Shown piece by piece: positions 1-64,000 of a stretch of 64,000 nt of DNA (positions are counted from its first letter, which is position 1; each line of letters begins with the position of its first letter). The DNA is taken from positions 285,699 through 349,698 of the forward strand of contig NZ_AP014568.1 of the NCBI RefSeq assembly GCF_000828895.1. The letters are read 5' to 3'. The notes beneath the pieces were generated by a model that searched no databases, was not told the origin of the DNA, and worked only from the letters and a program-made list of their open reading frames with translations. Made by a program: the position numbers and the translations under genes. The stretch is from Serpentinimonas raichei (GTDB lineage: Bacteria; Pseudomonadota; Gammaproteobacteria; Burkholderiales; Burkholderiaceae_C).

Positions 1-519
1 CACCTCGTAGAACTTGCGCAAAAAGGTGCGGTCCTTGGTCAGGAACATGTTGCGCGCCACCTGCATGGTGATGGTCGAGGCGCCTTGGCTGAGTGGGTCG
101 AACACGTTGGCCAGCGCGGCGCGCGCCACCCCACGAAAATCCACCCCACCGTGCTCAAAGAAGCGCTCGTCTTCGATCGCCAGCACGGCGTGGATCATCA
201 GCGGCGGGATATCGGCGTAGGGTATGAGGTTGCGCCGCTCCTCGCCAAACTCCCCGATCAGTTCCCCCCCCCTGGCATAGACGCGCAAGGGCAGGTTGGG
301 GCGGTAGTCGCTCAGGCTGGTGACATCGGGCAGCTTGGGGTAGGCCAAGGCAATGGCAACGCCCAGCACCAAAACGCCCGACAGCGCGGCCACCGCCGCA
401 GCGATGAAGGCGGTGGTGGCGATCGACTGGAGGCGGCGCGCCAAGTTGCGTGGCTTGGAGCCGGCAGAAGCGGCCCGACTGGTGTCGGTCGCAGGGTCGC
501 GAGGCGAAGAGGCGGGCAT
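1..519 (-). CDS. mrcA: Penicillin-binding protein 1A, N-terminal part (cut by window edge)
   Basis: Bifunctional peptidoglycan synthase: glycosyltransferase plus transpeptidase, anchored in the inner membrane. Only the first 173 codons are visible. A hydrophobic anchor lies at about residues 35-60. It is followed by the start of the GT51 domain: the EDERFFEHGGVD motif with the likely catalytic Glu at 116, and GASTITMQ at about 147-154. The transpeptidase half lies outside the window. The ATG at 519 is preceded by AAGGA and a TATAAT -10 box. The gene is divergent from the pilus operon, a common arrangement in proteobacteria. Family assignment is confident; the choice of PBP1A over another class A enzyme rests on this neighbourhood. 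Confidence 0.9.
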   Translation of the reverse strand, partial: MPASSPRDPATDTSRAASAGSKPRNLARRLQSIATTAFIAAAVAALSGVLVLGVAIALAYPKLPDVTSLSDYRPNLPLRVYARGGELIGEFGEERRNLIPYADIPPLMIHAVLAIEDERFFEHGGVDFRGVARAALANVFDPLSQGASTITMQVARNMFLTKDRTFLRKFYEV

Positions 520-543
520 GAATTCCTTTGCAGCAGCGCAACG

Positions 544-549
544 ATTATA
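544..549 (-). promoter_or_regulatory. -10 box (TATAAT) of the mrcA promoter
   Basis: A perfect TATAAT lies on the minus strand about 25 nt before the mrcA ATG, with AAGGA (ribosome site) between them. The -35 region is poor. The start site would be near 537, giving a short leader. Confidence 0.5.
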
Positions 550-594
550 AAAAAATAGCGCCGGTCGTGTGGCTGACCGCGCAGGAGTCTGTGA

Positions 595-608
595 AAGTTT
601 GTAAACTT
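595..608. promoter_or_regulatory. 14-bp palindrome in the mrcA/pilM divergent region
   Basis: AAGTTT-GT-AAACTT is a perfect inverted repeat between the two divergent genes. It may be a protein-binding site; no regulator is recognised. Confidence 0.3.
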
Positions 609-744
609 GCCAACCTTGGGGGATGAAATCACACCATATTTTTTCATCGGCCGCCCCCTGCGGGCCGCCTAACGCGGCGTCTTGCTGATAGGATTGATAC
701 GTGCAAGTTTCTTGCATCCAACTTCAACTGCACGTGGGGGTAAT

Positions 745-1824
745 TTGGTCTCTCTAGCAACGCTACTTCGTCGGGAACCGGCGCCTATGCTGGGCATCGA
801 CGTCAGCACGACTTCACTCAAGCTGGTCGAGTTGCAACGCGACCACTCGGGTCAGTGGGAGCTGCTGCACTGCGCCATGGAGCCGTTGGAGCCGGGTTGG
901 ATCAAGGACGGCAACATCGAGCAGTTCGATGAGCTGTCCGGTGCCCTCAAGCGCTTGGTCAAAAAAACAGGCAGCAAAACCCGCAACGTCGCCTTGGCCT
1001 TGCCCAGTTCGGCGGTGATCACCAAGAAAATCAACTTGCCTGCGGGCTTGAGTGAGGCCGAGCTCGAACTGCAAGTCGAGTCCGAGGCGGCGCAGTACAT
1101 CCCATTTCCGTTGGCCGAAGTGAGCCTCGATTTTTGCGTCGTCGGCCCGGCGCCCAATCTGCCCGATTTTGTCGAGGTGTTGCTGGTGGCCTCGCGCAAA
1201 GAGAAGGTCTCGGACCGGCAGGGTTTGGCCGAAGCCGCCGGTTTGCAGCCGGTGGTGCTGGATGTGGAGTCCTTCGCCTCTCGGTTGGCGGCGGCACGCG
1301 TCATCGAGGCGCTGCCCAACCGTGGCCGCAACATGCTCATTGCCTTGTTCGAGCTGGGCTCCAAAAACTCGGCCTTGCAGGTGATCCGCAACGAGGAAAT
1401 GATCTATGAGCGCGACCAAAATTTTGGTGGCAGCCAGTTGACGGCCTTGGTGGCGCGCCATTATTCGCTTTCACTCGAAGAGGCTGAAAACAAGAAAAGA
1501 TCCGGCACACTGGGGCCTGACTACCGCGAGGCCGTTCTTGCGCCCTACTTGAGCCATCTGGGGCAAGACATCGGTCGCGCCTTGCAGTTCTTTTTTACCA
1601 GCACCCCGCACAACAAGGTCGATCATGTGTTGCTCTCGGGTGGGGCGGCTGCTCTGCCGGGCTTGGAGGTGGCGGTGATGAATCAGACCTCCTTCCCGTG
1701 CAAGGTCGTCAACCCCTTTGAGGGCATGGTCATGTCGGCCTCGGTGGCGTCGATCAAGGGGCTCGACAGCGGCACCTCGTTCTTGGTTGCGACCGGCTTG
1801 GCCATGCGCAGGTACTCCCTATGA
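745..1824 (+). CDS. pilM: Type IV pilus inner-membrane platform protein PilM
   Basis: Cytoplasmic actin-like ATPase (FtsA/PilM fold) that binds the N-terminal tail of PilN and connects the pilus alignment complex to the cytoplasm. The ATP-binding phosphate-1 motif LGIDVSTTSLKLVE lies near the N-terminus, and the C-terminal nucleotide motif LLSGGAAALPGL is present. The length of 359 aa is normal. The start chosen is TTG 745 (LVSLATLLRRE...), preceded by a GGGGG stretch and matching the usual PilM N-terminus. A TTG at 682 would add 21 residues. It is the first gene of pilMNOPQ, and its stop overlaps the pilN start (ATGA). Confidence 0.92.
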   Translation: MVSLATLLRREPAPMLGIDVSTTSLKLVELQRDHSGQWELLHCAMEPLEPGWIKDGNIEQFDELSGALKRLVKKTGSKTRNVALALPSSAVITKKINLPAGLSEAELELQVESEAAQYIPFPLAEVSLDFCVVGPAPNLPDFVEVLLVASRKEKVSDRQGLAEAAGLQPVVLDVESFASRLAAARVIEALPNRGRNMLIALFELGSKNSALQVIRNEEMIYERDQNFGGSQLTALVARHYSLSLEEAENKKRSGTLGPDYREAVLAPYLSHLGQDIGRALQFFFTSTPHNKVDHVLLSGGAAALPGLEVAVMNQTSFPCKVVNPFEGMVMSASVASIKGLDSGTSFLVATGLAMRRYSL

Positions 1825-2459
1825 TTGCCATCAATTTATTGCCACACCGCGAACTCGCTCGCAAGCAAAAGCGCGAGCGGTTTTTCCTCAACCTCGGGCT
1901 CGCAGTGGGGGTGGGGCTGGTGGCGGCGGCGCTGGTCTATGGTTTTTACCAGGTGCAGATCGAGGCCCAGCAGGGGCGCAACCAGTTCCTTCAAGCCGAG
2001 ATTCAAAAGCTCGACCTGCAGATCCGCGATGTCGCCACCTTGCAGCAAGAACTCGACGCCCTCAAGTCGCGTCAGGCGGCGGTCGAGAGTTTGCAAGCCG
2101 GGCGCAACCTGCCGGTGCATTTGCTCGACGAAATGGTGCGTCAATTGCCCGAGGGGGTGCACCTGACGGCGCTGCGCCAAGAAGACAAGGCCATCACGCT
2201 CACCGGCGTGGCGCAGTCGCAAGAGCGGGTGTCGGAGCTGCTGCGCAACCTTGGCCATCGCAGCCCGTGGCTGACGCAGCCGCATCTGGTCGAGATCACC
2301 GCCGCGACGTTGACGCTGGGGCCGCGCGATCAGCGCCGCGTATTCAACTTTTCCATGCGCGTGACCCTTGCGCCCAACCCGCAACCCAACCCGCAAGGCC
2401 CGGCGCCAGCCCAGCCCGCAGCGCAGCCGGCGGCGCCCGCAGCGGGTGGTCGGGTTTGA
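1821..2459 (+). CDS. pilN: Type IV pilus assembly protein PilN
   Basis: Bitopic inner-membrane protein of the PilMNOP alignment complex. The N-terminus MIAINLLPHRE is the conserved PilM-binding segment. One membrane span follows at about residues 26-46, then a periplasmic coiled coil (about 48-95) and a ferredoxin-like domain. The last 30 residues are a Pro/Ala/Gln-rich tail, probably unstructured. The start overlaps the pilM stop, implying coupled translation. Length 212 aa. Confidence 0.92.
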   Translation: MIAINLLPHRELARKQKRERFFLNLGLAVGVGLVAAALVYGFYQVQIEAQQGRNQFLQAEIQKLDLQIRDVATLQQELDALKSRQAAVESLQAGRNLPVHLLDEMVRQLPEGVHLTALRQEDKAITLTGVAQSQERVSELLRNLGHRSPWLTQPHLVEITAATLTLGPRDQRRVFNFSMRVTLAPNPQPNPQGPAPAQPAAQPAAPAAGGRV

Positions 2460-2489
2460 GTGCCAGTACATTCGGGGCTTGAGTCGATC

Positions 2490-3188
2490 ATGTCTAAAAA
2501 AACCAAATCCGCCGCATCGTTTGACTTTGCCCGTTGGCAGCAAGATGCGCGGGCCCAGTTCAGTGGGCTCGACCCCAACGACCCCTCGCGCTGGCCCGCT
2601 TTGCCGCGCCAACTGCTGTTGCTGGTGGTGGCGCTGGCGGTGCTGGTGGGCCTGTGGTATGCGGTGCTCAGTGGCATGCGCACCCAATTAGAGACCGAGC
2701 GCCAGCGCGAGTCGCAGTTGCGCACCGAGTTTACGAGCAAGGTGGCGCAGGCGGTCAATCTGGACGCACTGCGGGCGCAACTCGAACAGGTGCGCCAGTA
2801 CGTCACTCAACTCGAGCGTCAGTTGCCCAGCCGGGCCGAGATGGACGCCTTGTTGTCTGACATCAACCAGGCCGGCATCGGGCGCGGCTTGCAGTTTGAG
2901 CTGTTTCGGCCCGGCCAGGTCGAGCTGCGCGACCACTACGCCGAGCTGCCAATCGCGGTGCGCGTGAGCGGCAGCTACCACGACATCGGCATGTTTGTCT
3001 CCGACGTGGCGCATTTGTCGCGCATCGTGACGCTCAATAACCTGTCCCTCGCACCGGCCGCCAACCGGCCCGACATGCTGACCTTGGACACCACCGCCAA
3101 AACCTTTCGCTACCTCGATCCCGAGGAGGTGTTGCAGCGTCAGCGCGAGCAGCAACAACAGCAGCAGGCAGCCCGGGGGCAGCGATGA
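2490..3188 (+). CDS. pilO: Type IV pilus assembly protein PilO
   Basis: Inner-membrane partner of PilN in the alignment complex. The protein has a short cytoplasmic N-terminus with GLDPNDPSRWP, a membrane span at about residues 47-65, a coiled coil, and a periplasmic ferredoxin-like domain. The tail is Gln-rich. ATG 2490 gives 232 aa and the usual N-terminus. A GTG at 2460 directly after the pilN stop would add ten residues. The stop overlaps the pilP start. Confidence 0.9.
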   Translation: MSKKTKSAASFDFARWQQDARAQFSGLDPNDPSRWPALPRQLLLLVVALAVLVGLWYAVLSGMRTQLETERQRESQLRTEFTSKVAQAVNLDALRAQLEQVRQYVTQLERQLPSRAEMDALLSDINQAGIGRGLQFELFRPGQVELRDHYAELPIAVRVSGSYHDIGMFVSDVAHLSRIVTLNNLSLAPAANRPDMLTLDTTAKTFRYLDPEEVLQRQREQQQQQQAARGQR

Positions 3189-3733
3189 ACCGATCCGCAA
3201 TTCCTACATGGGGCCTGCTGCTGGCAGCGGCCTTGGCGCTGACGGCCTGCGCCGATGGTGGCGACGATCTGTCGGGCTGGATGGAGCAGCAGCGGGCGGC
3301 CGCGCAACCCCGCGTGCCGCCGGTGCAAGCGCCGCAGCCCCATGTTCCGCAAGCCTACCAAGGCCTAGGTGCGGTCTCGCCCTTCAGCGCCGACAAGCTC
3401 ACGGTGCTGCTGCGCGCCGAGGCCGCTTCGCCCATGGTTTCAGGTTTGCTGGCGGCCGAATTGCGCCGTCGCAAAGAGCCGCTGGAGGCGGTGCCGCTCG
3501 ACACCATCACCATGGTGGGCTTGTTGCGGCGCGGCAACGAGACGGTGGCGCTGGTCCGATCCGAGGGCCTGATCCACCAGGTGCGGCGCGGCAACCACTT
3601 GGGGCAAAACTATGGCCGCATCACCGCCATCAGCGAAACCCAGATCACCCTGCGCGAAATCGCGCAAGACCCGATCGGTGAATGGGTCGAGCGCACCACC
3701 ACATTGCAGTTGCAGGAAGGCACCGGCCAATGA
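3185..3733 (+). CDS. pilP: Type IV pilus lipoprotein PilP
   Basis: Inner-membrane lipoprotein that bridges PilNO and the PilQ secretin. The signal peptide ends in a lipobox, LTAC (Cys about residue 21). A Pro-rich linker (about 40-55) leads to the beta-sandwich domain that contacts PilQ. Length 182 aa. The start overlaps the pilO stop and the stop overlaps the pilQ start. Confidence 0.92.
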   Translation: MNRSAIPTWGLLLAAALALTACADGGDDLSGWMEQQRAAAQPRVPPVQAPQPHVPQAYQGLGAVSPFSADKLTVLLRAEAASPMVSGLLAAELRRRKEPLEAVPLDTITMVGLLRRGNETVALVRSEGLIHQVRRGNHLGQNYGRITAISETQITLREIAQDPIGEWVERTTTLQLQEGTGQ

Positions 3734-5844
3734 ATCCGACCCCACATACCACCCCAACCCTACGCACCTTGTCGCGCTTGGCCCGTTGCGCCTTGCTTGC
3801 CAGCACCTTTGTGCTGGCGGGTTGGGCGCAGGCGCAATTGGCCATCCAATCGTTGACGGTGGCGCCACAAGGAGGCGCCGAGCTCATACGCATCCAGACC
3901 AGCGAACCGCTGCGCCAGCTGCCGGCCGGCTTTAGCATGCAGGCACCGGCGCGCATCGCGCTCGACATTGCGGGAGCGAGCAACGCCACCGGCCAGAATC
4001 TGTTTGCGGTCAATCAGGGCAATGTGCGCTCCGCCAACGTGGTGCAGGCGGGGGACCGCACCCGCATCGTGCTCAATCTCAACCAAGCCGTTGGGTACGA
4101 GATGCGCATCGAAGGCAACACCTTGCTGGTGCAGTTGCAGCCGGGCGTGCAGGCGGCGCCGGTTGCCGGAGGTGCGCTGGGGGCGGCCTTTGCACAGGCA
4201 GCCCCTGCGCGCGCGCAGCCGCTGACCGACATCGATTTTCGCCGTGGCGAGCAAAACAGCGGCCGCGTGCTGGTGGAATTGCCCAGCAGCCAGACCGGGG
4301 TCGATATCCGCCAGCAGGGGCGCAACTTGGTGGTGGAGTTTCAGCAAAGCTCGCTGCCCGAAGGCCTGCGCCGCCGCCTCGACGTGAGCGACTTTGGCAC
4401 GCCGGTGCAAACCGTCACCGCCACCCAAGTGGGCGACCGCGTGCGCTTGCTGGTCGAACCCACTGGCAACTGGGAGCACAGCGCATTTCAGACCGATAAC
4501 CAGTTTGTGCTCGAAGTGCGCGAAGTGCGCCAAGCTGCCGACCCGGCTGCGCGTGATCGCACTTTCACGGGCGATAAAATTTCGCTCAACTTCCAGAACA
4601 TTGAAGTGCGTGCGCTGCTGCAAGTGATTGCAGATTTCAGCAACTTCAACATCATCACCTCCGATACCGTGACGGGCAGCCTCACCATGCGCTTGCGCGA
4701 TGTGCCGTGGGATCAGGCCCTTGACATCGTGTTGCAGGCCAAGAATCTGGGCATGCGAAGCACCGGCAACGTGATCTGGATTGCGCCCCGAACCGAAATC
4801 TTGGCCAAAGAGCGCGAAGTGCTCGAAGCCGCGCAGGCCATCCGTGGCTTGGAGCCGGTGCGCACCCAGAGTTTCAGGCTCAACTTTGCCCGTGCCCAAG
4901 AGGTGGCCGAGCACCTGACGACTGCGGTGGGCTCGGGCGAGAACGAGGTGCGCATTCTGAGCAGCCAGGGTTCGGTGTTTGCCGAGCCGCGCACGAACCA
5001 GTTGTTTGTCACCGACATTGCATCCAAGCTCGAAGAAATTCAGACCCTGATCCAGACCTTGGATGTGCCGATGCGCCAGGTGCTGATCGAGGCGCGCATC
5101 GTGGAGGCCGAAGACAGCTTTGGCCGCAACCTTGGGGTGCGCTTTGGCGGGCGCATCGCCGACCCGGTGATGTTGGCGCGTCACCGCGGCAACGAGTTGC
5201 AGACCACGCTTGGTTTTGGCTCGCTCGGCGCTACAGGGGCTGGCAACTCCAACGTGACCAACATCCCCACACCCACCATCGGTTCTGGCACGTTTGCCTT
5301 CTCGCTCTTCAATCCCAGCGTGACGCGGCTGTTGAACCTAGAAATCGAGGCCAGCGAATCCGACCGGCGCCTCAAGACCATCGCCAGCCCACGCGTGGTC
5401 ACGGCCGACCAGCGCGAGGCCACCATTGAAGACGGGCGCAAAATCCCCTTCCTGCGCCGCGACGCCGATGGCAACACCACGATCGAGTTCATCGACGCCT
5501 CGCTCAAGCTGGTCGTCACGCCGCAAATTACCCCCGACGGCGACGTGATCATGCAGCTGCGCGTCAACAACGACACCCCGATCGTTTTCAACGGCCAAAC
5601 GGCGGTGCAGACCAAGAGCGTGCAAACCCAGGTGCTGGTGGAAAACGGCGGCACGGTGGTGATCGGTGGCATCTACACCCAAGAGGAAACCAACAACCAG
5701 GCCAGGGTGCCGGTCTTGGGTGAGCTGCCGGTATTGGGTCACTTGTTTCGCAACAACCAAACCACAACCCGGCGCACCGAGTTGCTGGTGTTCATCACGC
5801 CTCGCGTGCTGACCGATATTGCTGCCCTGGGGCCCAGAAGGTAG
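3730..5844 (+). CDS. pilQ: Type IV pilus secretin PilQ
   Basis: Outer-membrane channel for the pilus fibre, 704 aa. A signal peptide ends near AWAQAQ-type residues (FVLAGWAQAQL). Two AMIN peptidoglycan-binding domains follow (about 35-140 and 165-265). An STN domain begins near FTGDKISLNFQNIEVRALL, then a secretin N1 domain, and the C-terminal secretin beta-barrel holds VPVLGELPVLGHLF near the end. The start used is the ATG overlapping the pilP stop; an upstream in-frame start at 3682 lies inside pilP and is unlikely. Only 5 bp separate the gene from aroK. Confidence 0.95.
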   Translation: MNPTPHTTPTLRTLSRLARCALLASTFVLAGWAQAQLAIQSLTVAPQGGAELIRIQTSEPLRQLPAGFSMQAPARIALDIAGASNATGQNLFAVNQGNVRSANVVQAGDRTRIVLNLNQAVGYEMRIEGNTLLVQLQPGVQAAPVAGGALGAAFAQAAPARAQPLTDIDFRRGEQNSGRVLVELPSSQTGVDIRQQGRNLVVEFQQSSLPEGLRRRLDVSDFGTPVQTVTATQVGDRVRLLVEPTGNWEHSAFQTDNQFVLEVREVRQAADPAARDRTFTGDKISLNFQNIEVRALLQVIADFSNFNIITSDTVTGSLTMRLRDVPWDQALDIVLQAKNLGMRSTGNVIWIAPRTEILAKEREVLEAAQAIRGLEPVRTQSFRLNFARAQEVAEHLTTAVGSGENEVRILSSQGSVFAEPRTNQLFVTDIASKLEEIQTLIQTLDVPMRQVLIEARIVEAEDSFGRNLGVRFGGRIADPVMLARHRGNELQTTLGFGSLGATGAGNSNVTNIPTPTIGSGTFAFSLFNPSVTRLLNLEIEASESDRRLKTIASPRVVTADQREATIEDGRKIPFLRRDADGNTTIEFIDASLKLVVTPQITPDGDVIMQLRVNNDTPIVFNGQTAVQTKSVQTQVLVENGGTVVIGGIYTQEETNNQARVPVLGELPVLGHLFRNNQTTTRRTELLVFITPRVLTDIAALGPRR

Positions 5845-5849
5845 GGCCT

Positions 5850-6395
5850 TTGATCATCCTCATCGGCCTGCCCGGATCGGGCAAATCCACGGTTGGGCGC
5901 TTGCTGGCGCGGCGGCTGCAACTGCCTTTTGTGGATTCCGACAGCGCCATCGAGCAGCGCTTGGGTTGCAGCATCCGCGAGTTTTTCGAGCGCGAGGGCG
6001 AGGCCCGCTTTAGGGACGAGGAGCAGGCGCTGATCGATGAGCTGACGCAGGCCGCCCCTTGCGTGCTGTCCACCGGTGGGGGTGCGGTGCTGCGGCCGGC
6101 CAACCGGCAGTGCCTGCGCGAGCGCGGCCGCGTCTTTTATTTGCGCTCCAGCCCCGAAGAGGTGTTTCGCCGGGTGCAGCACGACCGCAGCCGGCCGCTG
6201 CTGCAAGTGGCCGACCCACTGCAAAAATTGCGCGAGTTGTACGCCCAACGCGACCCGCTCTACCGCGAGACCGCGCACCATGTGGTCGAGACCGGCCGGC
6301 CCTCGGTGGCGTCGCTGGTCAACTGGATTGCCGCCCAACTGGAGCTGCAACGCGCCGCCCCCAAGCCCATACACACATCCGAGGCTTCGCTGTGA
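5850..6395 (+). CDS. aroK: Shikimate kinase
   Basis: Phosphorylates shikimate at the 3-hydroxyl with ATP (chorismate pathway). The Walker A motif GLPGSGKST is at residues 6-14. The substrate-binding Asp/Arg motifs are present ([24 protein letters not shown]), as is STGGGAV. Length 181 aa. The TTG start at 5850 places the P-loop at the usual distance from the N-terminus. The gene lies between pilQ and aroB, the standard proteobacterial order, with its stop overlapping the aroB GTG. Confidence 0.93.
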
Positions 6396-7492
6396 CCATC
6401 TCCCTACAAATTGAGCTCGGTGCGCGCAGCTACCCAATTCTGATCGGCGCCGGCTTGCTCGACCACAGCGCCACTTGGGACGGCCTGCCGGCCGCCACGC
6501 AGGCGCTGATCGTGACCAACACCACGGTCGGTCCGCTGTATGCCGCTCGGCTGCAACAAGCCTTGGCCGGGCGTTTTGGCCAAGTCCACGTGCTGCAACT
6601 GCCCGACGGCGAGGGCTATAAAAGCTGGGATTCGCTGAATCAGGTCTTTGATGCCTTGCTCAGCCACGCCTGCGACCGCAAAACCATGCTGTTCGCTTTG
6701 GGTGGCGGCGTGGTGGGTGACCTGACGGGTTTTGCCGCCGCTTGCTACATGCGCGGCGTGCCCTTCGTGCAAGTGCCCACCACCTTGTTGGCGCAGGTGG
6801 ATTCGTCGGTGGGCGGTAAAACCGCCATCAACCACCCGCTGGGCAAAAACATGATCGGGGCTTTTTACCAGCCCCTGCGCGTGGTCTGCGACCTCGACAC
6901 CTTGCGCACCCTGCCGGCGCGCGAAATCAGCGCCGGGCTGGCCGAAGTCATCAAATACGGCCCGATCTGCGACCTGGCTTTCCTCGATTGGATCGACAGC
7001 AACCTGGAGGCGCTGCGCCGCCTCGACCCCGCCGCCCTGGCCTATGCGGTGCGGCGCAGTTGCGAAATCAAGGCCGCCGTGGTGGGGCAAGACGAGCGCG
7101 AAACGGGGCTGCGCGCCATCCTCAATTTTGGCCACACCTTTGGCCACGCCATCGAGGCCGGACTGGGCTACGGCCAGTGGCTGCACGGCGAGGCGGTGGG
7201 TTGCGGCATGGTGCTGGCGGCGCGGCTGTCGCAGCGGCTGGGCCTGTTGTCGGCGCAGCGGGTGCAGCACTTGAGCGACCTCATTGGCCGTGCCGGGCTC
7301 CCCGTGCGGGCCCCGAGGCTGGAGCCAGACCCAGTGGCCAACGCCAGCCGGTACTTGGATTTGATGCGCATCGACAAAAAATCCGAGGCTGGCCAGCTTC
7401 GTTTCGTGCTGGTCGATGATGCCGGAGCGCCACACCTGCAGCCGGTGCCCGATGCCCTGGTGCGCGAAGTGATCGAGGCTGGCTGTGCCTGA
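6392..7492 (+). CDS. aroB: 3-dehydroquinate synthase
   Basis: NAD- and metal-dependent cyclisation of DAHP to 3-dehydroquinate, step 2 of the shikimate pathway. Visible motifs are [14 protein letters not shown] (NAD binding), [20 protein letters not shown], and the metal ligands in [11 protein letters not shown] and HGEAVGCGM. Length 366 aa. GTG 6392 overlaps the aroK stop (GTGA). An open frame reaches further upstream inside aroK but has no family similarity there. Confidence 0.95.
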
Positions 7493-8729
7493 TACCGATC
7501 CAAGCCGCCCCTTGGCCGTCCCCGGTTTGCCACCCCAAGTGGCCTTGCAGCCCTATGCCTGCTGGCCCGAGCGCAGCCGTGGCCGCCGCTACCCACAGCC
7601 CGTGGCCCCGACGCGCAACGAATTCCAGCGCGACCGCGACCGCGTCATCCACAGCAGCGCTTTTAGGCGCCTGGTCTATAAAACCCAGGTGTTCCTCAAC
7701 CACGAGGGCGACTTGTTTCGCACCCGCCTGACGCACTCGCTCGAAGTGGCGCAGCTGGGGCGCAGCATCGCGCGCAGCCTGGGGCTGCACGAGGATTTGG
7801 TGGAAGCGATCGCGCTCGCGCACGACCTGGGCCACACCCCGTTCGGTCACGCGGGGCAAGACGCGCTCAACGCCTGTTTGCACCAACTGCCGCCCGACCC
7901 CGAGCAGCCGCACGATGCGCCCACCTCCCATGAACCCGATGGGGGCTTTGAGCACAACCTGCAAAGCCTGCGCGTGGTCGATGAGTTGGAGCAGCGCTAC
8001 CCCGAGCACGACGGCATCAACCTGTGCTTCGAGACCCGCGAGGGCATACTCAAACACTGCTCGCGCGCCAATGCGCTCTGGCTCGAAGCGCGCGAACCGG
8101 GCGGGGTAGGGCAGCGCTTCCTGAGCGGCCAGTCGCCCTCGCTGGAGGCGCAACTGGCCAACCTAGCCGACGAGATCGCCTACAACGCGCACGACATCGA
8201 CGACGGCGTGCGCTCTGGCCTGTTGCGTCTGGAGCAGCTCGAAGCGCTGGAGCTGTTTGAGCGCCAGCGCCGCGCCGTGTTGCAGGCCTACCCCGCGTTG
8301 GCGGGCAAGCGCTTGCTCTACGAGTCGATCCGGCGCATGCTCACCGAGCAGGTCTACGATGTGATCGAGGCCAGCGGCAGCGCCATCCTGCAGGCTGGTG
8401 TGCAGTCGGTCGACGAGGTTCGGCGCAGCCCGGTGCTGTTGGGTTTTTCGGCCCCGATGCGCGAGCAAGCCAGCGCCCTAAAGCGCTTTTTGATGCTCAA
8501 CCTGTACCGCCACCCGCAGGTGATGGAGCAAACCGGGCGCGCGCGCCAGGTGGTGACCGAGTTGTACCTGATCTACCACGAGGCGCCCGAAGAACTGCCC
8601 GCGCTCGCCGACGGTGCCGCACCCCTGAGCCTGCGCCGCCGCGTGGCCGATCACATTGCCGGCATGACCGACCGCTACGCCCTGCGCGAACACCAGCGGC
8701 TGACCGGCCAGAGCCTGTTCGAAGCCTGA
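7485..8729 (+). CDS. dgt: dGTP triphosphohydrolase-like HD-domain protein
   Basis: Deoxyguanosinetriphosphate triphosphohydrolase-like enzyme, which releases triphosphate from dNTPs. HD-domain metal ligands are visible in the order expected: H of [11 protein letters not shown] in [16 protein letters not shown], and the later D in [18 protein letters not shown]-terminal [20 protein letters not shown] is the family signature. Length 414 aa. The GTG start overlaps the aroB stop. The long-form E. coli Dgt is larger, so this is the shorter Dgt-like subgroup. Confidence 0.88.
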
Positions 8730-8740
8730 GCCGCTGACCG

Positions 8741-9427
8741 ATGGCGCGCCAACCCCGACTCAGCGTACCGGGCTTGCCGCATCTGCTGATCTGGCGCGGC
8801 CATCAGGGCGTTGATCTGTTCCCGCAAGCTGCTGATCGACTGGATTTTTTGCAACTGCTGGCGGATGGTGTGCGTGCGCAGCCGCTGCACTGGCACGGCT
8901 ACGTGCTGCTGGCGCAGCAGGTGCGGCTGCTGCTGACGCCGCTGGCCGAGGGGGCTGTGTCGCGTGCCATGCAAGCGCTCGGGCGCAGTTATGTGCGCCG
9001 CTACAACCTGCGCCACGGGCATGTGGGCACGCTGTGGGAGGGGCGTTTTCGGGGCACGGTGTTGCAGCCCGAAACCGAGCTGCTGCCGGCGCTGTTGAGC
9101 CTGGACACGCAGCCGGTGCGGCTGGGCTTGGCGCGCACGGCAGCCGAGTACGCCTGGAGCAGCCACGGCCATTACGCAGGCCTGCGCCACGAGCCCGCTC
9201 TGAGCGTTCCGGCGGCCTATTGGCAATTGGGCAACACCCCGTTTGAGCGCGAGGCCGCCTACGCGGCGCTGGCGGCGCGGGGCCTGAGCGAGGCAGCGCA
9301 GCAGCGGCTGGAGCAGGCCGCGCTCAAGGGCTGGGCGCTCGGCAGCCCGGATTTTGTGGCGCAGTTGCAACAGCTTACCGAGCGGCGGCTGCAGCCCGTG
9401 CGGCGCGGGCGGCCGCGGCTGGGTTGA
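8741..9427 (+). CDS. REP-associated Y1 transposase homologue (RayT) with degenerate active site
   Basis: Similar to the IS200/RAYT Y1 transposase family, which cuts and joins single-stranded DNA at hairpins. The N-terminal MARQPRLSVPGLPHLLIWRG and the GTLWEGRFRG segment are typical. The single catalytic tyrosine is in place (Tyr84, SYVRRYN). The metal-binding HUH motif, normally NHVHLLLTP, reads QQVRLLLTP: both histidines are replaced (Gln60, Arg62). Such a protein should bind but not cleave DNA. It lies 12 bp after dgt and upstream of gltB, with no IS ends. It could be a domesticated protein or a decaying one. Confidence 0.8.
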   Translation: MARQPRLSVPGLPHLLIWRGHQGVDLFPQAADRLDFLQLLADGVRAQPLHWHGYVLLAQQVRLLLTPLAEGAVSRAMQALGRSYVRRYNLRHGHVGTLWEGRFRGTVLQPETELLPALLSLDTQPVRLGLARTAAEYAWSSHGHYAGLRHEPALSVPAAYWQLGNTPFEREAAYAALAARGLSEAAQQRLEQAALKGWALGSPDFVAQLQQLTERRLQPVRRGRPRLG

Positions 9428-9486
9428 GCGCTGGCTCGACTCGTTTAATCTGACCCTATTTGTTGCATGGATGCATTTTTGGTTTG

Positions 9487-9511
9487 ATAAATGGGTTCTG
9501 ACCCCATTTAT
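9487..9511. repeat. Perfect hairpin downstream of the RayT homologue
   Basis: The arms ATAAATGGG and CCCATTTAT are perfect 9-bp complements around the 7-nt loop TTCTGAC. A related half, TCTGACCCTATTT, lies at 9449-9461. The loop and 3' arm share TCTGACCCC with the boundary elements at 43-50 kb. It may be a REP-like target of the transposase homologue or a terminator; no U-tract follows. Confidence 0.55.
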
Positions 9512-9578
9512 TGGCCTAGGCAAGCGCGGCCACTTCGGCTAAGCTAGCACTCCTTTTCCACCGCATCAGGAGCCGGCC

Positions 9579-14324
<4,746 letters not shown>

Positions 14325-14354
14325 GCCACAACCCGCATTCAAGGAACTGCCATC

Positions 14355-15830
14355 ATGGGAAAAATCACCGGCTTCATGGAGTTTGAGCGCCTCGAAGAGG
14401 GCTACAAACCGGTGCCAGAGCGCCTGACGCACTACAAGGAATTTGTCATCGGCCTAGACGCTGCGCAGGCGCGCCAGCAAGGGGCGCGTTGCATGGACTG
14501 CGGCACCCCCTTTTGCAACAACGGTTGCCCGGTCAACAACGTGATTCCGGATTTCAACGATCTGGTCTATCGCAACGACTGGAAGAACGCCAGCCTGGTG
14601 TTGCACAGCACCAACAACTTCCCCGAGTTCACCGGCCGCATCTGCCCAGCCCCGTGCGAAAGCGCCTGCACCCTGTACGTCAACGGCGACGCGGTGGGAA
14701 TCAAGGCCATCGAGCACGCCATCATCGACCGCGCCTGGGAGCAGGGCTGGGTGCAGCCACAACCGGCGGCGCGCTCCAGCGGCAAGTCGGTGGCCATCGT
14801 CGGCTCCGGCCCGGCCGGTCTGGCGGCGGCGCAGCAGCTTGCGCGCGCGGGCCACGCCGTCACGGTGTTCGAGAAAAACGAGCGCGTCGGCGGCCTGCTG
14901 CGCTACGGCATCCCCGATTTCAAACTGGAAAAGTCGCACATCGAGCGCCGCGTGGCGCAACTGCAGGCGGAAGGGGTGCGCTTCGAGACCGGGGTGCTGG
15001 TCGGCGCCCTGCCCACTGAAGGGCCGGGGGCCAAGGTGCAAAACGAGGCCAAGCGCAACATCGCCGCCGCGCAGTTGCAAGCCGAGTTCGACGCCGTGCT
15101 GCTGTGCGGCGGCAGCGAGCAGAGCCGCGACCTGCCGGTGCCGGGGCGCGAGCTCGACGGCGTGCATTTTGCGATGGAGTTTTTGCCGCAGCAAAACAAG
15201 GTCAACGCCGGCGACAAGCTGAAAAAGCAAATCCGCGCCGAGGGCAAGCACGTGATCGTCATAGGCGGGGGCGACACCGGGAGCGACTGCGTGGGCACCA
15301 GCCGCCGCCACGGTGCCGCCAGCGTGACCCAGTTTGAGGTGCTGCCCATGCCGCCCGAGCAGGAAGACCGCAGCCTCAGCTGGCCCTATTGGCCGATCAA
15401 GCTGCGCACCAGTTCCAGCCACCAGGAGGGCTGCGAGCGCGCCTTCGCCATTTCGACCAAGGCCTTTACCGGCAGCAAGGGCAAGCTCACGGGCCTGACC
15501 ACGGTGCAAGTCGAGCTGCAGGGCGGCAAGCTGGTGGAGATCCCCGGCACCGAGCAGCAGCACCAGGCCGACTTGGTGCTGCTGGCCATGGGCTTTACGC
15601 ACCCGCTGGCCACGGTGCTGCAGGCCTTTGGGGTCGAGCAGGACGCGCGCGGCAACGCCCGCGCCCACACCGAGGCCAACGGCGGCTACGCCACCAACGT
15701 GGCCAAGGTGTTTGCCGCGGGTGACATGCGGCGCGGCCAGTCGCTGGTGGTGTGGGCCATCCGCGAAGGGCGGCAGGCGGCGCGGGCAGTGGATGAATAC
15801 CTGATGGGGCATTCGGAGTTACCGCGCTGA
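14355..15830 (+). CDS. gltD: Glutamate synthase (NADPH), small subunit
   Basis: FAD flavoprotein that passes electrons from NADPH through 4Fe-4S clusters to GltB. N-terminal cysteine clusters ([14 protein letters not shown] and CPAPCESAC) are followed by the FAD motif [17 protein letters not shown] at about residue 151 and the NADPH motif [13 protein letters not shown]. The last segment holds [18 protein letters not shown], the second FAD contact. Length 491 aa, start ATG after AAGGAACTGCC. It is cotranscribed with gltB on the evidence of the 30-bp gap. Confidence 0.96.
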
Positions 15831-15929
15831 AAACCGCCCGATGCGCTTTGGAATGCCCTGTGGGCGGCGGGTTGGGCTGGGGCTTTCCCTTATGATGGCG
15901 GCTCTGGTGCCACACGGCCCACCCCTTGC

Positions 15930-16748
15930 ATGAACCCCACCGCACAACCCCCCTTGGTGCAATTCAACGCGGTGCGCTTCGGCTACGCCGAGCGCCCCAT
16001 CCTTGACGGCCTGACGCTGGCGCTGCCGCGTGGCCGCGTCACGGCGGTGCTGGGCGCATCGGGTGGCGGCAAAACCACGCTGCTGCGCCTGATCGGCGGC
16101 CAGCAGCGGGCGCAGTCGGGCCAGGTGCTGTTCGACGGCCAAGAGGTGGGCGCGCTGGGCAACGAGGCCCTGTACGCGGTGCGCCGGCGCATGGGCATGT
16201 TGTTCCAGTTCGGGGCCTTGTTCACCGACCTGAACGTGTTCGACAACGTGGCTTTTCCGCTGCGCGAGCAAACCCGCCTGTCTGAGGCGCTGATCCGCGA
16301 CATCGTGCTCATGAAGCTCGACGCGGTGGGCTTGCGCGGCGCGCGCGCGCTCATGCCCGCCGAAATTTCGGGCGGCATGGCGCGCCGGGTGGCGCTGGCG
16401 CGCGCGATTGCGCTCGACCCCGAGCTGGTGCTCTACGACGAGCCCTTTGCCGGGTTGGACCCGATCTCGCTCGGCACCATTGCGCGCCTGGTGCGCCAGC
16501 TCAACGACGCCATGGGCCTGACCAGTGTGTTGGTTTCGCACGACGTGCACGAAACGCTGGCCATTGCCGACCACGTGGTGGTGCTGGCCAACGGCCGGGT
16601 GGCGGCGCAGGGCAGCCCGCAGCAGGTGCGCCAGAGCAGCGACCCGCTGGTGCACCAGTTCATCCACGCCGAGCCCGAGGGGCCGGTGCATTTTCACTAT
16701 CCGGCGGCCTCGGTGGCCGAGGATTTCGGCCTAGGGGCACGGCCATGA
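15930..16748 (+). CDS. mlaF: Phospholipid ABC transporter ATP-binding protein MlaF
   Basis: ATPase of the Mla system, which moves phospholipids between the inner and outer membranes to keep outer-leaflet asymmetry. Walker A is GASGGGKTT, the signature ISGGMARRVALARA, Walker B LVLYDEPFAGLDP, and the H-loop SHDVHE. Length 272 aa. It is first of the mlaFEDACB run, overlapping mlaE by ATGA. A 100-bp gap after gltD probably contains its promoter. Confidence 0.93.
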   Translation: MNPTAQPPLVQFNAVRFGYAERPILDGLTLALPRGRVTAVLGASGGGKTTLLRLIGGQQRAQSGQVLFDGQEVGALGNEALYAVRRRMGMLFQFGALFTDLNVFDNVAFPLREQTRLSEALIRDIVLMKLDAVGLRGARALMPAEISGGMARRVALARAIALDPELVLYDEPFAGLDPISLGTIARLVRQLNDAMGLTSVLVSHDVHETLAIADHVVVLANGRVAAQGSPQQVRQSSDPLVHQFIHAEPEGPVHFHYPAASVAEDFGLGARP

Positions 16749-17527
16749 CGCACAAAGCGCTGTCGCAAATCGGCTTGTCGGTGCGCCTGTGGCTGGCTAG
16801 CCTAGGCTTTGGCGCGCGCTTGTTGTTGCGCCTGTTTACCCTGCTGCCCACGGTGCTGCGCCGCTACACGCTGCTGCGCGACCAAATCCATTTTCTGGGC
16901 AACTACTCGCTGGCCATCATCGGCGTCTCGGGGCTGTTCGTGGGCTTTGTGCTGGCGCTGCAGGGCTACTACATTTTGAACCAGTTCGGCTCCACTGAGG
17001 TGCTGGGGCTGCTGGTGGCGCTGAGCCTGATCCGCGAGCTCGGGCCGGTGATCGGGGCGCTGCTGTTTGCCGGCCGCGCCGGCACCTCGCTCACGGCCGA
17101 AATCGGCCTCATGAAGGCGGGCGAGCAGTTGAGCGCCATGGAGATGATGGCGGTCGATCCAATTGCGCGCATTTTGGCGCCGCGCTTTTGGGCCGGGGTG
17201 ATCGTGCTGCCGGTGCTGGTGATGGTTTTTAGCGCGGTCGGCATTTTGGGCGGCTGGCTGGTGGGCGTGCCGCTGCTGGGCGTAGATGGCTCGGCCTACT
17301 GGGGCCAGATGCAGGCCGGGGTCGATGTCTGGGCCGATGTGGGCAACAGCCTGGTCAAAGGGCTGGTGTTTGGTGTGGCGGTGACGTTCATCGCGCTGCT
17401 GCAGGGCTATTTGGCCACGCCCACGCCCGAAGGGGTGGCGCGCGCCACCACGCGCACCGTGGTAATGGCTTCGTTGGCGGTGCTGGGGCTGGACTTCGTC
17501 CTGACGGCGCTGATGTTTGGCGTGTGA
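16745..17527 (+). CDS. mlaE: Phospholipid ABC transporter permease MlaE
   Basis: Inner-membrane permease that contacts MlaF and the MlaD hexamer. It has five to six hydrophobic segments and the MlaE signature GPVIGALLFAGRAGTSLTAEIGLMK. Length 260 aa. It overlaps mlaF at the start and lies directly before mlaD. Confidence 0.94.
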   Translation: MTHKALSQIGLSVRLWLASLGFGARLLLRLFTLLPTVLRRYTLLRDQIHFLGNYSLAIIGVSGLFVGFVLALQGYYILNQFGSTEVLGLLVALSLIRELGPVIGALLFAGRAGTSLTAEIGLMKAGEQLSAMEMMAVDPIARILAPRFWAGVIVLPVLVMVFSAVGILGGWLVGVPLLGVDGSAYWGQMQAGVDVWADVGNSLVKGLVFGVAVTFIALLQGYLATPTPEGVARATTRTVVMASLAVLGLDFVLTALMFGV

Positions 17528-17538
17528 GGGATAAGCAA

Positions 17539-18039
17539 ATGCAAAGCTCGGTCAAGGATGTGTGGGTGGGTTTGTTCGTGCTGCTGGGGGCGCTGGCGCT
17601 GCTGTTTTTGTCGCTGCAAGCGGCCAATTTGTTGCAGATCAGTTGGCAGCCCACCTACCAGGTGACGGCGCGCTTTGACAACATCGGCGGCCTGCGCGCC
17701 GGGGCCACGGTGCGCAGCGCCGGGGTGCCGGTGGGGCGGGTGCAAGCCATCACCTTCAACGACCAGACTTTTCAGGCCGACGTGACCTTGGTGCTGGAAA
17801 AACGCTATGCTTTTCCGCGCGACAGCTCGTTCCAGATCCTCACCAGCGGCCTGCTGGGTGAGCAGTACGTGGGCATCGTGCCCGGCGGGGCCGACGAAAA
17901 CCTGGCCGACGGGGCCACCATCACGCTGACGCAGTCGGCCATCGTGCTGGAAAACCTGATCGGACAGTTTTTGTTCAACCGCGCCGCCGAGCCGGACGCC
18001 GCTGCGGGTGGTGGAGAAGCCGGTGCGGGCGCGCAATAG
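17539..18039 (+). CDS. mlaD: MCE-domain protein MlaD
   Basis: Inner-membrane-anchored MCE protein whose hexamer forms the periplasmic lipid channel on MlaFE. One N-terminal membrane span (about residues 10-28) is followed by the MCE domain (YQVTARFDNIGGLRAGATVRSAGVPVGRV). Length 166 aa. ATG 17539 follows GAGGGATAA; a GTG at 17524 overlapping the mlaE stop would add five residues. Confidence 0.92.
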   Translation: MQSSVKDVWVGLFVLLGALALLFLSLQAANLLQISWQPTYQVTARFDNIGGLRAGATVRSAGVPVGRVQAITFNDQTFQADVTLVLEKRYAFPRDSSFQILTSGLLGEQYVGIVPGGADENLADGATITLTQSAIVLENLIGQFLFNRAAEPDAAAGGGEAGAGAQ

Positions 18040-18077
18040 CCGGCACTGCATTTGAAGCAAGCCAAAAGGGATAAACA

Positions 18078-18905
18078 ATGACATCTGTGACACACCCAAC
18101 CGGGGCGGCTGCGCCCCACATGACTGGCCACGGTTCAGCCCGCTTGGCTTCCATCCGCCTAGGTGCCCCAGCCGCCGTGCTGGCGCTGCTGTTGCTCAGT
18201 GGCTGCGCCACCGGGCCCGATGCCAACCCCCAAGACCCGCTGGAGCCGCTGAACCGCAAGGTGCAGCGCTTCAACGACGGCGTGGACCGCACCATCGCGC
18301 GCCCGCTGGCGGTGGCCTACCGCGACACCGTGCCCGCGCCGCTGCGCACCGGGGTCAACAATTTTTTCAACAACCTGAGCGATTTCTGGTCCTTCGTCAA
18401 CGCCAGCTTGCAGGCGCGCCCGCAAGAGGCGGTGGAAAACTTCACCCGCTTCAAGGTCAACACCTACTTCGGTTTTGGCGGCGTGCTCGACGTGGCCACC
18501 GAAATGGGCATCGAGCGCACCCCGCTCGACTTTGGCCACACCCTGGGCCGCTGGGGCGCGCCGCCCGGGCCTTATCTGGTGCTGCCGCTGCTGGGCCCCT
18601 CCACCGTGCGCGACACCGTGGGGCGGGTGGTCGATCAAAACGCCGACCCGATCGGCAGCGTAGAGCCCAGCGCCGACCGCGCCGCGCTCACGGTGTTGCA
18701 AATCACCGACAACCGCGCCGATCTGCTGCCCGCCACCGACATGGTGGACCGCATCGCGCTGGACCGCTACAGCTTCATCCGCGATGCCTTTTTGCAACGC
18801 CGTGCGGCGCAAATCCACACCGAGGAGTTCCCAGACGAGGAGGCGGCGCAGGCCGCACCCGCTCCATCGGTTCCATCGGCTCCGGCACCGGGTGCTGCGC
18901 CGTAA
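18078..18905 (+). CDS. mlaA: Outer-membrane lipoprotein MlaA (VacJ)
   Basis: Removes phospholipid from the outer leaflet, working with porins. It has a signal peptide with lipobox LLSGC (Cys43) and the VacJ core DPLEPLNRKVQRFNDGVD..., with NNFFNNL and GHTLGRWG. The tail is Ala/Pro-rich (from about 250). The ATG at 18078 follows AAAAGGGATAAAC; its N-region is long, and ATG 18120 is an alternative start. Its place inside the operon between mlaD and mlaC is usual for beta-proteobacteria but not for E. coli. Confidence 0.93.
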   Translation: MTSVTHPTGAAAPHMTGHGSARLASIRLGAPAAVLALLLLSGCATGPDANPQDPLEPLNRKVQRFNDGVDRTIARPLAVAYRDTVPAPLRTGVNNFFNNLSDFWSFVNASLQARPQEAVENFTRFKVNTYFGFGGVLDVATEMGIERTPLDFGHTLGRWGAPPGPYLVLPLLGPSTVRDTVGRVVDQNADPIGSVEPSADRAALTVLQITDNRADLLPATDMVDRIALDRYSFIRDAFLQRRAAQIHTEEFPDEEAAQAAPAPSVPSAPAPGAAP

Positions 18906-18977
18906 CAGATGCAAGCGAATGCAAAGGCTGCGCCCGCAACCCGTTTGGTGCGGCCTAGGCACTGCACAATACCAGCT

Positions 18978-19664
18978 ATGAAACACGCCAATTTTTTGAT
19001 CGCCCAGCCCTCCGCTTCGCGCCGCGTCGCCTTGCTCAGCTTGGGCGCGCTCGCAACCCTCGGAATTGCGGGCACGGCCCTGCTGACACCCACCCGGGTG
19101 GCGGCGCAAACCCTAGAAGCCCCCGATGCGCTGATCATGCGCGTGGGTTCCGAGGTGATCCGCCAGATCCAGGCCGACCCGGTGTTGCGCGGCGGTGACA
19201 TCGACCGCATCATGGTGTTGATCGATGGCCTGCTGATGCCGCACGTCAACTTCGGCCGCATGACCGCCTCGGCGGTGGGGCGTTTCTGGCGCCAGGCCAC
19301 GCCCGAGCAACGCACCCGGCTGCAAGACGAGTTCAAGCTGCTGTTGGTGCGCACCTACTCGGGCGCTCTGAGCCACTTGACCGACCAGGTGCTGGTGCTG
19401 CGCCCGAGCCGCTTCACGGCGCAAGACACCGAGGTGGTGGTGCGCACCGAACTGCGTGGGCGCAGCGAACCGATCCAGATCGACTACCGGCTCGAACGCA
19501 CCCCGCAAGGCTGGAAGGTGTTCGACTTCAATGTCATGGGCATCTGGCTGGTGGACACCTATCGCAACCAGTTCACGACCGAGATCAACGCGCGCGGCAT
19601 CAACGGCCTGATCGCTTCGTTGGCCGAACGCAACCGCGCCGGTGCGGCGGCGGCGCGCTCTTGA
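18978..19664 (+). CDS. mlaC: Periplasmic phospholipid-binding protein MlaC
   Basis: Shuttles phospholipid between MlaA and MlaD. A signal peptide spans about residues 1-42 (RRVALLSLGALATLGIAGTALL, then VAAQT). The MlaC/Ttg2D fold follows, with MLMPHVNFGRMTASAVGRFWRQ-like residues and a C-terminal VVDTYRNQF-type motif (LVDTYRNQFTTEI). Length 228 aa from ATG 18978. The open frame extends 23 codons upstream, but that stretch has no signal-peptide character. Confidence 0.92.
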   Translation: MKHANFLIAQPSASRRVALLSLGALATLGIAGTALLTPTRVAAQTLEAPDALIMRVGSEVIRQIQADPVLRGGDIDRIMVLIDGLLMPHVNFGRMTASAVGRFWRQATPEQRTRLQDEFKLLLVRTYSGALSHLTDQVLVLRPSRFTAQDTEVVVRTELRGRSEPIQIDYRLERTPQGWKVFDFNVMGIWLVDTYRNQFTTEINARGINGLIASLAERNRAGAAAARS

Positions 19665-19675
19665 GCCAGCGCCCC

Positions 19676-19996
19676 ATGAGCGCTGCCTCGACGACCTCCC
19701 TGGCACTGGCCGCCGCCTTGCCCGCCCTGCCCGAGCGCCTCACGCACGAGCAGGCCGACGCCTACGTTCAGCGCTGCCAAGCGGCCATCGAGGGCGGCCG
19801 CGCGACCGATCCCGGTGCAGCGTGGCCGCTCGATGCCAGCGCCTTGCAGCACTTCGATTCCTCGGCGCTGGCCGCGCTGCTGGCGGTGTCGCGCCTGCTG
19901 CAAGCGCGCGGCGGCCGCTTGCAGGTGCAGCACATGCCGCTGCGCTTGCGCGAGCTGGCGGCCCTGTACGGGGTGAGCGAATTGCTGGCGGCGTAA
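19676..19996 (+). CDS. mlaB: STAS-domain protein MlaB
   Basis: Cytoplasmic STAS protein that binds MlaF and stabilises the transporter. The core DASALQHFDSSALAALLAVSRLL matches the conserved phosphoacceptor-region helix (FDSSAL). Length 106 aa from ATG 19676. A TTG at 19661 overlapping the mlaC stop would add five residues and is equally possible. Confidence 0.85.
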   Translation: MSAASTTSLALAAALPALPERLTHEQADAYVQRCQAAIEGGRATDPGAAWPLDASALQHFDSSALAALLAVSRLLQARGGRLQVQHMPLRLRELAALYGVSELLAA

Positions 19997-20022
19997 AATC
20001 GCCGGTTTAGCCGCGACGCCCT

Positions 20023-21000
20023 ATGCCCTCAACCCCCGTCGCCCCTGCCGCCGTTTCGTTTCAGCAGGTCTCCAAGGTCTATCGCAGCGCCGGCGCTGAG
20101 CTGCGGGCGCTCGACCGGGTGACTTTCGACATCGCGCCGGGCGAGTTTTTTGGCCTGCTCGGCCCCAACGGCGCCGGCAAAACCACCCTGATCAGCATTT
20201 TGGCCGGCCTCGCGCAAGCCAGCAGCGGGCGCGTGAGCGTGCTGGGTTCCGACGTGGTCACCGACTACGCGCAGGCGCGGCGCAAACTCGGCGTGGTGCC
20301 GCAGGAGCTGGTGTTCGACCCTTTCTTCACCGTGCGCGAGGCGCTGCGCTTTCAGTCGGGCTACTTTGGCATCCGCGGCAACGACGGCTGGATCGACGAG
20401 CTGCTAGCCGGCCTTGGGCTGTCCGACAAGGCCGGCGCCAATATGCGCCAGCTCTCCGGCGGCATGAAGCGGCGCATGCTGGTGGCACAGGCGCTGGTGC
20501 ACCGCCCGCCGGTGATCGTGCTCGACGAGCCCACCGCGGGGGTCGATGTGGAGCTGCGCCAAACACTGTGGCAGTTCATCGCCGGGCTCAATCGCCAAGG
20601 CAGCACGGTGCTGCTCACCACCCACTACCTCGAAGAAGCCGAGGCGCTGTGCGGGCGCATCGCCATGCTCAAGCAGGGGCGGGTGATTGCATTGGAGCGC
20701 ACCTCGACCTTGCTCAAACGCGCCAGCGCCAAGGTGTTGCGCTTCAAGACCGACCAAGCCCTGCCCGCGGCGCTGGCGGCGCAGGCGCGCGTGACTGGGC
20801 GCATCGTGCAGTTGCCGCTGCCCGATGTGGCGGCGCTGGAGCGCACCCTGGCCGATTTGCGCGCGGCCGGCTTGCAGCCCGAAGACATAGAAATCAGCCA
20901 GGCCGATTTGGAAGACGTGTTCCTCGACCTGATGCGCGACGCACCCGACCCGAACACCGCCCGGCCCGCACCGGCTCAGCCGCTGGAGGAGCTGGCATGA
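20023..21000 (+). CDS. ABC exporter ATP-binding protein (YadG-like)
   Basis: ATPase of an ABC-2 type exporter; the substrate is unknown. Walker A GPNGAGKTT, signature LSGGMKRRMLVAQALVH, Walker B VIVLDEPTAGVDVE. Length 325 aa. The C-terminal accessory domain (about 225-300) resembles those of the YadG/CcmA-like group. The stop overlaps the start of the permease gene. The pair sits between mlaB and ibaG, suggesting but not proving an envelope role. GTAAAATCG just upstream could be a -10 box. Confidence 0.87.
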   Translation: MPSTPVAPAAVSFQQVSKVYRSAGAELRALDRVTFDIAPGEFFGLLGPNGAGKTTLISILAGLAQASSGRVSVLGSDVVTDYAQARRKLGVVPQELVFDPFFTVREALRFQSGYFGIRGNDGWIDELLAGLGLSDKAGANMRQLSGGMKRRMLVAQALVHRPPVIVLDEPTAGVDVELRQTLWQFIAGLNRQGSTVLLTTHYLEEAEALCGRIAMLKQGRVIALERTSTLLKRASAKVLRFKTDQALPAALAAQARVTGRIVQLPLPDVAALERTLADLRAAGLQPEDIEISQADLEDVFLDLMRDAPDPNTARPAPAQPLEELA

Positions 21001-21752
21001 GCGGCTGGCAAACCCTGTTCTACAAAGAGGTGCTGCGCTTTTGGAAGGTGGGCTTCCAGACCGTGGCGGCGCCGGTGGTCACGGCCTTGCTGTATCTGCT
21101 GATCTTTGGCCACGTGCTGCAAGACCGCGTGCAGGTGTTTGATGGCGTGGCCTACACCAGCTTTTTGCTGCCCGGCCTGATCATGATGAGCGTGTTGCAA
21201 AACGCCTTTGCCAACAGCTCGTCGAGCCTGATCCAGAGCAAGGTGATGGGCAACCTGGTGTTCGTGCTGCTCACGCCGCTGTCGCACTGGGCCTGGTTCG
21301 TGGCCTACGTGGGCTCATCGATCGTGCGCGGGCTGGCGGTGGGCTTGTGCGTCTGGCTGGTGACGGTCTGGTTCGTTGGCTTTTACATGGTCTATCCGCT
21401 TTGGATTTTGGTGTTTGCCGTGCTCGGGGCTGGTCTGCTGGGGGCGCTGGGCGTGATCGCCGGGCTGTGGGCCGACAAATTTGACCAGATGGCCGCGTTT
21501 CAAAACTTCCTCATCCTGCCCGCCACCTTTTTGAGCGGCGTGTTCTACTCCATCCACTCGCTGCCGCCGTTTTGGCAGTTCGTCAGCCACCTGAACCCGT
21601 TTTTCTACATGATCGACGGCTTTCGCTACGGCTTTATCGGCCAAGGCGATGTGTCGCCGTGGCTTTCGCTGGCGGTGCTCGGGGCCGCTTGGGTAGTCGT
21701 GGGTGGGCTGGCCCTGCACCTGCTCAAAAGCGGCTACAAACTCAGGCATTGA
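20997..21752 (+). CDS. ABC-2 type permease (YadH-like)
   Basis: Membrane partner of the preceding ATPase. About six membrane segments, with the ABC-2 signature GVFYSIHSLPPFWQFVSHLNPFFYMIDGFRYGF near the C-terminus. Length 251 aa. The start is the ATG overlapping the upstream stop. An open frame extends further upstream inside the ATPase gene, but only as a shadow. Confidence 0.88.
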   Translation: MSGWQTLFYKEVLRFWKVGFQTVAAPVVTALLYLLIFGHVLQDRVQVFDGVAYTSFLLPGLIMMSVLQNAFANSSSSLIQSKVMGNLVFVLLTPLSHWAWFVAYVGSSIVRGLAVGLCVWLVTVWFVGFYMVYPLWILVFAVLGAGLLGALGVIAGLWADKFDQMAAFQNFLILPATFLSGVFYSIHSLPPFWQFVSHLNPFFYMIDGFRYGFIGQGDVSPWLSLAVLGAAWVVVGGLALHLLKSGYKLRH

Positions 21753-21808
21753 ATCGCTGCCTCCCTGCGCTGGCACCGACCTTTAGGCACAAGCACTTTG
21801 ATCACACC

Positions 21809-22060
21809 ATGACCGCGCAAGAACTGCAAACCCTCATCGCCGCCCACCTCGACTGCCTGCACCTCGAGGTGAACGGCGACGGCCGCCACTGGTACGCCGT
21901 GGTGGTTTCGCCCGCCTTTGAGGGCAAGCGCCTGATCGCGCGCCACCAGATGGTCTATGCCGCGATGGGCGAGCGCATCCGGCGCGACGAGGTGCACGCG
22001 CTCTCGATGCAAACGCACACCCCGGCCGAATGGTCGGCGCGCCAAGCCAACCCGGCTTAA
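21809..22060 (+). CDS. ibaG: BolA family protein (IbaG-like)
   Basis: A small protein (83 aa) of the BolA/YrbA group, which binds monothiol glutaredoxin and 2Fe-2S clusters. The class II BolA core is visible: [39 protein letters not shown]. The His of RHQMVY is the usual cluster ligand region. Its position just before murA is the same as in many proteobacteria, which supports ibaG rather than bolA itself. Confidence 0.85.
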
Positions 22061-22123
22061 TCGACTGCGCGCGGCCAGCCCCACCCAGGCGCTCCCCCAA
22101 CCCTCCACCGCCCACCCCCACCC

Positions 22124-23410
22124 ATGGACAAACTGCGCATTCAAGGCGGCCAGCGCCTGCACGGCGAGGTGCCGATCTCGGGCGCCAAAAACGCCGCCCT
22201 GCCCGAGCTCTGCGCCACCTTGCTCACCGACGAGCCGGTGACGCTGCGCAACGTGCCGCGCCTGCGCGACGTGGCCACCATGCGCCGCCTGCTGGAACAC
22301 ATGGGCGTGCAGGTGCAGACCCACGGCGAGCGCGGCGGCCTGACGCTGCACGCCGGCGCGGCGCTCGAGCCGCTGGCCCCCTACGAGCTGGTCAAGACCA
22401 TGCGCGCCTCGGTGCTGGTGCTCGGGCCGCTGTTGGCGCGGCTGGGGCGGGCGCGGGTGTCGCTGCCGGGCGGTTGCGCCATCGGCTCGCGCCCGGTCGA
22501 TCAGCACATCAAGGGCTTGCAGGCCATGGGGGCGCAGATCGCCATCGAGCACGGCTACATGGTGGCGCAGCTGGCACCGGGCCAGAGCCGGCTGCGCGGC
22601 GCGCGCATCGCCACCGACATGATCACCGTCACCGGCACCGAAAACTTCCTCATGGCTGCCACCTTGGCCGAGGGCGAAACCGTGCTCGAAAACGCCGCCC
22701 AAGAGCCCGAAGTCACCGATCTGGCCGAGCTGCTGATCGCCATGGGGGCGCAGATCGAGGGCCACGGCAGCAGCCGCATCCGCATCCAGGGCGTGGAGCG
22801 CCTGCACGGGGCCGAGCACGCGGTGGTGGCCGACCGCATCGAGGCCGGTACCTTTTTGTGCGCCGTGGCCGCTTGCGGCGGTGCCGTGCACCTGCGCCAC
22901 GCCCGCGGCGAGCACCTCGAGGCGCTGATCGAAAAGCTGCGCGAGGCCGGGGTGTCGGTGCAAGCCAGCGTCGACGGCTTGCAGGTGCAGTCGCCCGGCG
23001 CGGCGCTGCTGCGCGCTCAGAGCTTTCGCACCACCGAATACCCGGGCTTCCCGACCGACATGCAGGCCCAGTTCATGGCCCTCAACGCCGTGGCGCAGGG
23101 CAGCAGCAGCGTCACCGAAACCATTTTCGAGAACCGCTTCATGCATGTGCACGAGTTGCAGCGGCTCGGGGCCAAAATCCGCATCGACGGCCGGCTGGCG
23201 CTGATCGAAGGGCTGGGCGGCAGCGGCGCGCACCTGTCGGGCGCCACCGTCATGGCCACCGACTTGCGAGCCTCCGCCAGCTTGGTCATCGCCGGGCTGG
23301 TGGCCGAGGGCGAAACCGTGGTCGATCGCATCTACCACCTAGACCGCGGCTACGATCAGATGGAGCTCAAACTGCGCGCCCTGGGCGCCCAAATCGAGAG
23401 GATCGCATGA
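22124..23410 (+). CDS. murA: UDP-N-acetylglucosamine 1-carboxyvinyltransferase
   Basis: First committed step of peptidoglycan synthesis: transfers enolpyruvate from PEP to UDP-GlcNAc. Length 428 aa. Lys22 (SGAKNAAL) and the PEP-binding Cys118 ([12 protein letters not shown]) are present, so the enzyme should be fosfomycin-sensitive. The stop overlaps the hisG start (ATGA). A long overlapping frame on the same strand is a shadow. Confidence 0.96.
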
Positions 23411-24126
23411 GTGCCGACCGCATCACGCTGGCCCTGTCCAAAGGCCGCATCTACGACGAAACCCTGCCGCTGCTGCAAGCCGCCGGCATCGAGGTACTGG
23501 AGCACCCCGAGCGCTCGCGCAAGCTGATCCTGCCAACCAACCACCCGGCGCTGAATGTGGTGCTGGTGCGCGCCTCCGACGTGCCCACCTACGTGCAGTA
23601 CGGCGGCGCCGACTTGGGCGTGTGCGGCAAAGACACGCTGCTCGAACACGAGGCCGAGTGGGGCGGGGCGGCCAACGTCGGGCTGTATCAGCCGCTCGAT
23701 CTGCAGATCGCGCGCTGCCGCATGAGCGTGGCGGTGCGCGCCGATTTCGACTACGTGCGCGCCGTGCGCCAAGGCGCGCGCATCCGCGTGGCCACCAAAT
23801 ACGTGGCGATCGCGCGCGAGTTTTTTGCCAGCAAAGGCGTGCACGTCGATCTGATCAAGCTCTACGGCAGCATGGAACTGGCGCCCCTGACCGGGCTCGC
23901 CGACGCCATCGTCGATCTGGTCTCGACCGGCAACACGCTCAAGGCCAACCAGCTGGTGGAGGTCGAGCGCATCATGGACATTTCCTCGCGCCTGGTGGTC
24001 AACCAGGGAGCGATCAAGGTCAAGCGCGCGCTGCTGCGGCCGCTGCTCGATGCCTTTGCGAAGGCGACAGCCCAAGACACCGCGCACGCCACCGCGCAAA
24101 GCTCCGCGACGGGGGTGCTTGCATGA
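23407..24126 (+). CDS. hisG: ATP phosphoribosyltransferase, short form
   Basis: First step of histidine synthesis: ATP plus PRPP to phosphoribosyl-ATP. Visible are [12 protein letters not shown] near the N-terminus and [18 protein letters not shown], the PRPP-binding loop. At 239 aa it lacks the C-terminal regulatory domain, so by family knowledge it needs HisZ for activity; hisZ is not in this window. The start overlaps the murA stop, and an open frame that reads on upstream within murA is a shadow. Confidence 0.95.
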
Positions 24127-25490
24127 TGACCACGCCCGCCGCACCTGCTGCAAACACCACGCCTTTGCAAGCGCGCCCGCTGCGCCTAAGCACGCAGCAG
24201 CCCGACTTCGAGGCCCAGTTCGCCCAGCGCCAGCACTGGTCGGCCGAGGCCGACGCCGCCATCGAGCAGCGCGTGCAGGGTATCGTGGCCGACGTGCGCG
24301 CCCGCGGCGACGCCGCCGTGCTCGACTGCACGCGCCGCTTCGACCGCCTGCACGCCCCGAGCATGGCGGCGCTGGAGCTGCAGCCGTCGGAACTGCAAGC
24401 CGCCTTTGAGCAACTCCCCGCCGCCCAGCGCGAGGCGCTGCTGCAAGCGGCCGCGCGCGTGCGCCGCTACCACGAGGCCCAGTTGCAGGCCTGCGGCCAG
24501 AGCTGGAGCTACCGCGACGCCGACGGCAGCCTGCTGGGGCAAAAGGTCACGCCGCTGGAGCGCGTGGGCATCTACGTGCCCGGCGGCCGCGCCGCGTACC
24601 CGTCCTCGGTGCTGATGAACGCCATCCCGGCCCAAGTGGCCGGGGTGGCCGAAATCGTGATGGTGGTGCCCACGCCCGACGGCACCAAAAACCCGCTGGT
24701 GCTGGCCGCCGCCCACGTGGCCGGGGTCACGCGCGCCTTCACCATCGGCGGCGCGCAGGCGGTGGCGGCGCTGGCCTACGGCACCCAGAGCATCCCTAGG
24801 GTGGACAAGATCACCGGCCCCGGCAACGCCTACGTGGCCAGCGCCAAAAAGCACGTGTTCGGCCAGGTCGGCATCGACATGATCGCCGGCCCGAGCGAGA
24901 TTCTGGTGCTGGCCGACGGCAGCACACCGCCCGACTGGGTGGCCATGGACTTGTTCAGCCAGGCCGAGCACGACGAGCTGGCGCAGTCGATCCTGCTCTG
25001 CCCCGACGCGGCTTATCTGGACGCGGTGCAGGCGGCGATCGATCGTCTGTTGCCCGAGATGCCGCGCGCCGCCATCATCGCTGCCAGCCTCAACGGCCGC
25101 GGCGCCCTGATCCAGACCCGCAGCCTCGAAGAAGCCTGCGCCATCAGCAACCGCATCGCGCCCGAGCACCTCGAGCTGGCCTGCCGCGAGCCGCAGCGCT
25201 GGGAGCCGCTGCTGCTGCACGCCGGTGCCATTTTCATGGGCGCCTACACCAGCGAAAGTCTGGGCGACTACTGCGCCGGCCCCAACCACGTGCTGCCCAC
25301 GGCCGGCACGGCGCGCTTTTCCAGCCCGCTCGGGGTCTATGATTTTCAAAAACGCAGCAGCCTGATCGAGGTCAGCGCCGCCGGCGCGCAGACGCTGGGC
25401 CGCATCGCCAGCGTGCTGGCGCATGGCGAAGGCCTGCAGGCGCACGCGCTTGCAGCCGAGATGCGGATGCATCCGTCCACCAGTGGCTAA
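24123..25490 (+). CDS. hisD: Histidinol dehydrogenase
   Basis: Two-step, NAD-dependent and zinc-dependent oxidation of histidinol to histidine. Visible are [43 protein letters not shown], the catalytic EHLE region (APEHLEL), and [15 protein letters not shown]. Length 455 aa. ATG 24123 overlaps the hisG stop; a second ATG follows immediately. The operon is interrupted after this gene: hisC lies 14 kb away and inverted. Confidence 0.96.
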
Positions 25491-25549
25491 GGCGCCCAAG
25501 GGGCACCAGTCAAGCCGGCCAGCGCTGGTCGGCCCGGGTGCTTTGGGCC

Positions 25550-26518
25550 TCAAATGGCGCTGTGCTCGGCGCGCCACTGCGCCACCACCGCCTCGAGCTC
25601 GCAGGCGCGGCGCAAGGCGGTCACGCCCGCTGGCAAACGTGACGAGCGCAGCACCGGGGCGTTGCCGCCCACCCACAACGCCACCGTGCTGGGCAACTGC
25701 GCGCGCAACTGGCGCAAGGCGGGCAGCACCTCATTGGGCGGATGGTGCGAGCTAAAGCTCAAGGCCACGGCGTCGATCTGCAGCTGCTGTGCCGCCGCCA
25801 GCACCTCGAGCACCGGGGTATTGGGGCCCAGCGGTAAGCGCTGGCAGTGTTGCAGCGCCAGGAAACACTCGGCCATCAGCAACCCCAAGGCGTGGTGCTC
25901 GTTGGGCAAGGTGGTGAGCAACACCCGGGGCGGGGTGCCGCTGTGGCCTTGCTGATCGAGCTGCACCAGCGCCTGGCGCAGCACCGATTGCACGATCTCG
26001 CTGTGCAGGTGCTCTTGAAACACCGAAATGCGTTCGTCCAGCCACGCCTGCCCCACGGCCACGCTCAAGGGCACGATGAAATCTTCGATCGTCGACCCCA
26101 GCCCGTGGCGCAGCAGCTGCTCGTGCAGCCGCAGGCGCAGGGTCTCGGTTTGGTTGGCTTGCAGCGCGCTGAGCCACTGCTGGCACAGCACGGGCTCCAG
26201 CGCAGGGTGGGGTGAAGGGGGCTGGCCGGCGTGCTGCGCCTGCAACCGCTCCTGCAGGCGGGCTTGCAGCTCGGGCTCGGGCAGGGGCACCACCTGGTGC
26301 GGTCGCTGCCCGGCATCCAGCAGGCGCTTGATCAGGCGCAGGCGCTGCAGCTGGGCTTCGTCGTAGCGGCGTACGCCATTGGCGTCGCGGCTGGGGGTGG
26401 GAAAGCCGTAGCGGCGCTCCCAAACGCGCAGCGTGTCTTTGCCCAAGCCAGTCTCGCGCTCCATGTCTGCAATAGACAAAACGACCGAGGCAGGGGAGGG
26501 AGCAAGGCGTTTGAGCAT
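25550..26518 (-). CDS. litR: MerR-type regulator with cobalamin-binding domain (LitR/CarH-like photoreceptor)
   Basis: Predicted light-sensing transcriptional repressor using adenosylcobalamin. A MerR winged-helix domain is at about 12-80 (SIADMERETGLGKDTLRVWERRYGFP). The four-helix region holds W159-x9-E169-H170, the motif that covers the cobalamin upper face in CarH/LitR. The Rossmann half contains E207-x-H209-x-x-G212, the lower cobalt ligand. Length 322 aa. It is divergent from the oxidoreductase-photolyase gene run, which it probably controls. The presence of both motifs argues for a true photoreceptor rather than a B12-free relative. The symbol is by analogy. Confidence 0.87.
   Translation of the reverse strand: MLKRLAPSPASVVLSIADMERETGLGKDTLRVWERRYGFPTPSRDANGVRRYDEAQLQRLRLIKRLLDAGQRPHQVVPLPEPELQARLQERLQAQHAGQPPSPHPALEPVLCQQWLSALQANQTETLRLRLHEQLLRHGLGSTIEDFIVPLSVAVGQAWLDERISVFQEHLHSEIVQSVLRQALVQLDQQGHSGTPPRVLLTTLPNEHHALGLLMAECFLALQHCQRLPLGPNTPVLEVLAAAQQLQIDAVALSFSSHHPPNEVLPALRQLRAQLPSTVALWVGGNAPVLRSSRLPAGVTALRRACELEAVVAQWRAEHSAI
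26464..26478. promoter_or_regulatory. Inverted repeat TGTCT-N5-AGACA inside the start of litR
   Basis: Shares AGACAAAAC with the palindrome at 26712. It overlaps the early litR codons, so it could be an autoregulatory site or chance. Confidence 0.3.
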
Positions 26519-26711
26519 CGATTGCGATCATGCCACAAAAGCCCGATGGATTGTGTTTCGTGGGCCAATCTATGCCAACTTTCTCTTTATTGTGTGCAGG
26601 TTATGTTTGTGCGCGGTGCTCGATCGAGGCTGCATCGGGGGTGTGACGCGGGCTTTGTCGGGCATTTTGTGGCCCTCGGTTGCAGACCAATCTTTTTTCG
26701 CGCATACTACG

Positions 26712-26726
26712 TTTGTCTAAGACAAA
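26712..26726. promoter_or_regulatory. 15-bp palindrome, candidate LitR operator
   Basis: TTTGTCT-A-AGACAAA is a perfect inverted repeat ending 12 nt before the first gene of the light-type cluster. It lies in the 220-bp divergent region, and repression from here would block initiation. The assignment to LitR is inference from position. Confidence 0.5.
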
Positions 26727-26738
26727 ACAGAACCTGCT

Positions 26739-28151
26739 ATGCCCTCTACCGACCAAACCAGCCATCAGCCCGCGCCTGCTGCCACTGCCTTGCGCGTGGC
26801 CGTGGTGGGTTCGGGCATCGCCGGGCTGGCGGCTGCCTATGCGCTGCGCACGCACGCCCACGTGACCCTGTTCGAGGCCGGGCCCTATTTTGGCGGCCAC
26901 ACCCACACCGTGGACGTGACCCTGCCCGGCCCCGATGGCGCCGCCTGCACGCATGGCGTCGATACCGGTTTTCTGGTCTACAACGAGCGCACCTACCCGC
27001 GCCTGATTGCCCTGCTGGCCGAGCTCGGGGTGCCGTCGGCGGCTTCGGATATGTCGTTTTCGGTGCAGGTGCCGCAGGGCGCGCGCTGGCTGGAGTGGAG
27101 CGGCACCGATTTGGGCACCGTGTTTGCGCAGCGGCGCAACCTGCTCGACCTTAGCTTTTGGGGCATGTTGCGCGACCTGCTGCGCTTCAACGCCCTGTGC
27201 ACGCGGTTGGCGCAAAGCGGCGACCAAGCCGAGGCCATGCAGCAGTCCTTGCAGGATTTTTTGCAGCAGCACCGCTTTGGCGCCGCCTTTCGCGACTGGT
27301 ACCTGCTGCCCATGCTGGGCTGTATCTGGAGCTGCCCCACCGACCAGATGCTGCAATTTCCCGTGGCCACCATGGTGCGCTTTTGCCACAACCACGGGCT
27401 GATTCAAATCCGCAACCGGCCGCAGTGGTTTACCGTGCGCGGCGGCGCGCGCCAGTATGTGCAAAAAATCGTCGCCAGCCTGCCCGATGCGCGCCTCAAC
27501 GCCCCCGTGAAGCGCATCGAGCGCGACGAGCACGGCGCCTGGCTGCACAGCCCGGCCGGGGTCGAGCGCTTTGACCGCGTGGTGGTGGCCACCCACACCG
27601 ACCAAGCGCTGGCGCTGCTCGATCAGCCCAGCGCCGCCGAACAAGCCGTGCTGGGCGCCATCCGCTACCAGCACAACCGCGCCGTGCTGCACACCGACAC
27701 GGCGGTGCTGCCGCAGCAGCGCAGCGCCTGGGCAGCGTGGAACTACGAGCGCGCCGCCGACGCTGGCAGTGAAGCGGCCCGTGTTTGCTTGCACTACCTC
27801 ATCAACCGCTTGCAGCCGCTGCCCTTTGCGCAGCCGGTGCTGGTGTCGCTCAACCCGGTGCGCGCCATCGATCCGGCCAAAGTCATCCGGCAGATCGACT
27901 ACGCGCACCCGGTGTTTGACCAAGCCGCCATCGCCGCCCAGCGCCGCTTGGCCGACCTGCAGGGGCAGCAGCACACCTGGTTTTGTGGCGCTTGGGCCGG
28001 ATACGGTTTTCACGAAGACGGGCTCAAATCCGGCCAAGCGGCGGCCCAAGCCCTGCTGCGCGCCGCCGCTTTTGTGCAAGGCGTGCCGCGGTCGGCGCAG
28101 CCGCGTGCTCCGGCGCAACCCAGCCCCGTGCTGCACGAGGTGCCGGCGTGA
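26739..28151 (+). CDS. FAD-dependent amine-oxidase-like oxidoreductase
   Basis: NAD/FAD-binding protein of the amine oxidase/desaturase superfamily. The dinucleotide motif GSGIAGLAAAYALR is at about residues 23-36, and GGHTHTVDVTL and DTGFLVYNERTYP follow. The C-terminus has FCGAWAGYGFHEDGLKSG, the flavin-contact segment. Length 470 aa. By family knowledge, such proteins accompany DUF1365 and CFA-type methyltransferases in singlet-oxygen and light regulons, where a fatty-acyl substrate is likely. It is the first gene after the candidate operator. Its stop overlaps the next start. Confidence 0.85.
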   Translation: MPSTDQTSHQPAPAATALRVAVVGSGIAGLAAAYALRTHAHVTLFEAGPYFGGHTHTVDVTLPGPDGAACTHGVDTGFLVYNERTYPRLIALLAELGVPSAASDMSFSVQVPQGARWLEWSGTDLGTVFAQRRNLLDLSFWGMLRDLLRFNALCTRLAQSGDQAEAMQQSLQDFLQQHRFGAAFRDWYLLPMLGCIWSCPTDQMLQFPVATMVRFCHNHGLIQIRNRPQWFTVRGGARQYVQKIVASLPDARLNAPVKRIERDEHGAWLHSPAGVERFDRVVVATHTDQALALLDQPSAAEQAVLGAIRYQHNRAVLHTDTAVLPQQRSAWAAWNYERAADAGSEAARVCLHYLINRLQPLPFAQPVLVSLNPVRAIDPAKVIRQIDYAHPVFDQAAIAAQRRLADLQGQQHTWFCGAWAGYGFHEDGLKSGQAAAQALLRAAAFVQGVPRSAQPRAPAQPSPVLHEVPA

Positions 28152-28921
28152 GCGCGGCGCCACAAGCCTACGTCGGCTTTGGCCAGGTGCGCCACACGCG
28201 CCTGCGCCCGCGGCGCAACGCCTTTGTCTATCCCACCTGCTTTTTGCTGCTGCCCATGCGCGACTTGGCGCTAGCCGCGCCGGCCTTGGCGCGCAACCGC
28301 TGGGCCCCGATCAGCTTTTACGACTGCGACCACGGCGACGGCCGCACCCCACAGCAGGGCGGGGCGCTGGCGTGGGTGGATGAGCTGCTGCGCGCACACG
28401 GCATCGACGACGCCGACGGCCAAATCTGGCTGCACTGCTACCCCAGGGTGTGGGGCCACACCTTCAAGCCGGTGAGCTTTTGGTACTGCGAGCGCGCCGA
28501 CGGCAGCCTGCGCGCCGTGCTGGCCGAGGTCAACAACACCTTTGGCGAGCGCCACTGCTATTTGCTCGACCAGCCGCGCGAGGGGCAGGAATGCAGCGCG
28601 CGCAAGGTGTTTCATGTGTCGCCCTTTTGCCAGGTGCAGGGCCAGTACCGTTTTCGCTTCCTGCGCCGCCTGCACGGCGGGCAACCGCGCACGGTGGTGC
28701 GCATCGACCACGACGACGCCGCCGGCCCCTTGTTGCAGACCAGCGTCAGCGGCACCCTGCAAGCGCTCAACGCCGCCAGCCTGAACAAGGCGTTGTGGGC
28801 GCACCCGGCGCTGACGCTGCTGCTGCTGCTGCGCATCCATTGGCAGGCGCTCAAGCTCTGGCTCAAGCGCACCGGTTTCCAGCGCAAGCCCAAGCCGCCC
28901 AAAGCCTTTGTCAGCCAATGA
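28148..28921 (+). CDS. DUF1365 family protein
   Basis: Function not established. The family motif HPxxFGHxFxPVSFWYC appears here as WLHCYPRVWGHTFKPVSFWYCERADG, with EVNNTFGERHCYLL and FHVSPFCQVQGQYRFRF further on. Length 257 aa from GTG 28148, which overlaps the oxidoreductase stop. A hydrophobic segment near residues 215-235 may be membrane-associated. The pairing with the flavoprotein and a CFA-type enzyme is typical of this family and suggests lipid modification. Confidence 0.85.
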   Translation: MSAAPQAYVGFGQVRHTRLRPRRNAFVYPTCFLLLPMRDLALAAPALARNRWAPISFYDCDHGDGRTPQQGGALAWVDELLRAHGIDDADGQIWLHCYPRVWGHTFKPVSFWYCERADGSLRAVLAEVNNTFGERHCYLLDQPREGQECSARKVFHVSPFCQVQGQYRFRFLRRLHGGQPRTVVRIDHDDAAGPLLQTSVSGTLQALNAASLNKALWAHPALTLLLLLRIHWQALKLWLKRTGFQRKPKPPKAFVSQ

Positions 28922-28979
28922 AGCCTTGTCATCCTCATTTGCACCCTTTCTTGCACCCCTAGCCCCAGGAGCGTCTGCC

Positions 28980-30323
28980 ATGAACACCCAATCGACCCCC
29001 TTTCAAGACCCGTCTGCCAGCACTTTGTCGGCGGCGTGGAGTGCTTGTGCAAGCAACACCGGTTGGCCCGGCGCGGCGAGTTCGGCTCCGGCGGCGAGCC
29101 AATCCCCAGCCAAGCGCCCGCCTTGGGCGGCACGCACCTTGCAGCGGCTGTTGCAGCAACTGGAGCACGGCCGGCTGGTGGTGCATTGGCCCAACGGGCA
29201 GTGCGCACACTACGGCCCGGGCTCGGAGCGCGAACCCACCGTGGAAGTTCGGTTACACGACTGGGGGGTGTGCGCCGCTGTGCTCAAGTCGGGCGACATC
29301 GGTTTTGGCGAGGCCTACTTGGCGGGCCAGTGGGACACGCCCGATTTGGCCGCCTTGCTGCGCCTGCTGCTGCGCAACCGCGCCGTGATCGAACGCCTAA
29401 TCCACGGCCACTGGGCCGGGCGGCTGCTGCACCGGGTGCGGCACTGGTTCAACCGCAACACGCGCGCCAACAGCCGCAAAAACATCCAGGCCCATTACGA
29501 CTTGGGCAACGATTTTTACCGCCTCTGGCTCGACGCCGGCATGAACTACTCCAGCGCCTGGTTCGAGGGCCAGCCCAGCGGCAACCTCGAGGCCGCCCAG
29601 CGCGCCAAGCTGCGCCGCGCCCTGCACATGGCCGGCTTGCAGCCGGATCGGCCGGGCCAGCGCGTGCTCGAAATCGGTTGCGGCTGGGGCGCGTTGGCCG
29701 AGCAGGCGGCGCACGAGTTTGGCGCCCACGTCACCGGCATCACCTTGTCGGACCAGCAACTGGCCTACGCGCAACAGCGCTTGCAGGCCCAAGGGCTGGC
29801 GCAGCAGGCCGATCTGCGGCTGCAAGACTACCGCGACCTGCGCCTAGGGGCCGACGCGGCGCCGTTCGATGCCATCTGCTCGATCGAAATGGTTGAAGCC
29901 GTGGGGCGCGCATACTGGCCCACCTACTTTGACGCCGTGGCGCGGTTGCTCAAGCGCGGCGGGCGCGCCTGCATTCAAAGCATCGTCATCCGCGACGAGC
30001 TCTACGGCGCCTACGTGTCCTCGACCGATTTCATTCAGCAGCACGTGTTCCCCGGTGGCTGCTTGCCCAGCGCCGCGGAGTTCAGGCGCCAAGCGGCGGC
30101 GGCGGGGCTGCGCGTGGTCGATGAGCTGGCTTTTGGCCCCGACTACGCCGAGACCTGCCGCCGCTGGCACCGCGCTTACTTGGCGCAGCGCGATACCGTG
30201 CGCGCGCAAGGCTTCGATGCCCGGTTCGAGCGCCTGTGGACCTTTTACCTCGCCTACTGCGAAGCCGGCTTCGATCAGGGCGATATCGACGTGATCCAGT
30301 TCACGCTGGAGCACACCCCATGA
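28980..30323 (+). CDS. Cyclopropane-fatty-acyl-phospholipid synthase family methyltransferase
   Basis: SAM-dependent methyl transfer to the double bond of phospholipid acyl chains. N-terminal lipid-binding region to about residue 150, then RKNIQAHYDLGNDFYRLWLD, YSSAWFEG, the SAM motif VLEIGCGWGALAEQAA and CSIEMVEAVG; FIQQHVFPGG near the C-terminus. Length 447 aa. ATG 28980 follows AGGAG; the first 45 residues are low-complexity. Whether the product is a cyclopropane or a methylated (furan-precursor) acyl chain cannot be read from the sequence. The stop overlaps the next start. Confidence 0.9.
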   Translation: MNTQSTPFQDPSASTLSAAWSACASNTGWPGAASSAPAASQSPAKRPPWAARTLQRLLQQLEHGRLVVHWPNGQCAHYGPGSEREPTVEVRLHDWGVCAAVLKSGDIGFGEAYLAGQWDTPDLAALLRLLLRNRAVIERLIHGHWAGRLLHRVRHWFNRNTRANSRKNIQAHYDLGNDFYRLWLDAGMNYSSAWFEGQPSGNLEAAQRAKLRRALHMAGLQPDRPGQRVLEIGCGWGALAEQAAHEFGAHVTGITLSDQQLAYAQQRLQAQGLAQQADLRLQDYRDLRLGADAAPFDAICSIEMVEAVGRAYWPTYFDAVARLLKRGGRACIQSIVIRDELYGAYVSSTDFIQQHVFPGGCLPSAAEFRRQAAAAGLRVVDELAFGPDYAETCRRWHRAYLAQRDTVRAQGFDARFERLWTFYLAYCEAGFDQGDIDVIQFTLEHTP

Positions 30324-30970
30324 GCGCGCACTCTTCAAACCGCCTGCTGGCCCAGCCCCAACCGCTGGTGCCCGAGCAAAACCAGCGGCGCGCGCTCTTG
30401 CGCCAGCTGCTGCTGCCGGCTGCGGCGGCTGTGTGTGCCGGCAGCTGGAGCCGCGCGGCCTTGGCCCAAACCCAAGCCCCCCTGTCCAACGAACCACCAG
30501 CCGGCGAGCCCTCGCCCGTGCCGGGCTTGCGCTGGTCCGGGCAGGGCCTGTTGCGGGTCTGGGGCTTTGAGGTTTACCGGGCCCGGCTGTGGGTGGGGCC
30601 GCGCTTCAACCCCGCCGACCATGCCTCCGACGCGCTGGCGCTCGAGCTGGAGTATCTGCGCGCCTTCAGCGCCGCCTCGATCGCCAGCCGTTCGATCGAG
30701 GAGATGCGGCGCCAGCAGCCCATCGCCCCCGACCAAGGCGAGCGCTGGCAGCGCGCCTTGCAAGCCGTGCTGCCCGATGTGCGCGCCGGCGACCGCCTGC
30801 TGGGCCTGTACCGGCCGGGGCAAGCGGCCCAGTTTCGCCAGCCCAACCGGGCGCTGGGCGAAGTGCCCGACCCGCTGTTTGCACGGCTGTTTTTTGGCAT
30901 CTGGCTGGCCCCGACCACATCCGAGCCCGGTTTGCGCGCCGCCTTGCTCGGCTTGCCGGCGCGCGGCTAA
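30320..30970 (+). CDS. Chalcone-isomerase-like periplasmic protein
   Basis: 216 aa with a twin-Arg-like N-region (QRRALLRQLLLPAAAAVCAGSWSRAALAQ), so probably exported. The body resembles the chalcone isomerase-like fold group: GQGLLRVWGFEVYRARLWVG, LELEYLRAFSAASIASRSIEEM, and a C-terminal FFGIWLAPTTSEPGLRAALLG. True chalcone isomerase activity is not implied. It overlaps the CFA-type gene at the start, so it belongs to the same transcript. Confidence 0.75.
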   Translation: MSAHSSNRLLAQPQPLVPEQNQRRALLRQLLLPAAAAVCAGSWSRAALAQTQAPLSNEPPAGEPSPVPGLRWSGQGLLRVWGFEVYRARLWVGPRFNPADHASDALALELEYLRAFSAASIASRSIEEMRRQQPIAPDQGERWQRALQAVLPDVRAGDRLLGLYRPGQAAQFRQPNRALGEVPDPLFARLFFGIWLAPTTSEPGLRAALLGLPARG

Positions 30971-30985
30971 ACACAGGCCACCGCC

Positions 30986-32335
30986 GTGCCACCTGCCGCC
31001 ACGCCCGCGCTCAGCCAAGCCCCCCTTGCGGCCGACGCGCAGGCGGACGCCACGCCCGCAGCCCCCGCACCCCCCGATTTGCGCTGGCCGGGCACGCTGG
31101 CCTACGGCGCGCTGGGCTTTCCGCTGGCTTTTGTGGCGTTGCCGCTGTACGTGCTGTTGCCGCACCACTACGCCACCGAGTTTGGGGTGGCGCTGGCTAC
31201 GCTGGGGGCGCTGCTGCTGGGTGCGCGCCTGTTCGACGCCTTGGTAGACCCGTGGCTGGGCCGCGCCAGCGACCGCCTCTACGCCCGCTCCCCCAAGGCG
31301 GTGCTGGGCACCGGGCTGGCGGCGGCGCTGCTGCTGGCGCTGGGCTTGACGGCGCTGTTTTTCCCGCCGGTGCGCGAACTGCAAGCCCTGCTGCTGTGGG
31401 CAGGGGGGGCGCTGGTGCTGTCGTACCTGGCGTTTAGCTGGCTGGGCATCTGCCACCAAGCCTGGGGGGCGCGGCTCGGGGGCGACGCCGCCACGCGCTC
31501 GCGCATCGTCGCCTGGCGCGAAGGGGCCGGGCTGTGCGGCGTGGTGACCGCATCGCTGCTGCCCACGCTGCTGGGCCTGCCGGTGATGGTGGCGGTGTTT
31601 GCCGTCGCGCTGGCCTTGGCCTGGTGCGCCTGGGCGCTGGCACCGCGGCCGCCGCTGGGCTGGCTGCGCCACAGCCCGGGTGCCGCCGAGCTTTGGCAGC
31701 CGTGGCGTCAGCCGGGCTTTAGGCGCCTGATGACGGTGTTCATCTTCAACGGCATTGCCAGCGCCATACCGGCCACGCTGCTGCTGTTTTTCATTCAAGA
31801 CCGCTTGCAGCTCAGCGACGCCATGCAGCCGCTGTTTTTGGGCAGTTATTTTTTGGCGGCGGCGCTCGGCTTGCCGCTGTGGGTGCGGCTGGTGCGGCGC
31901 TGGGGCCTGGTGCGCACCTGGCTGGGCGCGATGGTCATGTCGGTGGCCGTGTTTGGCTGGGCGGCCACCCTAGGCGCGGGCGATTGGCAGGCGTTCTTGC
32001 TCATTTGCATCTTGTCTGGGGTGGCGCTGGGGGCCGACCTCACGCTGCCGCACGCCCTGCTGGCTGGCTTGATCCAGCGCCAAGGCGACCACGGCGCCCG
32101 CGAAGGGGCCTACTTTGGCTGGTGGAGCTTTGCCGCCAAACTCAATCTGGCGCTGGCCGCTGGCCTGGCGCTGCCGCTGCTGGGCTGGTGGGGCTACGCG
32201 CCGGGTGACAGCAGCGCCCAGGGTTTGCAAGCCCTCTCGTGGGCCTACGCGCTGCTGCCGTGCGCCCTCAAACTGGTGGCGGCTGCCTTGCTGTGGTTTT
32301 TTTGGCGCCGCGACCCCATGTTGCAACAAGCCTAA
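30986..32335 (+). CDS. MFS transporter (GPH/MelB-like)
   Basis: About 12 membrane segments in 449 aa. It shows the sugar:cation-symporter-like signature LFDALVDPWLGRASDRL near helix 2 and YFGWWSFAAKLNLALAAGL in the second half. The substrate is unknown. GTG 30986 starts it, 15 bp after the previous stop. Related carriers occur in the same gene neighbourhood in other light/singlet-oxygen regulons, by family knowledge. Confidence 0.82.
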   Translation: MPPAATPALSQAPLAADAQADATPAAPAPPDLRWPGTLAYGALGFPLAFVALPLYVLLPHHYATEFGVALATLGALLLGARLFDALVDPWLGRASDRLYARSPKAVLGTGLAAALLLALGLTALFFPPVRELQALLLWAGGALVLSYLAFSWLGICHQAWGARLGGDAATRSRIVAWREGAGLCGVVTASLLPTLLGLPVMVAVFAVALALAWCAWALAPRPPLGWLRHSPGAAELWQPWRQPGFRRLMTVFIFNGIASAIPATLLLFFIQDRLQLSDAMQPLFLGSYFLAAALGLPLWVRLVRRWGLVRTWLGAMVMSVAVFGWAATLGAGDWQAFLLICILSGVALGADLTLPHALLAGLIQRQGDHGAREGAYFGWWSFAAKLNLALAAGLALPLLGWWGYAPGDSSAQGLQALSWAYALLPCALKLVAAALLWFFWRRDPMLQQA

Positions 32336-32341
32336 ACGCAT

Positions 32342-33106
32342 ATGAATCCACCCATCAAAGATTGGCAAGGCCGCACCGTGTGGCTGGTTGGCGCTTCCAG
32401 CGGCATCGGGCGCGCACTGGCCAGTGCCTTGCATGCGCGCGGGGCGCGTGTGGTGCTGTCGGCGCGCCAGGCGCAGGCGCTGCAAGATTTCGTGGCCCAG
32501 CACCCCGGCAGCCTGGCTTTGCCGCTGGACGCCAGCGACCCGGACCAGGTGCGGCACGCGGCCCAAACGCTGCTGCAAGCCGGGCCGATCGACTTGGTGT
32601 GCTACCTCGCGGGCTACTATCAGCCCATGCGCGCCAGCGACTTTGATCTGGCGCAGGCGCTGCGCCACCAAGAGGTGAACCTGAGCGGGGCCTGGTATGT
32701 GCTCGATGCCCTGTTGCCGGCCCTGCTGGCGCGCCGCGCCGGGCACATCAGCTTGGTCAGCAGCGTGGCGGGTTTTCGTGGGCTGCCCAAGAGCCTGGCC
32801 TACGGCCCGACCAAGGCGGCGCTGATCAACCTGGCCGAAACCCTCTACCTCGACCTGCACCCCCAAGGGCTGGGCGTGAGCCTGATCAATCCCGGCTTCG
32901 TGGCCACCCCCATGACGGCGCAAAACGATTTCACCATGCCCGCGCTCATCACGCCCGAGCAGGCCGCAGCGGCCATATTGCAAGGCTGGGCCGCGGGCGA
33001 CTTTCACATCCACTTCCCCAAGCGCTTCACGCGCCTGATGCAACTGCTGCGCCTGCTGCCCTACCGCTGGTATTTTGCGCTGGTGCGCCGCGGCACCGGC
33101 CTTTGA
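32342..33106 (+). CDS. Short-chain dehydrogenase/reductase
   Basis: NAD(P)-dependent oxidoreductase, 254 aa. The cofactor motif GASSGIGRALA is at about residues 17-27, the catalytic Ser is in SLVSSVAGF, and YGPTK holds the Tyr/Lys pair. A basic, hydrophobic C-terminus (FTRLMQLLRLLPYRWYFALVRR) suggests membrane association. It is the sixth gene of the light-type run, 6 bp after the MFS gene. Confidence 0.88.
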   Translation: MNPPIKDWQGRTVWLVGASSGIGRALASALHARGARVVLSARQAQALQDFVAQHPGSLALPLDASDPDQVRHAAQTLLQAGPIDLVCYLAGYYQPMRASDFDLAQALRHQEVNLSGAWYVLDALLPALLARRAGHISLVSSVAGFRGLPKSLAYGPTKAALINLAETLYLDLHPQGLGVSLINPGFVATPMTAQNDFTMPALITPEQAAAAILQGWAAGDFHIHFPKRFTRLMQLLRLLPYRWYFALVRRGTGL

Positions 33107-33135
33107 CGCAAACCCAATCTATAGCCCGTCCCATC

Positions 33136-33585
33136 ATGAACCCACACCAAAGCGCGGTGGCCGAACTGGTGCAGTTCTACCAGCAGCTCAGCCCCGCCAG
33201 CCTGGCCCAACTGGGCCGCCACTACGCGCCCGATGCGCGCTTCAAAGACCCCTTCCACGAGGTGCAGGGCGTGCCCGCCATCGAGGCCATTTTCCGGCAC
33301 ATGTTTGCGCGCTTGCAGCAGCCGCGCTTCGTCGTTACCGAATGCGTGGTGCAGGGTGACCAGGCTTTTTTGCTGTGGGATTTCGAGTTTCGCTTTGCCA
33401 GCCGGGGCCGCTCGGCCAGCGCGCCTGCCGTGCAAACCATACGCGGCTGCAGCCACTTGCGGCTCGATTCTGCGGGCCGCGTGCTGCTGCACCGCGACTA
33501 CTGGGATGCCGCCGAAGAGCTCTATGCCAAGCTGCCTGTGCTGGGCGGCTTCATGCGCTGGCTGCAGCGCCGGTCGGCGGCCTAA
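33136..33585 (+). CDS. NTF2-like (SnoaL-type) protein
   Basis: 149 aa with the cone-shaped NTF2 fold pattern: LVQFYQQLSPASLAQLGRHYAPDARFKDPFHEVQG, then FLLWDFEFRF and ...DYWDAAEELYAKLPVLG at the C-terminus. It may be an isomerase or a ligand-binding accessory protein; no catalytic residues can be assigned. ATG 33136 is used, with TTG 33103 overlapping the SDR stop as an alternative. Confidence 0.75.
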   Translation: MNPHQSAVAELVQFYQQLSPASLAQLGRHYAPDARFKDPFHEVQGVPAIEAIFRHMFARLQQPRFVVTECVVQGDQAFLLWDFEFRFASRGRSASAPAVQTIRGCSHLRLDSAGRVLLHRDYWDAAEELYAKLPVLGGFMRWLQRRSAA

Positions 33586-33617
33586 GCCGCGCGCTTTGCA
33601 GCCCAAGCGGTGCGCGC

Positions 33618-35276
33618 ATGGCCTACCACGTGCTCTGGTTCAAGCGCGATTTGCGCCTGCACGACCACGAAGCCCTGGTCCATGCGGCGCAATGTGCGGC
33701 TGCCGATGGCCAATCGGTGCTGTGCCTGTACGCGCTCGAACCCAGCCTGTGGGCGCAACCCGATGCCGCCGCCTTGCACTACACCTTTTTGCGCGAGTGC
33801 TTGCAAGACCTGCAAACCGATCTGCAAGCGCAAGGAGCGGCTTTGCTGTTGTGGGTGGGTGAGGTGTTGCCCGCGCTGGATTGGCTGCAGCAGCACGCGG
33901 GCGTAGCGGCCCTGCATTCGCACCAAGAAACCGGCAACGCGCACACCTACGCGCGCGATCGCGCCGTGGCGCGTTGGTGCCGCGCCCACCAGGTGCCGTG
34001 GCACGAGCAGGTGCAGTTTGGCGTGCTGCGCCCCCTGCGCCTGCGCAGCCAGTGGTTGCCGCACTGGCAAGCCCAGATGGCGCGACCCACCTTTGCGCAG
34101 CCCGCCCAGGTGCGCTGGGCCAGCGCCGGTGACCTCGCTCGTGGTGGCGTGGCGGCGGCACTAGCCGATCCCAGCAGCTTGGGGCCCGGCGCGCCCTGCG
34201 CCGTGTGGCAGGTGGCCGACTTGCCCCCCGCCAGTGCTCTGGGGCTGGACCCTTGGGTGGCACCGCTGCGCCAGCGCGGCGGACGCCAGCAGGCATTGCA
34301 AGACTGGGAGCGCTTTGCCCACAGCGGCTGTGCTGCCTACCGGGGCGGCATTTCCTCGCCCTTGAGCGCGCCCACGGCCTGTTCGCGCTTGTCGGCGCAT
34401 TTGGCCTTGGGCGGCTTGAGCCTGCGCGAGGTGGTGCAAGCCACCCGCTCGCACATGGCCGACCCCGGCACTTCGGCGCGCCAGCGCCAGGGTTTGGCGG
34501 CTTTTTTGAGCCGGCTGCATTGGCACTGCCACTTCATACAAAAGCTCGAGAGCGAGCCCGCGCTGGAGCAAGCCAACCTGCACCGTGGCTACGACGGTTT
34601 GCGCGAGCCCGACTGGAACCCCGCGCATTTCGAGGCGCTGATGCAGGGCCGCACCGGTTGGCCGATGGTCGATGCCTGCGTGGCCATGCTGCGCCAGACC
34701 GGTTGGCTCAATTTTCGGATGCGCGCCATGCTGGTGTCGGTGGCGGCTTACCCCCTGTGGCTGCACTGGCGCGAAGTGGGGCTGTGGCTGGCGCGGCAGT
34801 TTTTGGATTACGAGCCCGGCATCCACTGGAGCCAAATGCAGATGCAAGCCGGCACCACCGGCATCAACACCACCCGCGTCTACAACCCGATCAAGCAGGC
34901 GCAAGACCACGATCCGCAAGGCCATTTTGTGCGGCACTGGTTGCCCGTCATGCGCCGTGTGCCCGATGCGTGGTTGTTCGAGCCCTGGCGCATGCCCGCC
35001 AGCGTGCAGGCGCACTGCGGGGTGCAAGTGGGCGTGGATCTGGCGCTGCCGCTGGTGGATTTGCAGGCGGCCACGCGCAGCGCCAAAGCGCGCCTGCACG
35101 CACGCCGCGCACAACCTGAGGTGCGCGCCGCCAAAGCCGCGATCGTGGAGCGACACGGCTCACGCAAAGCGCCGTTCGCGCGCAAGGGCAGCAGCCGCCC
35201 GGCCGATGCAGCAGCACCCAGCCGCGCTCCAGCTCCTCCAGCTAGCGGGCCGCAGCAGATGGCGCTGGATTTTTGA
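33618..35276 (+). CDS. phr: Deoxyribodipyrimidine photolyase/cryptochrome family protein
   Basis: Light-driven DNA repair or light sensing with FAD. The N-terminal antenna domain begins [15 protein letters not shown]. The FAD-binding domain holds [49 protein letters not shown] and [24 protein letters not shown]. Length 552 aa, with a basic Ala-rich tail of about 70 residues. The usual GGWQW segment of class I CPD photolyases is replaced by [14 protein letters not shown], so this is a distinct subgroup. ATG 33618 is chosen; the open frame upstream overlaps the previous gene. Confidence 0.87.
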
Positions 35277-35290
35277 GGCTTGATCCATCC

Positions 35291-35458
35291 ATGAAAATGC
35301 GCAAAAAATCCCAACTGCCGCAAAAAATCTGCGCCTGCTGCGGCCTGCCTTTTGTGTGGCGCAAAAAATGGGAGCGCGACTGGGAACAGGTGCGCTACTG
35401 CTCCGAGCGCTGCCGCCGCAGCCAGCCTGGTGCCCCTGCACGCCCTACAAGTGGCTAG
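35291..35458 (+). CDS. DUF2256 zinc-ribbon protein
   Basis: A 55-aa protein with [29 protein letters not shown], two CxxC-like pairs that would bind zinc. The family commonly sits beside cryptochrome/photolyase genes, as here; its role is unknown. The gene lies between the two photolyase genes, 14 bp after the first. Confidence 0.85.
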
Positions 35459-35517
35459 ACCCTCCAGCCACATGGCTCACCCATTGGCATAACCTGCCTG
35501 TTCCAATTCGACCCTGC

Positions 35518-37200
35518 ATGCCACCGCACCCACTGTCCACCCCCAGCCCCACTTGCGCAAGGGCACCCGATGCCGCAACCCCGCTGCCCGCCGATGCGGC
35601 CCCAGCGCACACCCTGCGCCTGCTGCTGGGCGATCAACTCAACCCAGACCACGCTTGGTTTGGCCGCGTCGATGCGGGCGTGGTCTATGTGCTGCTCGAA
35701 CTGCGCCAAGAAACCGACTACGTGCGGCACCACGCGCAAAAAATTCTGGCGATCTTTGCTGCCATGCGCCGCTTGGCGCAACACCTGGCCGCGCAAGGGC
35801 ACCGGGTGCGCTATGTGGGCATCGACGCGCCCCTAGGCACGGGCAGCGCGGCCGGCCCTGCGGCCCAGCCCCAGCCCCAGCCCGGCAGCGGCACCGGGGT
35901 CCAGGCTTGGTGCCTGAGCGACTGCCTAACCTGGCTCTGCCAGCAGCACCAGGCCCGGGCCTTCGAGTACCAAGAGCCCGACGAGTGGCGCCTCGACCAG
36001 CAGTTGGCCACCTGGTGCGCGGGCTCTGGGCTGGCCACGCGCCGGGTTGGCAGTGGGCATTTTTATACCCCGCGCCATGCGGCGGCGCAGTTTTTTGGGG
36101 CGCGCAAGCAATGGCGGCAAGAACACTTTTACCGCCGCCTGCGGCAAGAGCACGGGGTGTTGCTCGATGCGCTGGGCCAGCCCGAAGGCGGGCAATGGAA
36201 TTTTGACGCCGACAACCGCCAGCCTTGGCGCGGTCAGCCCCCGGTGCCGCCCGATGCGCGCCCGGTGCACGACCACAGCGCGCTCTGGCACCTCATCAGC
36301 GCCAGCGGGGTGCAGAGCATGGGCGAGCCGTCCGCCGCCGCCCTGCGCTGGCCGATCGACCGCGCCGAGGCGCTGCAGCAGCTCGACCACTTCATCGAGC
36401 ACCGGCTGGCCCACTTCGGGGCTTTTCAAGATGCGCTCTCGAGCCAGCATGGCACGCTGTTTCACTCCCTGCTCTCGTTTGCGCTCAACGTCAAAATGCT
36501 GCGTCCGCACGAAGTGGTGCAGCGCGCCGAGCAAGCCTGGCGCGCCGGGCAGGTGCCGCTGGCCGCCGCCGAGGGCTTCATCCGCCAGATACTGGGCTGG
36601 CGCGAATACGTGCGCGGAGTCTATTGGGCGCAGATGCCGGGCTACACCAACTGCAACGCGCTCGCGCACCAGCGCCCCTTGCCGCACTGGTTCTGGAACG
36701 GCCAGACGCGCATGGCCTGCATGGCGGCGGCGCTGCAAAACTCATTGCGCAACGCCTACGCGCACCACATCCAGCGCCTGATGGTGATTGGCAACTTTGC
36801 CCTGCTGGCTGGGCTCGACCCGCAGGCGCTGCACCGCTGGTATTTGGGCATCTACATCGACGCCTTCGAGTGGGTCGAGGCCCCCAACACACTGGGCATG
36901 AGCCAGTTTGCCGACGGCGGCCTGCTGGCCAGCAAGCCCTACGTGAGCAGCGCCGCCTACCTGCAGCGCATGGGCGACCACTGCCGCACCTGCCCCTACG
37001 ATCCGGCCCTCAAAACTGGGGCCCGCGCCTGCCCCTACAACGCTCTGTATTGGGATTTTTTCGAGCGCCACGCGCAGCGGCTGGGGCAAAATGCCCGCAT
37101 CAGTCTGGTCTATCGCAACCTGCAGCGCATGGCACCCGAGGCGCGCGCGGCGTTGCGCGAGCAGGCGGCGCACACGCTGGAGCGCATCGAGGCGCTATGA
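35518..37200 (+). CDS. cryB: Fe-S bacterial cryptochrome/photolyase (CryB/PhrB type)
   Basis: FeS-BCP class protein: (6-4) photolyase or light sensor with FAD and a 4Fe-4S cluster. The four cluster cysteines are present: Cys379, Cys489, Cys492 and Cys505, with the exact C-x2-C-x12-C spacing known for PhrB. Other signs are LLLGDQLNPDH at the N-terminus and RQILGWREYVRGVYW and GMSQFADGGLLASKPYVSSAAY in the FAD region. Length 560 aa from ATG 35518; the first 30 residues and an insertion near 105-128 are low-complexity. It ends the rightward light-type gene run. Confidence 0.9.
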   Translation: MPPHPLSTPSPTCARAPDAATPLPADAAPAHTLRLLLGDQLNPDHAWFGRVDAGVVYVLLELRQETDYVRHHAQKILAIFAAMRRLAQHLAAQGHRVRYVGIDAPLGTGSAAGPAAQPQPQPGSGTGVQAWCLSDCLTWLCQQHQARAFEYQEPDEWRLDQQLATWCAGSGLATRRVGSGHFYTPRHAAAQFFGARKQWRQEHFYRRLRQEHGVLLDALGQPEGGQWNFDADNRQPWRGQPPVPPDARPVHDHSALWHLISASGVQSMGEPSAAALRWPIDRAEALQQLDHFIEHRLAHFGAFQDALSSQHGTLFHSLLSFALNVKMLRPHEVVQRAEQAWRAGQVPLAAAEGFIRQILGWREYVRGVYWAQMPGYTNCNALAHQRPLPHWFWNGQTRMACMAAALQNSLRNAYAHHIQRLMVIGNFALLAGLDPQALHRWYLGIYIDAFEWVEAPNTLGMSQFADGGLLASKPYVSSAAYLQRMGDHCRTCPYDPALKTGARACPYNALYWDFFERHAQRLGQNARISLVYRNLQRMAPEARAALREQAAHTLERIEAL

Positions 37201-37216
37201 AGGCGCTGTAAAGGCG

Positions 37217-37933
37217 CTACCAAGCAATCGGCGCGCCTTGGTGGTCGATGAACTGGGCCCGGCTCAAAGCCGGCAGCGCATCGAGTGCGCGCAGCAGGCG
37301 CGTGGCCGCTTCGGCGGGTTCGATGCAGTGCTCGGGTGCGGCAAAGGCGGCCGACAGCGGTGAGCGCACCGTGCCCGGCTGCAGCGCCGCAAACACCGCT
37401 TGCGGGCGCAGCCGCGTGGCTTCGATGGCGCTGGTTTGCAGCAACTGGTTGAGCGCCGCCTTGGAGGCGCGGTAGCTCCACCAGCCGCCCTTGTGGTTGT
37501 CCTCGATGCTGCCCACACGCGCCGACAGCACCGCCACGATGGCGCGCTGGTCTTTGGCCAGCAGCGGCAGCAAGTGCTTGAGCAGCAGCGCCGGCCCAAT
37601 GGCATTGACCTCAAAGGCGCGCCGCAAACCCTCGGGGCTCAGGGCCGCCAGGCGCTTTTCCGGGCCGCGGCCGTCGATGCTCAAGGCGCCGGTAGCGATC
37701 AGCAGCAGGTGCAGGGGGCCCGCTTGGGCCACGTGCGCCGCGCAGCGCTCGATGCTGGATTCGTCTTCGAGCACCAGCGCCGGCTGGCTTTGGCGCGACA
37801 GCCCGATCACCTGCGCGCAGCGCGCATCGCGCTGCAAAGCGGCCACAAAAGCCTGCCCGATGGCACCGCTGGCACCGCACACCACGGCGCGGTAAGGCTG
37901 GGGCAGGGAGTGCATCGAGGGCGGGTGGTTCAT
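37217..37933 (-). CDS. Short-chain dehydrogenase (CsgA/C-factor-like)
   Basis: 238 aa SDR, convergent with cryB (16 bp between stops). The cofactor motif CGASGAIGQAFVAAL is at about residues 18-32, and YRASKAALNQLL contains the catalytic Tyr/Lys. A similar short SDR often accompanies cryptochrome genes in other bacteria, so it may be part of the same response. The start at 37933 gives MNHPPSMHSLPQ; the next ATG is six codons on. Confidence 0.82.
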   Translation of the reverse strand: MNHPPSMHSLPQPYRAVVCGASGAIGQAFVAALQRDARCAQVIGLSRQSQPALVLEDESSIERCAAHVAQAGPLHLLLIATGALSIDGRGPEKRLAALSPEGLRRAFEVNAIGPALLLKHLLPLLAKDQRAIVAVLSARVGSIEDNHKGGWWSYRASKAALNQLLQTSAIEATRLRPQAVFAALQPGTVRSPLSAAFAAPEHCIEPAEAATRLLRALDALPALSRAQFIDHQGAPIAW

Positions 37934-37946
37934 GGGGGTGCAGGGA

Positions 37947-38246
37947 TCAAGCTGGGGGAGGCTGCGCGGCCGGATTCGGCCATTGCCGCGCCGTGTGCTG
38001 CACCCGCAGCACACGCACCCAGTCGCCTTCCAGGTCATAGACCAAGAGGTAGTGGCGGTGCGCCACCAGTTCGCGCGTACCGGCCACACGCCCGGCGCGG
38101 CCCAGCTTGGGGTGATCGAGCAGATGGCGGGCTTTTTCGGAAAACTGCTCGTCGAGGGACACGGCGGCCGCGGGGTTGTCGCGCGCAATGTATTCGCGGA
38201 TGGCTTTGCGGTCGGCGCTGGCTATTCTGGTCCAGACCAGCTTCAT
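37947..38246 (-). CDS. ParE/RelE-family toxin
   Basis: 99 aa with the ParE pattern: MKLVWTRIASADRKAIREYIARDNPAAAV, then RAGRVAGTRELVAHRHYLLVYDLEGDWVRVLRVQHTARQWP. By family it poisons gyrase or cleaves mRNA. The start overlaps the antitoxin stop (ATGA). The Pro-rich end is short. Confidence 0.87.
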   Translation of the reverse strand: MKLVWTRIASADRKAIREYIARDNPAAAVSLDEQFSEKARHLLDHPKLGRAGRVAGTRELVAHRHYLLVYDLEGDWVRVLRVQHTARQWPNPAAQPPPA

Positions 38247-38533
38247 GCAGTCAAGCCCGCGAGTCCGCGCCGCGTTTGTTCGCGCCAAGCAGCGGCTTCG
38301 GCCTCCACCTCCTCGGCCGAAACCAAATGGCCGGCATTGGCCGAATCCAGCCCGATCTGCACCTGCTGCCTAAACCAAGCGTCGCGCGCCGCCGCCTCTT
38401 GTTGCTGCTGCACGAATTCGCGCATGAAGTCGCGCAGCAACTGCGCACCGCTGCGGTCACGCGCTTTGGCGGCGCTGCTGAACTCGGTTTTCAGGGCCTC
38501 ATCGACACGGAAAGTAAACGTGGCTTCGCTCAT
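38243..38533 (-). CDS. Ribbon-helix-helix antitoxin of the ParE-type pair
   Basis: 96 aa. The N-terminus TFTFRVDEALKTEFSSAAKARDRSGAQLLRDFMREFV is a ribbon-helix-helix DNA-binding domain. The C-terminal half (FRQQVQIGLDSANAGHLVSAEEVEAEAAAWREQTRRG) would wrap the toxin. It is first in the two-gene operon and preceded by AAGGAGC. Confidence 0.87.
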   Translation of the reverse strand: MSEATFTFRVDEALKTEFSSAAKARDRSGAQLLRDFMREFVQQQQEAAARDAWFRQQVQIGLDSANAGHLVSAEEVEAEAAAWREQTRRGLAGLTA

Positions 38534-38638
38534 GCGCTGCTCCTTGTGTTACAAAGCCAGTGCATGGTAGCACGGGAGCCTAAGGGCATCAAGCGCTACC
38601 GCCTAAGCGCGCTACAGGCCAGCAGCCAAGCCCGCGCT

Positions 38639-38935
38639 TTAATCCAGCCCGGGCGGCGCCGGGAACTCGCGCCGCGCATGCACCACGTTCACCACCTCGA
38701 TGCGCGTGGCGGCCACCCGGTACAGCACGAGGTAATTGGGGTGGGCTACGAGTTCGCGCAGCCCCGGCACGCGCTCGCTGCTGCGGTACAGGTAGGGGTG
38801 CTGCGAGAGGGGTAGCACAGATTCTTCCAGCAGGTGCCTCATGCGCCGCGCCGCCTGCGGGTTGGCTTGGGCGATGTAGCGCAGAATGTGCGCCAGATCG
38901 TCGCGGGCCGAAGTCCGCCAGATGATAGGCAGCAA
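38639..38935 (-). CDS. RelE/ParE-family toxin (second pair)
   Basis: 98 aa: LPIIWRTSARDDLAHILRYIAQANPQAARRM, then ...SERVPGLRELVAHPNYLVLYRVAATRIEVVNVVHARREFP. The start taken is TTG 38935, one base after the antitoxin stop, because it gives the family N-terminus. An ATG at 38983 would overlap the antitoxin by 15 codons and add unrelated sequence. Confidence 0.83.
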   Translation of the reverse strand: MLPIIWRTSARDDLAHILRYIAQANPQAARRMRHLLEESVLPLSQHPYLYRSSERVPGLRELVAHPNYLVLYRVAATRIEVVNVVHARREFPAPPGLD

Positions 38936-38936
38936 C

Positions 38937-39131
38937 TCAGGTGCTCCGCAGGGCTTCGCTTTGGATCGCGTCGATGAGGGCATCCATTTCGGCCATCACC
39001 TCATCATGCGGAATCGGCGGGCGCGGATCGGCCAAGCTGGCCGCCACTTTGGCTTGCAGCCAGGCGGTGTAGCTGGCTTCTTGTTCGGCGGTTTCGAACT
39101 CCGACACCAAGGGGGACAAGGCAACACTCAT
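38937..39131 (-). CDS. Antitoxin of the second RelE/ParE-type pair
   Basis: 64 aa, small and acidic: LVSEFETAEQEASYTAWLQAKVAASLADPRPPIPHDEVMAEMDALI. The central pattern, with PHDEVMAEMDALI, is typical of antitoxins paired with this toxin group. AGGAG lies 7 nt before the ATG, and CATAAT upstream may be the -10 box. Confidence 0.82.
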   Translation of the reverse strand: MSVALSPLVSEFETAEQEASYTAWLQAKVAASLADPRPPIPHDEVMAEMDALIDAIQSEALRST

Positions 39132-39221
39132 GATCGGCTCCTAGACTGTAAATTGATTATGGCGCAAAGGCGACTTAGGCGCAAAGATCAAGCGCACCCC
39201 AAGCGCTCCAGCCCCAGCGCC

Positions 39222-40289
39222 CTACACCAGCTCCCGCAGCGCCTGCAGCAGCGCCGCGCATTGTTCCGGGCTGCCCACCGTGATGCGCAAAAACTGCTCG
39301 ATGCGTGGAGCGCGAAAGTGGCGCACCAGCACCGCGCGTGCGCGCAGGTCGGCGGCCAGTTGCGCCGCGTCGTGCTGCGGATGGCGCGCAAACACGAAGT
39401 TGGCGGCCGAAGGCAGCACCGCAAAGCCCAGCGCTTCCAGTTCGGCCACCAGCGCGGCGCGCGTATCCATCACCTGCTGGCAACTGCGCTGAAAGTGCGC
39501 TTCGTCTTGCACCGAGGCCAGCGCCCCGGCCAGCGCCAGCCGGCCCAGCGGGTAGGAGTTGAAGCTGTTTTTCACCCGCTCCAGCCCCTCGATCAGCTCC
39601 GCCGAACCCAGCGCAAAGCCCACCCGCAGCCCAGCCAGCGAGCGGCTTTTGGAAAAGGTCTGCACCACCAGCAGGTTCGGGTAGCGCCCCAGCAGCGCCG
39701 CTGCGCTGGTGCCGCCAAAGTCGATGTAGGCCTCATCGACCAGCACCACCGCCTGCGGGTTGCCAGCCACGATGCGCTCCACCTCATCTAAGCCCAGCAG
39801 GCGGCCGGTGGGGGCGTTGGGGTTGGCAAAGACGATCGCCCCGGCTTGCTGCCCGCCCTGCGGCAGGTAGTCGGCGGGGCGGATCGAGAAATCGTCGGCC
39901 AGCGCAATGGCGCGCTGCTGCAAGCCGTACAGGCCGCAGTAGACCGGGTAAAAGCTGTAGCCCACGTCTGGGCGCCAGAGCGGCTGCTCGTGCCGCAGCA
40001 GCGCCATGAAGGCGTGCGCCAGCACCTCGTCGGAGCCGTTGCCCACAAACACCTGCTGCGGCGCCAGCCCAAAGCGCTGCCCCAGCGCGGCCTTGAGCGC
40101 GTCGGCGTTGGGGTCGGGGTACAGGCGCAGGCCGTCGTCGGCAGCGGCCTGGATGGCGGCCAGCGCCAGCGGCGAGGGGCCGTAGGGGTGCTCGTTGGTG
40201 TTGAGCTTGACCAGGTTGGCGATTTTGGGCTGCTCGCCCGGCACGTAGGGTGTCAGGCCGTGGACGACGGCGCTCCAGTAGCGGCTCAT
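39222..40289 (-). CDS. hisC: Histidinol-phosphate aminotransferase
   Basis: PLP enzyme of histidine synthesis, 355 aa. Visible are [51 protein letters not shown] and the PLP lysine in [14 protein letters not shown] (Lys214). The gene is inverted relative to hisG, hisD and hisB, which is unusual because hisD-hisC-hisB normally run in one direction in this group. The start at 40289 ([15 protein letters not shown]) matches the family. Confidence 0.94.
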
Positions 40290-40473
40290 GGGTGGGGCAT
40301 AGGGTGGGGTGGTTAAAAGGGCGAGAGCAGGCGGGGCAGGGCAGGGCACCAAGAGCAGATTGCGGATGCGCTCTAGGCAGGGGCAAGCCCCTACTCGGTG
40401 CTTCAAATGGTATCATGAGGCGCTGCAAATCCCCCCGCCCAAACGGCCTTCATTCTTCCCCAATCCAAGCCCC

Positions 40474-41061
40474 ATGCGGCAAGCCGAAGTCACCCGCCAG
40501 ACCCTTGAGACGCACATCCGCGTCGCCCTCAACCTCGACGGCAGCGGCCGCGCCAGCCTGCGCAGCGGCATCGGCTTTCTGGACCACATGCTGGAGCAGA
40601 TCGCCCGCCACGGCCTGATCGACCTCGAAATCGAATGCAGCGGCGACCTGCACATCGACGGCCACCACACCGTGGAAGACATCGGCATCACGCTCGGGCA
40701 GGCGCTGGCGCGCGCCGTGGGCGACAAACGCGGCATCCGCCGCTACGGCCACGCCTACGTGCCGCTGGATGAAGCCCTGAGCCGTGTGGTGGTCGATTTT
40801 TCCGGCCGCCCGGGCCTGCACATGGATGTCAAGTTCAGCGCCGCCGCCATCGGCCAGCTCGACACCCAACTGGTGTTCGAGTTCTTCCAGGGGCTGGTCA
40901 ACCACGCCGGCATCACGCTGCACATTGACAACCTCAAGGGCATCAACGCGCACCACCAGTGCGAGACCATTTTCAAGGCCTTTGCGCGTGCCCTGCGCGC
41001 CGCCCTCGAGCCCGATCCGCGCTTGGGCGACGCCGTGCCCTCCACCAAGGGCTCGCTCTAA
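40474..41061 (+). CDS. hisB: Imidazoleglycerol-phosphate dehydratase
   Basis: Mn-dependent dehydration in histidine synthesis, 195 aa, monofunctional (no phosphatase domain). Metal-binding motifs are [28 protein letters not shown] and [22 protein letters not shown]. The ATG at 40474 gives the family N-terminus ([19 protein letters not shown]). It heads the hisBHAF run, and a promoter is expected in the 184-bp divergent gap with hisC. Confidence 0.95.
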
Positions 41062-41083
41062 ATTTCCCGCGTCCGTACCTAAA

Positions 41084-41779
41084 ATGAACCGCCAGACCGT
41101 CGCCGTGCTCGACTACGGCATGGGCAATTTGCGCTCGGTGGCCCAAGCGCTGCGCAAGGCCGCGCTCGGGCTCGATGCCGCCTGCGAGGTGATCGTCACC
41201 GGCAGCGCGCAAGCCCTGCGCGAGGCCGACCGCGTGGTGCTGCCCGGCCAAGGCGCCATGCCCGATTGCATGGCCGAGCTCGAACGCAGCGGCCTGCTGC
41301 CCGCGCTGCGCCACGCCGCCGCCCACAAGCCGCTGTTTGGCGTCTGCGTCGGCATGCAGATGCTGCTCGACCACTCCGAAGAGGGCGATACCCCCGGCCT
41401 TGGGCTCATCCCTGGCCAGGTGCGGCGCTTTGAACTCGAAGGCCAGCACCAGCCCGACGGCAGCCGCTACAAAGTGCCGCAAATGGGCTGGAACCAGGTC
41501 TGGCAAGGCCCGGCCCCTTCCGCCTCTGCCCCTTCCGCCCCCGCCGCGCACCCGCACCCACTCTGGCACGGCATCCCCGACGGCAGCCACTACTACTTCG
41601 TGCACAGCTACTACGCCCAGCCCGCCGACCCAGCCCACTGCGCTGGCCACACCCACTATGGCCAGCCCTTTGCCAGCGCGCTGGCGCACGGCAACCTGTT
41701 TGGCACCCAGTTCCACCCCGAAAAAAGCGCCGACCAAGGGCTGGCGCTGTACCGCAACTTTTTGCGCTGGCAGCCCTGA
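41084..41779 (+). CDS. hisH: Imidazole glycerol phosphate synthase, glutaminase subunit
   Basis: Class I glutamine amidotransferase that feeds ammonia to HisF. The nucleophile is Cys88 ([11 protein letters not shown]), and the His/Glu of the triad are in GTQFHPEKS. 231 aa, with an extra Ala/Pro/Ser insertion at about 144-163 (residues [13 protein letters not shown]) that is not part of the core fold. It lies 22 bp after hisB. Confidence 0.94.
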
Positions 41780-41830
41780 AAAGCGCGCCCCATCCCCCAC
41801 CCTCCAGCCACCAAGCCCTTAGCCACCGCC

Positions 41831-42571
41831 ATGCTGCTCATTCCTGCCATCGACCTCAAAGACGGCCAATGCGTGCGCCTCCAACAAGGCGACATGGACC
41901 TCTCCACCGTATTCGGCGACGACCCCGCCGCCATGGCGCGGCGCTGGGTGGACCAGGGCGCGCGCCGCCTGCACCTGGTGGACCTCAATGGCGCCTTTGC
42001 CGGGCGGCCCAAAAACGAGGCCGCCATCCGCGCCATCATGAAAGAAGTGGGCGAGGAAATCGACGTCCAGCTCGGCGGCGGCATCCGCGACCTCGACACC
42101 ATCGAGCGCTACCTCGACGCCGGCTTGCGCTACGTCATCATCGGCACGGCAGCCGTGAAAAACCCCGGTTTTCTGCAAGACGCCTGCAGCGCCTTTGGCG
42201 GCCACATCATCGTCGGGCTCGATGCGCGCGACGGCAAAGTCGCCACCGACGGCTGGAGCAAGCTCAGCGGCCACGAAGTGCTCGATCTGGCGCGCAAATT
42301 CCAGGATTACGGCGTCGAATCCATCATCTACACCGACATCGGGCGCGACGGCATGGGCTGCGGCATCAACACCGAAGCCACGCTGCGGCTGGCGCAGGCG
42401 CTCAGCATCCCGGTCATCGCCTCCGGCGGCTTGGCCGGGATCGACGACATCCGCCGCCTGTGCGCGCTCGAACCCGAAGGCGTGGCCGGGGTGATTTGCG
42501 GGCGCTCGATCTACAACGGCGTGCTCGACTTCGCCGCCGCCCAGCGCCTGGCCGACGAGCTCAACGGCTGA
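41831..42571 (+). CDS. hisA: Phosphoribosylformimino-AICAR ribotide isomerase
   Basis: Amadori rearrangement of ProFAR, a TIM barrel of 246 aa. Visible are [20 protein letters not shown], the substrate loop [20 protein letters not shown], and the second phosphate-binding half [13 protein letters not shown]. The catalytic Asp pair is at the start (AIDLKDG) and in [10 protein letters not shown]. Confidence 0.95.
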
Positions 42572-42591
42572 CCCCCCAATCCAAAGCCCCC

Positions 42592-43398
<807 letters not shown>

Positions 43399-43407
43399 GG
43401 CCCGAGT

Positions 43408-43419
43408 GGCCCCATACCT
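43408..43419. repeat. Direct repeat GGCCCCATACCT, left copy
   Basis: Identical 12-mers at 43408 and 44213 bracket the Phd/PIN module; each is followed about 50 nt later by a boundary element. Confidence 0.55.
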
Positions 43420-43460
43420 CAGAATAGCCGTCGCCTCGGCAGATCAAACCGCGGGCAACT

Positions 43461-43490
43461 GGGGGAGCCGTGGTCTGAACCCGATTTCCT
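43461..43490 (+). repeat. Boundary element copy a
   Basis: The 20-bp core GTGGTCTGAACCCGATTTCC is preceded by a G-run. It lies between hisF and the Phd/PIN pair. It belongs to a family whose ends read GGGAAA...TTTCCC. Confidence 0.6.
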
Positions 43491-43538
43491 CTTCGATGCT
43501 AAGATCTGGTCTGTATAGTCAGAACCAAGAGTGAAGCG

Positions 43539-43787
43539 ATGCACACATGGCAAATGCAAGAGGCAAAGGCGCGAATGTCGGAAGTGGTCAAGCGCGCCCA
43601 GACGCAGCCCCAGGACATCACCTTGCACGGCAAGTCGGTGGCCGTGGTGATTTCGCGCGAGACCTTTAATCGCCTGTCACAGGCGCAGGATTCGCTGGTG
43701 GATTTCATGCGCCGCTCGCCGCTCTACGGTGCCGACGACATCGTCTTCGAGCGCGACCCGAGCTTGACGCGCGAGGTGGCCTTTTGA
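43539..43787 (+). CDS. Phd/YefM-type antitoxin
   Basis: 82 aa. MHTWQMQEAKARMSEVVKRAQTQPQDITLHGKSVAVVISRETFNRL is the Phd/YefM DNA-binding fold; the C-terminal half should neutralise the PIN toxin. TGTATAGT 20 nt upstream could be the -10 box. The stop overlaps the toxin start. Confidence 0.88.
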   Translation: MHTWQMQEAKARMSEVVKRAQTQPQDITLHGKSVAVVISRETFNRLSQAQDSLVDFMRRSPLYGADDIVFERDPSLTREVAF

Positions 43788-44197
43788 GCTACCTGATCGA
43801 CACCCATGTGCTGTCTGAGTTGCGGCGCAAGTTGCCCAACCCCGGCGTGGTGGCATGGTTCTTGCGCCGACCGCCGCCCACCTTGCATCTATCCGTACTG
43901 ACCCTTGGGGAAATCCGCAAGGGCATCGAGGGAGTTGATGACGCGACACGCCGGCAGTCGTTGCTCGATTGGCTGGAAACCGATCTGCCCCCCTTCTTTA
44001 CCGGGCGCATCCTGAGCATAGACGCAGCGGTTGCCGACCGCTGGGGGCGTTTGGTCGCTGCTGCCGGGCGACCACTGCCCGCCATCGACAGCCTGCTCGC
44101 AGCCACTGCGCTGGAGCACGACTTGGTGCTGGTGACTCGCAACACCAAAGATTTCTTTGGCCTACCCGTAGAGATCTTCAACCCCTGGTCGAACTGA
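43784..44197 (+). CDS. PIN-domain (VapC-like) toxin
   Basis: 137 aa ribonuclease-type toxin. Acidic residues of the PIN site are visible: Asp6 (YLIDTHVLSE), Glu in LTLGEIRKG, Asp in PAIDSLLAATA, and Asp in TRNTKDF. TTG 43784 overlaps the antitoxin stop, the usual coupled arrangement. Confidence 0.9.
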   Translation: MSYLIDTHVLSELRRKLPNPGVVAWFLRRPPPTLHLSVLTLGEIRKGIEGVDDATRRQSLLDWLETDLPPFFTGRILSIDAAVADRWGRLVAAAGRPLPAIDSLLAATALEHDLVLVTRNTKDFFGLPVEIFNPWSN

Positions 44198-44212
44198 TCA
44201 CAGAGCAATCGG

Positions 44213-44224
44213 GGCCCCATACCT
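44213..44224. repeat. Direct repeat GGCCCCATACCT, right copy
   Basis: Second copy of the 12-mer, on the other side of the Phd/PIN pair. Confidence 0.55.
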
Positions 44225-44261
44225 TTAACCACTCCCTACACGAAGGCAGGGACTGGGCTTA

Positions 44262-44292
44262 GGGGAAAAACGTGGTCTGACCCCGATTTCCC
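44262..44292 (+). repeat. Boundary element copy b
   Basis: The best copy: core GTGGTCTGACCCCGATTTCC preceded by GGGGAAAAAC. Outer arms GGGAAA/TTTCCC, inner arms GGT/ACC. It lies between the PIN toxin and the Rpn-like gene. Confidence 0.65.
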
Positions 44293-44348
44293 TGTGAGCA
44301 GCTGCAACTGCGCTTTGAAGAGCTGCGCGGAAATGACGCCTTGAGCCC

Positions 44349-45467
44349 TCAGTGCAAATCGCCCTGACCCGATTCACCAAACAACTCAGACAAGGAGGCC
44401 GCCGTCAGGATGCGGGTCATCCAGTCCATGAGTTCGGCTTCGCTGGCCTCTGATAGGCGCGCATCCACCCACTGCGGCACGGAACCAAAACGCAGGCGCA
44501 GCTGCAAGGCCAGCGCTTTGGCGTAACCTTGGTGCATACCCTGCTGCATACCCTGCTGCACACCCTGTTGCAATCCTTGCTGCATACCCTGCTGCAACCC
44601 TTGCTGCATACCCTGCTGCAACCCTTGCTGCATACCTTGCTGCAACCCTTGTTGCAACCCCTGCTGCAAGCCCTGGTTCACCCCCTTCATGGTGGCTTCG
44701 TCGAACCAGCGTTCAATGGTTTGTTCCAACATGGCACTGCCTTCCAGTAGGTCGTTGATGGTGTCGATTTCGTCTATGTTAGCGCGTGGTGCCTTGCGGC
44801 GCAAGAGCATGCGCACCCACACACTGATCGTGCGCCTCAAGGGCTGCATGGCCTCGCCTTGCAGAAACTGGCCCAATGCGCCCAGCACCTGCGCTATGTC
44901 GGCCGGTGTGCGGCTGCGTTCGAGCCGAAACAGCGCCTCGGCCAGGTTGCGCATTTCCGGCAAGGGGTGGAGCTTGAGCCGCGCTTCGTCTATCAAGTGG
45001 TAGAGCAGCCGTGGCCGGTAGGGTTCCAGACCGGGCAGACTGGGGCCGTAGCAGTCGGCCACGTCGGTGGCGGATTTCCAGGCTGCTGCACCGTTGTACA
45101 GCACCATGGGCACCACCGTGGGCAAGTGCCGGTCTTGGAGCTCGCCTTCATTGACCAGGTGTTGCGACAGCAGCCCCACATAGACCATCATGCGCAAGGC
45201 CATCCAGGGGTCGGGCTCGCTTTGGAACTCCAGCAGCAAATACACCCACACCCACTGCTGGCCCACCCGCAGCCGCCAGACCATGTCGTCGTGGCGCTGG
45301 CGTTCGGTGTCGCTCACGTAGCTGGCGTTGACGCGCTCCAAGGTGTTGAAGTCGGCCTGCTCCAACCAAGCGCCGCCCAGGTAGCCGGTTAGCAGGTCGC
45401 GCACCATCTCCGGGTGGGAGAACAGCAGTTTGTAGCCGGTGTCGTGGGCGTTGTTGGGGGTGGCCAT
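44349..45467 (-). CDS. Rpn/YhgA-like nuclease (Transposase_31 family)
   Basis: 372 aa. MATPNNAHDTGYKLLFSHPEMVRDLL is the family N-terminus. The PD-(D/E)XK-type nuclease site is suggested by DDMVWRL and YLLLEFQSEPD. By family it cuts DNA and can promote RecA-independent recombination. Residues about 270-315 are a tandem GLQQ/GMQQ repeat, coded by a 12-bp unit array. The C-terminus (QLRLRFGSVPQWVDARLSEASEAELMDWMTRILTAASL) resembles DUF4351. The open frame extends upstream of 45467 into the higA gene but has no family similarity there. Confidence 0.85.
   Translation of the reverse strand: MATPNNAHDTGYKLLFSHPEMVRDLLTGYLGGAWLEQADFNTLERVNASYVSDTERQRHDDMVWRLRVGQQWVWVYLLLEFQSEPDPWMALRMMVYVGLLSQHLVNEGELQDRHLPTVVPMVLYNGAAAWKSATDVADCYGPSLPGLEPYRPRLLYHLIDEARLKLHPLPEMRNLAEALFRLERSRTPADIAQVLGALGQFLQGEAMQPLRRTISVWVRMLLRRKAPRANIDEIDTINDLLEGSAMLEQTIERWFDEATMKGVNQGLQQGLQQGLQQGMQQGLQQGMQQGLQQGMQQGLQQGVQQGMQQGMHQGYAKALALQLRLRFGSVPQWVDARLSEASEAELMDWMTRILTAASLSELFGESGQGDLH
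44530..44678 (-). repeat. 12-bp tandem repeat array inside the Rpn-like gene
   Basis: About 12 units of a CCCTGCTGCATA-type 12-mer, coding GMQQ/GLQQ on the minus strand. Units differ by a few bases. The length is a multiple of three, so copy-number change would keep the frame. Confidence 0.85.
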
Positions 45468-45505
45468 GGTGCTGTTGATGATACTGGCGATTCTGAACCG
45501 GATCT

Positions 45506-45536
45506 GAGGAAACCCGTGGCCTGCCCCCGATTTCCC
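45506..45536 (+). repeat. Boundary element copy c
   Basis: The core GTGGCCTGCCCCCGATTTCC is preceded by GAGGAAACCC. It lies between the Rpn-like gene and higA. Confidence 0.55.
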
Positions 45537-45549
45537 ACCCCGCATCCCT

Positions 45550-45849
45550 CTAGGCGGCCAGCCGCGAGCAGCGCGGAATGCGGGCCAGTTCTTCTTGCAT
45601 GGCCTCGCGCGCCAACGCCGTGTCGTAGCTGGCCTGACCGCGCAGCCACCAACCGTCGCTGAGGCCAAAGTAGCGGCAAAGCCGAAGGTCGGTATCGGCC
45701 GTAACGGCGCGCTTGCCGGCAACGATGTCCCCGATGCGCTGCGGCGGGACGCCGATGTCTTTGGCAAGGCGGTACTTCGTGAGGCCAAGAGGCTTGAGGA
45801 ATTCTTCTTCAAGCATCTCGCCGGGCGAGACGGGGGCGACGGTGCGCAT
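45550..45849 (-). CDS. higA: HigA-type antitoxin
   Basis: 99 aa XRE-type helix-turn-helix: PVSPGEMLEEEFLKPLGLTKYRLAKDIGVPPQRIGDIVAGKRAVTADTDLRLCRYFGLSDGWWLRGQ. This is the HigA/VapI pattern. It lies 13 bp after higB; toxin-first order is typical of HigBA. ATG 45849 is the family start; the open frame continues upstream in another gene. Confidence 0.9.
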   Translation of the reverse strand: MRTVAPVSPGEMLEEEFLKPLGLTKYRLAKDIGVPPQRIGDIVAGKRAVTADTDLRLCRYFGLSDGWWLRGQASYDTALAREAMQEELARIPRCSRLAA

Positions 45850-45862
45850 GGCAGACTTCCTT

Positions 45863-46144
45863 TTAGTGATAGTCAACGATCTCGACGCCAGTGGCACCGT
45901 CGTTGCTCCAGACAAAGCACAGACGCCACTGGGCGTAGATGCGGATGCTGTGCTGGCCCTTGCGGTCATCTTTCAGGGCTTCGAGGCCGTTGCCGGGCGG
46001 AACCTTCAGGTCATCAAGCGCCGCAGACCAGTCGAGTTGCGCCAGTTTGCGCAGGGCGGGGCGCTCGATGTTTACCCAGCGCCGGATCCGCTGGCCTTCG
46101 AACAGGGCTTGGGTATCCTTGCACTTGAAACTTTTGATCGCCAC
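45863..46144 (-). CDS. higB: HigB-type toxin
   Basis: 93 aa RelE-superfamily ribosome-dependent mRNase: AIKSFKCKDTQALFEGQRIRRWVNI, then LDDLKVPPGNGLEALKDDRKGQHSIRIYAQWRLCFVWSNDGATGVEIVDYH. The start is GTG 46144. No ribosome site is seen, and a near-consensus promoter places the transcript start almost on the GTG, so the mRNA may be leaderless. Confidence 0.9.
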   Translation of the reverse strand: MAIKSFKCKDTQALFEGQRIRRWVNIERPALRKLAQLDWSAALDDLKVPPGNGLEALKDDRKGQHSIRIYAQWRLCFVWSNDGATGVEIVDYH

Positions 46145-46150
46145 GGCCAG

Positions 46151-46179
46151 ATATTAACGTGATGCGTTCATACTGTCAA
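46151..46179 (-). promoter_or_regulatory. Near-consensus sigma-70 promoter of higBA
   Basis: The -35 TTGACA (46179-46174) and -10 TAATAT (46156-46151) are separated by 17 nt on the minus strand. The predicted start falls at about 46144, on the first base of the higB GTG. Confidence 0.7.
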
Positions 46180-46377
46180 CTCTCTATCTTCTGTCCTGAC
46201 CATGCCCCCCTCCACCCCCACTGTGGCGCTGGCGCAACAGGTGCAGCGATAAATCCGGCCCAAACCGCGACGCCGGCCCCGCTTTCTGGTTCAATACGCC
46301 CTAGCTTCAGCAAACACAGAAGCTTCGGCACGGCGGCCCAAAGCCCCGGCCATTCATCAACCTTGGAGAACTTTTCA

Positions 46378-47457
46378 ATGAAAAAGACCCTGATTGCTCT
46401 GGCCGCACTCGCCGCCACCGGTGCTACTCTTGCTCAATCCAGCGTGACCATTTATGGCCGTATGGATCTGGGCACTTCCTCGACTGACACCACCCAAGTG
46501 GGTTCCACGCCTGCTGGTGTCGCTGCTGCCACCGTCGGCGAATCCTTCTCTCTTGCTGGTGCCGAAGGTCAGCGCACCGGCAGCCGCTTGGGCTTCCGTG
46601 GCACCGAAGACCTCGGCGGTGGCCTGCGCGCAAACTTCGTGTACGAAATCGGCATCAACGCCGATCGTCTGACCCCCGTTGGCACATCCCCTGCCAACAA
46701 CGCCCAAACTCGCCTCGCCAACCTGAGCCTCTCCGGCGGCTTTGGTACCGTGGTTGTCGGCACCTTCATGAACGCCTTTGACGCAGTCCGTGCCTTCAGC
46801 CCGGCCACAGCCAATGCCCCAGGTGGTGACTTCACTTTGGGTCACGGCGCTGCCACCACAGAGCGCTTCGACAGCCGCACACAGAACGCCATCGCCTACG
46901 TGTCGCCCGCATTCAGCGGCTTCACCTTCCAAGTTGGTACTGTGAACGAAGAGCACGCCGACCGCAAATACGACGGCATGATCCTCGGCTTGCGTTACTC
47001 GCAAGGCCCGTTGGCCGCACAGTTCGCTTTCGGTCAATTGGATGTTGCCTACCATGCGCCATTGCTCGGCGCTGGCTCGACCTCTGCAACACCGTCGAAC
47101 GCAGAAATCACCAACTGGGCCTTGGGTGTGAGTTACACATTGGCACCTGTGGTTCTCTCGTTCATCTACGAAGATGCAGAGCAATCCTTTGGCCCAACCA
47201 CCACGCGCGAACACAACGCTTGGGAAATCGGAGCCCGCTTCCCGATGGGTGCTTTTGCTCCCTACATCACGGTTGGTCAGGGTGAAATCACTGCTGGTAC
47301 CATTTCCACCGACACCAGCGCTTGGCAAATTGGCACCACCTATAACCTGAGCACTCGCACGTTTGTCTACGCTGCATTCGGTGAACTGGAGCTGGACCGC
47401 CCTGGTTTCGCTCGCCAGACCGACGGTTATCGTATCGGCCTCGTCCACAACTTCTGA
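46378..47457 (+). CDS. Gram-negative porin (first of a tandem pair)
   Basis: Outer-membrane beta-barrel, 359 aa. A signal peptide ends near residue 20 (LAALAATGATLAQ). It shows SSVTIYGRMDLG, GSRLGFRGTEDLGGGLRANFVYEIGIN, many alternating strands, and a C-terminal Phe (LVHNF), the outer-membrane assembly signal. It resembles the Omp32-type general porins of Comamonadaceae. GGAGAA lies 7 nt before the ATG. Codon choice includes more T-ending codons than its neighbours, as in a highly expressed gene. A terminator follows. Confidence 0.93.
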   Translation: MKKTLIALAALAATGATLAQSSVTIYGRMDLGTSSTDTTQVGSTPAGVAAATVGESFSLAGAEGQRTGSRLGFRGTEDLGGGLRANFVYEIGINADRLTPVGTSPANNAQTRLANLSLSGGFGTVVVGTFMNAFDAVRAFSPATANAPGGDFTLGHGAATTERFDSRTQNAIAYVSPAFSGFTFQVGTVNEEHADRKYDGMILGLRYSQGPLAAQFAFGQLDVAYHAPLLGAGSTSATPSNAEITNWALGVSYTLAPVVLSFIYEDAEQSFGPTTTREHNAWEIGARFPMGAFAPYITVGQGEITAGTISTDTSAWQIGTTYNLSTRTFVYAAFGELELDRPGFARQTDGYRIGLVHNF

Positions 47458-47603
47458 TCCCTCTAGCCGGGCTCAACCCTTGCTCTGCAAGGGCCAAGCC
47501 TAGGCCAGCCGACCCGCCGCCCTGCCTAGCAGGGCAGCCGAACAGGCTCAAGACAGAAGCCTTAAAACCCCCAGTGCCTCACGGCCTTGGGGGTTTTTTC
47601 TTG
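47455..47603 (+). repeat. 3' region copy 1 (shared with second porin)
   Basis: The 150 bp from the porin stop through the terminator is closely similar to 48857-49003. Shared pieces are CTAGCCGGGC, GGGCCAAGCCTAG, CAGGGCAGCCG and AGACAGAAGC, then the hairpin. Confidence 0.7.
47564..47599 (+). terminator. Rho-independent terminator after porin 1
   Basis: A CCCCCA...TTGGGGG stem with flanking AAAA and a TTTTTT run; loop region GTGCCTCACGGC. Confidence 0.92.
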
Positions 47604-47839
47604 GATTGCCTGAAGTGGATCGCTGTGGTCACTGCACTGGAATGTTGCATTTTTGCCGCTTGGATCGAACGGCCTTTCATGCGCTGTCACAAAAGTTACA
47701 AACTAGGCGGTGGCTGCGGGTATCCCACCTTGTCCAGCATGGGCGCACGTGTTGCAATAGCAGCGGCTGTGCTGCTCTGGTCATCGCGCAGCCGACCGTT
47801 TGCACACCGTTGCTTGCGTTCCCAAACCCTAAGGAGACA
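47604..47839. other. Region before porin 2, no gene seen
   Basis: 236 bp between the terminator and the second porin. No ORF with coding character, no RNA gene seen. It probably holds the porin promoter; no clear -35/-10 pair is evident. Confidence 0.5.
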
Positions 47840-48859
47840 ATGCCTGTGAAAAAAACCCTCATCGCCTTGGCGGCCCTCGCCGCCTCCGGGGCCGCTTTGG
47901 CCCAAGCCAGTGTCACCGTCTATGGTCGCATGGACCTTGGCATGTCGTCGGTGGACACCACACTCGGCACCGCCCCAGCCACCGACGCCTTTTCCCTCGC
48001 CGGTGAGCAAGACCGGTGGACCGGCAGCCGCCTAGGGTTTCGCGGCACCGAAGACCTTGGTGGCGGACTGCGCGCCAATTTCACTTACGAAATCGGCATC
48101 AATGCCGACCGCAGCACGCCGGCTGGCGTTTCTCCAGCGGACAACGCCCGCACACGCTTGGCCAACCTGAGCCTTGCTGGTGGCTTTGGCACCTTTGTTG
48201 TGGGCACCTTCATGAATGCCTTCGACACCGCGCGCGCCTTGAGCCCGGCCAACAACACCATTCCCGGTGGGCAATTCACCCAGTGGCAAGCCACCGCTGG
48301 CAGCGAGCGCTTCGACGGCCGCAGCCAAAACTCTTTCGCCTACGTGGCCCCGGCCATCAACGGCTTTACCTTCTCCATGGGCGGAGGCAGCGAAGAAGCT
48401 GGCGCTGCCCTCAAATTCACCGGCTATACGCTCAACCTCAATTTCAACCGTGGCCCCTTGGTGGCGCAGTTTGCCTTTGGCGACCTCGACATGGATCTGC
48501 CCGTGGTGGCCGATATGCAAAACTGGGCCTTGGGTGTGCGCTACAACTTTGGCCCGGTGGTGGCTTCCTTCATCTACGAAGACAGCCAGCGCGATGTGGC
48601 CGGCGTGCGCACCTTCAGCGCCAACAGTTGGGAAATCGGGGCCCGCTTTCCCATGGGAGCCTTGGCCCCCTACATCACCTTTGGCCAAGGCGAGCGCAAT
48701 ACCGATGACATCGACGGCTGGCAGATCGGCACCACCTACAACCTGAGCCCGCGCACTTGGGTCTATGCCGCCATCGGCGAGGCGCAGCGCGAAACCGCCG
48801 CAGGCATCAACGTGCGCAAGGAAAGCGGCTACGCCATTGGCTTGGTCCACACCTTCTGA
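47840..48859 (+). CDS. Gram-negative porin (second of the tandem pair)
   Basis: 339 aa porin. The signal peptide KKTLIALAALAASGAALAQ, GSRLGFRGTEDLGGGLRANFTYEIGIN, GGFGTFVVGTFMNAFDTAR and the terminal Phe (LVHTF) match porin 1 closely, with about 20 residues fewer and shorter loops. AAGGAG is only 3 nt before ATG 47840 and 9 nt before GTG 47846, so GTG may be the true start. It is a local duplication of porin 1 that has diverged in codon use (more GC at third positions) and loop sequence. Confidence 0.93.
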   Translation: MPVKKTLIALAALAASGAALAQASVTVYGRMDLGMSSVDTTLGTAPATDAFSLAGEQDRWTGSRLGFRGTEDLGGGLRANFTYEIGINADRSTPAGVSPADNARTRLANLSLAGGFGTFVVGTFMNAFDTARALSPANNTIPGGQFTQWQATAGSERFDGRSQNSFAYVAPAINGFTFSMGGGSEEAGAALKFTGYTLNLNFNRGPLVAQFAFGDLDMDLPVVADMQNWALGVRYNFGPVVASFIYEDSQRDVAGVRTFSANSWEIGARFPMGALAPYITFGQGERNTDDIDGWQIGTTYNLSPRTWVYAAIGEAQRETAAGINVRKESGYAIGLVHTF

Positions 48860-49003
48860 TCCCACTAGCCGGGCCCAACCCCTGCACCGCAGGGGCCAAG
48901 CCTAGCAAAACCTCCCGGCCTCCCTGTTCATCAGGGCAGCCGGGCAGGCCTAAGACAGAAGCTTAAAACCCCCAGCGCCTCACGGCCTTGGGGGTTTTTT
49001 CTT
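48857..49003 (+). repeat. 3' region copy 2 (shared with first porin)
   Basis: Second copy of the porin downstream region, including the hairpin and the trailing TTTTTTCTTGG. Confidence 0.7.
48965..49000 (+). terminator. Rho-independent terminator after porin 2
   Basis: Same stem as the first terminator, with one base change in the loop (GCGCCTCACGGC) and a TTTTTT run. Confidence 0.92.
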
Positions 49004-49044
49004 GGGCGGGAAACCTGCATGGCCGCTACCATTGCCTAGACTCG

Positions 49045-49146
49045 TTGGAAGTGCCGCAGCTGCGAAATAAGCGCGATCAGACCCTCGCCCAGCGTGGCTT
49101 GGATTTTGCCCTAGCCCTTGAGGTGTTCGACGGGGTGCATACGTGA
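49045..49146 (+). pseudogene. BrnT toxin relic (N-terminal fragment)
   Basis: The frame ending in TGA at 49144 reads ...LRNKRDQTLAQRGLDFALALEVFDGVHT and stops. This matches the N-terminal third of BrnT (pattern AKRDxNLxKHGLDFxxAxEVF). The remaining two-thirds, including catalytic residues of the RelE-like fold, are missing. The relic overlaps the BrnA start, as an intact BrnT gene would. The upstream start is uncertain (TTG 49045 or GTG 49051). Confidence 0.72.
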
Positions 49147-49445
49147 AACCGCAAGATTCACCCCAGCCTTGGGTTGACCCGGATGACGCACCGGAGCTGA
49201 CGGATGATTTTTTCGAGCAAGGCGAGTGGAAAATTGGTACACGGCCGGTTGCACCTGAAGCGGGCGCGGCTGCTCTGCGTGAGGCGCTGTCCCGTGGCGG
49301 CCCCAAGGCGCAAAGCACCAAGCTGGCGCTGACGGTGCGCTACGACGCAGAAGTCATCGAGGCCTTCAAGGGCACCGGCCAGGGTTGGCAGACTCGGATG
49401 AATGACGCCTTGAAAGATTGGCTGAAAACACATTCGCCTGCATAG
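49143..49445 (+). CDS. BrnA-type antitoxin, without intact toxin
   Basis: 100 aa. DPDDAPELTDDFFEQGEWKIGTRPV, then KLALTVRYDAEVIEAFKGTGQGWQTRMNDALKDWLK, which is the BrnA ribbon-helix-helix C-terminal domain. The GTG start overlaps the toxin relic stop. With only a BrnT fragment upstream it is a solitary antitoxin; it may still protect against a BrnT elsewhere. Confidence 0.87.
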   Translation: MKPQDSPQPWVDPDDAPELTDDFFEQGEWKIGTRPVAPEAGAAALREALSRGGPKAQSTKLALTVRYDAEVIEAFKGTGQGWQTRMNDALKDWLKTHSPA

Positions 49446-49475
49446 GGAAAACGGTTGCTAGGCCACAGTTTTCCC
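49445..49475 (-). repeat. Boundary element copy d
   Basis: Perfect 8-bp arms GGGAAAAC and GTTTTCCC with a 15-nt centre containing GGCCACA (TGTGGCC on the minus strand). It begins at the end of brnA. Confidence 0.5.
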
Positions 49476-49476
49476 G

Positions 49477-49578
49477 TCCTTCAACAAGCTCAGGATGATC
49501 GGGGGCTTGCCGAGTCCGCCGTTCGCCCTGAGCCTGTCGAAGGGCTTGCCGTGGCTTCGACAAGCTCAGCCCGAACGG
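49477..49578. repeat. REP-like repeat cluster
   Basis: Two oppositely oriented REP-type units: CCGTTCGCCCTGAGCCTGTC (from 49519) and CTTCGACAAGCTCAGCCCGA (from 49555). A degraded third lies at 49477-49497 (CTTCAACAAGCTCAGGATGA). Together they form a BIME-like pair. This REP type is widespread in proteobacteria. Confidence 0.8.
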
Positions 49579-49626
49579 TACAAAGAAGGGTGCGTGAGCC
49601 GGACTTGGCCTTCCCCTGTTTTTTGC

Positions 49627-49905
49627 TCACGCCAGTTCGATGCGCAGATTCTTGCCCAGCGCTTTGGCGGCACTGGTGAGGGTGGTCAGCGTCAGGCTGG
49701 TGTCGGTTTCGTCTAGAAGTCGGTTCAGCGCCGCACGGCTGGTGTGCATTTTCGCGGCCAGCGCGGTTTTGCTCAAGTGCTGTGCTTTCATTTCATGGGC
49801 AATCTGCCAAGCAACGACGCGCTTGATCGCCACGGCGGTGGTTTCATCGAGCACCGCTTCGTCGGCTAGGAAGTCATCAAAATTGCTGCCGATGTGTGGG
49901 TTCAT
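49627..49905 (-). CDS. XRE/HTH antitoxin
   Basis: 92 aa. A helix-turn-helix is visible in HLSKTALAAKMHTSRAALNRLLDETDTSLTLTTLTSAAKALGKNLRIEL. The start at 49905 overlaps the toxin stop. The toxin-first order matches HigBA-type pairs with DUF891 toxins. The open frame upstream belongs to another frame of the toxin gene. Confidence 0.86.
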   Translation of the reverse strand: MNPHIGSNFDDFLADEAVLDETTAVAIKRVVAWQIAHEMKAQHLSKTALAAKMHTSRAALNRLLDETDTSLTLTTLTSAAKALGKNLRIELA

Positions 49906-50249
49906 GAGGCTAACCTGAGTTGTTGCAGACGACGCTTGGCAAGGTCGAGTTCTTCGACAGGCGTGTCTTGTGACTTCTTGATGAAGCCGTGCAGCAAGAC
50001 CATCGTGTGAGCGACGAGGGTAAATAAAATCCGAGCAATCCGATCCTTGAGGTGAACACGAATCTCCCAGAGGTCTTTGGCTAATTTGCGGACCAAGGGC
50101 ATCCCCAGCGGCCAGCCGAGCTGCACCGTCTTGATGTCTTCCCCAATGGCGCGGCGCTCGCTGGCAGGCAAGGACTTGAGCCATTCGCGCACAGGTTCGC
50201 TGCCACTGTTGGAGGCGTAGAAGCGAACATCCAAGATGGGTGTACTCAT
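49902..50249 (-). CDS. DUF891 (Gp49-like, HigB-type) toxin
   Basis: 115 aa. ILDVRFYASNSGSEPVREWLKSLPASERRAIGEDIKTVQLGWPLGMPLVRKLAKDLWEIRVHLKDRIARILFTLVAHTMVLLHGFIKKSQDTP is the phage-derived Gp49/HigB pattern. The start at 50249 gives MSTPILDVRF. A perfect palindrome lies 10 nt upstream. Confidence 0.88.
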   Translation of the reverse strand: MSTPILDVRFYASNSGSEPVREWLKSLPASERRAIGEDIKTVQLGWPLGMPLVRKLAKDLWEIRVHLKDRIARILFTLVAHTMVLLHGFIKKSQDTPVEELDLAKRRLQQLRLAS

Positions 50250-50259
50250 GCCCGCAAGT

Positions 50260-50275
50260 GTACCAACTTTGGTAC
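50260..50275. promoter_or_regulatory. Palindrome upstream of the DUF891/XRE pair
   Basis: GTACCAA-CT-TTGGTAC, perfect arms of 7 bp, ending 11 nt before the toxin start. It is a likely operator for autoregulation by the XRE antitoxin. Confidence 0.55.
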
Positions 50276-50278
50276 CAA

Positions 50279-50309
50279 GGAAATTGGGGGCAGACCACAT
50301 TTTTCCCCC
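50279..50309 (-). repeat. Boundary element copy e
   Basis: Reads on the minus strand GTGGTCTGCCCCCAATTTCC, preceded by GGGGGAAAAAT. It lies upstream of the DUF891/XRE pair. Confidence 0.62.
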
Positions 50310-50426
50310 GTTGCCCAGCCTAGTCCCCCCGCCAAGCCACCCTGCCTAGCAGTAGGGTGCACTGTGCGATGGACATCGGAGCGCAGTTCACAGAAAAAAA
50401 ACTTGCCTCCGGCGACAAAACCCACT

Positions 50427-50459
50427 GGGAAATAAGGGTCCGGCGGACCACGGTTTCCC
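50427..50459 (-). repeat. Boundary element copy f
   Basis: Outer arms GGGAAA/TTTCCC and a perfect inner palindrome, GGTCC-GGC-GGACC. It is a more divergent copy, just upstream of mazEF. Confidence 0.5.
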
Positions 50460-50514
50460 TCCGCTGATTCAGCTACATTTGCCGTGTATCTACTTTGTTT
50501 CTACGGAGTCCGTC

Positions 50515-50757
50515 ATGGCACTGCAGCTAATCAAAAAATGGGGCAACAGCCCGGCCATACGCTTGCCCGCAGCGGTGATGCAGGCCGCACACCTGAGGCT
50601 TGAGCAAGCAGTGGACATTCGCGTCGAGAACGGTCGCGTCGTCATTGATGCCGCAGCGCCGTCCTACAAGCTGGACGATCTGCTGGCAGGGATCACGGCC
50701 CAAAATCGGCACGGTGAGCAGGACTTCGGGATGCCGCAGGGCCGGGAGTTGCTCTGA
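50515..50757 (+). CDS. mazE: MazE-type (AbrB-fold) antitoxin
   Basis: 80 aa. LQLIKKWGNSPAIRLPAAVMQAAHLRLEQAVDIRVENGRVVI is the swapped-hairpin AbrB/MazE DNA-binding domain. The acidic C-terminal segment would bind MazF. CGGAGTCC precedes the ATG. The stop overlaps the toxin ATG. Confidence 0.92.
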   Translation: MALQLIKKWGNSPAIRLPAAVMQAAHLRLEQAVDIRVENGRVVIDAAAPSYKLDDLLAGITAQNRHGEQDFGMPQGRELL

Positions 50758-51095
50758 TGGCGACGTACGTGCCGGATGAGGGCGACATCGTCTGGTTGAG
50801 TTTTACGCCGCAAAGCGGACACGAGCAAGCCGGTAGGCGACCGGCTGTGGTTCTGAGCGCCAAGGCCTACAACCAGCGCTCGGGCTTGCTGGTCTGCGTC
50901 CCGATCACCAACCAGATCAAGGGCTATCCCTTTGAAGTGGCGCTCGGTGGCGACGGTGCCACCGGGGCCGCCCTGGCTGATCAGGTCAAGAGCCTGGACT
51001 GGGAATCCCGCCAAGCCGAACGCAAGGGGCGGGCCACACCCCCAGAGCTCGCCGAGATCAAGGCCAAGATCAAGGCCTTGCTCAAGCTTACCTGA
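50757..51095 (+). CDS. mazF: MazF-type endoribonuclease toxin
   Basis: 112 aa: YVPDEGDIVWLSFTPQSGHEQAGRRPAVVLSAKAYNQRSGLLVCVPITNQIKGYPFEV, with DQVKSLDW and a C-terminal ELAEIKAKIKALL. The pattern (GDIVWL...GHEQAGRRPAVVLS, catalytic Arg and Thr/Ser) is intact, so the toxin should be active against mRNA. Confidence 0.93.
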   Translation: MATYVPDEGDIVWLSFTPQSGHEQAGRRPAVVLSAKAYNQRSGLLVCVPITNQIKGYPFEVALGGDGATGAALADQVKSLDWESRQAERKGRATPPELAEIKAKIKALLKLT

Positions 51096-51196
51096 AGGAG
51101 CGCAACATCGGCCATTGGGGGTGGCACGCAGCTGCTGTGCTGCCTACGGATTGTGCGGCCACGGTGACAACGACCCGGATATGCGCCGCATAGTGG

Positions 51197-51231
51197 GCCT
51201 AGAGCCTAGAGCCTAGAGCCTAGAGCCTAGG
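51197..51231. repeat. 7-bp tandem repeat (GCCTAGA, five copies)
   Basis: Four exact copies and a fifth with one change lie in the 200-bp gap between mazF and the glycosyltransferase gene. It is rich in CTAG. No other function is seen in this gap. Confidence 0.85.
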
Positions 51232-51298
51232 GCGTTGGCGCAGCCGCGTGTGCGAAAATCAGCGCCATCGATTTTTTGACCACAACCCCTGCACCCCG

Positions 51299-52015
51299 AT
51301 GAGCCGAACCCATCCTGCGCCCAGCGGCCCCTTGCGCCTATGCGACACCGTGGTTTGCGTCTGCAAGAGCGGTGGCGAATACGGCGCGGCCCACGTGGCG
51401 GCGCTGCAGCAGCAATTGGCGCGCCACGCACCCGGTGCGCGCCTGATCTGCCTGACCGACCTGCCCGATATGCCCGCTGGCGTGGAGCGCCGGACGCTAC
51501 AACACGATTTGCCGGGCTGGTTTTCCAAGCTGGAAATTTTTGACCTGCCCGAACGCTGTTTTTTGTACATCGACCTCGATGTGTTCATCACCCGCAGCCC
51601 GCTCACCGATGCGCCGCCCGGCCTGTGGCTGCTGCGCGGCTTCAAGGGCCGAGATTTCAATTCGAGCGTGATGCTGGTCAACGGCAATTACCGCAGCATA
51701 CTGGAGCGCTTTCTAGCGGACACGCAGGCCAACCTGCAGGCCTATTCGGGCCGCACCGGCTGGGGCGACCAAGACTTTATCCGCGACAGCGGCCAGATCA
51801 GTGGTGCCCTACAAGACCTGCACCCCAACCTTGCCGCCTCGTGGAAGGTGGATTTGCGCTACCGCATGGGCTGGATCGAGCCGGCCCCGGCGGTGCTGGT
51901 GTTCCACGGCAAGCCCAAGCCGGAGCAGTTGCGCATCGAAAACCCAAAACCAGGCCGGGTGCGGGTGCGCAGTTGGCTTTATTGGCCGCTGGCTTGGTTG
52001 AAGGCATTGGCTTGA
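51299..52015 (+). CDS. Putative glycosyltransferase (GT-A fold)
   Basis: 238 aa. It contains YIDLDVFITRS, a DxD motif that would hold the metal and nucleotide sugar, after VVCVCKSGGEYGAAHVAAL and LICLTDLPDMPAGV. The pattern fits small nucleotide-diphospho-sugar transferases of polysaccharide loci. The acceptor is unknown. The C-terminal end (WLYWPLAWLKALA) is repeated as a relic at 53397. It lies 2.2 kb from the ligase-like and GT2 genes, so may serve the same surface polymer. Confidence 0.75.
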   Translation: MSRTHPAPSGPLRLCDTVVCVCKSGGEYGAAHVAALQQQLARHAPGARLICLTDLPDMPAGVERRTLQHDLPGWFSKLEIFDLPERCFLYIDLDVFITRSPLTDAPPGLWLLRGFKGRDFNSSVMLVNGNYRSILERFLADTQANLQAYSGRTGWGDQDFIRDSGQISGALQDLHPNLAASWKVDLRYRMGWIEPAPAVLVFHGKPKPEQLRIENPKPGRVRVRSWLYWPLAWLKALA

Positions 52016-52099
52016 TATGCGCCGAAATGCAGTTTTTTAATGAGGTTCTTTTTTTCAGTTCGGCTTCATTCTTGTAGCGCAAGGGTTTGAGGTCGGCGC

Positions 52100-53308
52100 T
52101 CATGCCTTCACCCAGTGCCCGGCCGGCTGCAGCAGAAAATCCTCAAGCGCGATGCCATCGCCACCCACCAGCAGGCTGCGCTGCGGCTTGAATGCCTGCG
52201 CGAAGGCTGCCGTGCCTGCATGTGCCAGCGGAGCGCGGCCGCTTTTGACTTCGATGGCAATCACGCGGGGCCCGGTCTGCACCACGAAATCGACCTCTAG
52301 GTTGCCATCACGCCAGTAATGCAGCGCGCATTCGCCACGCATGGCCGCGTTGGCCAAGTGGGCCCCGGCGGCCGATTCCACCAGCCGCCCCCAGAACTCG
52401 CGGTCGCTGCGGGCCTCGTCCAGCGTCAGGCCGCTCATGACCGTCATCAGCGCCGTGTTGAGCACCTGCAGCTTGGGGCTGGAGGCGCGGCTGCGTGCCA
52501 CATCGCCCGCAAATTTGGGCAAGCCGCAGACCATTCCAGCGCCCGCCAGCAGCGTCAGGTAATGCGCCAGCGTGGTGGTGTTGCCGGCGTCCTGCAGTTG
52601 GCCCAGCATTTTGGTGTACGAGAGCACCTGCCCCGAATAGCGGCAGACCAGCTCGAACAGGCGCCGCAGCAAGGCGGGCTTGTCTACCCGGTTGAGCAGC
52701 AACACATCGCGCGAGATCGAGGTTTCAATCAGACTGTCGGCCACATAGCGCGCCCAGCGTGCGGGATCGCCAATCAGCGGGGCCGCACCTGGGTAGCCGC
52801 CATAAAACACAAATTCATCCAGCGACCAGCCAAAGGCGGTTCGCATTTCCGCCAGCGACCAGTGCGACACCGCAATGGTTTCAAAGCGACCGGCCAGGCT
52901 TTCGGTCAGCCCTTGGGCAATCAGGAGCGGTGCCGAACCGAGCAGCACCGCCTTGAGCGGGCGCTTGCAGCGGGTGTCCTCGTCCCACAGGCGCTTGACC
53001 GTTTCGGACCAAGCCGGAATCTTCTGAATCTCGTCGAGCACCAGCACCGCCCCCTCGGGGCTGGCGATCAAAAGCCGGGCCGCCTCCCATTGCTGGGCAA
53101 TCCAGTCTGGGCCGCGCAGCATGGGCTCGTCGGCGCTGGCATAGCGCAGCGGCAGCGGCAGGGTTTCGGTTGCCTGCTGCACCAGGGTGGACTTGCCCAC
53201 CTGGCGCGGACCGGCCACAACTTGGATGAAGCGGCGCGGCTCGACCAAGCGGGCCGCCAACACGGCGGCCTGCGGGCGTTGAAAGGGTGCGGGGGTTTTA
53301 CTTGGCAT
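52100..53308 (-). CDS. AAA ATPase with DUF4143
   Basis: 402 aa. Walker A GPRQVGKST (about 33-41), Walker B LVLDEIQK, sensor LLGSAPLL. A DUF4143 C-terminal half ends in EVDFVVQTGPRVIAIEVKSGR, a PD-(D/E)XK-like nuclease signature. The family is widespread and mobile-region associated; its function is not settled, though nuclease roles have been proposed. It is preceded by interlocking inverted repeats and flanked by short copies of the glycosyltransferase 3' end. Confidence 0.87.
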   Translation of the reverse strand: MPSKTPAPFQRPQAAVLAARLVEPRRFIQVVAGPRQVGKSTLVQQATETLPLPLRYASADEPMLRGPDWIAQQWEAARLLIASPEGAVLVLDEIQKIPAWSETVKRLWDEDTRCKRPLKAVLLGSAPLLIAQGLTESLAGRFETIAVSHWSLAEMRTAFGWSLDEFVFYGGYPGAAPLIGDPARWARYVADSLIETSISRDVLLLNRVDKPALLRRLFELVCRYSGQVLSYTKMLGQLQDAGNTTTLAHYLTLLAGAGMVCGLPKFAGDVARSRASSPKLQVLNTALMTVMSGLTLDEARSDREFWGRLVESAAGAHLANAAMRGECALHYWRDGNLEVDFVVQTGPRVIAIEVKSGRAPLAHAGTAAFAQAFKPQRSLLVGGDGIALEDFLLQPAGHWVKA

Positions 53309-53310
53309 GA

Positions 53311-53340
53311 TGAGTAATTTTACTCAGTTGACTGAGTAAA
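53311..53340. promoter_or_regulatory. Interlocking inverted repeats before the DUF4143 gene
   Basis: Three arms share TGAGTAA: TGAGTAA-TT-TTACTCA overlaps TTTACTCAG-TTGA-CTGAGTAAA (9-bp perfect arms). They end 3 nt before the start codon. They may be an operator or a translation-blocking structure. Confidence 0.5.
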
Positions 53341-53396
53341 TACCCCTGTAAATGTACCGTCCTAGACGAGCACAAGGTGTCCGGTGCAAGAAATGA

Positions 53397-53447
53397 GGGT
53401 GCGTGTGGCTCTGCCGGCCGCTGGCTTGGTTTAAGGCGCTGGGTTGA
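53397..53447 (+). pseudogene. Relic of the glycosyltransferase 3' end
   Basis: The DNA resembles 51959-52015: both contain CCGCTGGCTTGGTT, then AAGGC and TTGATGG/TTGATAT. The frame here reads WLCRPLAWFKALG-stop against WLYWPLAWLKALA-stop. Only about 50 bp remain. Confidence 0.6.
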
Positions 53448-53569
53448 TGGATGCACGGCTGCAGGCCGCGGTGGTACAGGCCGGGCTCTGGCCGAATAGA
53501 ATCGAGCCCAAGTTGGGTTTCAAATTGCCGTCTGCGGCGTAAGCGCCCTAGGGGGCCGTTTCAGAAAGG

Positions 53570-53866
53570 ATGACCATGCGACCATCCCTTGTGCTGGACA
53601 TGAATCGAAGTGCGGTGCGCGAAGCAGTGAGCTGTTTTCGTGCGGCGAACCCGCGTGTTTTTGGCTCCGTGCTGCATGGCACCGACCACGATGGCAGCGA
53701 CCTTGACCTGCTGGTCGATGCGCTGCCCGGCGCGACGCTGTTGGACTTGGGCGATTTGGAATACGAGTTGCATACGCTGCTCGGTGTTCGCGTAGATTTG
53801 CGCACGCCTGGCGACCTGCCGCCAAAGTGGCGTGCCCAGGTGCTCGCGCAGGCGCAGCCGGTATGA
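53570..53866 (+). CDS. mntA: MntA-type nucleotidyltransferase (antitoxin)
   Basis: 98 aa with the minimal nucleotidyltransferase motif: RVFGSVLHGTDHDGSDLDLLVD (GS...D-x-D residues present). By family it AMPylates the HepT toxin and thereby silences it. ATG 53570 or ATG 53576 could be the start. Its stop overlaps the hepT start. Confidence 0.87.
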   Translation: MTMRPSLVLDMNRSAVREAVSCFRAANPRVFGSVLHGTDHDGSDLDLLVDALPGATLLDLGDLEYELHTLLGVRVDLRTPGDLPPKWRAQVLAQAQPV

Positions 53867-54251
53867 ACGAGAACCGGCTGCCCGATTACCTCGACCACAT
53901 ACAGCAGGCCGCTGCCGATGCTTGCTGCTTCGTGGAGGGCATATGGCCAAAGAGGATTTCCTTGAGGACAAGCGAACCCAACAGGCCGTTATCATGAGCC
54001 TCATTGTCATCGGCGAGGCCGCCACGAAGGTGATGGATGGCTATGCCGAGTTCACTCGGGCGCACGCCGCTGTGCCGTGGCGCAGCATGCGCAACATGCG
54101 AAACCGCATGGCCCACGGCTATTTCGAGATCAACCTCGATGTGGTGTGGGACACCACGCAAGAGTGGCTACCGGTCTTGCTCAAGCAGCTTGCCGTGCTG
54201 CGCCCAGACGCTGACGATGAAGACCCTCACTCAGGAAGAATGGATCCGTAG
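53863..54251 (+). pseudogene. hepT: HepT-type toxin (HEPN RNase), frameshifted
   Basis: The ATG at 53863 opens MNENRLPDYLDHIQQAAADACCFVEGI, then a 2-bp gain (ATAT at 53941-53944) shifts the frame and the first frame ends soon after. The second frame resumes at ATG 53943 (MAKEDFLEDKRTQQAVIMSLIVIGEAATKVMDGY...) to 54251. The HEPN motif R-x4-H-x-Y is intact (RNRMAHGY). A start at 53943 could still give a truncated protein missing the first helix. A sequencing error is not excluded. Confidence 0.8.
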
Positions 54252-54283
54252 CAGCGTTTGCCTAGTCCCATGTTGACAAGAAC

Positions 54284-55534
54284 CTAGTCCCACTTGGCCT
54301 CGCTGCTGCGCTGCCCAGCCGCAAAAGCCGCCAGCAGCCACAGCATCGAGAGGCCGAGGTTGGCGTCGCGCAAGGGGGCGTTGACCAAGGCGGTGATGAA
54401 CACGGTCCAGACCAGCAGGTGCGCCACGCCAGCCAGCGCGTCGCCGCGGCTGTGGCGCGCGCTGTGCCAGCCCAAGGCCAGCAACAGGGCCAGCAGCAGC
54501 AGCAGGGCGGGCACGCCTTTTTCCATGCCGGTGAGCAGCCAGTCGTTGTGGGGGTTGTTGATTTCGGCCATGGCCGGGTTTTCGTCGGCCATTTCGGCGC
54601 GCCACAGCGGCAGCCAGCTGCCCAGCCCGGTGCCCAGCAGCGGTTGCTCGCTCATGCCTTGCCAAGCGCGCTGGTACATGCGCCAGCGCACCGAGGCGCT
54701 GCCGCCGAGCTCGCCGGTGGCGGCAAAGTGCTGCATCTCCTGCGCTGCGGCTTCAAAGCGCGGTTGCAGGGTGGGCGAGAGCTGCCACACAGCGGCGGCA
54801 CCCGCCAGCAGCAAGAGCAGGCCGACCGCGCGCACCCGCCAGCCACGATAGCGCAGCGCAAGCACCACACAGGGTAAAAACAGCAGCACCAGGTGCGCGT
54901 TGCGCGATATGCTCAGCGCCGCCACCACGGTGGCAAACAGCGCAGCGGCCAACAACCAAGGCAGACGGCGGCGCCAATCCAGCCCGGCTTGCAAGCCCAG
55001 CCAAAGCGCGGCAGCAGCGGCCACGGCCAGCATGATGAATTTTTGGCTGCTGCTGTTGCCGGTCACGGTGAGCATGGCGCGCCAAATGGCCCAGTCGGGC
55101 AGCGCCCAGACTTGGTTGAGCAGCATGACCGCAGCCGCAAACACGGCCCCGGCCATGAGGCCATAGAGCGCCAACCAGCGCTCGCGTGGCAGCAGCGCCA
55201 GCCCGATGCAGAGCAGCAGCGCGACCCGAACGAGGTGAAACAGCCGGGTGGCGCTGTCCTCGTGCCAGCCTTGGGTGGCCAGCACCAGCATTGCCCACAG
55301 CAAGGGCAGCCCGACCAACCACAGCCAAGGGCGCAGTTGCTGCCAGCGCGGTTGCCAATGGGTTTTGTTGAGCAGCAGCGCCAGCAGCAAACCCAACAAG
55401 CCCAAATAGGCCAAGCCGATCGGCATGAAGGTGAGGAAGCCAAGCGCAGCGGCCAAGTAGGCCACCGAGCGCGCAGGGCTTGCCAGTGCTGAGGGGCTGG
55501 GGCTCGCTAAAGGGACTGAGCTTAGGGCTTGCAT
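54284..55534 (-). CDS. O-antigen ligase-like polysaccharide protein
   Basis: Inner-membrane protein, 416 aa, with about 10-12 hydrophobic segments. A large periplasmic loop contains LLGTGLGSWLPLWRAEM and ...EINNPHNDWLLTGMEKGV, the O-antigen ligase/polymerase (Wzy_C) signature including the NPHNDWL motif. The role is ligation or polymerisation of surface polysaccharide. The start at 55534 overlaps the end of the GT2 gene by 13 bp. Confidence 0.86.
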   Translation of the reverse strand: MQALSSVPLASPSPSALASPARSVAYLAAALGFLTFMPIGLAYLGLLGLLLALLLNKTHWQPRWQQLRPWLWLVGLPLLWAMLVLATQGWHEDSATRLFHLVRVALLLCIGLALLPRERWLALYGLMAGAVFAAAVMLLNQVWALPDWAIWRAMLTVTGNSSSQKFIMLAVAAAAALWLGLQAGLDWRRRLPWLLAAALFATVVAALSISRNAHLVLLFLPCVVLALRYRGWRVRAVGLLLLLAGAAAVWQLSPTLQPRFEAAAQEMQHFAATGELGGSASVRWRMYQRAWQGMSEQPLLGTGLGSWLPLWRAEMADENPAMAEINNPHNDWLLTGMEKGVPALLLLLALLLALGWHSARHSRGDALAGVAHLLVWTVFITALVNAPLRDANLGLSMLWLLAAFAAGQRSSEAKWD

Positions 55535-56475
55535 GGGGTTCGGGGTGGTGGGGTGGCCGATGAGCCGCCATGGGTCGAAACAAGGCCGGTGCGCTCCACG
55601 CTGGCAGCCTGCCAGCGCCACAGCCCAATCAGGCGGCCCAGCGCACGGGCCAGCAGGCGCGGCACCGGCAGCAGCAGCCGGGCCAATGAATTGAGTACGG
55701 CCAATGCAAGCCAGCGGCGGCGCTGGCTCTGGGCCCGCGCCAAGCCATGGTATTTGGCGCAATAGCGCAGCTTGGATTGGGCGTGGTGAAAACCGCGCCC
55801 GTATTCGGTGCGCCAGGGGCTGGGCGAGCGCGTAGAGCCGCGCGAGCGGTGCGGCACGCGCACCTCGGGCAGCAACACAATGGGCCGCTGGGCCGCCAGC
55901 AGGCGGGCGCACAGGTCGTCGTCCTCGTAGTAGAGGAAAAAGCCGGTGTCGAAATGCCCCACCTCGCGCAGGGCCTCCAAGCGCAGCAGCAGCACCGCAC
56001 CACACGCCGCGCCCACGCAGCACGGCCCGTCGGCCCCGGGGCCGCGGGCGGCCCAGAGGTGGCGCGGCCAGCCGTAGTTGAGGGTCGGGCCGCCGCGGTT
56101 GTCGAGCAGTTGCGGGGCCAGTACAGCGGCATCGGGGTAGCAATCGGCGGCATCGAGCAGCGCAACGATGGCCGCTTCGGTGATTTCACAATCGGGGTTG
56201 AGCAACAGCGCCAAAGGCGTTTGCACCTGCGCCAGCGCCAAGTTGTTGGCGGCACCAAAGCCGAGGTTGTGTGGGCTGGCGATCAACTGCGCCTGTGGCA
56301 GCAGACGCTGGAACTGGGCCAGCGTGTCGTCGGCGCTGGCGTTGTCCACCACCACGATGTGCGGGCAGCGGCTCAACTGGGCCGCCAGCGCGGCCACACA
56401 ATGCGCGCTGTGGTGGCTGACGATGACGACCGTCACCCGCTCCAGCGAAGTGGGGGCGCTGGCAGGCTGCTGCAT
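55522..56475 (-). CDS. Glycosyltransferase family 2 (rhamnosyltransferase-like)
   Basis: 317 aa. RVTVVIVSHHSAHCVAALAAQL, IVVVDNASADDT, NLGFGAANNLAL, LLLNPDCEI and FFLYYEDDDLCARLL are the GT2 nucleotide-sugar and metal-binding signatures of the rhamnosyltransferase-like group. Basic residues in the C-terminus suggest a membrane-surface location. The ATG at 56475 overlaps the methyltransferase stop (ATGA). Confidence 0.88.
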   Translation of the reverse strand: MQQPASAPTSLERVTVVIVSHHSAHCVAALAAQLSRCPHIVVVDNASADDTLAQFQRLLPQAQLIASPHNLGFGAANNLALAQVQTPLALLLNPDCEITEAAIVALLDAADCYPDAAVLAPQLLDNRGGPTLNYGWPRHLWAARGPGADGPCCVGAACGAVLLLRLEALREVGHFDTGFFLYYEDDDLCARLLAAQRPIVLLPEVRVPHRSRGSTRSPSPWRTEYGRGFHHAQSKLRYCAKYHGLARAQSQRRRWLALAVLNSLARLLLPVPRLLARALGRLIGLWRWQAASVERTGLVSTHGGSSATPPPRTPCKP

Positions 56476-57116
56476 CAGGCCACAGGCTTGTTGGGTGCAG
56501 CGGGCTTGAGGGCGCGCCACTCCCAGACCAGATGCGCCGCCTGGCCGGTGGCGCGATCGAGCCAGCGGCTCAGGGTGCCGCCCATGGGCAGGCTGGCGGG
56601 CTCATATTCGCGCTTGAAGCGGCAGCGGGTCTGGCGCAGCACCTCGAAGTCGCCCGTGTAGCCGTACATGCGCGCACCCAGTTCGGGGCGCGTGAAGTAG
56701 CGGCAGCTCTTGGGGGTGATCGGGTTCACGTGGGTGGGGTCGCGCCACATTTTTTCGTGTGAAAAAACCGGCGTGACAGCATAAAACAGGCCATTGGGCT
56801 TGAGTACGCGCCAGATTTCATTCATCAGCTCGACAAAGGGCAGGCGGCTGCTGGCGCTGGCGTGGTCGAGCGCCACGCGCGGGATGTGCTCTAGGAAGTC
56901 GTAGGCCGAGACACTGTCGAAGTGCGAGTCGGGGAAAGGGATGGCCTGCAAAGCCAAGTTGGCCGCCACGATCACCTCGACCCCCGGCGTTTGCAAGCCG
57001 TGGCGGATGTCGATGCCAAACAGCCGCTGCTGGCGGTAGGGGTTGCGCGGTTTCGTGCCACAACCAAGATCGAGGTGGCAGCGGCCCATGCCGCCTGCGG
57101 TGCCATCGGTGCCCAT
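56475..57116 (-). CDS. SAM-dependent methyltransferase
   Basis: 213 aa class I methyltransferase. CHLDLGCGTKPRNPY (SAM motif I), FPDSHFDSVSAYDFLEHIPR and NGLFYAVTPVFSHEK are visible. The target is unknown; its operon with GT2 and ligase-like genes suggests sugar or lipid modification of a surface polymer. ATG 57116 is used; ATG 57089 (MGRCHLDLG), preceded by AGGCGG, is a good alternative. Confidence 0.8.
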   Translation of the reverse strand: MGTDGTAGGMGRCHLDLGCGTKPRNPYRQQRLFGIDIRHGLQTPGVEVIVAANLALQAIPFPDSHFDSVSAYDFLEHIPRVALDHASASSRLPFVELMNEIWRVLKPNGLFYAVTPVFSHEKMWRDPTHVNPITPKSCRYFTRPELGARMYGYTGDFEVLRQTRCRFKREYEPASLPMGGTLSRWLDRATGQAAHLVWEWRALKPAAPNKPVA

Positions 57117-57129
57117 GCCGGGGCGGCCC

Positions 57130-58065
57130 TTAAACCGCTGTCAGCCAATGCGCATATTTGGGGTTGCGCCCGCCGACGATGTCGAAAAAGGCGCTCTGGA
57201 TGCGCTCGGTGAGGGGGCCGCGGCTGCCGCAGCCGATTTCGAGCCGGTCCAGCTCGCGGATGGGGGTGACTTCGGCGGCGGTGCCGGTGAAGAAGGCTTC
57301 GTCGGCGATGTAAACCTCGTCGCGCGTGATGCGCTTTTGCACCACCTCGAGACCGAGGTCGCGCGCGATGTGGAACACGGTGTTGCGCGTGATGCCGTTG
57401 AGCGCGCCGGCGGAAAGGTCGGGGGTGTAAATCACGCCGCCTTTGATGATGAACAGGTTTTCACCCGCGCCTTCGCTCACGAAGCCGCTGGCGTCGAGCA
57501 GCAGCGCTTCGTCGTAGCCGTCGTCGGTGGCTTCCATATTGGCCAAAATGGAGTTGGTGTAGTTGCTCACCGCCTTGGCTTGCGTCATGGTGATGTTGAC
57601 GTGGTGCCGGGTGTAGCTGCTGGTCTTGACGCGGATGCCGCGCTTGAGCCCTTCTTCGCCCAGGTAGGCACCCCAGGCCCAGGCGGCCACCATCAGGTGC
57701 ACCGTGTTGCCTTTGGGGCTGACGCCGAGCTTTTCGCTGCCGATCCAGGTGAGCGGGCGCAAGTAGCCGCTTTTGAGGCCGTTGGCGCGGATGACCTCGC
57801 ACTGCGCGGCGTTGACCTGTTCTGGCGTGTAGGGGATTTTCATGCGCAAAATCTTGGCGCTGTTAAAGAGCCGCTCGGTGTGCTCTTGCAGCCTGAAGAT
57901 GGCGGTGCCGTTGGCGGTGGCGTAGGCGCGCACGCCCTCGAAGGCGCCGCAGCCGTAGTGCAGGGTGTGGGTGAGGACGTGTACGCGGGCGTCGCGCCAG
58001 TCGATCAACTGGCCGTCCATCCAGATTTTGCCGTCGCGGTCGGATAAGGGCAGGGCTGCGGTCAT
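57130..58065 (-). CDS. ilvE: Branched-chain amino acid aminotransferase
   Basis: PLP enzyme for the last step of Leu/Ile/Val synthesis, 311 aa. DGKIWMDGQLIDWRDARVHVLTHTLHYGCGAFEGVRAY, PLP lysine Lys164 (TQAKAVSNY), SEGAGENLF and GITRNTV are the class IV aminotransferase features. The start at 58065 is favoured; the frame opens earlier. It lies upstream of the sugar-locus genes on the same strand. Confidence 0.94.
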   Translation of the reverse strand: MTAALPLSDRDGKIWMDGQLIDWRDARVHVLTHTLHYGCGAFEGVRAYATANGTAIFRLQEHTERLFNSAKILRMKIPYTPEQVNAAQCEVIRANGLKSGYLRPLTWIGSEKLGVSPKGNTVHLMVAAWAWGAYLGEEGLKRGIRVKTSSYTRHHVNITMTQAKAVSNYTNSILANMEATDDGYDEALLLDASGFVSEGAGENLFIIKGGVIYTPDLSAGALNGITRNTVFHIARDLGLEVVQKRITRDEVYIADEAFFTGTAAEVTPIRELDRLEIGCGSRGPLTERIQSAFFDIVGGRNPKYAHWLTAV

Positions 58066-58188
58066 GGTCGAGGGTCCCGTAGGGGTTTTGAGGTCGAGGG
58101 CGTGCACACGTGGAGCGCCCCAAGCGATGTATTGACGAACAGGATATTTTACGTGCTGTCAAATCTTGAAAAATTTGTTCGATTGCCC

Positions 58189-58215
58189 TAAAGTTTGGCC
58201 CACGGGCGCCGATGA
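58189..58215 (+). promoter_or_regulatory. Sigma-28 (FliA) type promoter
   Basis: TAAAGTTT, then an 11-nt spacer, then GCCGATGA: one mismatch from the flagellar class III consensus (TAAAGTTT-N11-GCCGATAA). The predicted start is about 45 nt before the ATG of the next gene. Confidence 0.85.
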
Positions 58216-58268
58216 TGGTTGGGAAGGCCCTCATTCCGCTCGGCCTTAGCCTTGTGTTGGAGTCTGCC

Positions 58269-58955
58269 ATGTTAAACATCTCATCTGTCGCCGTTGCGCC
58301 TGTGCCTGCCCAAGGGCCGGTGGCGGCGCGTGTGCAGCCTGCAACACCAGCCCGCGCCAGCGAACACGTGTCGCCGCGCAACCAAGGGGTGGCTGCCCCG
58401 GTGGCGCCGGCGGGCGAGGGCTCGCGCACCCAAGCGGTCTATGCCCCACCCGCGCAGCCCCCGGTGAACCCGACCGACCAGGCGCTGCGCGCCAATATGT
58501 ACGACAACGCCGGGGCGCCAGAGCGTTTTAACGCCCAATCCCAAGCCGATTTGGCGGCTTCTGTGTTGGCGCAGCGCCAAGCCCTGGAGTCGGCCCCCAG
58601 CCTGCAAGGGCTGGAGCAAGAGCGCATCGAGCGCGCCCGCCAAGAGCGCCAAGAGCGCCAGGTGCAAAACCCAGAGGCGCAGTTGCCGCCGTCGCAGCGC
58701 AACCCGGTCGATGTGGCACTGGACAACCAAATCCGCGATCTGCTGCCCAATGTCTGGAGCGCCAGCCGCTTTGCCGCCGACCAGTTGATAGGCGATGAGG
58801 CGCGCGAGGCGGCGCAGCGGCGCGCCGATCTGATTGCGCCGGCGCAGCCCACTCCCATTGAGCGCGCCCTTGAGGCGGCTGCCGAGAGTTACCAGACCAC
58901 CTCGTCGCTGCCTTTGCCACCGAGCGCCGGGGTGAATGTGGATCGGCTGATCTAA
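58269..58955 (+). CDS. Unknown protein, predicted FliA-dependent
   Basis: 228 aa, not recognised. It has no signal peptide or membrane span. The N-terminal 70 residues are Pro/Ala/Val-rich. A charged helical stretch, LEQERIERARQERQERQVQ (about residues 115-133), looks like a coiled coil. The C-terminal half has ALDNQIRDLLPNVWSASRFAADQLIGDEAREAAQRR. ATG 58269 is chosen because an earlier ATG at 58212 lies inside the FliA promoter. The promoter and the neighbouring che genes suggest a role in flagellar function or motility. Confidence 0.8.
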   Translation: MLNISSVAVAPVPAQGPVAARVQPATPARASEHVSPRNQGVAAPVAPAGEGSRTQAVYAPPAQPPVNPTDQALRANMYDNAGAPERFNAQSQADLAASVLAQRQALESAPSLQGLEQERIERARQERQERQVQNPEAQLPPSQRNPVDVALDNQIRDLLPNVWSASRFAADQLIGDEAREAAQRRADLIAPAQPTPIERALEAAAESYQTTSSLPLPPSAGVNVDRLI

Positions 58956-58965
58956 GGTAGGCGGC

Positions 58966-60057
58966 TTAGATCCGGTGCCGCACGGCTCCGGCGCTTTGCA
59001 GGCGCTCCAGCAGCGCCGGGGCGATGCGCTTGAGCGGCAGCACCTCGCTGGCAGCACCGTGCTGGATGGCCACCTTGGGCATGCCAAAGACCACGCAACT
59101 GGCTTCGTCTTGCACGATGTTGTGGCTGCCGGCGTCGAGCATTTCTTTCATGGCCGCACCGCCGTCGCCGCCCATGCCGGTGAGCATGACGCCGATGGCG
59201 TTGGGGCCGAGCACGCGCGCGCACGATTTGAACAGCACCTCGACCGAGGGCTTGTGGCGGTTCACCGGCGGCGAGTCATCGACCACCGCCACATAGTTGG
59301 CGCCGCTGCGCGCAATTGAAAACTGCTTGCCGCCTGGGGCGATGTAAGCGTGCCCGGGCAGGATGCGCTGCCCATCAACGGCCTCTTGTACGCGGATGCG
59401 GCACAGCGAATCGAGCCGCGCCGCAAAGCTGGTGGTAAAGCCCGGCGGCATGTGCTGCGTGATGACGATGCCGGGCGCATCGGCCGGCAGTTCGACCAAA
59501 ATTTCTTTGATGGCTTCGGTGCCGCCGGTGGAGGCGCCGATGCAGATGATTTTTTCGGTCGAGAGGCGGCCTAGGCTGCTAGGGCGCGGGGCGCCGCTGG
59601 CCGTTTCGGGTGCGCGCGCCAAGGTGGGCGTTACCGCAGCGATGTGGCGCGATACGCGGGCCTGGCTGGCAATGCGGATTTTGTCCACGATCTCTTCGCC
59701 CAAGGCCTTGAGGCCGCTGCTTACCCCAATGCGCGGTTTGGCCACAAAATCGACCGCCCCCATTTCGAGCGCGCGCAAGGTGGTGTCGGCCCCTTGCTCG
59801 GTGAGCGTGGAGACCATGACCACCGGCATTGGGCGCAGCTTCATGAGGCGCGAGAGGAACTCCAGCCCGTCCATTTTGGGCATTTCCACGTCGAGCGTGA
59901 TCACGTCCGGGTTGAGCTCGCGGATCATTTCGCGCGCCTGCAGCGGGTCGTTGGCGGCGCCTATGCACTGCATATCGCTTTGCTGGTTGATGATCTCGCT
60001 CAGCAGGCTGCGCACCAAGGCCGAGTCATCGACCACCACCACTTTGATTTTTGCCAT
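58966..60057 (-). CDS. cheB: Chemotaxis protein-glutamate methylesterase CheB
   Basis: Removes methyl groups from, and deamidates, chemoreceptors; activated by CheA phosphorylation. The receiver domain is at 1-120 with Asp56 as phosphoacceptor ([13 protein letters not shown]). The esterase domain carries the Ser176/His202/Asp298 triad (GASTGG, TQHMPPG, GMGGDGG). Length 363 aa. ATG 60057 is taken; an alternative TTG at 60072 overlaps the cheD stop. Confidence 0.96.
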
Positions 60058-60068
60058 GGGATAAGCAA

Positions 60069-60695
60069 TCAAAACAAATCGACCGAGCCACCGGCCGTGG
60101 ACTGCACCACCTTGGTGGCCATGCCCTGGCGCTCTTGGGCTTCTAGGGTGTCGGGGTGGGCGTGCGCCAGCCGCTTGACCATGGCCTTGCCACTGACCGG
60201 GAAAAACACCACCTTGCGCGGGTAGATGTCGAGCACGTCTTTGGAGACCACCGGAATGCGCTCGGTGGCCAGATAGTCGAGCACGAACTTGGTGTTGCGC
60301 TCGCCCACGTTCATGGTGGTAAAGCCCGCAATCACGGCGCCGCCGCCAAACACCTTGGCTTGCATGTACTCGCGCGAAGAGCCTTGCTTGACCAGTTCGT
60401 TGATGAGCAGTTCCATGGCGTAGGAGCCGTAGCGGCCCGAGCTGTCGGCGCCACCGTCGGGCAGCATGAAGTGGTTCATGCCCCCGATGCGCAGGCGCGA
60501 GTCCCAGATGCAGGCGGCGATGCAGGAGCCGAGCACGGTCATGATGACCAGGTCTTCGTTGGCCACGAAATACTCGCCCGGCAGCACCTTGGCGGCGTTG
60601 TACTTGAAGTGCTGGTCGTGAAAGAAAAACGACGCCTCACCCGGTCGGCGGGGGCGGGTTTTGAGGGTCTGCAGGTGTTCGAGGCTGCGGTGCAT
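60069..60695 (-). CDS. cheD: Chemoreceptor glutamine deamidase CheD
   Basis: Deamidates receptor glutamines. Cys58 ([11 protein letters not shown]) and His75 (GGMNHFMLP) form the catalytic pair, followed by KVFGGGAVI and [14 protein letters not shown]. Length 208 aa. It lies between cheR and cheB, a common order when CheD is present. Confidence 0.95.
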
Positions 60696-60704
60696 GGGAT
60701 GACG

Positions 60705-61541
60705 TCAGACTTTTTCGTAGATGGTTTTGCCGCGCAAGGCAAAAAGCGTCTTCACGTCGCTGAAGTTTTCGGCGTGTCCGACAAACAAGGCGCCGCCGGG
60801 CTTGAGGAGGCGGTGCATGCGCGCGAGCACCTGGCGCTGGGTGGCGTGATCGAAATAGATCATGACGTTGCGGCAAAATACCACGTCAAAGCTCTCGCGC
60901 AGGCTCCAGTTGTCTTCGATCAGGTTCAGGGTGAAGAACTCGATGTGGCGCTGCAACTCGGGGCGCACCCGCGCCAGTCCGGCGTTGTCGCCTTTGCCCT
61001 TGAGGAAGTACTTTTGCAACTGCGTCTGGCTGAGGTTTTTTAGGCCTTCGAGCTTGTACACCCCACGCGCGCCCGTGGCCAGCACCTTGGTGTCGATGTC
61101 GCTGGCCCAGATCCGGAAACGCCCATCCAAGCCGAGCGCATCGGCCAAGGTGATGGCGATCGAGTAGGGCTCCTCGCCGGTGGAGGCGGCCGAGCACCAG
61201 ATTTTCCAGTCGTGCCCCGGGGGGGCGGCGCGCACCAAGCGTGCCAGCTCTTCGAAGTGGTGGTTTTCGCGGAAAAACGAGGTTAAGTTGGTGGTGAGCG
61301 CGTTGACGAAGGCCTGCCATTCGTCGGCATCGCCTTGGCTCTCGAGCCACTGCAAGTAATCAGAAAAACTGCGGTGGCGCGTCTCGCGCAGGCGGCGTGA
61401 GATGCGGCTGTAGACCATGGCCTGCTTGCCATCGTGCAGGCTGATGCCGGCGTGGCGGTAGATCAGGTCTTTGATGCGGCGAAAGTCGGACTCGGTCCAG
61501 GCGAATTCCCGACTTTGTACGGCCTCGGCTTGGTCTTGCAT
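60705..61541 (-). CDS. cheR: Chemotaxis protein methyltransferase CheR
   Basis: SAM-dependent methylation of receptor glutamates. The N-terminal helical domain (FRRIKDLIYRHAGISLHDGKQAMVYSRISRRL), the motif LTTNLTSFFRENHHF, the SAM motif WCSAASTGEEPYSIAI and VFCRNVMIYFD are present. Length 278 aa. It lies 9 bp before cheD. Confidence 0.95.
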   Translation of the reverse strand: MQDQAEAVQSREFAWTESDFRRIKDLIYRHAGISLHDGKQAMVYSRISRRLRETRHRSFSDYLQWLESQGDADEWQAFVNALTTNLTSFFRENHHFEELARLVRAAPPGHDWKIWCSAASTGEEPYSIAITLADALGLDGRFRIWASDIDTKVLATGARGVYKLEGLKNLSQTQLQKYFLKGKGDNAGLARVRPELQRHIEFFTLNLIEDNWSLRESFDVVFCRNVMIYFDHATQRQVLARMHRLLKPGGALFVGHAENFSDVKTLFALRGKTIYEKV

Positions 61542-61580
61542 GTCGCTGTGTAGGGGCTGGGGTATGGGTTTGGATGGGCT

Positions 61581-63863
61581 TTAGGCCTGGCGCGAGCGCC
61601 GCACCAAGGCCGAGGTGTCAAGGATCAGCGAGACCCGGCCGTCGCCCAAAATGGTGGCGCCCGATACGTTGGGCACTTTTTTGTAGTTCGACTCCAGGTT
61701 TTTGATCACCACCTGCTGCTGCCCAAGCAGTTCATCGACCATCAGGGCCACGCGCGCCCCGTCGGACTCGACCACCACCATGATGGAGTTGGCCGATTCG
61801 TCGGCGCGTGGGCGCGGCACGCCAAAGGTGCGGTCGGTTTTGATCACCGGCATGTACTCTTCGCGCACCTTGACCAGTTGCGAGTTTTGCGCCACCGTGT
61901 TGATGGTGTTGGACTCGACTTGGAACGATTCCACCACCGACGACAGCGGCAGGATGTAGACCTCGTCGGAGACGCGCACCGTCATGCCGTCCATGATGGC
62001 CAGCGTGAGCGGCAGCCGCACCTTGACGCTCATGCCAAAGCCCTCGGCCGAATCGAGCTCGACCGTGCCGCCCAGGGATGAGATGTTTTTCATCACCACG
62101 TCCATGCCGACGCCGCGGCCCGAGACGTCGGTGACCACGTCGGCAGTGGAAAATCCGGGCGCGAAAATCAGCTGCCAGACTTCCTGGTCGCTCATGTCGT
62201 CGGGGGCGTGGATGCCTTTGGCGCGCGCTTTTTCGATCAGCTTGGGGCGCGACAGGCCCTTGCCGTCGTCGCGCACCTCAATCAGGATCGAGCCGCCCTG
62301 GTGCGCCGCGCTCAGGGTGATGGTGCCGGTTTCGGGCTTGCCACGCGCCACGCGATCGGCCGGCAGCTCGATGCCGTGGTCGCAACTGTTGCGAATGAGG
62401 TGGGTGAGGGGGTCGGTGATTTTCTCGATCAGGCCCTTGTCGAGTTCGGTGGCTTCGCCTTGGGTGACGAGTTCGACCTTTTTGCCCAGCTTGCTGGCAA
62501 GGTCACGCAACATGCGCGGGAAGCGGCTAAAGACGACCGACATCGGGATCATGCGGATCGACATGATCGATTCTTGCAAGTCGCGCGTGTTGCGTTCCAA
62601 GTCGGCCAAGCCGGCCAGCAGCTGCTGGTTGAGCGTGGAGTCGAGGGCGCGGCTGTTTTGCGCCAGCATGGCTTGGGTGATGACGAGCTCGCCGACTTGG
62701 TTGATGAGCTGGTCGATCTTGCTGACCGAGACGCGCAGCGTGGTGGCCTCGGGCTGGGCGGCGGCAGCGGCGGCAGCCACTGGGCGGGTGGATTTGGCCG
62801 CTTCGGCAGGCTTGGAACCGGGTTCGGTGGCGGCAGCGCCGGTATTTGGCCCCTCGTGCAGCAGCTCCTGGGCGTGGCTTTGCGGCGTGACCCGGTTGCC
62901 TAGGGCGCCGGCAAACAGGCCGTAGCCCTGCACCAGGTCGGGTTCGGGCACTACGGTTCCGCTGGCCGTGACGCTGCTGCCCGGCACCGGGCTGCCCGGT
63001 GCGCCGGCAAACAGGCCGTAGCCCTGCTCGATCACGTCGCTGGGGGTGTCGGGGGCGGCAGCGGCTGGGCTGGCGGCTTGCAGGCGGATGGCGTCTTTGG
63101 CGACGTGGAAGGCGAACAGGTCGAGCAGCTCGGCGTCGCTGCTGGTGGTGTGGATGTCGTAGATGCGGCAGCCGCCCTCGTCGCGCTCGGCGGTGATGTG
63201 GCCTAGGCCCACGATGTCGCGGAATAAATCTTTGATGGGGTCGGCTTGGGCGGTGTCGCTCAAGGGGCCGATGCGGGCTTGCAAGCTGCGCTCGACGCCG
63301 GCAGCCGAGGCAGCCGGCATGCCGCCGAAGGACGCCGGTGCGGGGGCTGGTGCAGGGGCTGGTGCGGGGGCTGGTGCGGGGGCTGGTGCGGGGGCTGGTG
63401 CGGGGGCTGGTGCGGGGGCTGGTGCGGGGGCTGGTGCAGGGGCTGCCGCAACCGGTGCCGCGCCGCTGGCCAGCACGCGGATGCGCTGCACCAAGCCAGC
63501 GGTTTCGGGTACCGCGGCGCTCGAGCCTTGATGCCGGGCCAGCAGGCCCTTGAGGGCGTCGGACGATTCCAGCAGCACATCGACCATGGGCGCTGTGGGC
63601 TTGAGCTCGTGGCGGCGCAATTTGTCGAGCAGGCCCTCCATTTGGTGCGTGAGCTCGGCCACGTCTTCGAAACCAAAGGTGGCGGCACCGCCCTTGATCG
63701 AGTGGGCGCAGCGAAAGATCGCATTGAGCTCTTCGTCATCGACCGTTTCAAGGTCGAGGTTGAGCAGTTGCTGCTCCATCTGTTCTAGGTTCTCACCGGC
63801 TTCTTCAAAGAAGATCTGGTAGAACTGGGTCAGGTCGAAGCCGTCGTTTTTCGCGTCTGCCAT
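61581..63863 (-). CDS. cheA: Chemotaxis histidine kinase CheA
   Basis: 760 aa. The HPt domain holds the phosphorylated His54 (CAHSIKGGAATFGF). A second domain at about 190-260 resembles the CheY/CheB-binding P2 region. Then come the dimerisation domain (VSKIDQLINQVGELVITQAML), the kinase N, G1 and G2 boxes (HLIRNSCDHGIE, VRDDGKGL, GRGVGMDVV), and a CheW-like C-terminal domain. A 12-bp repeat array codes a Pro-Ala linker between HPt and P2. A poorly conserved Gly/Ala stretch with repeated YGLFAGA lies at about 280-330. Confidence 0.96.
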   Translation of the reverse strand: MADAKNDGFDLTQFYQIFFEEAGENLEQMEQQLLNLDLETVDDEELNAIFRCAHSIKGGAATFGFEDVAELTHQMEGLLDKLRRHELKPTAPMVDVLLESSDALKGLLARHQGSSAAVPETAGLVQRIRVLASGAAPVAAAPAPAPAPAPAPAPAPAPAPAPAPAPAPAPAPAPAPASFGGMPAASAAGVERSLQARIGPLSDTAQADPIKDLFRDIVGLGHITAERDEGGCRIYDIHTTSSDAELLDLFAFHVAKDAIRLQAASPAAAAPDTPSDVIEQGYGLFAGAPGSPVPGSSVTASGTVVPEPDLVQGYGLFAGALGNRVTPQSHAQELLHEGPNTGAAATEPGSKPAEAAKSTRPVAAAAAAAQPEATTLRVSVSKIDQLINQVGELVITQAMLAQNSRALDSTLNQQLLAGLADLERNTRDLQESIMSIRMIPMSVVFSRFPRMLRDLASKLGKKVELVTQGEATELDKGLIEKITDPLTHLIRNSCDHGIELPADRVARGKPETGTITLSAAHQGGSILIEVRDDGKGLSRPKLIEKARAKGIHAPDDMSDQEVWQLIFAPGFSTADVVTDVSGRGVGMDVVMKNISSLGGTVELDSAEGFGMSVKVRLPLTLAIMDGMTVRVSDEVYILPLSSVVESFQVESNTINTVAQNSQLVKVREEYMPVIKTDRTFGVPRPRADESANSIMVVVESDGARVALMVDELLGQQQVVIKNLESNYKKVPNVSGATILGDGRVSLILDTSALVRRSRQA
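63337..63444 (-). repeat. 12-bp tandem repeats in cheA (Pro-Ala linker)
   Basis: Nine units of GGTGCGGGGGCT (two with an A for G), 108 bp, coding alternating Pro and Ala. It is in frame and sits in the linker after the HPt domain. Confidence 0.92.
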
Positions 63864-63928
63864 GGTCGGTCGAGTCTCGTTCGGGGCGGAAAAAGTGGGG
63901 AAGGCGGTGCGAAGCCAGCGCGCAGGGG

Positions 63929-64000
63929 TCAGACGATCACTTTGCGGATGACCTCGATCAGGCGTGCCGGGTCAAAAGGTTTGACCAACCAGCCGGTGGC
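63929..64000 (-). CDS. cheY: CheY response regulator, C-terminal end (cut by window edge)
   Basis: The last 23 codons read ATGWLVKPFDPARLIEVIRKVIV, the CheY C-terminal end with the conserved KPF (lysine near the active site). It lies 65 bp upstream of cheA on the same strand. The rest is outside the window. Confidence 0.83.
   Translation of the reverse strand, partial: ATGWLVKPFDPARLIEVIRKVIV

Follow-up and report, generated by a model that had tools for sequence, protein, structure and literature searches.

The window (the whole stretch of 64,000 nucleotides analysed here, from the alkaline-spring bacterium Serpentinimonas raichei) contains, beside hisF, an island of small toxin-antitoxin (TA) modules. 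These are a Phd antitoxin and a PIN toxin (43539..44197, +; PF02604, PF01850), an Rpn/YhgA-like gene (Transposase_31; 44349..45470, −; PF04754), a HigBA-type pair (HTH_3 and HigB-like; 45550..46144, −; PF01381, PF05015), a BrnA antitoxin (49143..49442, +; PF14384), a Gp49 (DUF891) and HTH_37 pair (49627..50252, −; PF05973, PF13744) and a MazE/PemK pair (50512..51095, +; PF04014, PF02452). Two tandem genes (46378..48859, +) are read as porins; they are homologous to sequences at loci L179 and L181 and are common to the sister-species islands, porin families PF13609/PF00267 being found on 2 of 34 neighbour genes from those island regions. Three Serpentinimonas genomes carry such a TA/porin island beside hisF, with modules that differ from one to another.

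A sequence-only reading had placed six palindromes, named a to f, between these modules, and all six are present at the coordinates and orientations given here: element a, a putative TIR relic (43461..43496, +), between hisF and Phd-PIN; element b (44260..44294, +) between PIN and the Rpn-like gene; element c (45506..45538, +) between the Rpn-like gene and the HigBA-type pair; palindrome d, a divergent one (49444..49478, −), immediately 3′ of BrnA, whose stop codon it abuts; element e (50277..50310, −) upstream of the Gp49-HTH pair; and palindrome f (50426..50461, −) upstream of MazE-PemK. None lies in a gene core, and Pfam bears out the flanking modules; the gene caller had placed the Gp49 gene start at 50300, i.e., running across element e, and we took it as 50252. 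The arms GGGAAA and TTTCCC, described as usual, are exact in three of the six (b, d, and f) and not in the remaining three. The core thought to be common to all is recovered by a profile in a, b, c, and e, whereas d and f share the arms only; as d scores −3.9 bits and f, whose core has an insertion, is not among the best 25 profile sites listed for the window, these two are assigned by arms and position, and the membership of f is uncertain. When both strands of the six are folded as hairpins, the energies range from −6.5 to −18.1 kcal/mol, figures that come without a shuffled comparison.

The 13-mer core by itself is a weak signal, since its seven matches in the window with ≤2 mismatches (1.63 expected) were reached in 1 of 100 shuffles, and its 13 matches in the whole genome with ≤1 mismatch compare with eight for the reversed control. 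The 18-mer GTGGTCTGNCCCCGATTT is more selective: with ≤2 mismatches it has six matches in the genome against none for the reversed control, and four of the six (a, b, c, and e) fall within one 6.8-kb stretch, for which the chance is about 1e-5, calculated post hoc. We also scanned the window with a profile of 28 columns, for which other genomes supplied 266 distinct copies; its four top sites are b (45.3 bits), e (36.8), c (26.5), and a (25.4), and none of 40 shuffles had a site of ≥12 bits, keeping in mind that the source loci were fetched by a core pattern modelled on the window, on which the core columns therefore partly depend. At the level of the family, elements were found in 2 of 150 genomes, both Serpentinimonas, so they are not a general family feature at the search stringency used. 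Viral contigs yielded no exact match, and plasmids yielded eight records with short matches, none covering >80% of the query. No Rfam match in 42000-52000 reached its gathering score; AaHKsRNA41 at 49443-49584 (−), which spans palindrome d and neighbouring repeats, obtained 25.3 bits for a cut-off of 97 (E 0.016) and was taken as chance. In the literature, six spellings of the core turned up in just two papers, whose titles concern animal cells or mice. As this search covers text and not sequences drawn as images (PMC3733652, for instance, has a TIR figure), the core may have been drawn previously in a published figure.

Other bacteria contain the exact core in at least 119 loci. Ten of 48 Y1 ORFs are bracketed (−,+) by an element on each side within 100 bp, with ≤3 mismatches, the minus copy on the left and the plus copy on the right; these ten correspond to eight distinct genes (L157 repeats L066, a Methyloversatilis locus, and L161 repeats L068). 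In a set picked without regard to proximity, such brackets surround 4 of 27 Y1 ORFs, and two of these four are genes already counted. On a tree of Y1 ORFs, 20 of 47 have the element on at least one side and the carriers cluster, with four changes of carrier state compared to 15.4 in shuffles (none of 500 shuffles was as low). Simple doublets number 39 among 183 distant clusters, and every one has the order −+, never +−; ten of the clusters lie inside called genes and are left out of the neighbour counts. The HUH and catalytic tyrosine motifs, as NHVH and RYIELNP, are present in the full-length element-flanked Y1 relatives among those listed. Short genes (≤150 aa) are no more frequent beside the elements of distant loci than in the comparison (35% vs. 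36%).

The window has its own trace of such a transposase. A decayed RAYT-type gene (8741..9427, +) aligns with Y1 proteins, with its HUH and tyrosine motifs lost; on its 3′ side stands a single TIR-like palindrome (9487..9514, +; 15.6 bits), the highest-scoring profile site of the window outside the island. The connection to this gene, which had been suggested from the sequence, is upheld, as a profile from other genomes finds the 9487 site and the core brackets Y1 genes elsewhere. A search for Y1_Tnp (PF01797) gave no hits in the three Serpentinimonas genomes examined, all of which have copies of the element, and 4 of 20 tested element-carrying genomes are likewise without a match; as no working transposase was found in the genus by this search, mobility was not seen within it.

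Are the elements tied to TA genes? In Serpentinimonas, a TA module lies next to the element at 9 of 11 loci, while in random stretches at least 2 of 153 genes are TA genes, and TA adjacency is supported within the genus; in other bacteria, TA enrichment is weak or inconclusive, because a smaller share of the families was listed for the controls than for the neighbours. A first test on distant loci, with 25 of 151 families listed for neighbours and 25 of 202 for far genes, gave at least 8 of 130 neighbour genes with TA names (among the matches listed: PIN 3, FitA 2, Phd 2, and PemK 1) against none named among 130 far genes. A second one, restricted to small genes (from 215 neighbours and 368 far genes, HTH families excluded; 25 of 62 families listed for the former and 25 of 120 for the latter), gave at least 16 of 87 against at least 12 of 139. 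Distant copies adjoin ordinary genes too, and the side of the element relative to the TA operon differs between modules.

Sister species allow us to look at the candidate joints. The TA modules of the island differ between S. raichei and its sister species; the MazE/PemK pair, for example, has no match in the compared island (locus L179) of sister species G150. The left flank of element a matches L179 at 13732-13652 (−) and its right flank at 9878-10065 (+), so that, judging from this alignment, element a looks like the joint of two sites that stand apart in G150; its 88-bp flank-plus-core has no second good match across three Serpentinimonas genomes. Homology to G150 stops within palindrome d (49454) and at 50280, in element e. 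The matching pieces of 43468-50280 are inverted relative to hisF in G150; a single inversion for the whole order was ruled out, as a 402-aa gene and an 81-bp unit are placed elsewhere. In genome G073, a 238-aa flank gene is at a different chromosomal place and one copy of the element lies inside a called gene (L185).

We propose that the window elements are probably solo TIR copies of a RAYT/TIRYT-type Y1 transposase family that sometimes act as recombination joints. This confidence applies mainly to the TIR origin, which retains the suggestion of a small mobile repeat, the core being the inverted repeat of Y1 genes elsewhere; for the joint role taken alone, we see about even chances. The elements would have been scattered while the transposase was still present, would then have persisted between the genes of dispensable TA islands, and might now serve, as short inverted and direct homologies, as occasional joints for the inversion, deletion, or replacement of TA modules. 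That they are passive bystanders, i.e., transposon relics tolerated in a dispensable TA-rich island with no part in its rearrangements, is possible, although we lean against it; one has to keep in mind that this reading shares the TIR origin with ours and that the two, therefore, overlap. The idea that module borders in other strains coincide with the element is true of some G150 breakpoints, others being elsewhere: 4 of 11 are ≤20 bp from an element (8.8% expected, P 0.012; a modest coincidence, with the distance chosen post hoc), which, with the flanks united by element a and their lack of a second good match, argues against bystanders; in their favour, 7 of 11 are >20 bp from any element and, counted in window coordinates, the coincidence is weak (3 of 7, P 0.04 to 0.23 depending on the distance). 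With a limit of 5 bp, the G150 count is 1 of 11 (P 0.38).

Stronger roles convince us less. It is unlikely that solo transposon ends are the preferred joints at which whole TA modules are inverted, swapped, or lost in one chromosomal island, making a cassette-like array without an integron. A true cassette system, in which an enzyme swaps TA modules specifically at the palindrome with one copy per cassette, appears more improbable still. TA adjacency in three species speaks for it, as do the HigBA-type pairs of two species, which, at different loci, agree in the side on which the element stands and in its relative orientation, and a G150 fragment between two elements that, by eye, resembles the start of the Rpn gene; however, no alignment was obtained between these two species for the stretch from the HigA stop to the element, none of the window modules has (−,+) brackets in TIRtron fashion, and the genus has no Y1_Tnp in the PF01797 search of three genomes. 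The attachment-site system first envisaged is, thus, not supported: elsewhere the core is a Y1 TIR and has ordinary genes as neighbours, with TA enrichment that is weak or inconclusive, and the six elements show no core site of the integron type. A role as operators or terminators of TA genes, instead of mobile DNA, would account for the position near TA operon ends and for the hairpins mentioned above, but in other bacteria the core also flanks transposase genes and stands next to many genes of unrelated kinds, and its side of the TA operon is not constant, which makes this reading highly implausible. For the question of how chromosomal TA islands acquire, lose, and reorder their modules, a short, recognisable repeat found at some of the joints offers a testable marker.

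Among known systems, the cassette arrays of integrons have imperfect palindromes (attC) separating small gene modules, with core sites GTTRRRY / RYYYAAC. Our island likewise has imperfect palindromes between small modules; the core sites are absent, by eye, from all six elements on both strands, and two orientations occur within a single array. With REP/REPIN sequences, the elements share the form of short intergenic palindromes, the inverted doublets, and the Y1 transposase family. They differ by their few copies in Serpentinimonas and by the lack of the GT[AG]G that, in PMC6006769, marks the hairpin foot of the REP of RAYTs; their GTGG is inside the palindrome and not 5′ of the foot. The closest parallel is with TIRYT transposases, mostly of subclass 2.1 (PMC6006769), whose TIR repeats, with the motif GGGGWSAS, flank Y1 genes as “TIRtrons” (PMC3733652). 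The window copies depart from these in being degenerate and solo at TA module borders, in a genus without detectable Y1_Tnp; none of the six flanks a Y1 gene as an inverted pair, the motif is exact in one of them (b), and as TIRs cleaved or moved by an enzyme they are putative. The family, nevertheless, fits the class by its bracketing of Y1 genes, its inverted doublets, and the clustering of carriers on the tree; its copies also occur singly, as dimers, or grouped, and its consensus, GGGGWCAG, is compatible with GGGGWSAS, with A or T at the W position, which the search pattern left free while fixing the remaining motif bases, in 96% of 142 distant rows.

All six palindromes that the sequence-only reading had placed at the borders of toxin-antitoxin (TA) modules were found in the window (285699-349698 of contig C1 of genome G000, total 2,574,013 bases), namely a (43461-43496, +), b (44260-44294, +), c (45506-45538, +), d (49444-49478, −), e (50277-50310, −), and f (50426-50461, −), and Pfam identified their neighbours as TA modules, as claimed. 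The common core proposed for all six held for a, b, c, and e, by both an 18-mer and a profile, and was not recovered for d and f. A 13-mer core is close to chance level in this GC-rich genome (13 whole-genome matches vs 8 for the reversed control), whereas the 18-mer with up to 2 mismatches gave 6 genome matches vs 0 for its reversed control, 4 of them being a, b, c, and e. A profile of 266 distinct element sequences taken from other organisms ranked b, e, c, and a highest in the window, with no site reaching 12 bits in 40 shuffles; its core columns are biased toward the window copies because the loci behind it were retrieved with a window-derived pattern. The top-scoring site beyond the island, at 15.6 bits, was the palindrome at 9487, behind the RAYT-like gene (8741-9427, +).

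The element is not confined to this genus. At least 119 loci of a species-level collection match one pattern of 18 fixed bases; among the 80 titles listed, most are beta-, gamma-, or deltaproteobacteria; metagenome bins are frequent, and at least one title (Desulforudis) falls outside these groups. Conservation is lost about 5 bases upstream and 3 bases downstream of the pattern; the unit is therefore some 22-28 bases long. Copies are few within Serpentinimonas (up to 2 mismatches): 6 in G000, 4 in the sister species G150, and 13 in G073, a third genome of the genus.

Of 183 clusters in the distant loci, 116 are single copies and 39 are simple inverted −+ doublets, the two commonest arrangements; none is a simple +− doublet. 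Six of 21 Y1 transposase ORFs from L007-L125 (L008, L066, L068, L076, L098, and L118) are bracketed by element copies, minus to the left and plus to the right; in a set picked without regard to proximity the figure was 4 of 27, two of the four being the L066 and L068 genes counted again. Y1_Tnp matches were present in 16 of 20 tested element-carrying genomes and absent from 4. When 47 Y1 ORFs and the window RAYT were placed on a tree (one ORF below 110 aa excluded), the 20 rows flanked by an element on one or both sides required 4 changes, vs 15.4 with shuffled labels, and 0 of 500 shuffles were as low. Such ends also delimit longer units, four of about 290 bp in an 8-kb stretch of Pseudomonas (L032) and three of about 80 bp in L037. 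The four miniature elements (L032:820-7640, Pseudomonas sp. ICMP 561) are well conserved internally. A query of 183 bp that carries an element at one of its ends found 27 matching pieces in G073, several overlapping or without the element end; this dispersed unit of about 170 bp (L180, L181, L186, and L187), some copies of which end in an element-like sequence, has 4 pieces in each of G000 and G150.

The window RAYT is alignable with Y1 transposases from element loci and lies on a long branch, near but outside the element-linked rows; it reads HGYVLLAQQVR vs the HAYVLMTNHVH-like stretch of its relatives, and SLDTQPVR vs their RYIELNPVR. PF01797 at E 0.001 had no match in any of the three genus genomes. 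The genus therefore has transposon ends without a visible working enzyme.

Are these ends associated with TA genes? Within the genus they are: 9 of 11 separate loci, window included, lie beside a TA module (counting L188, where PIN is the second gene from the element), giving P = 3e-4 if the background is assumed to be as high as 0.28 per locus. The two others are 386284 in G000 (L182) and 1779333 in G073 (L185). Outside the genus, enrichment is weak or inconclusive. In ten retrieved regions, window excluded, the genes nearest to an element (up to 2 mismatches) on each side number 34, of which at least 14 are TA-type: BrnA, a Gp49-HTH gene, MqsA, MqsR, YafQ, YhaV, PIN twice, RelB, Gp49, two antitoxin-type HTH proteins and, by tally, DarT with its NADAR antitoxin. 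Of 94 genes lying beyond 1.5 kb from the elements in these regions, about 11 to 13 are TA-type among the best 25 of 165 families; 20 random stretches gave at least 2 of 153 (MqsA and MqsR), the scan covering the 37 small genes among them and the best 25 of 49 families. At L181:11621-12263, DUF4160 and DUF2442 genes are paired beside elements, possibly as a TA-like pair.

In all three genomes, hisF adjoins an island with two common porins and differing TA modules; in G073, the gene flanking its other side is located elsewhere. The G150 island (L179) carries at 9878-14480 matching pieces of window 43468-50280, reversed relative to both hisF and the 238-aa gene at the far side of the island, which indicates that this portion is inverted between the two. 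It ends at elements a and e. The inversion probably occurred in the G150 line, because the porins of G073 have the same sense relative to hisF as in the window. Element a corresponds in its left flank and core to the G150 element at 13654 and in its right flank to a half-element at 9878, and flank plus core had no further good match in the three genomes; element a thus looks like a joint of two sites. Where the HigBA pair stands in the window, G150 has an element directly adjoining the upstream region of the first porin; a further G150 element (7831) lies at the edge of the displaced 402-aa gene, and in the same genome a fragment resembling the start of the Rpn gene (read by eye) lies near 13560, between two elements.

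Among breakpoints listed by hand from BLAST rows, 4 of 11 in G150 fall within 20 bases of an element (vs 8.8% of intergenic positions, P = 0.012) but only 1 of 11 within 5 bases (P = 0.38), and in window coordinates the count is 3 of 7, with P from 0.04 to 0.23 depending on distance. Element a and the inversion moderately support the elements acting as recombination joints for TA modules. A dedicated cassette system is not supported. Other repeats occur in and near the island: the gap from d to the Gp49-HTH pair (49478-49580) is filled with TTCGACAAGCTCAG / CTGAGCCTGTCGAAG inverted repeats, with a different sequence at the matching place in G150; the Rpn-like gene holds tandem short repeats (CTGCTGCAACCCTTG-like, 44530-44670) of possibly variable length; and tandem CCTAGAG repeats (51195-51235) immediately precede the restart of G150 homology.

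The reading of the elements as transposon relics, namely ends of a TIRtron-like element with terminal inverted repeats (TIRs) and a Y1 transposase, is well supported. Di Nocera et al. (PMC3733652) describe Y1 genes flanked by TIRs that occur as single, dimer, or grouped copies, some sharing the motif GGGGWSAS, and Quentin et al. (PMC6006769) place most such TIR-flanked Y1 genes in their subclass 2.1. The consensus found here, GGGG(A/T)CAGACCAC, is compatible with the published motif, of which the search pattern left the A/T position alone free.
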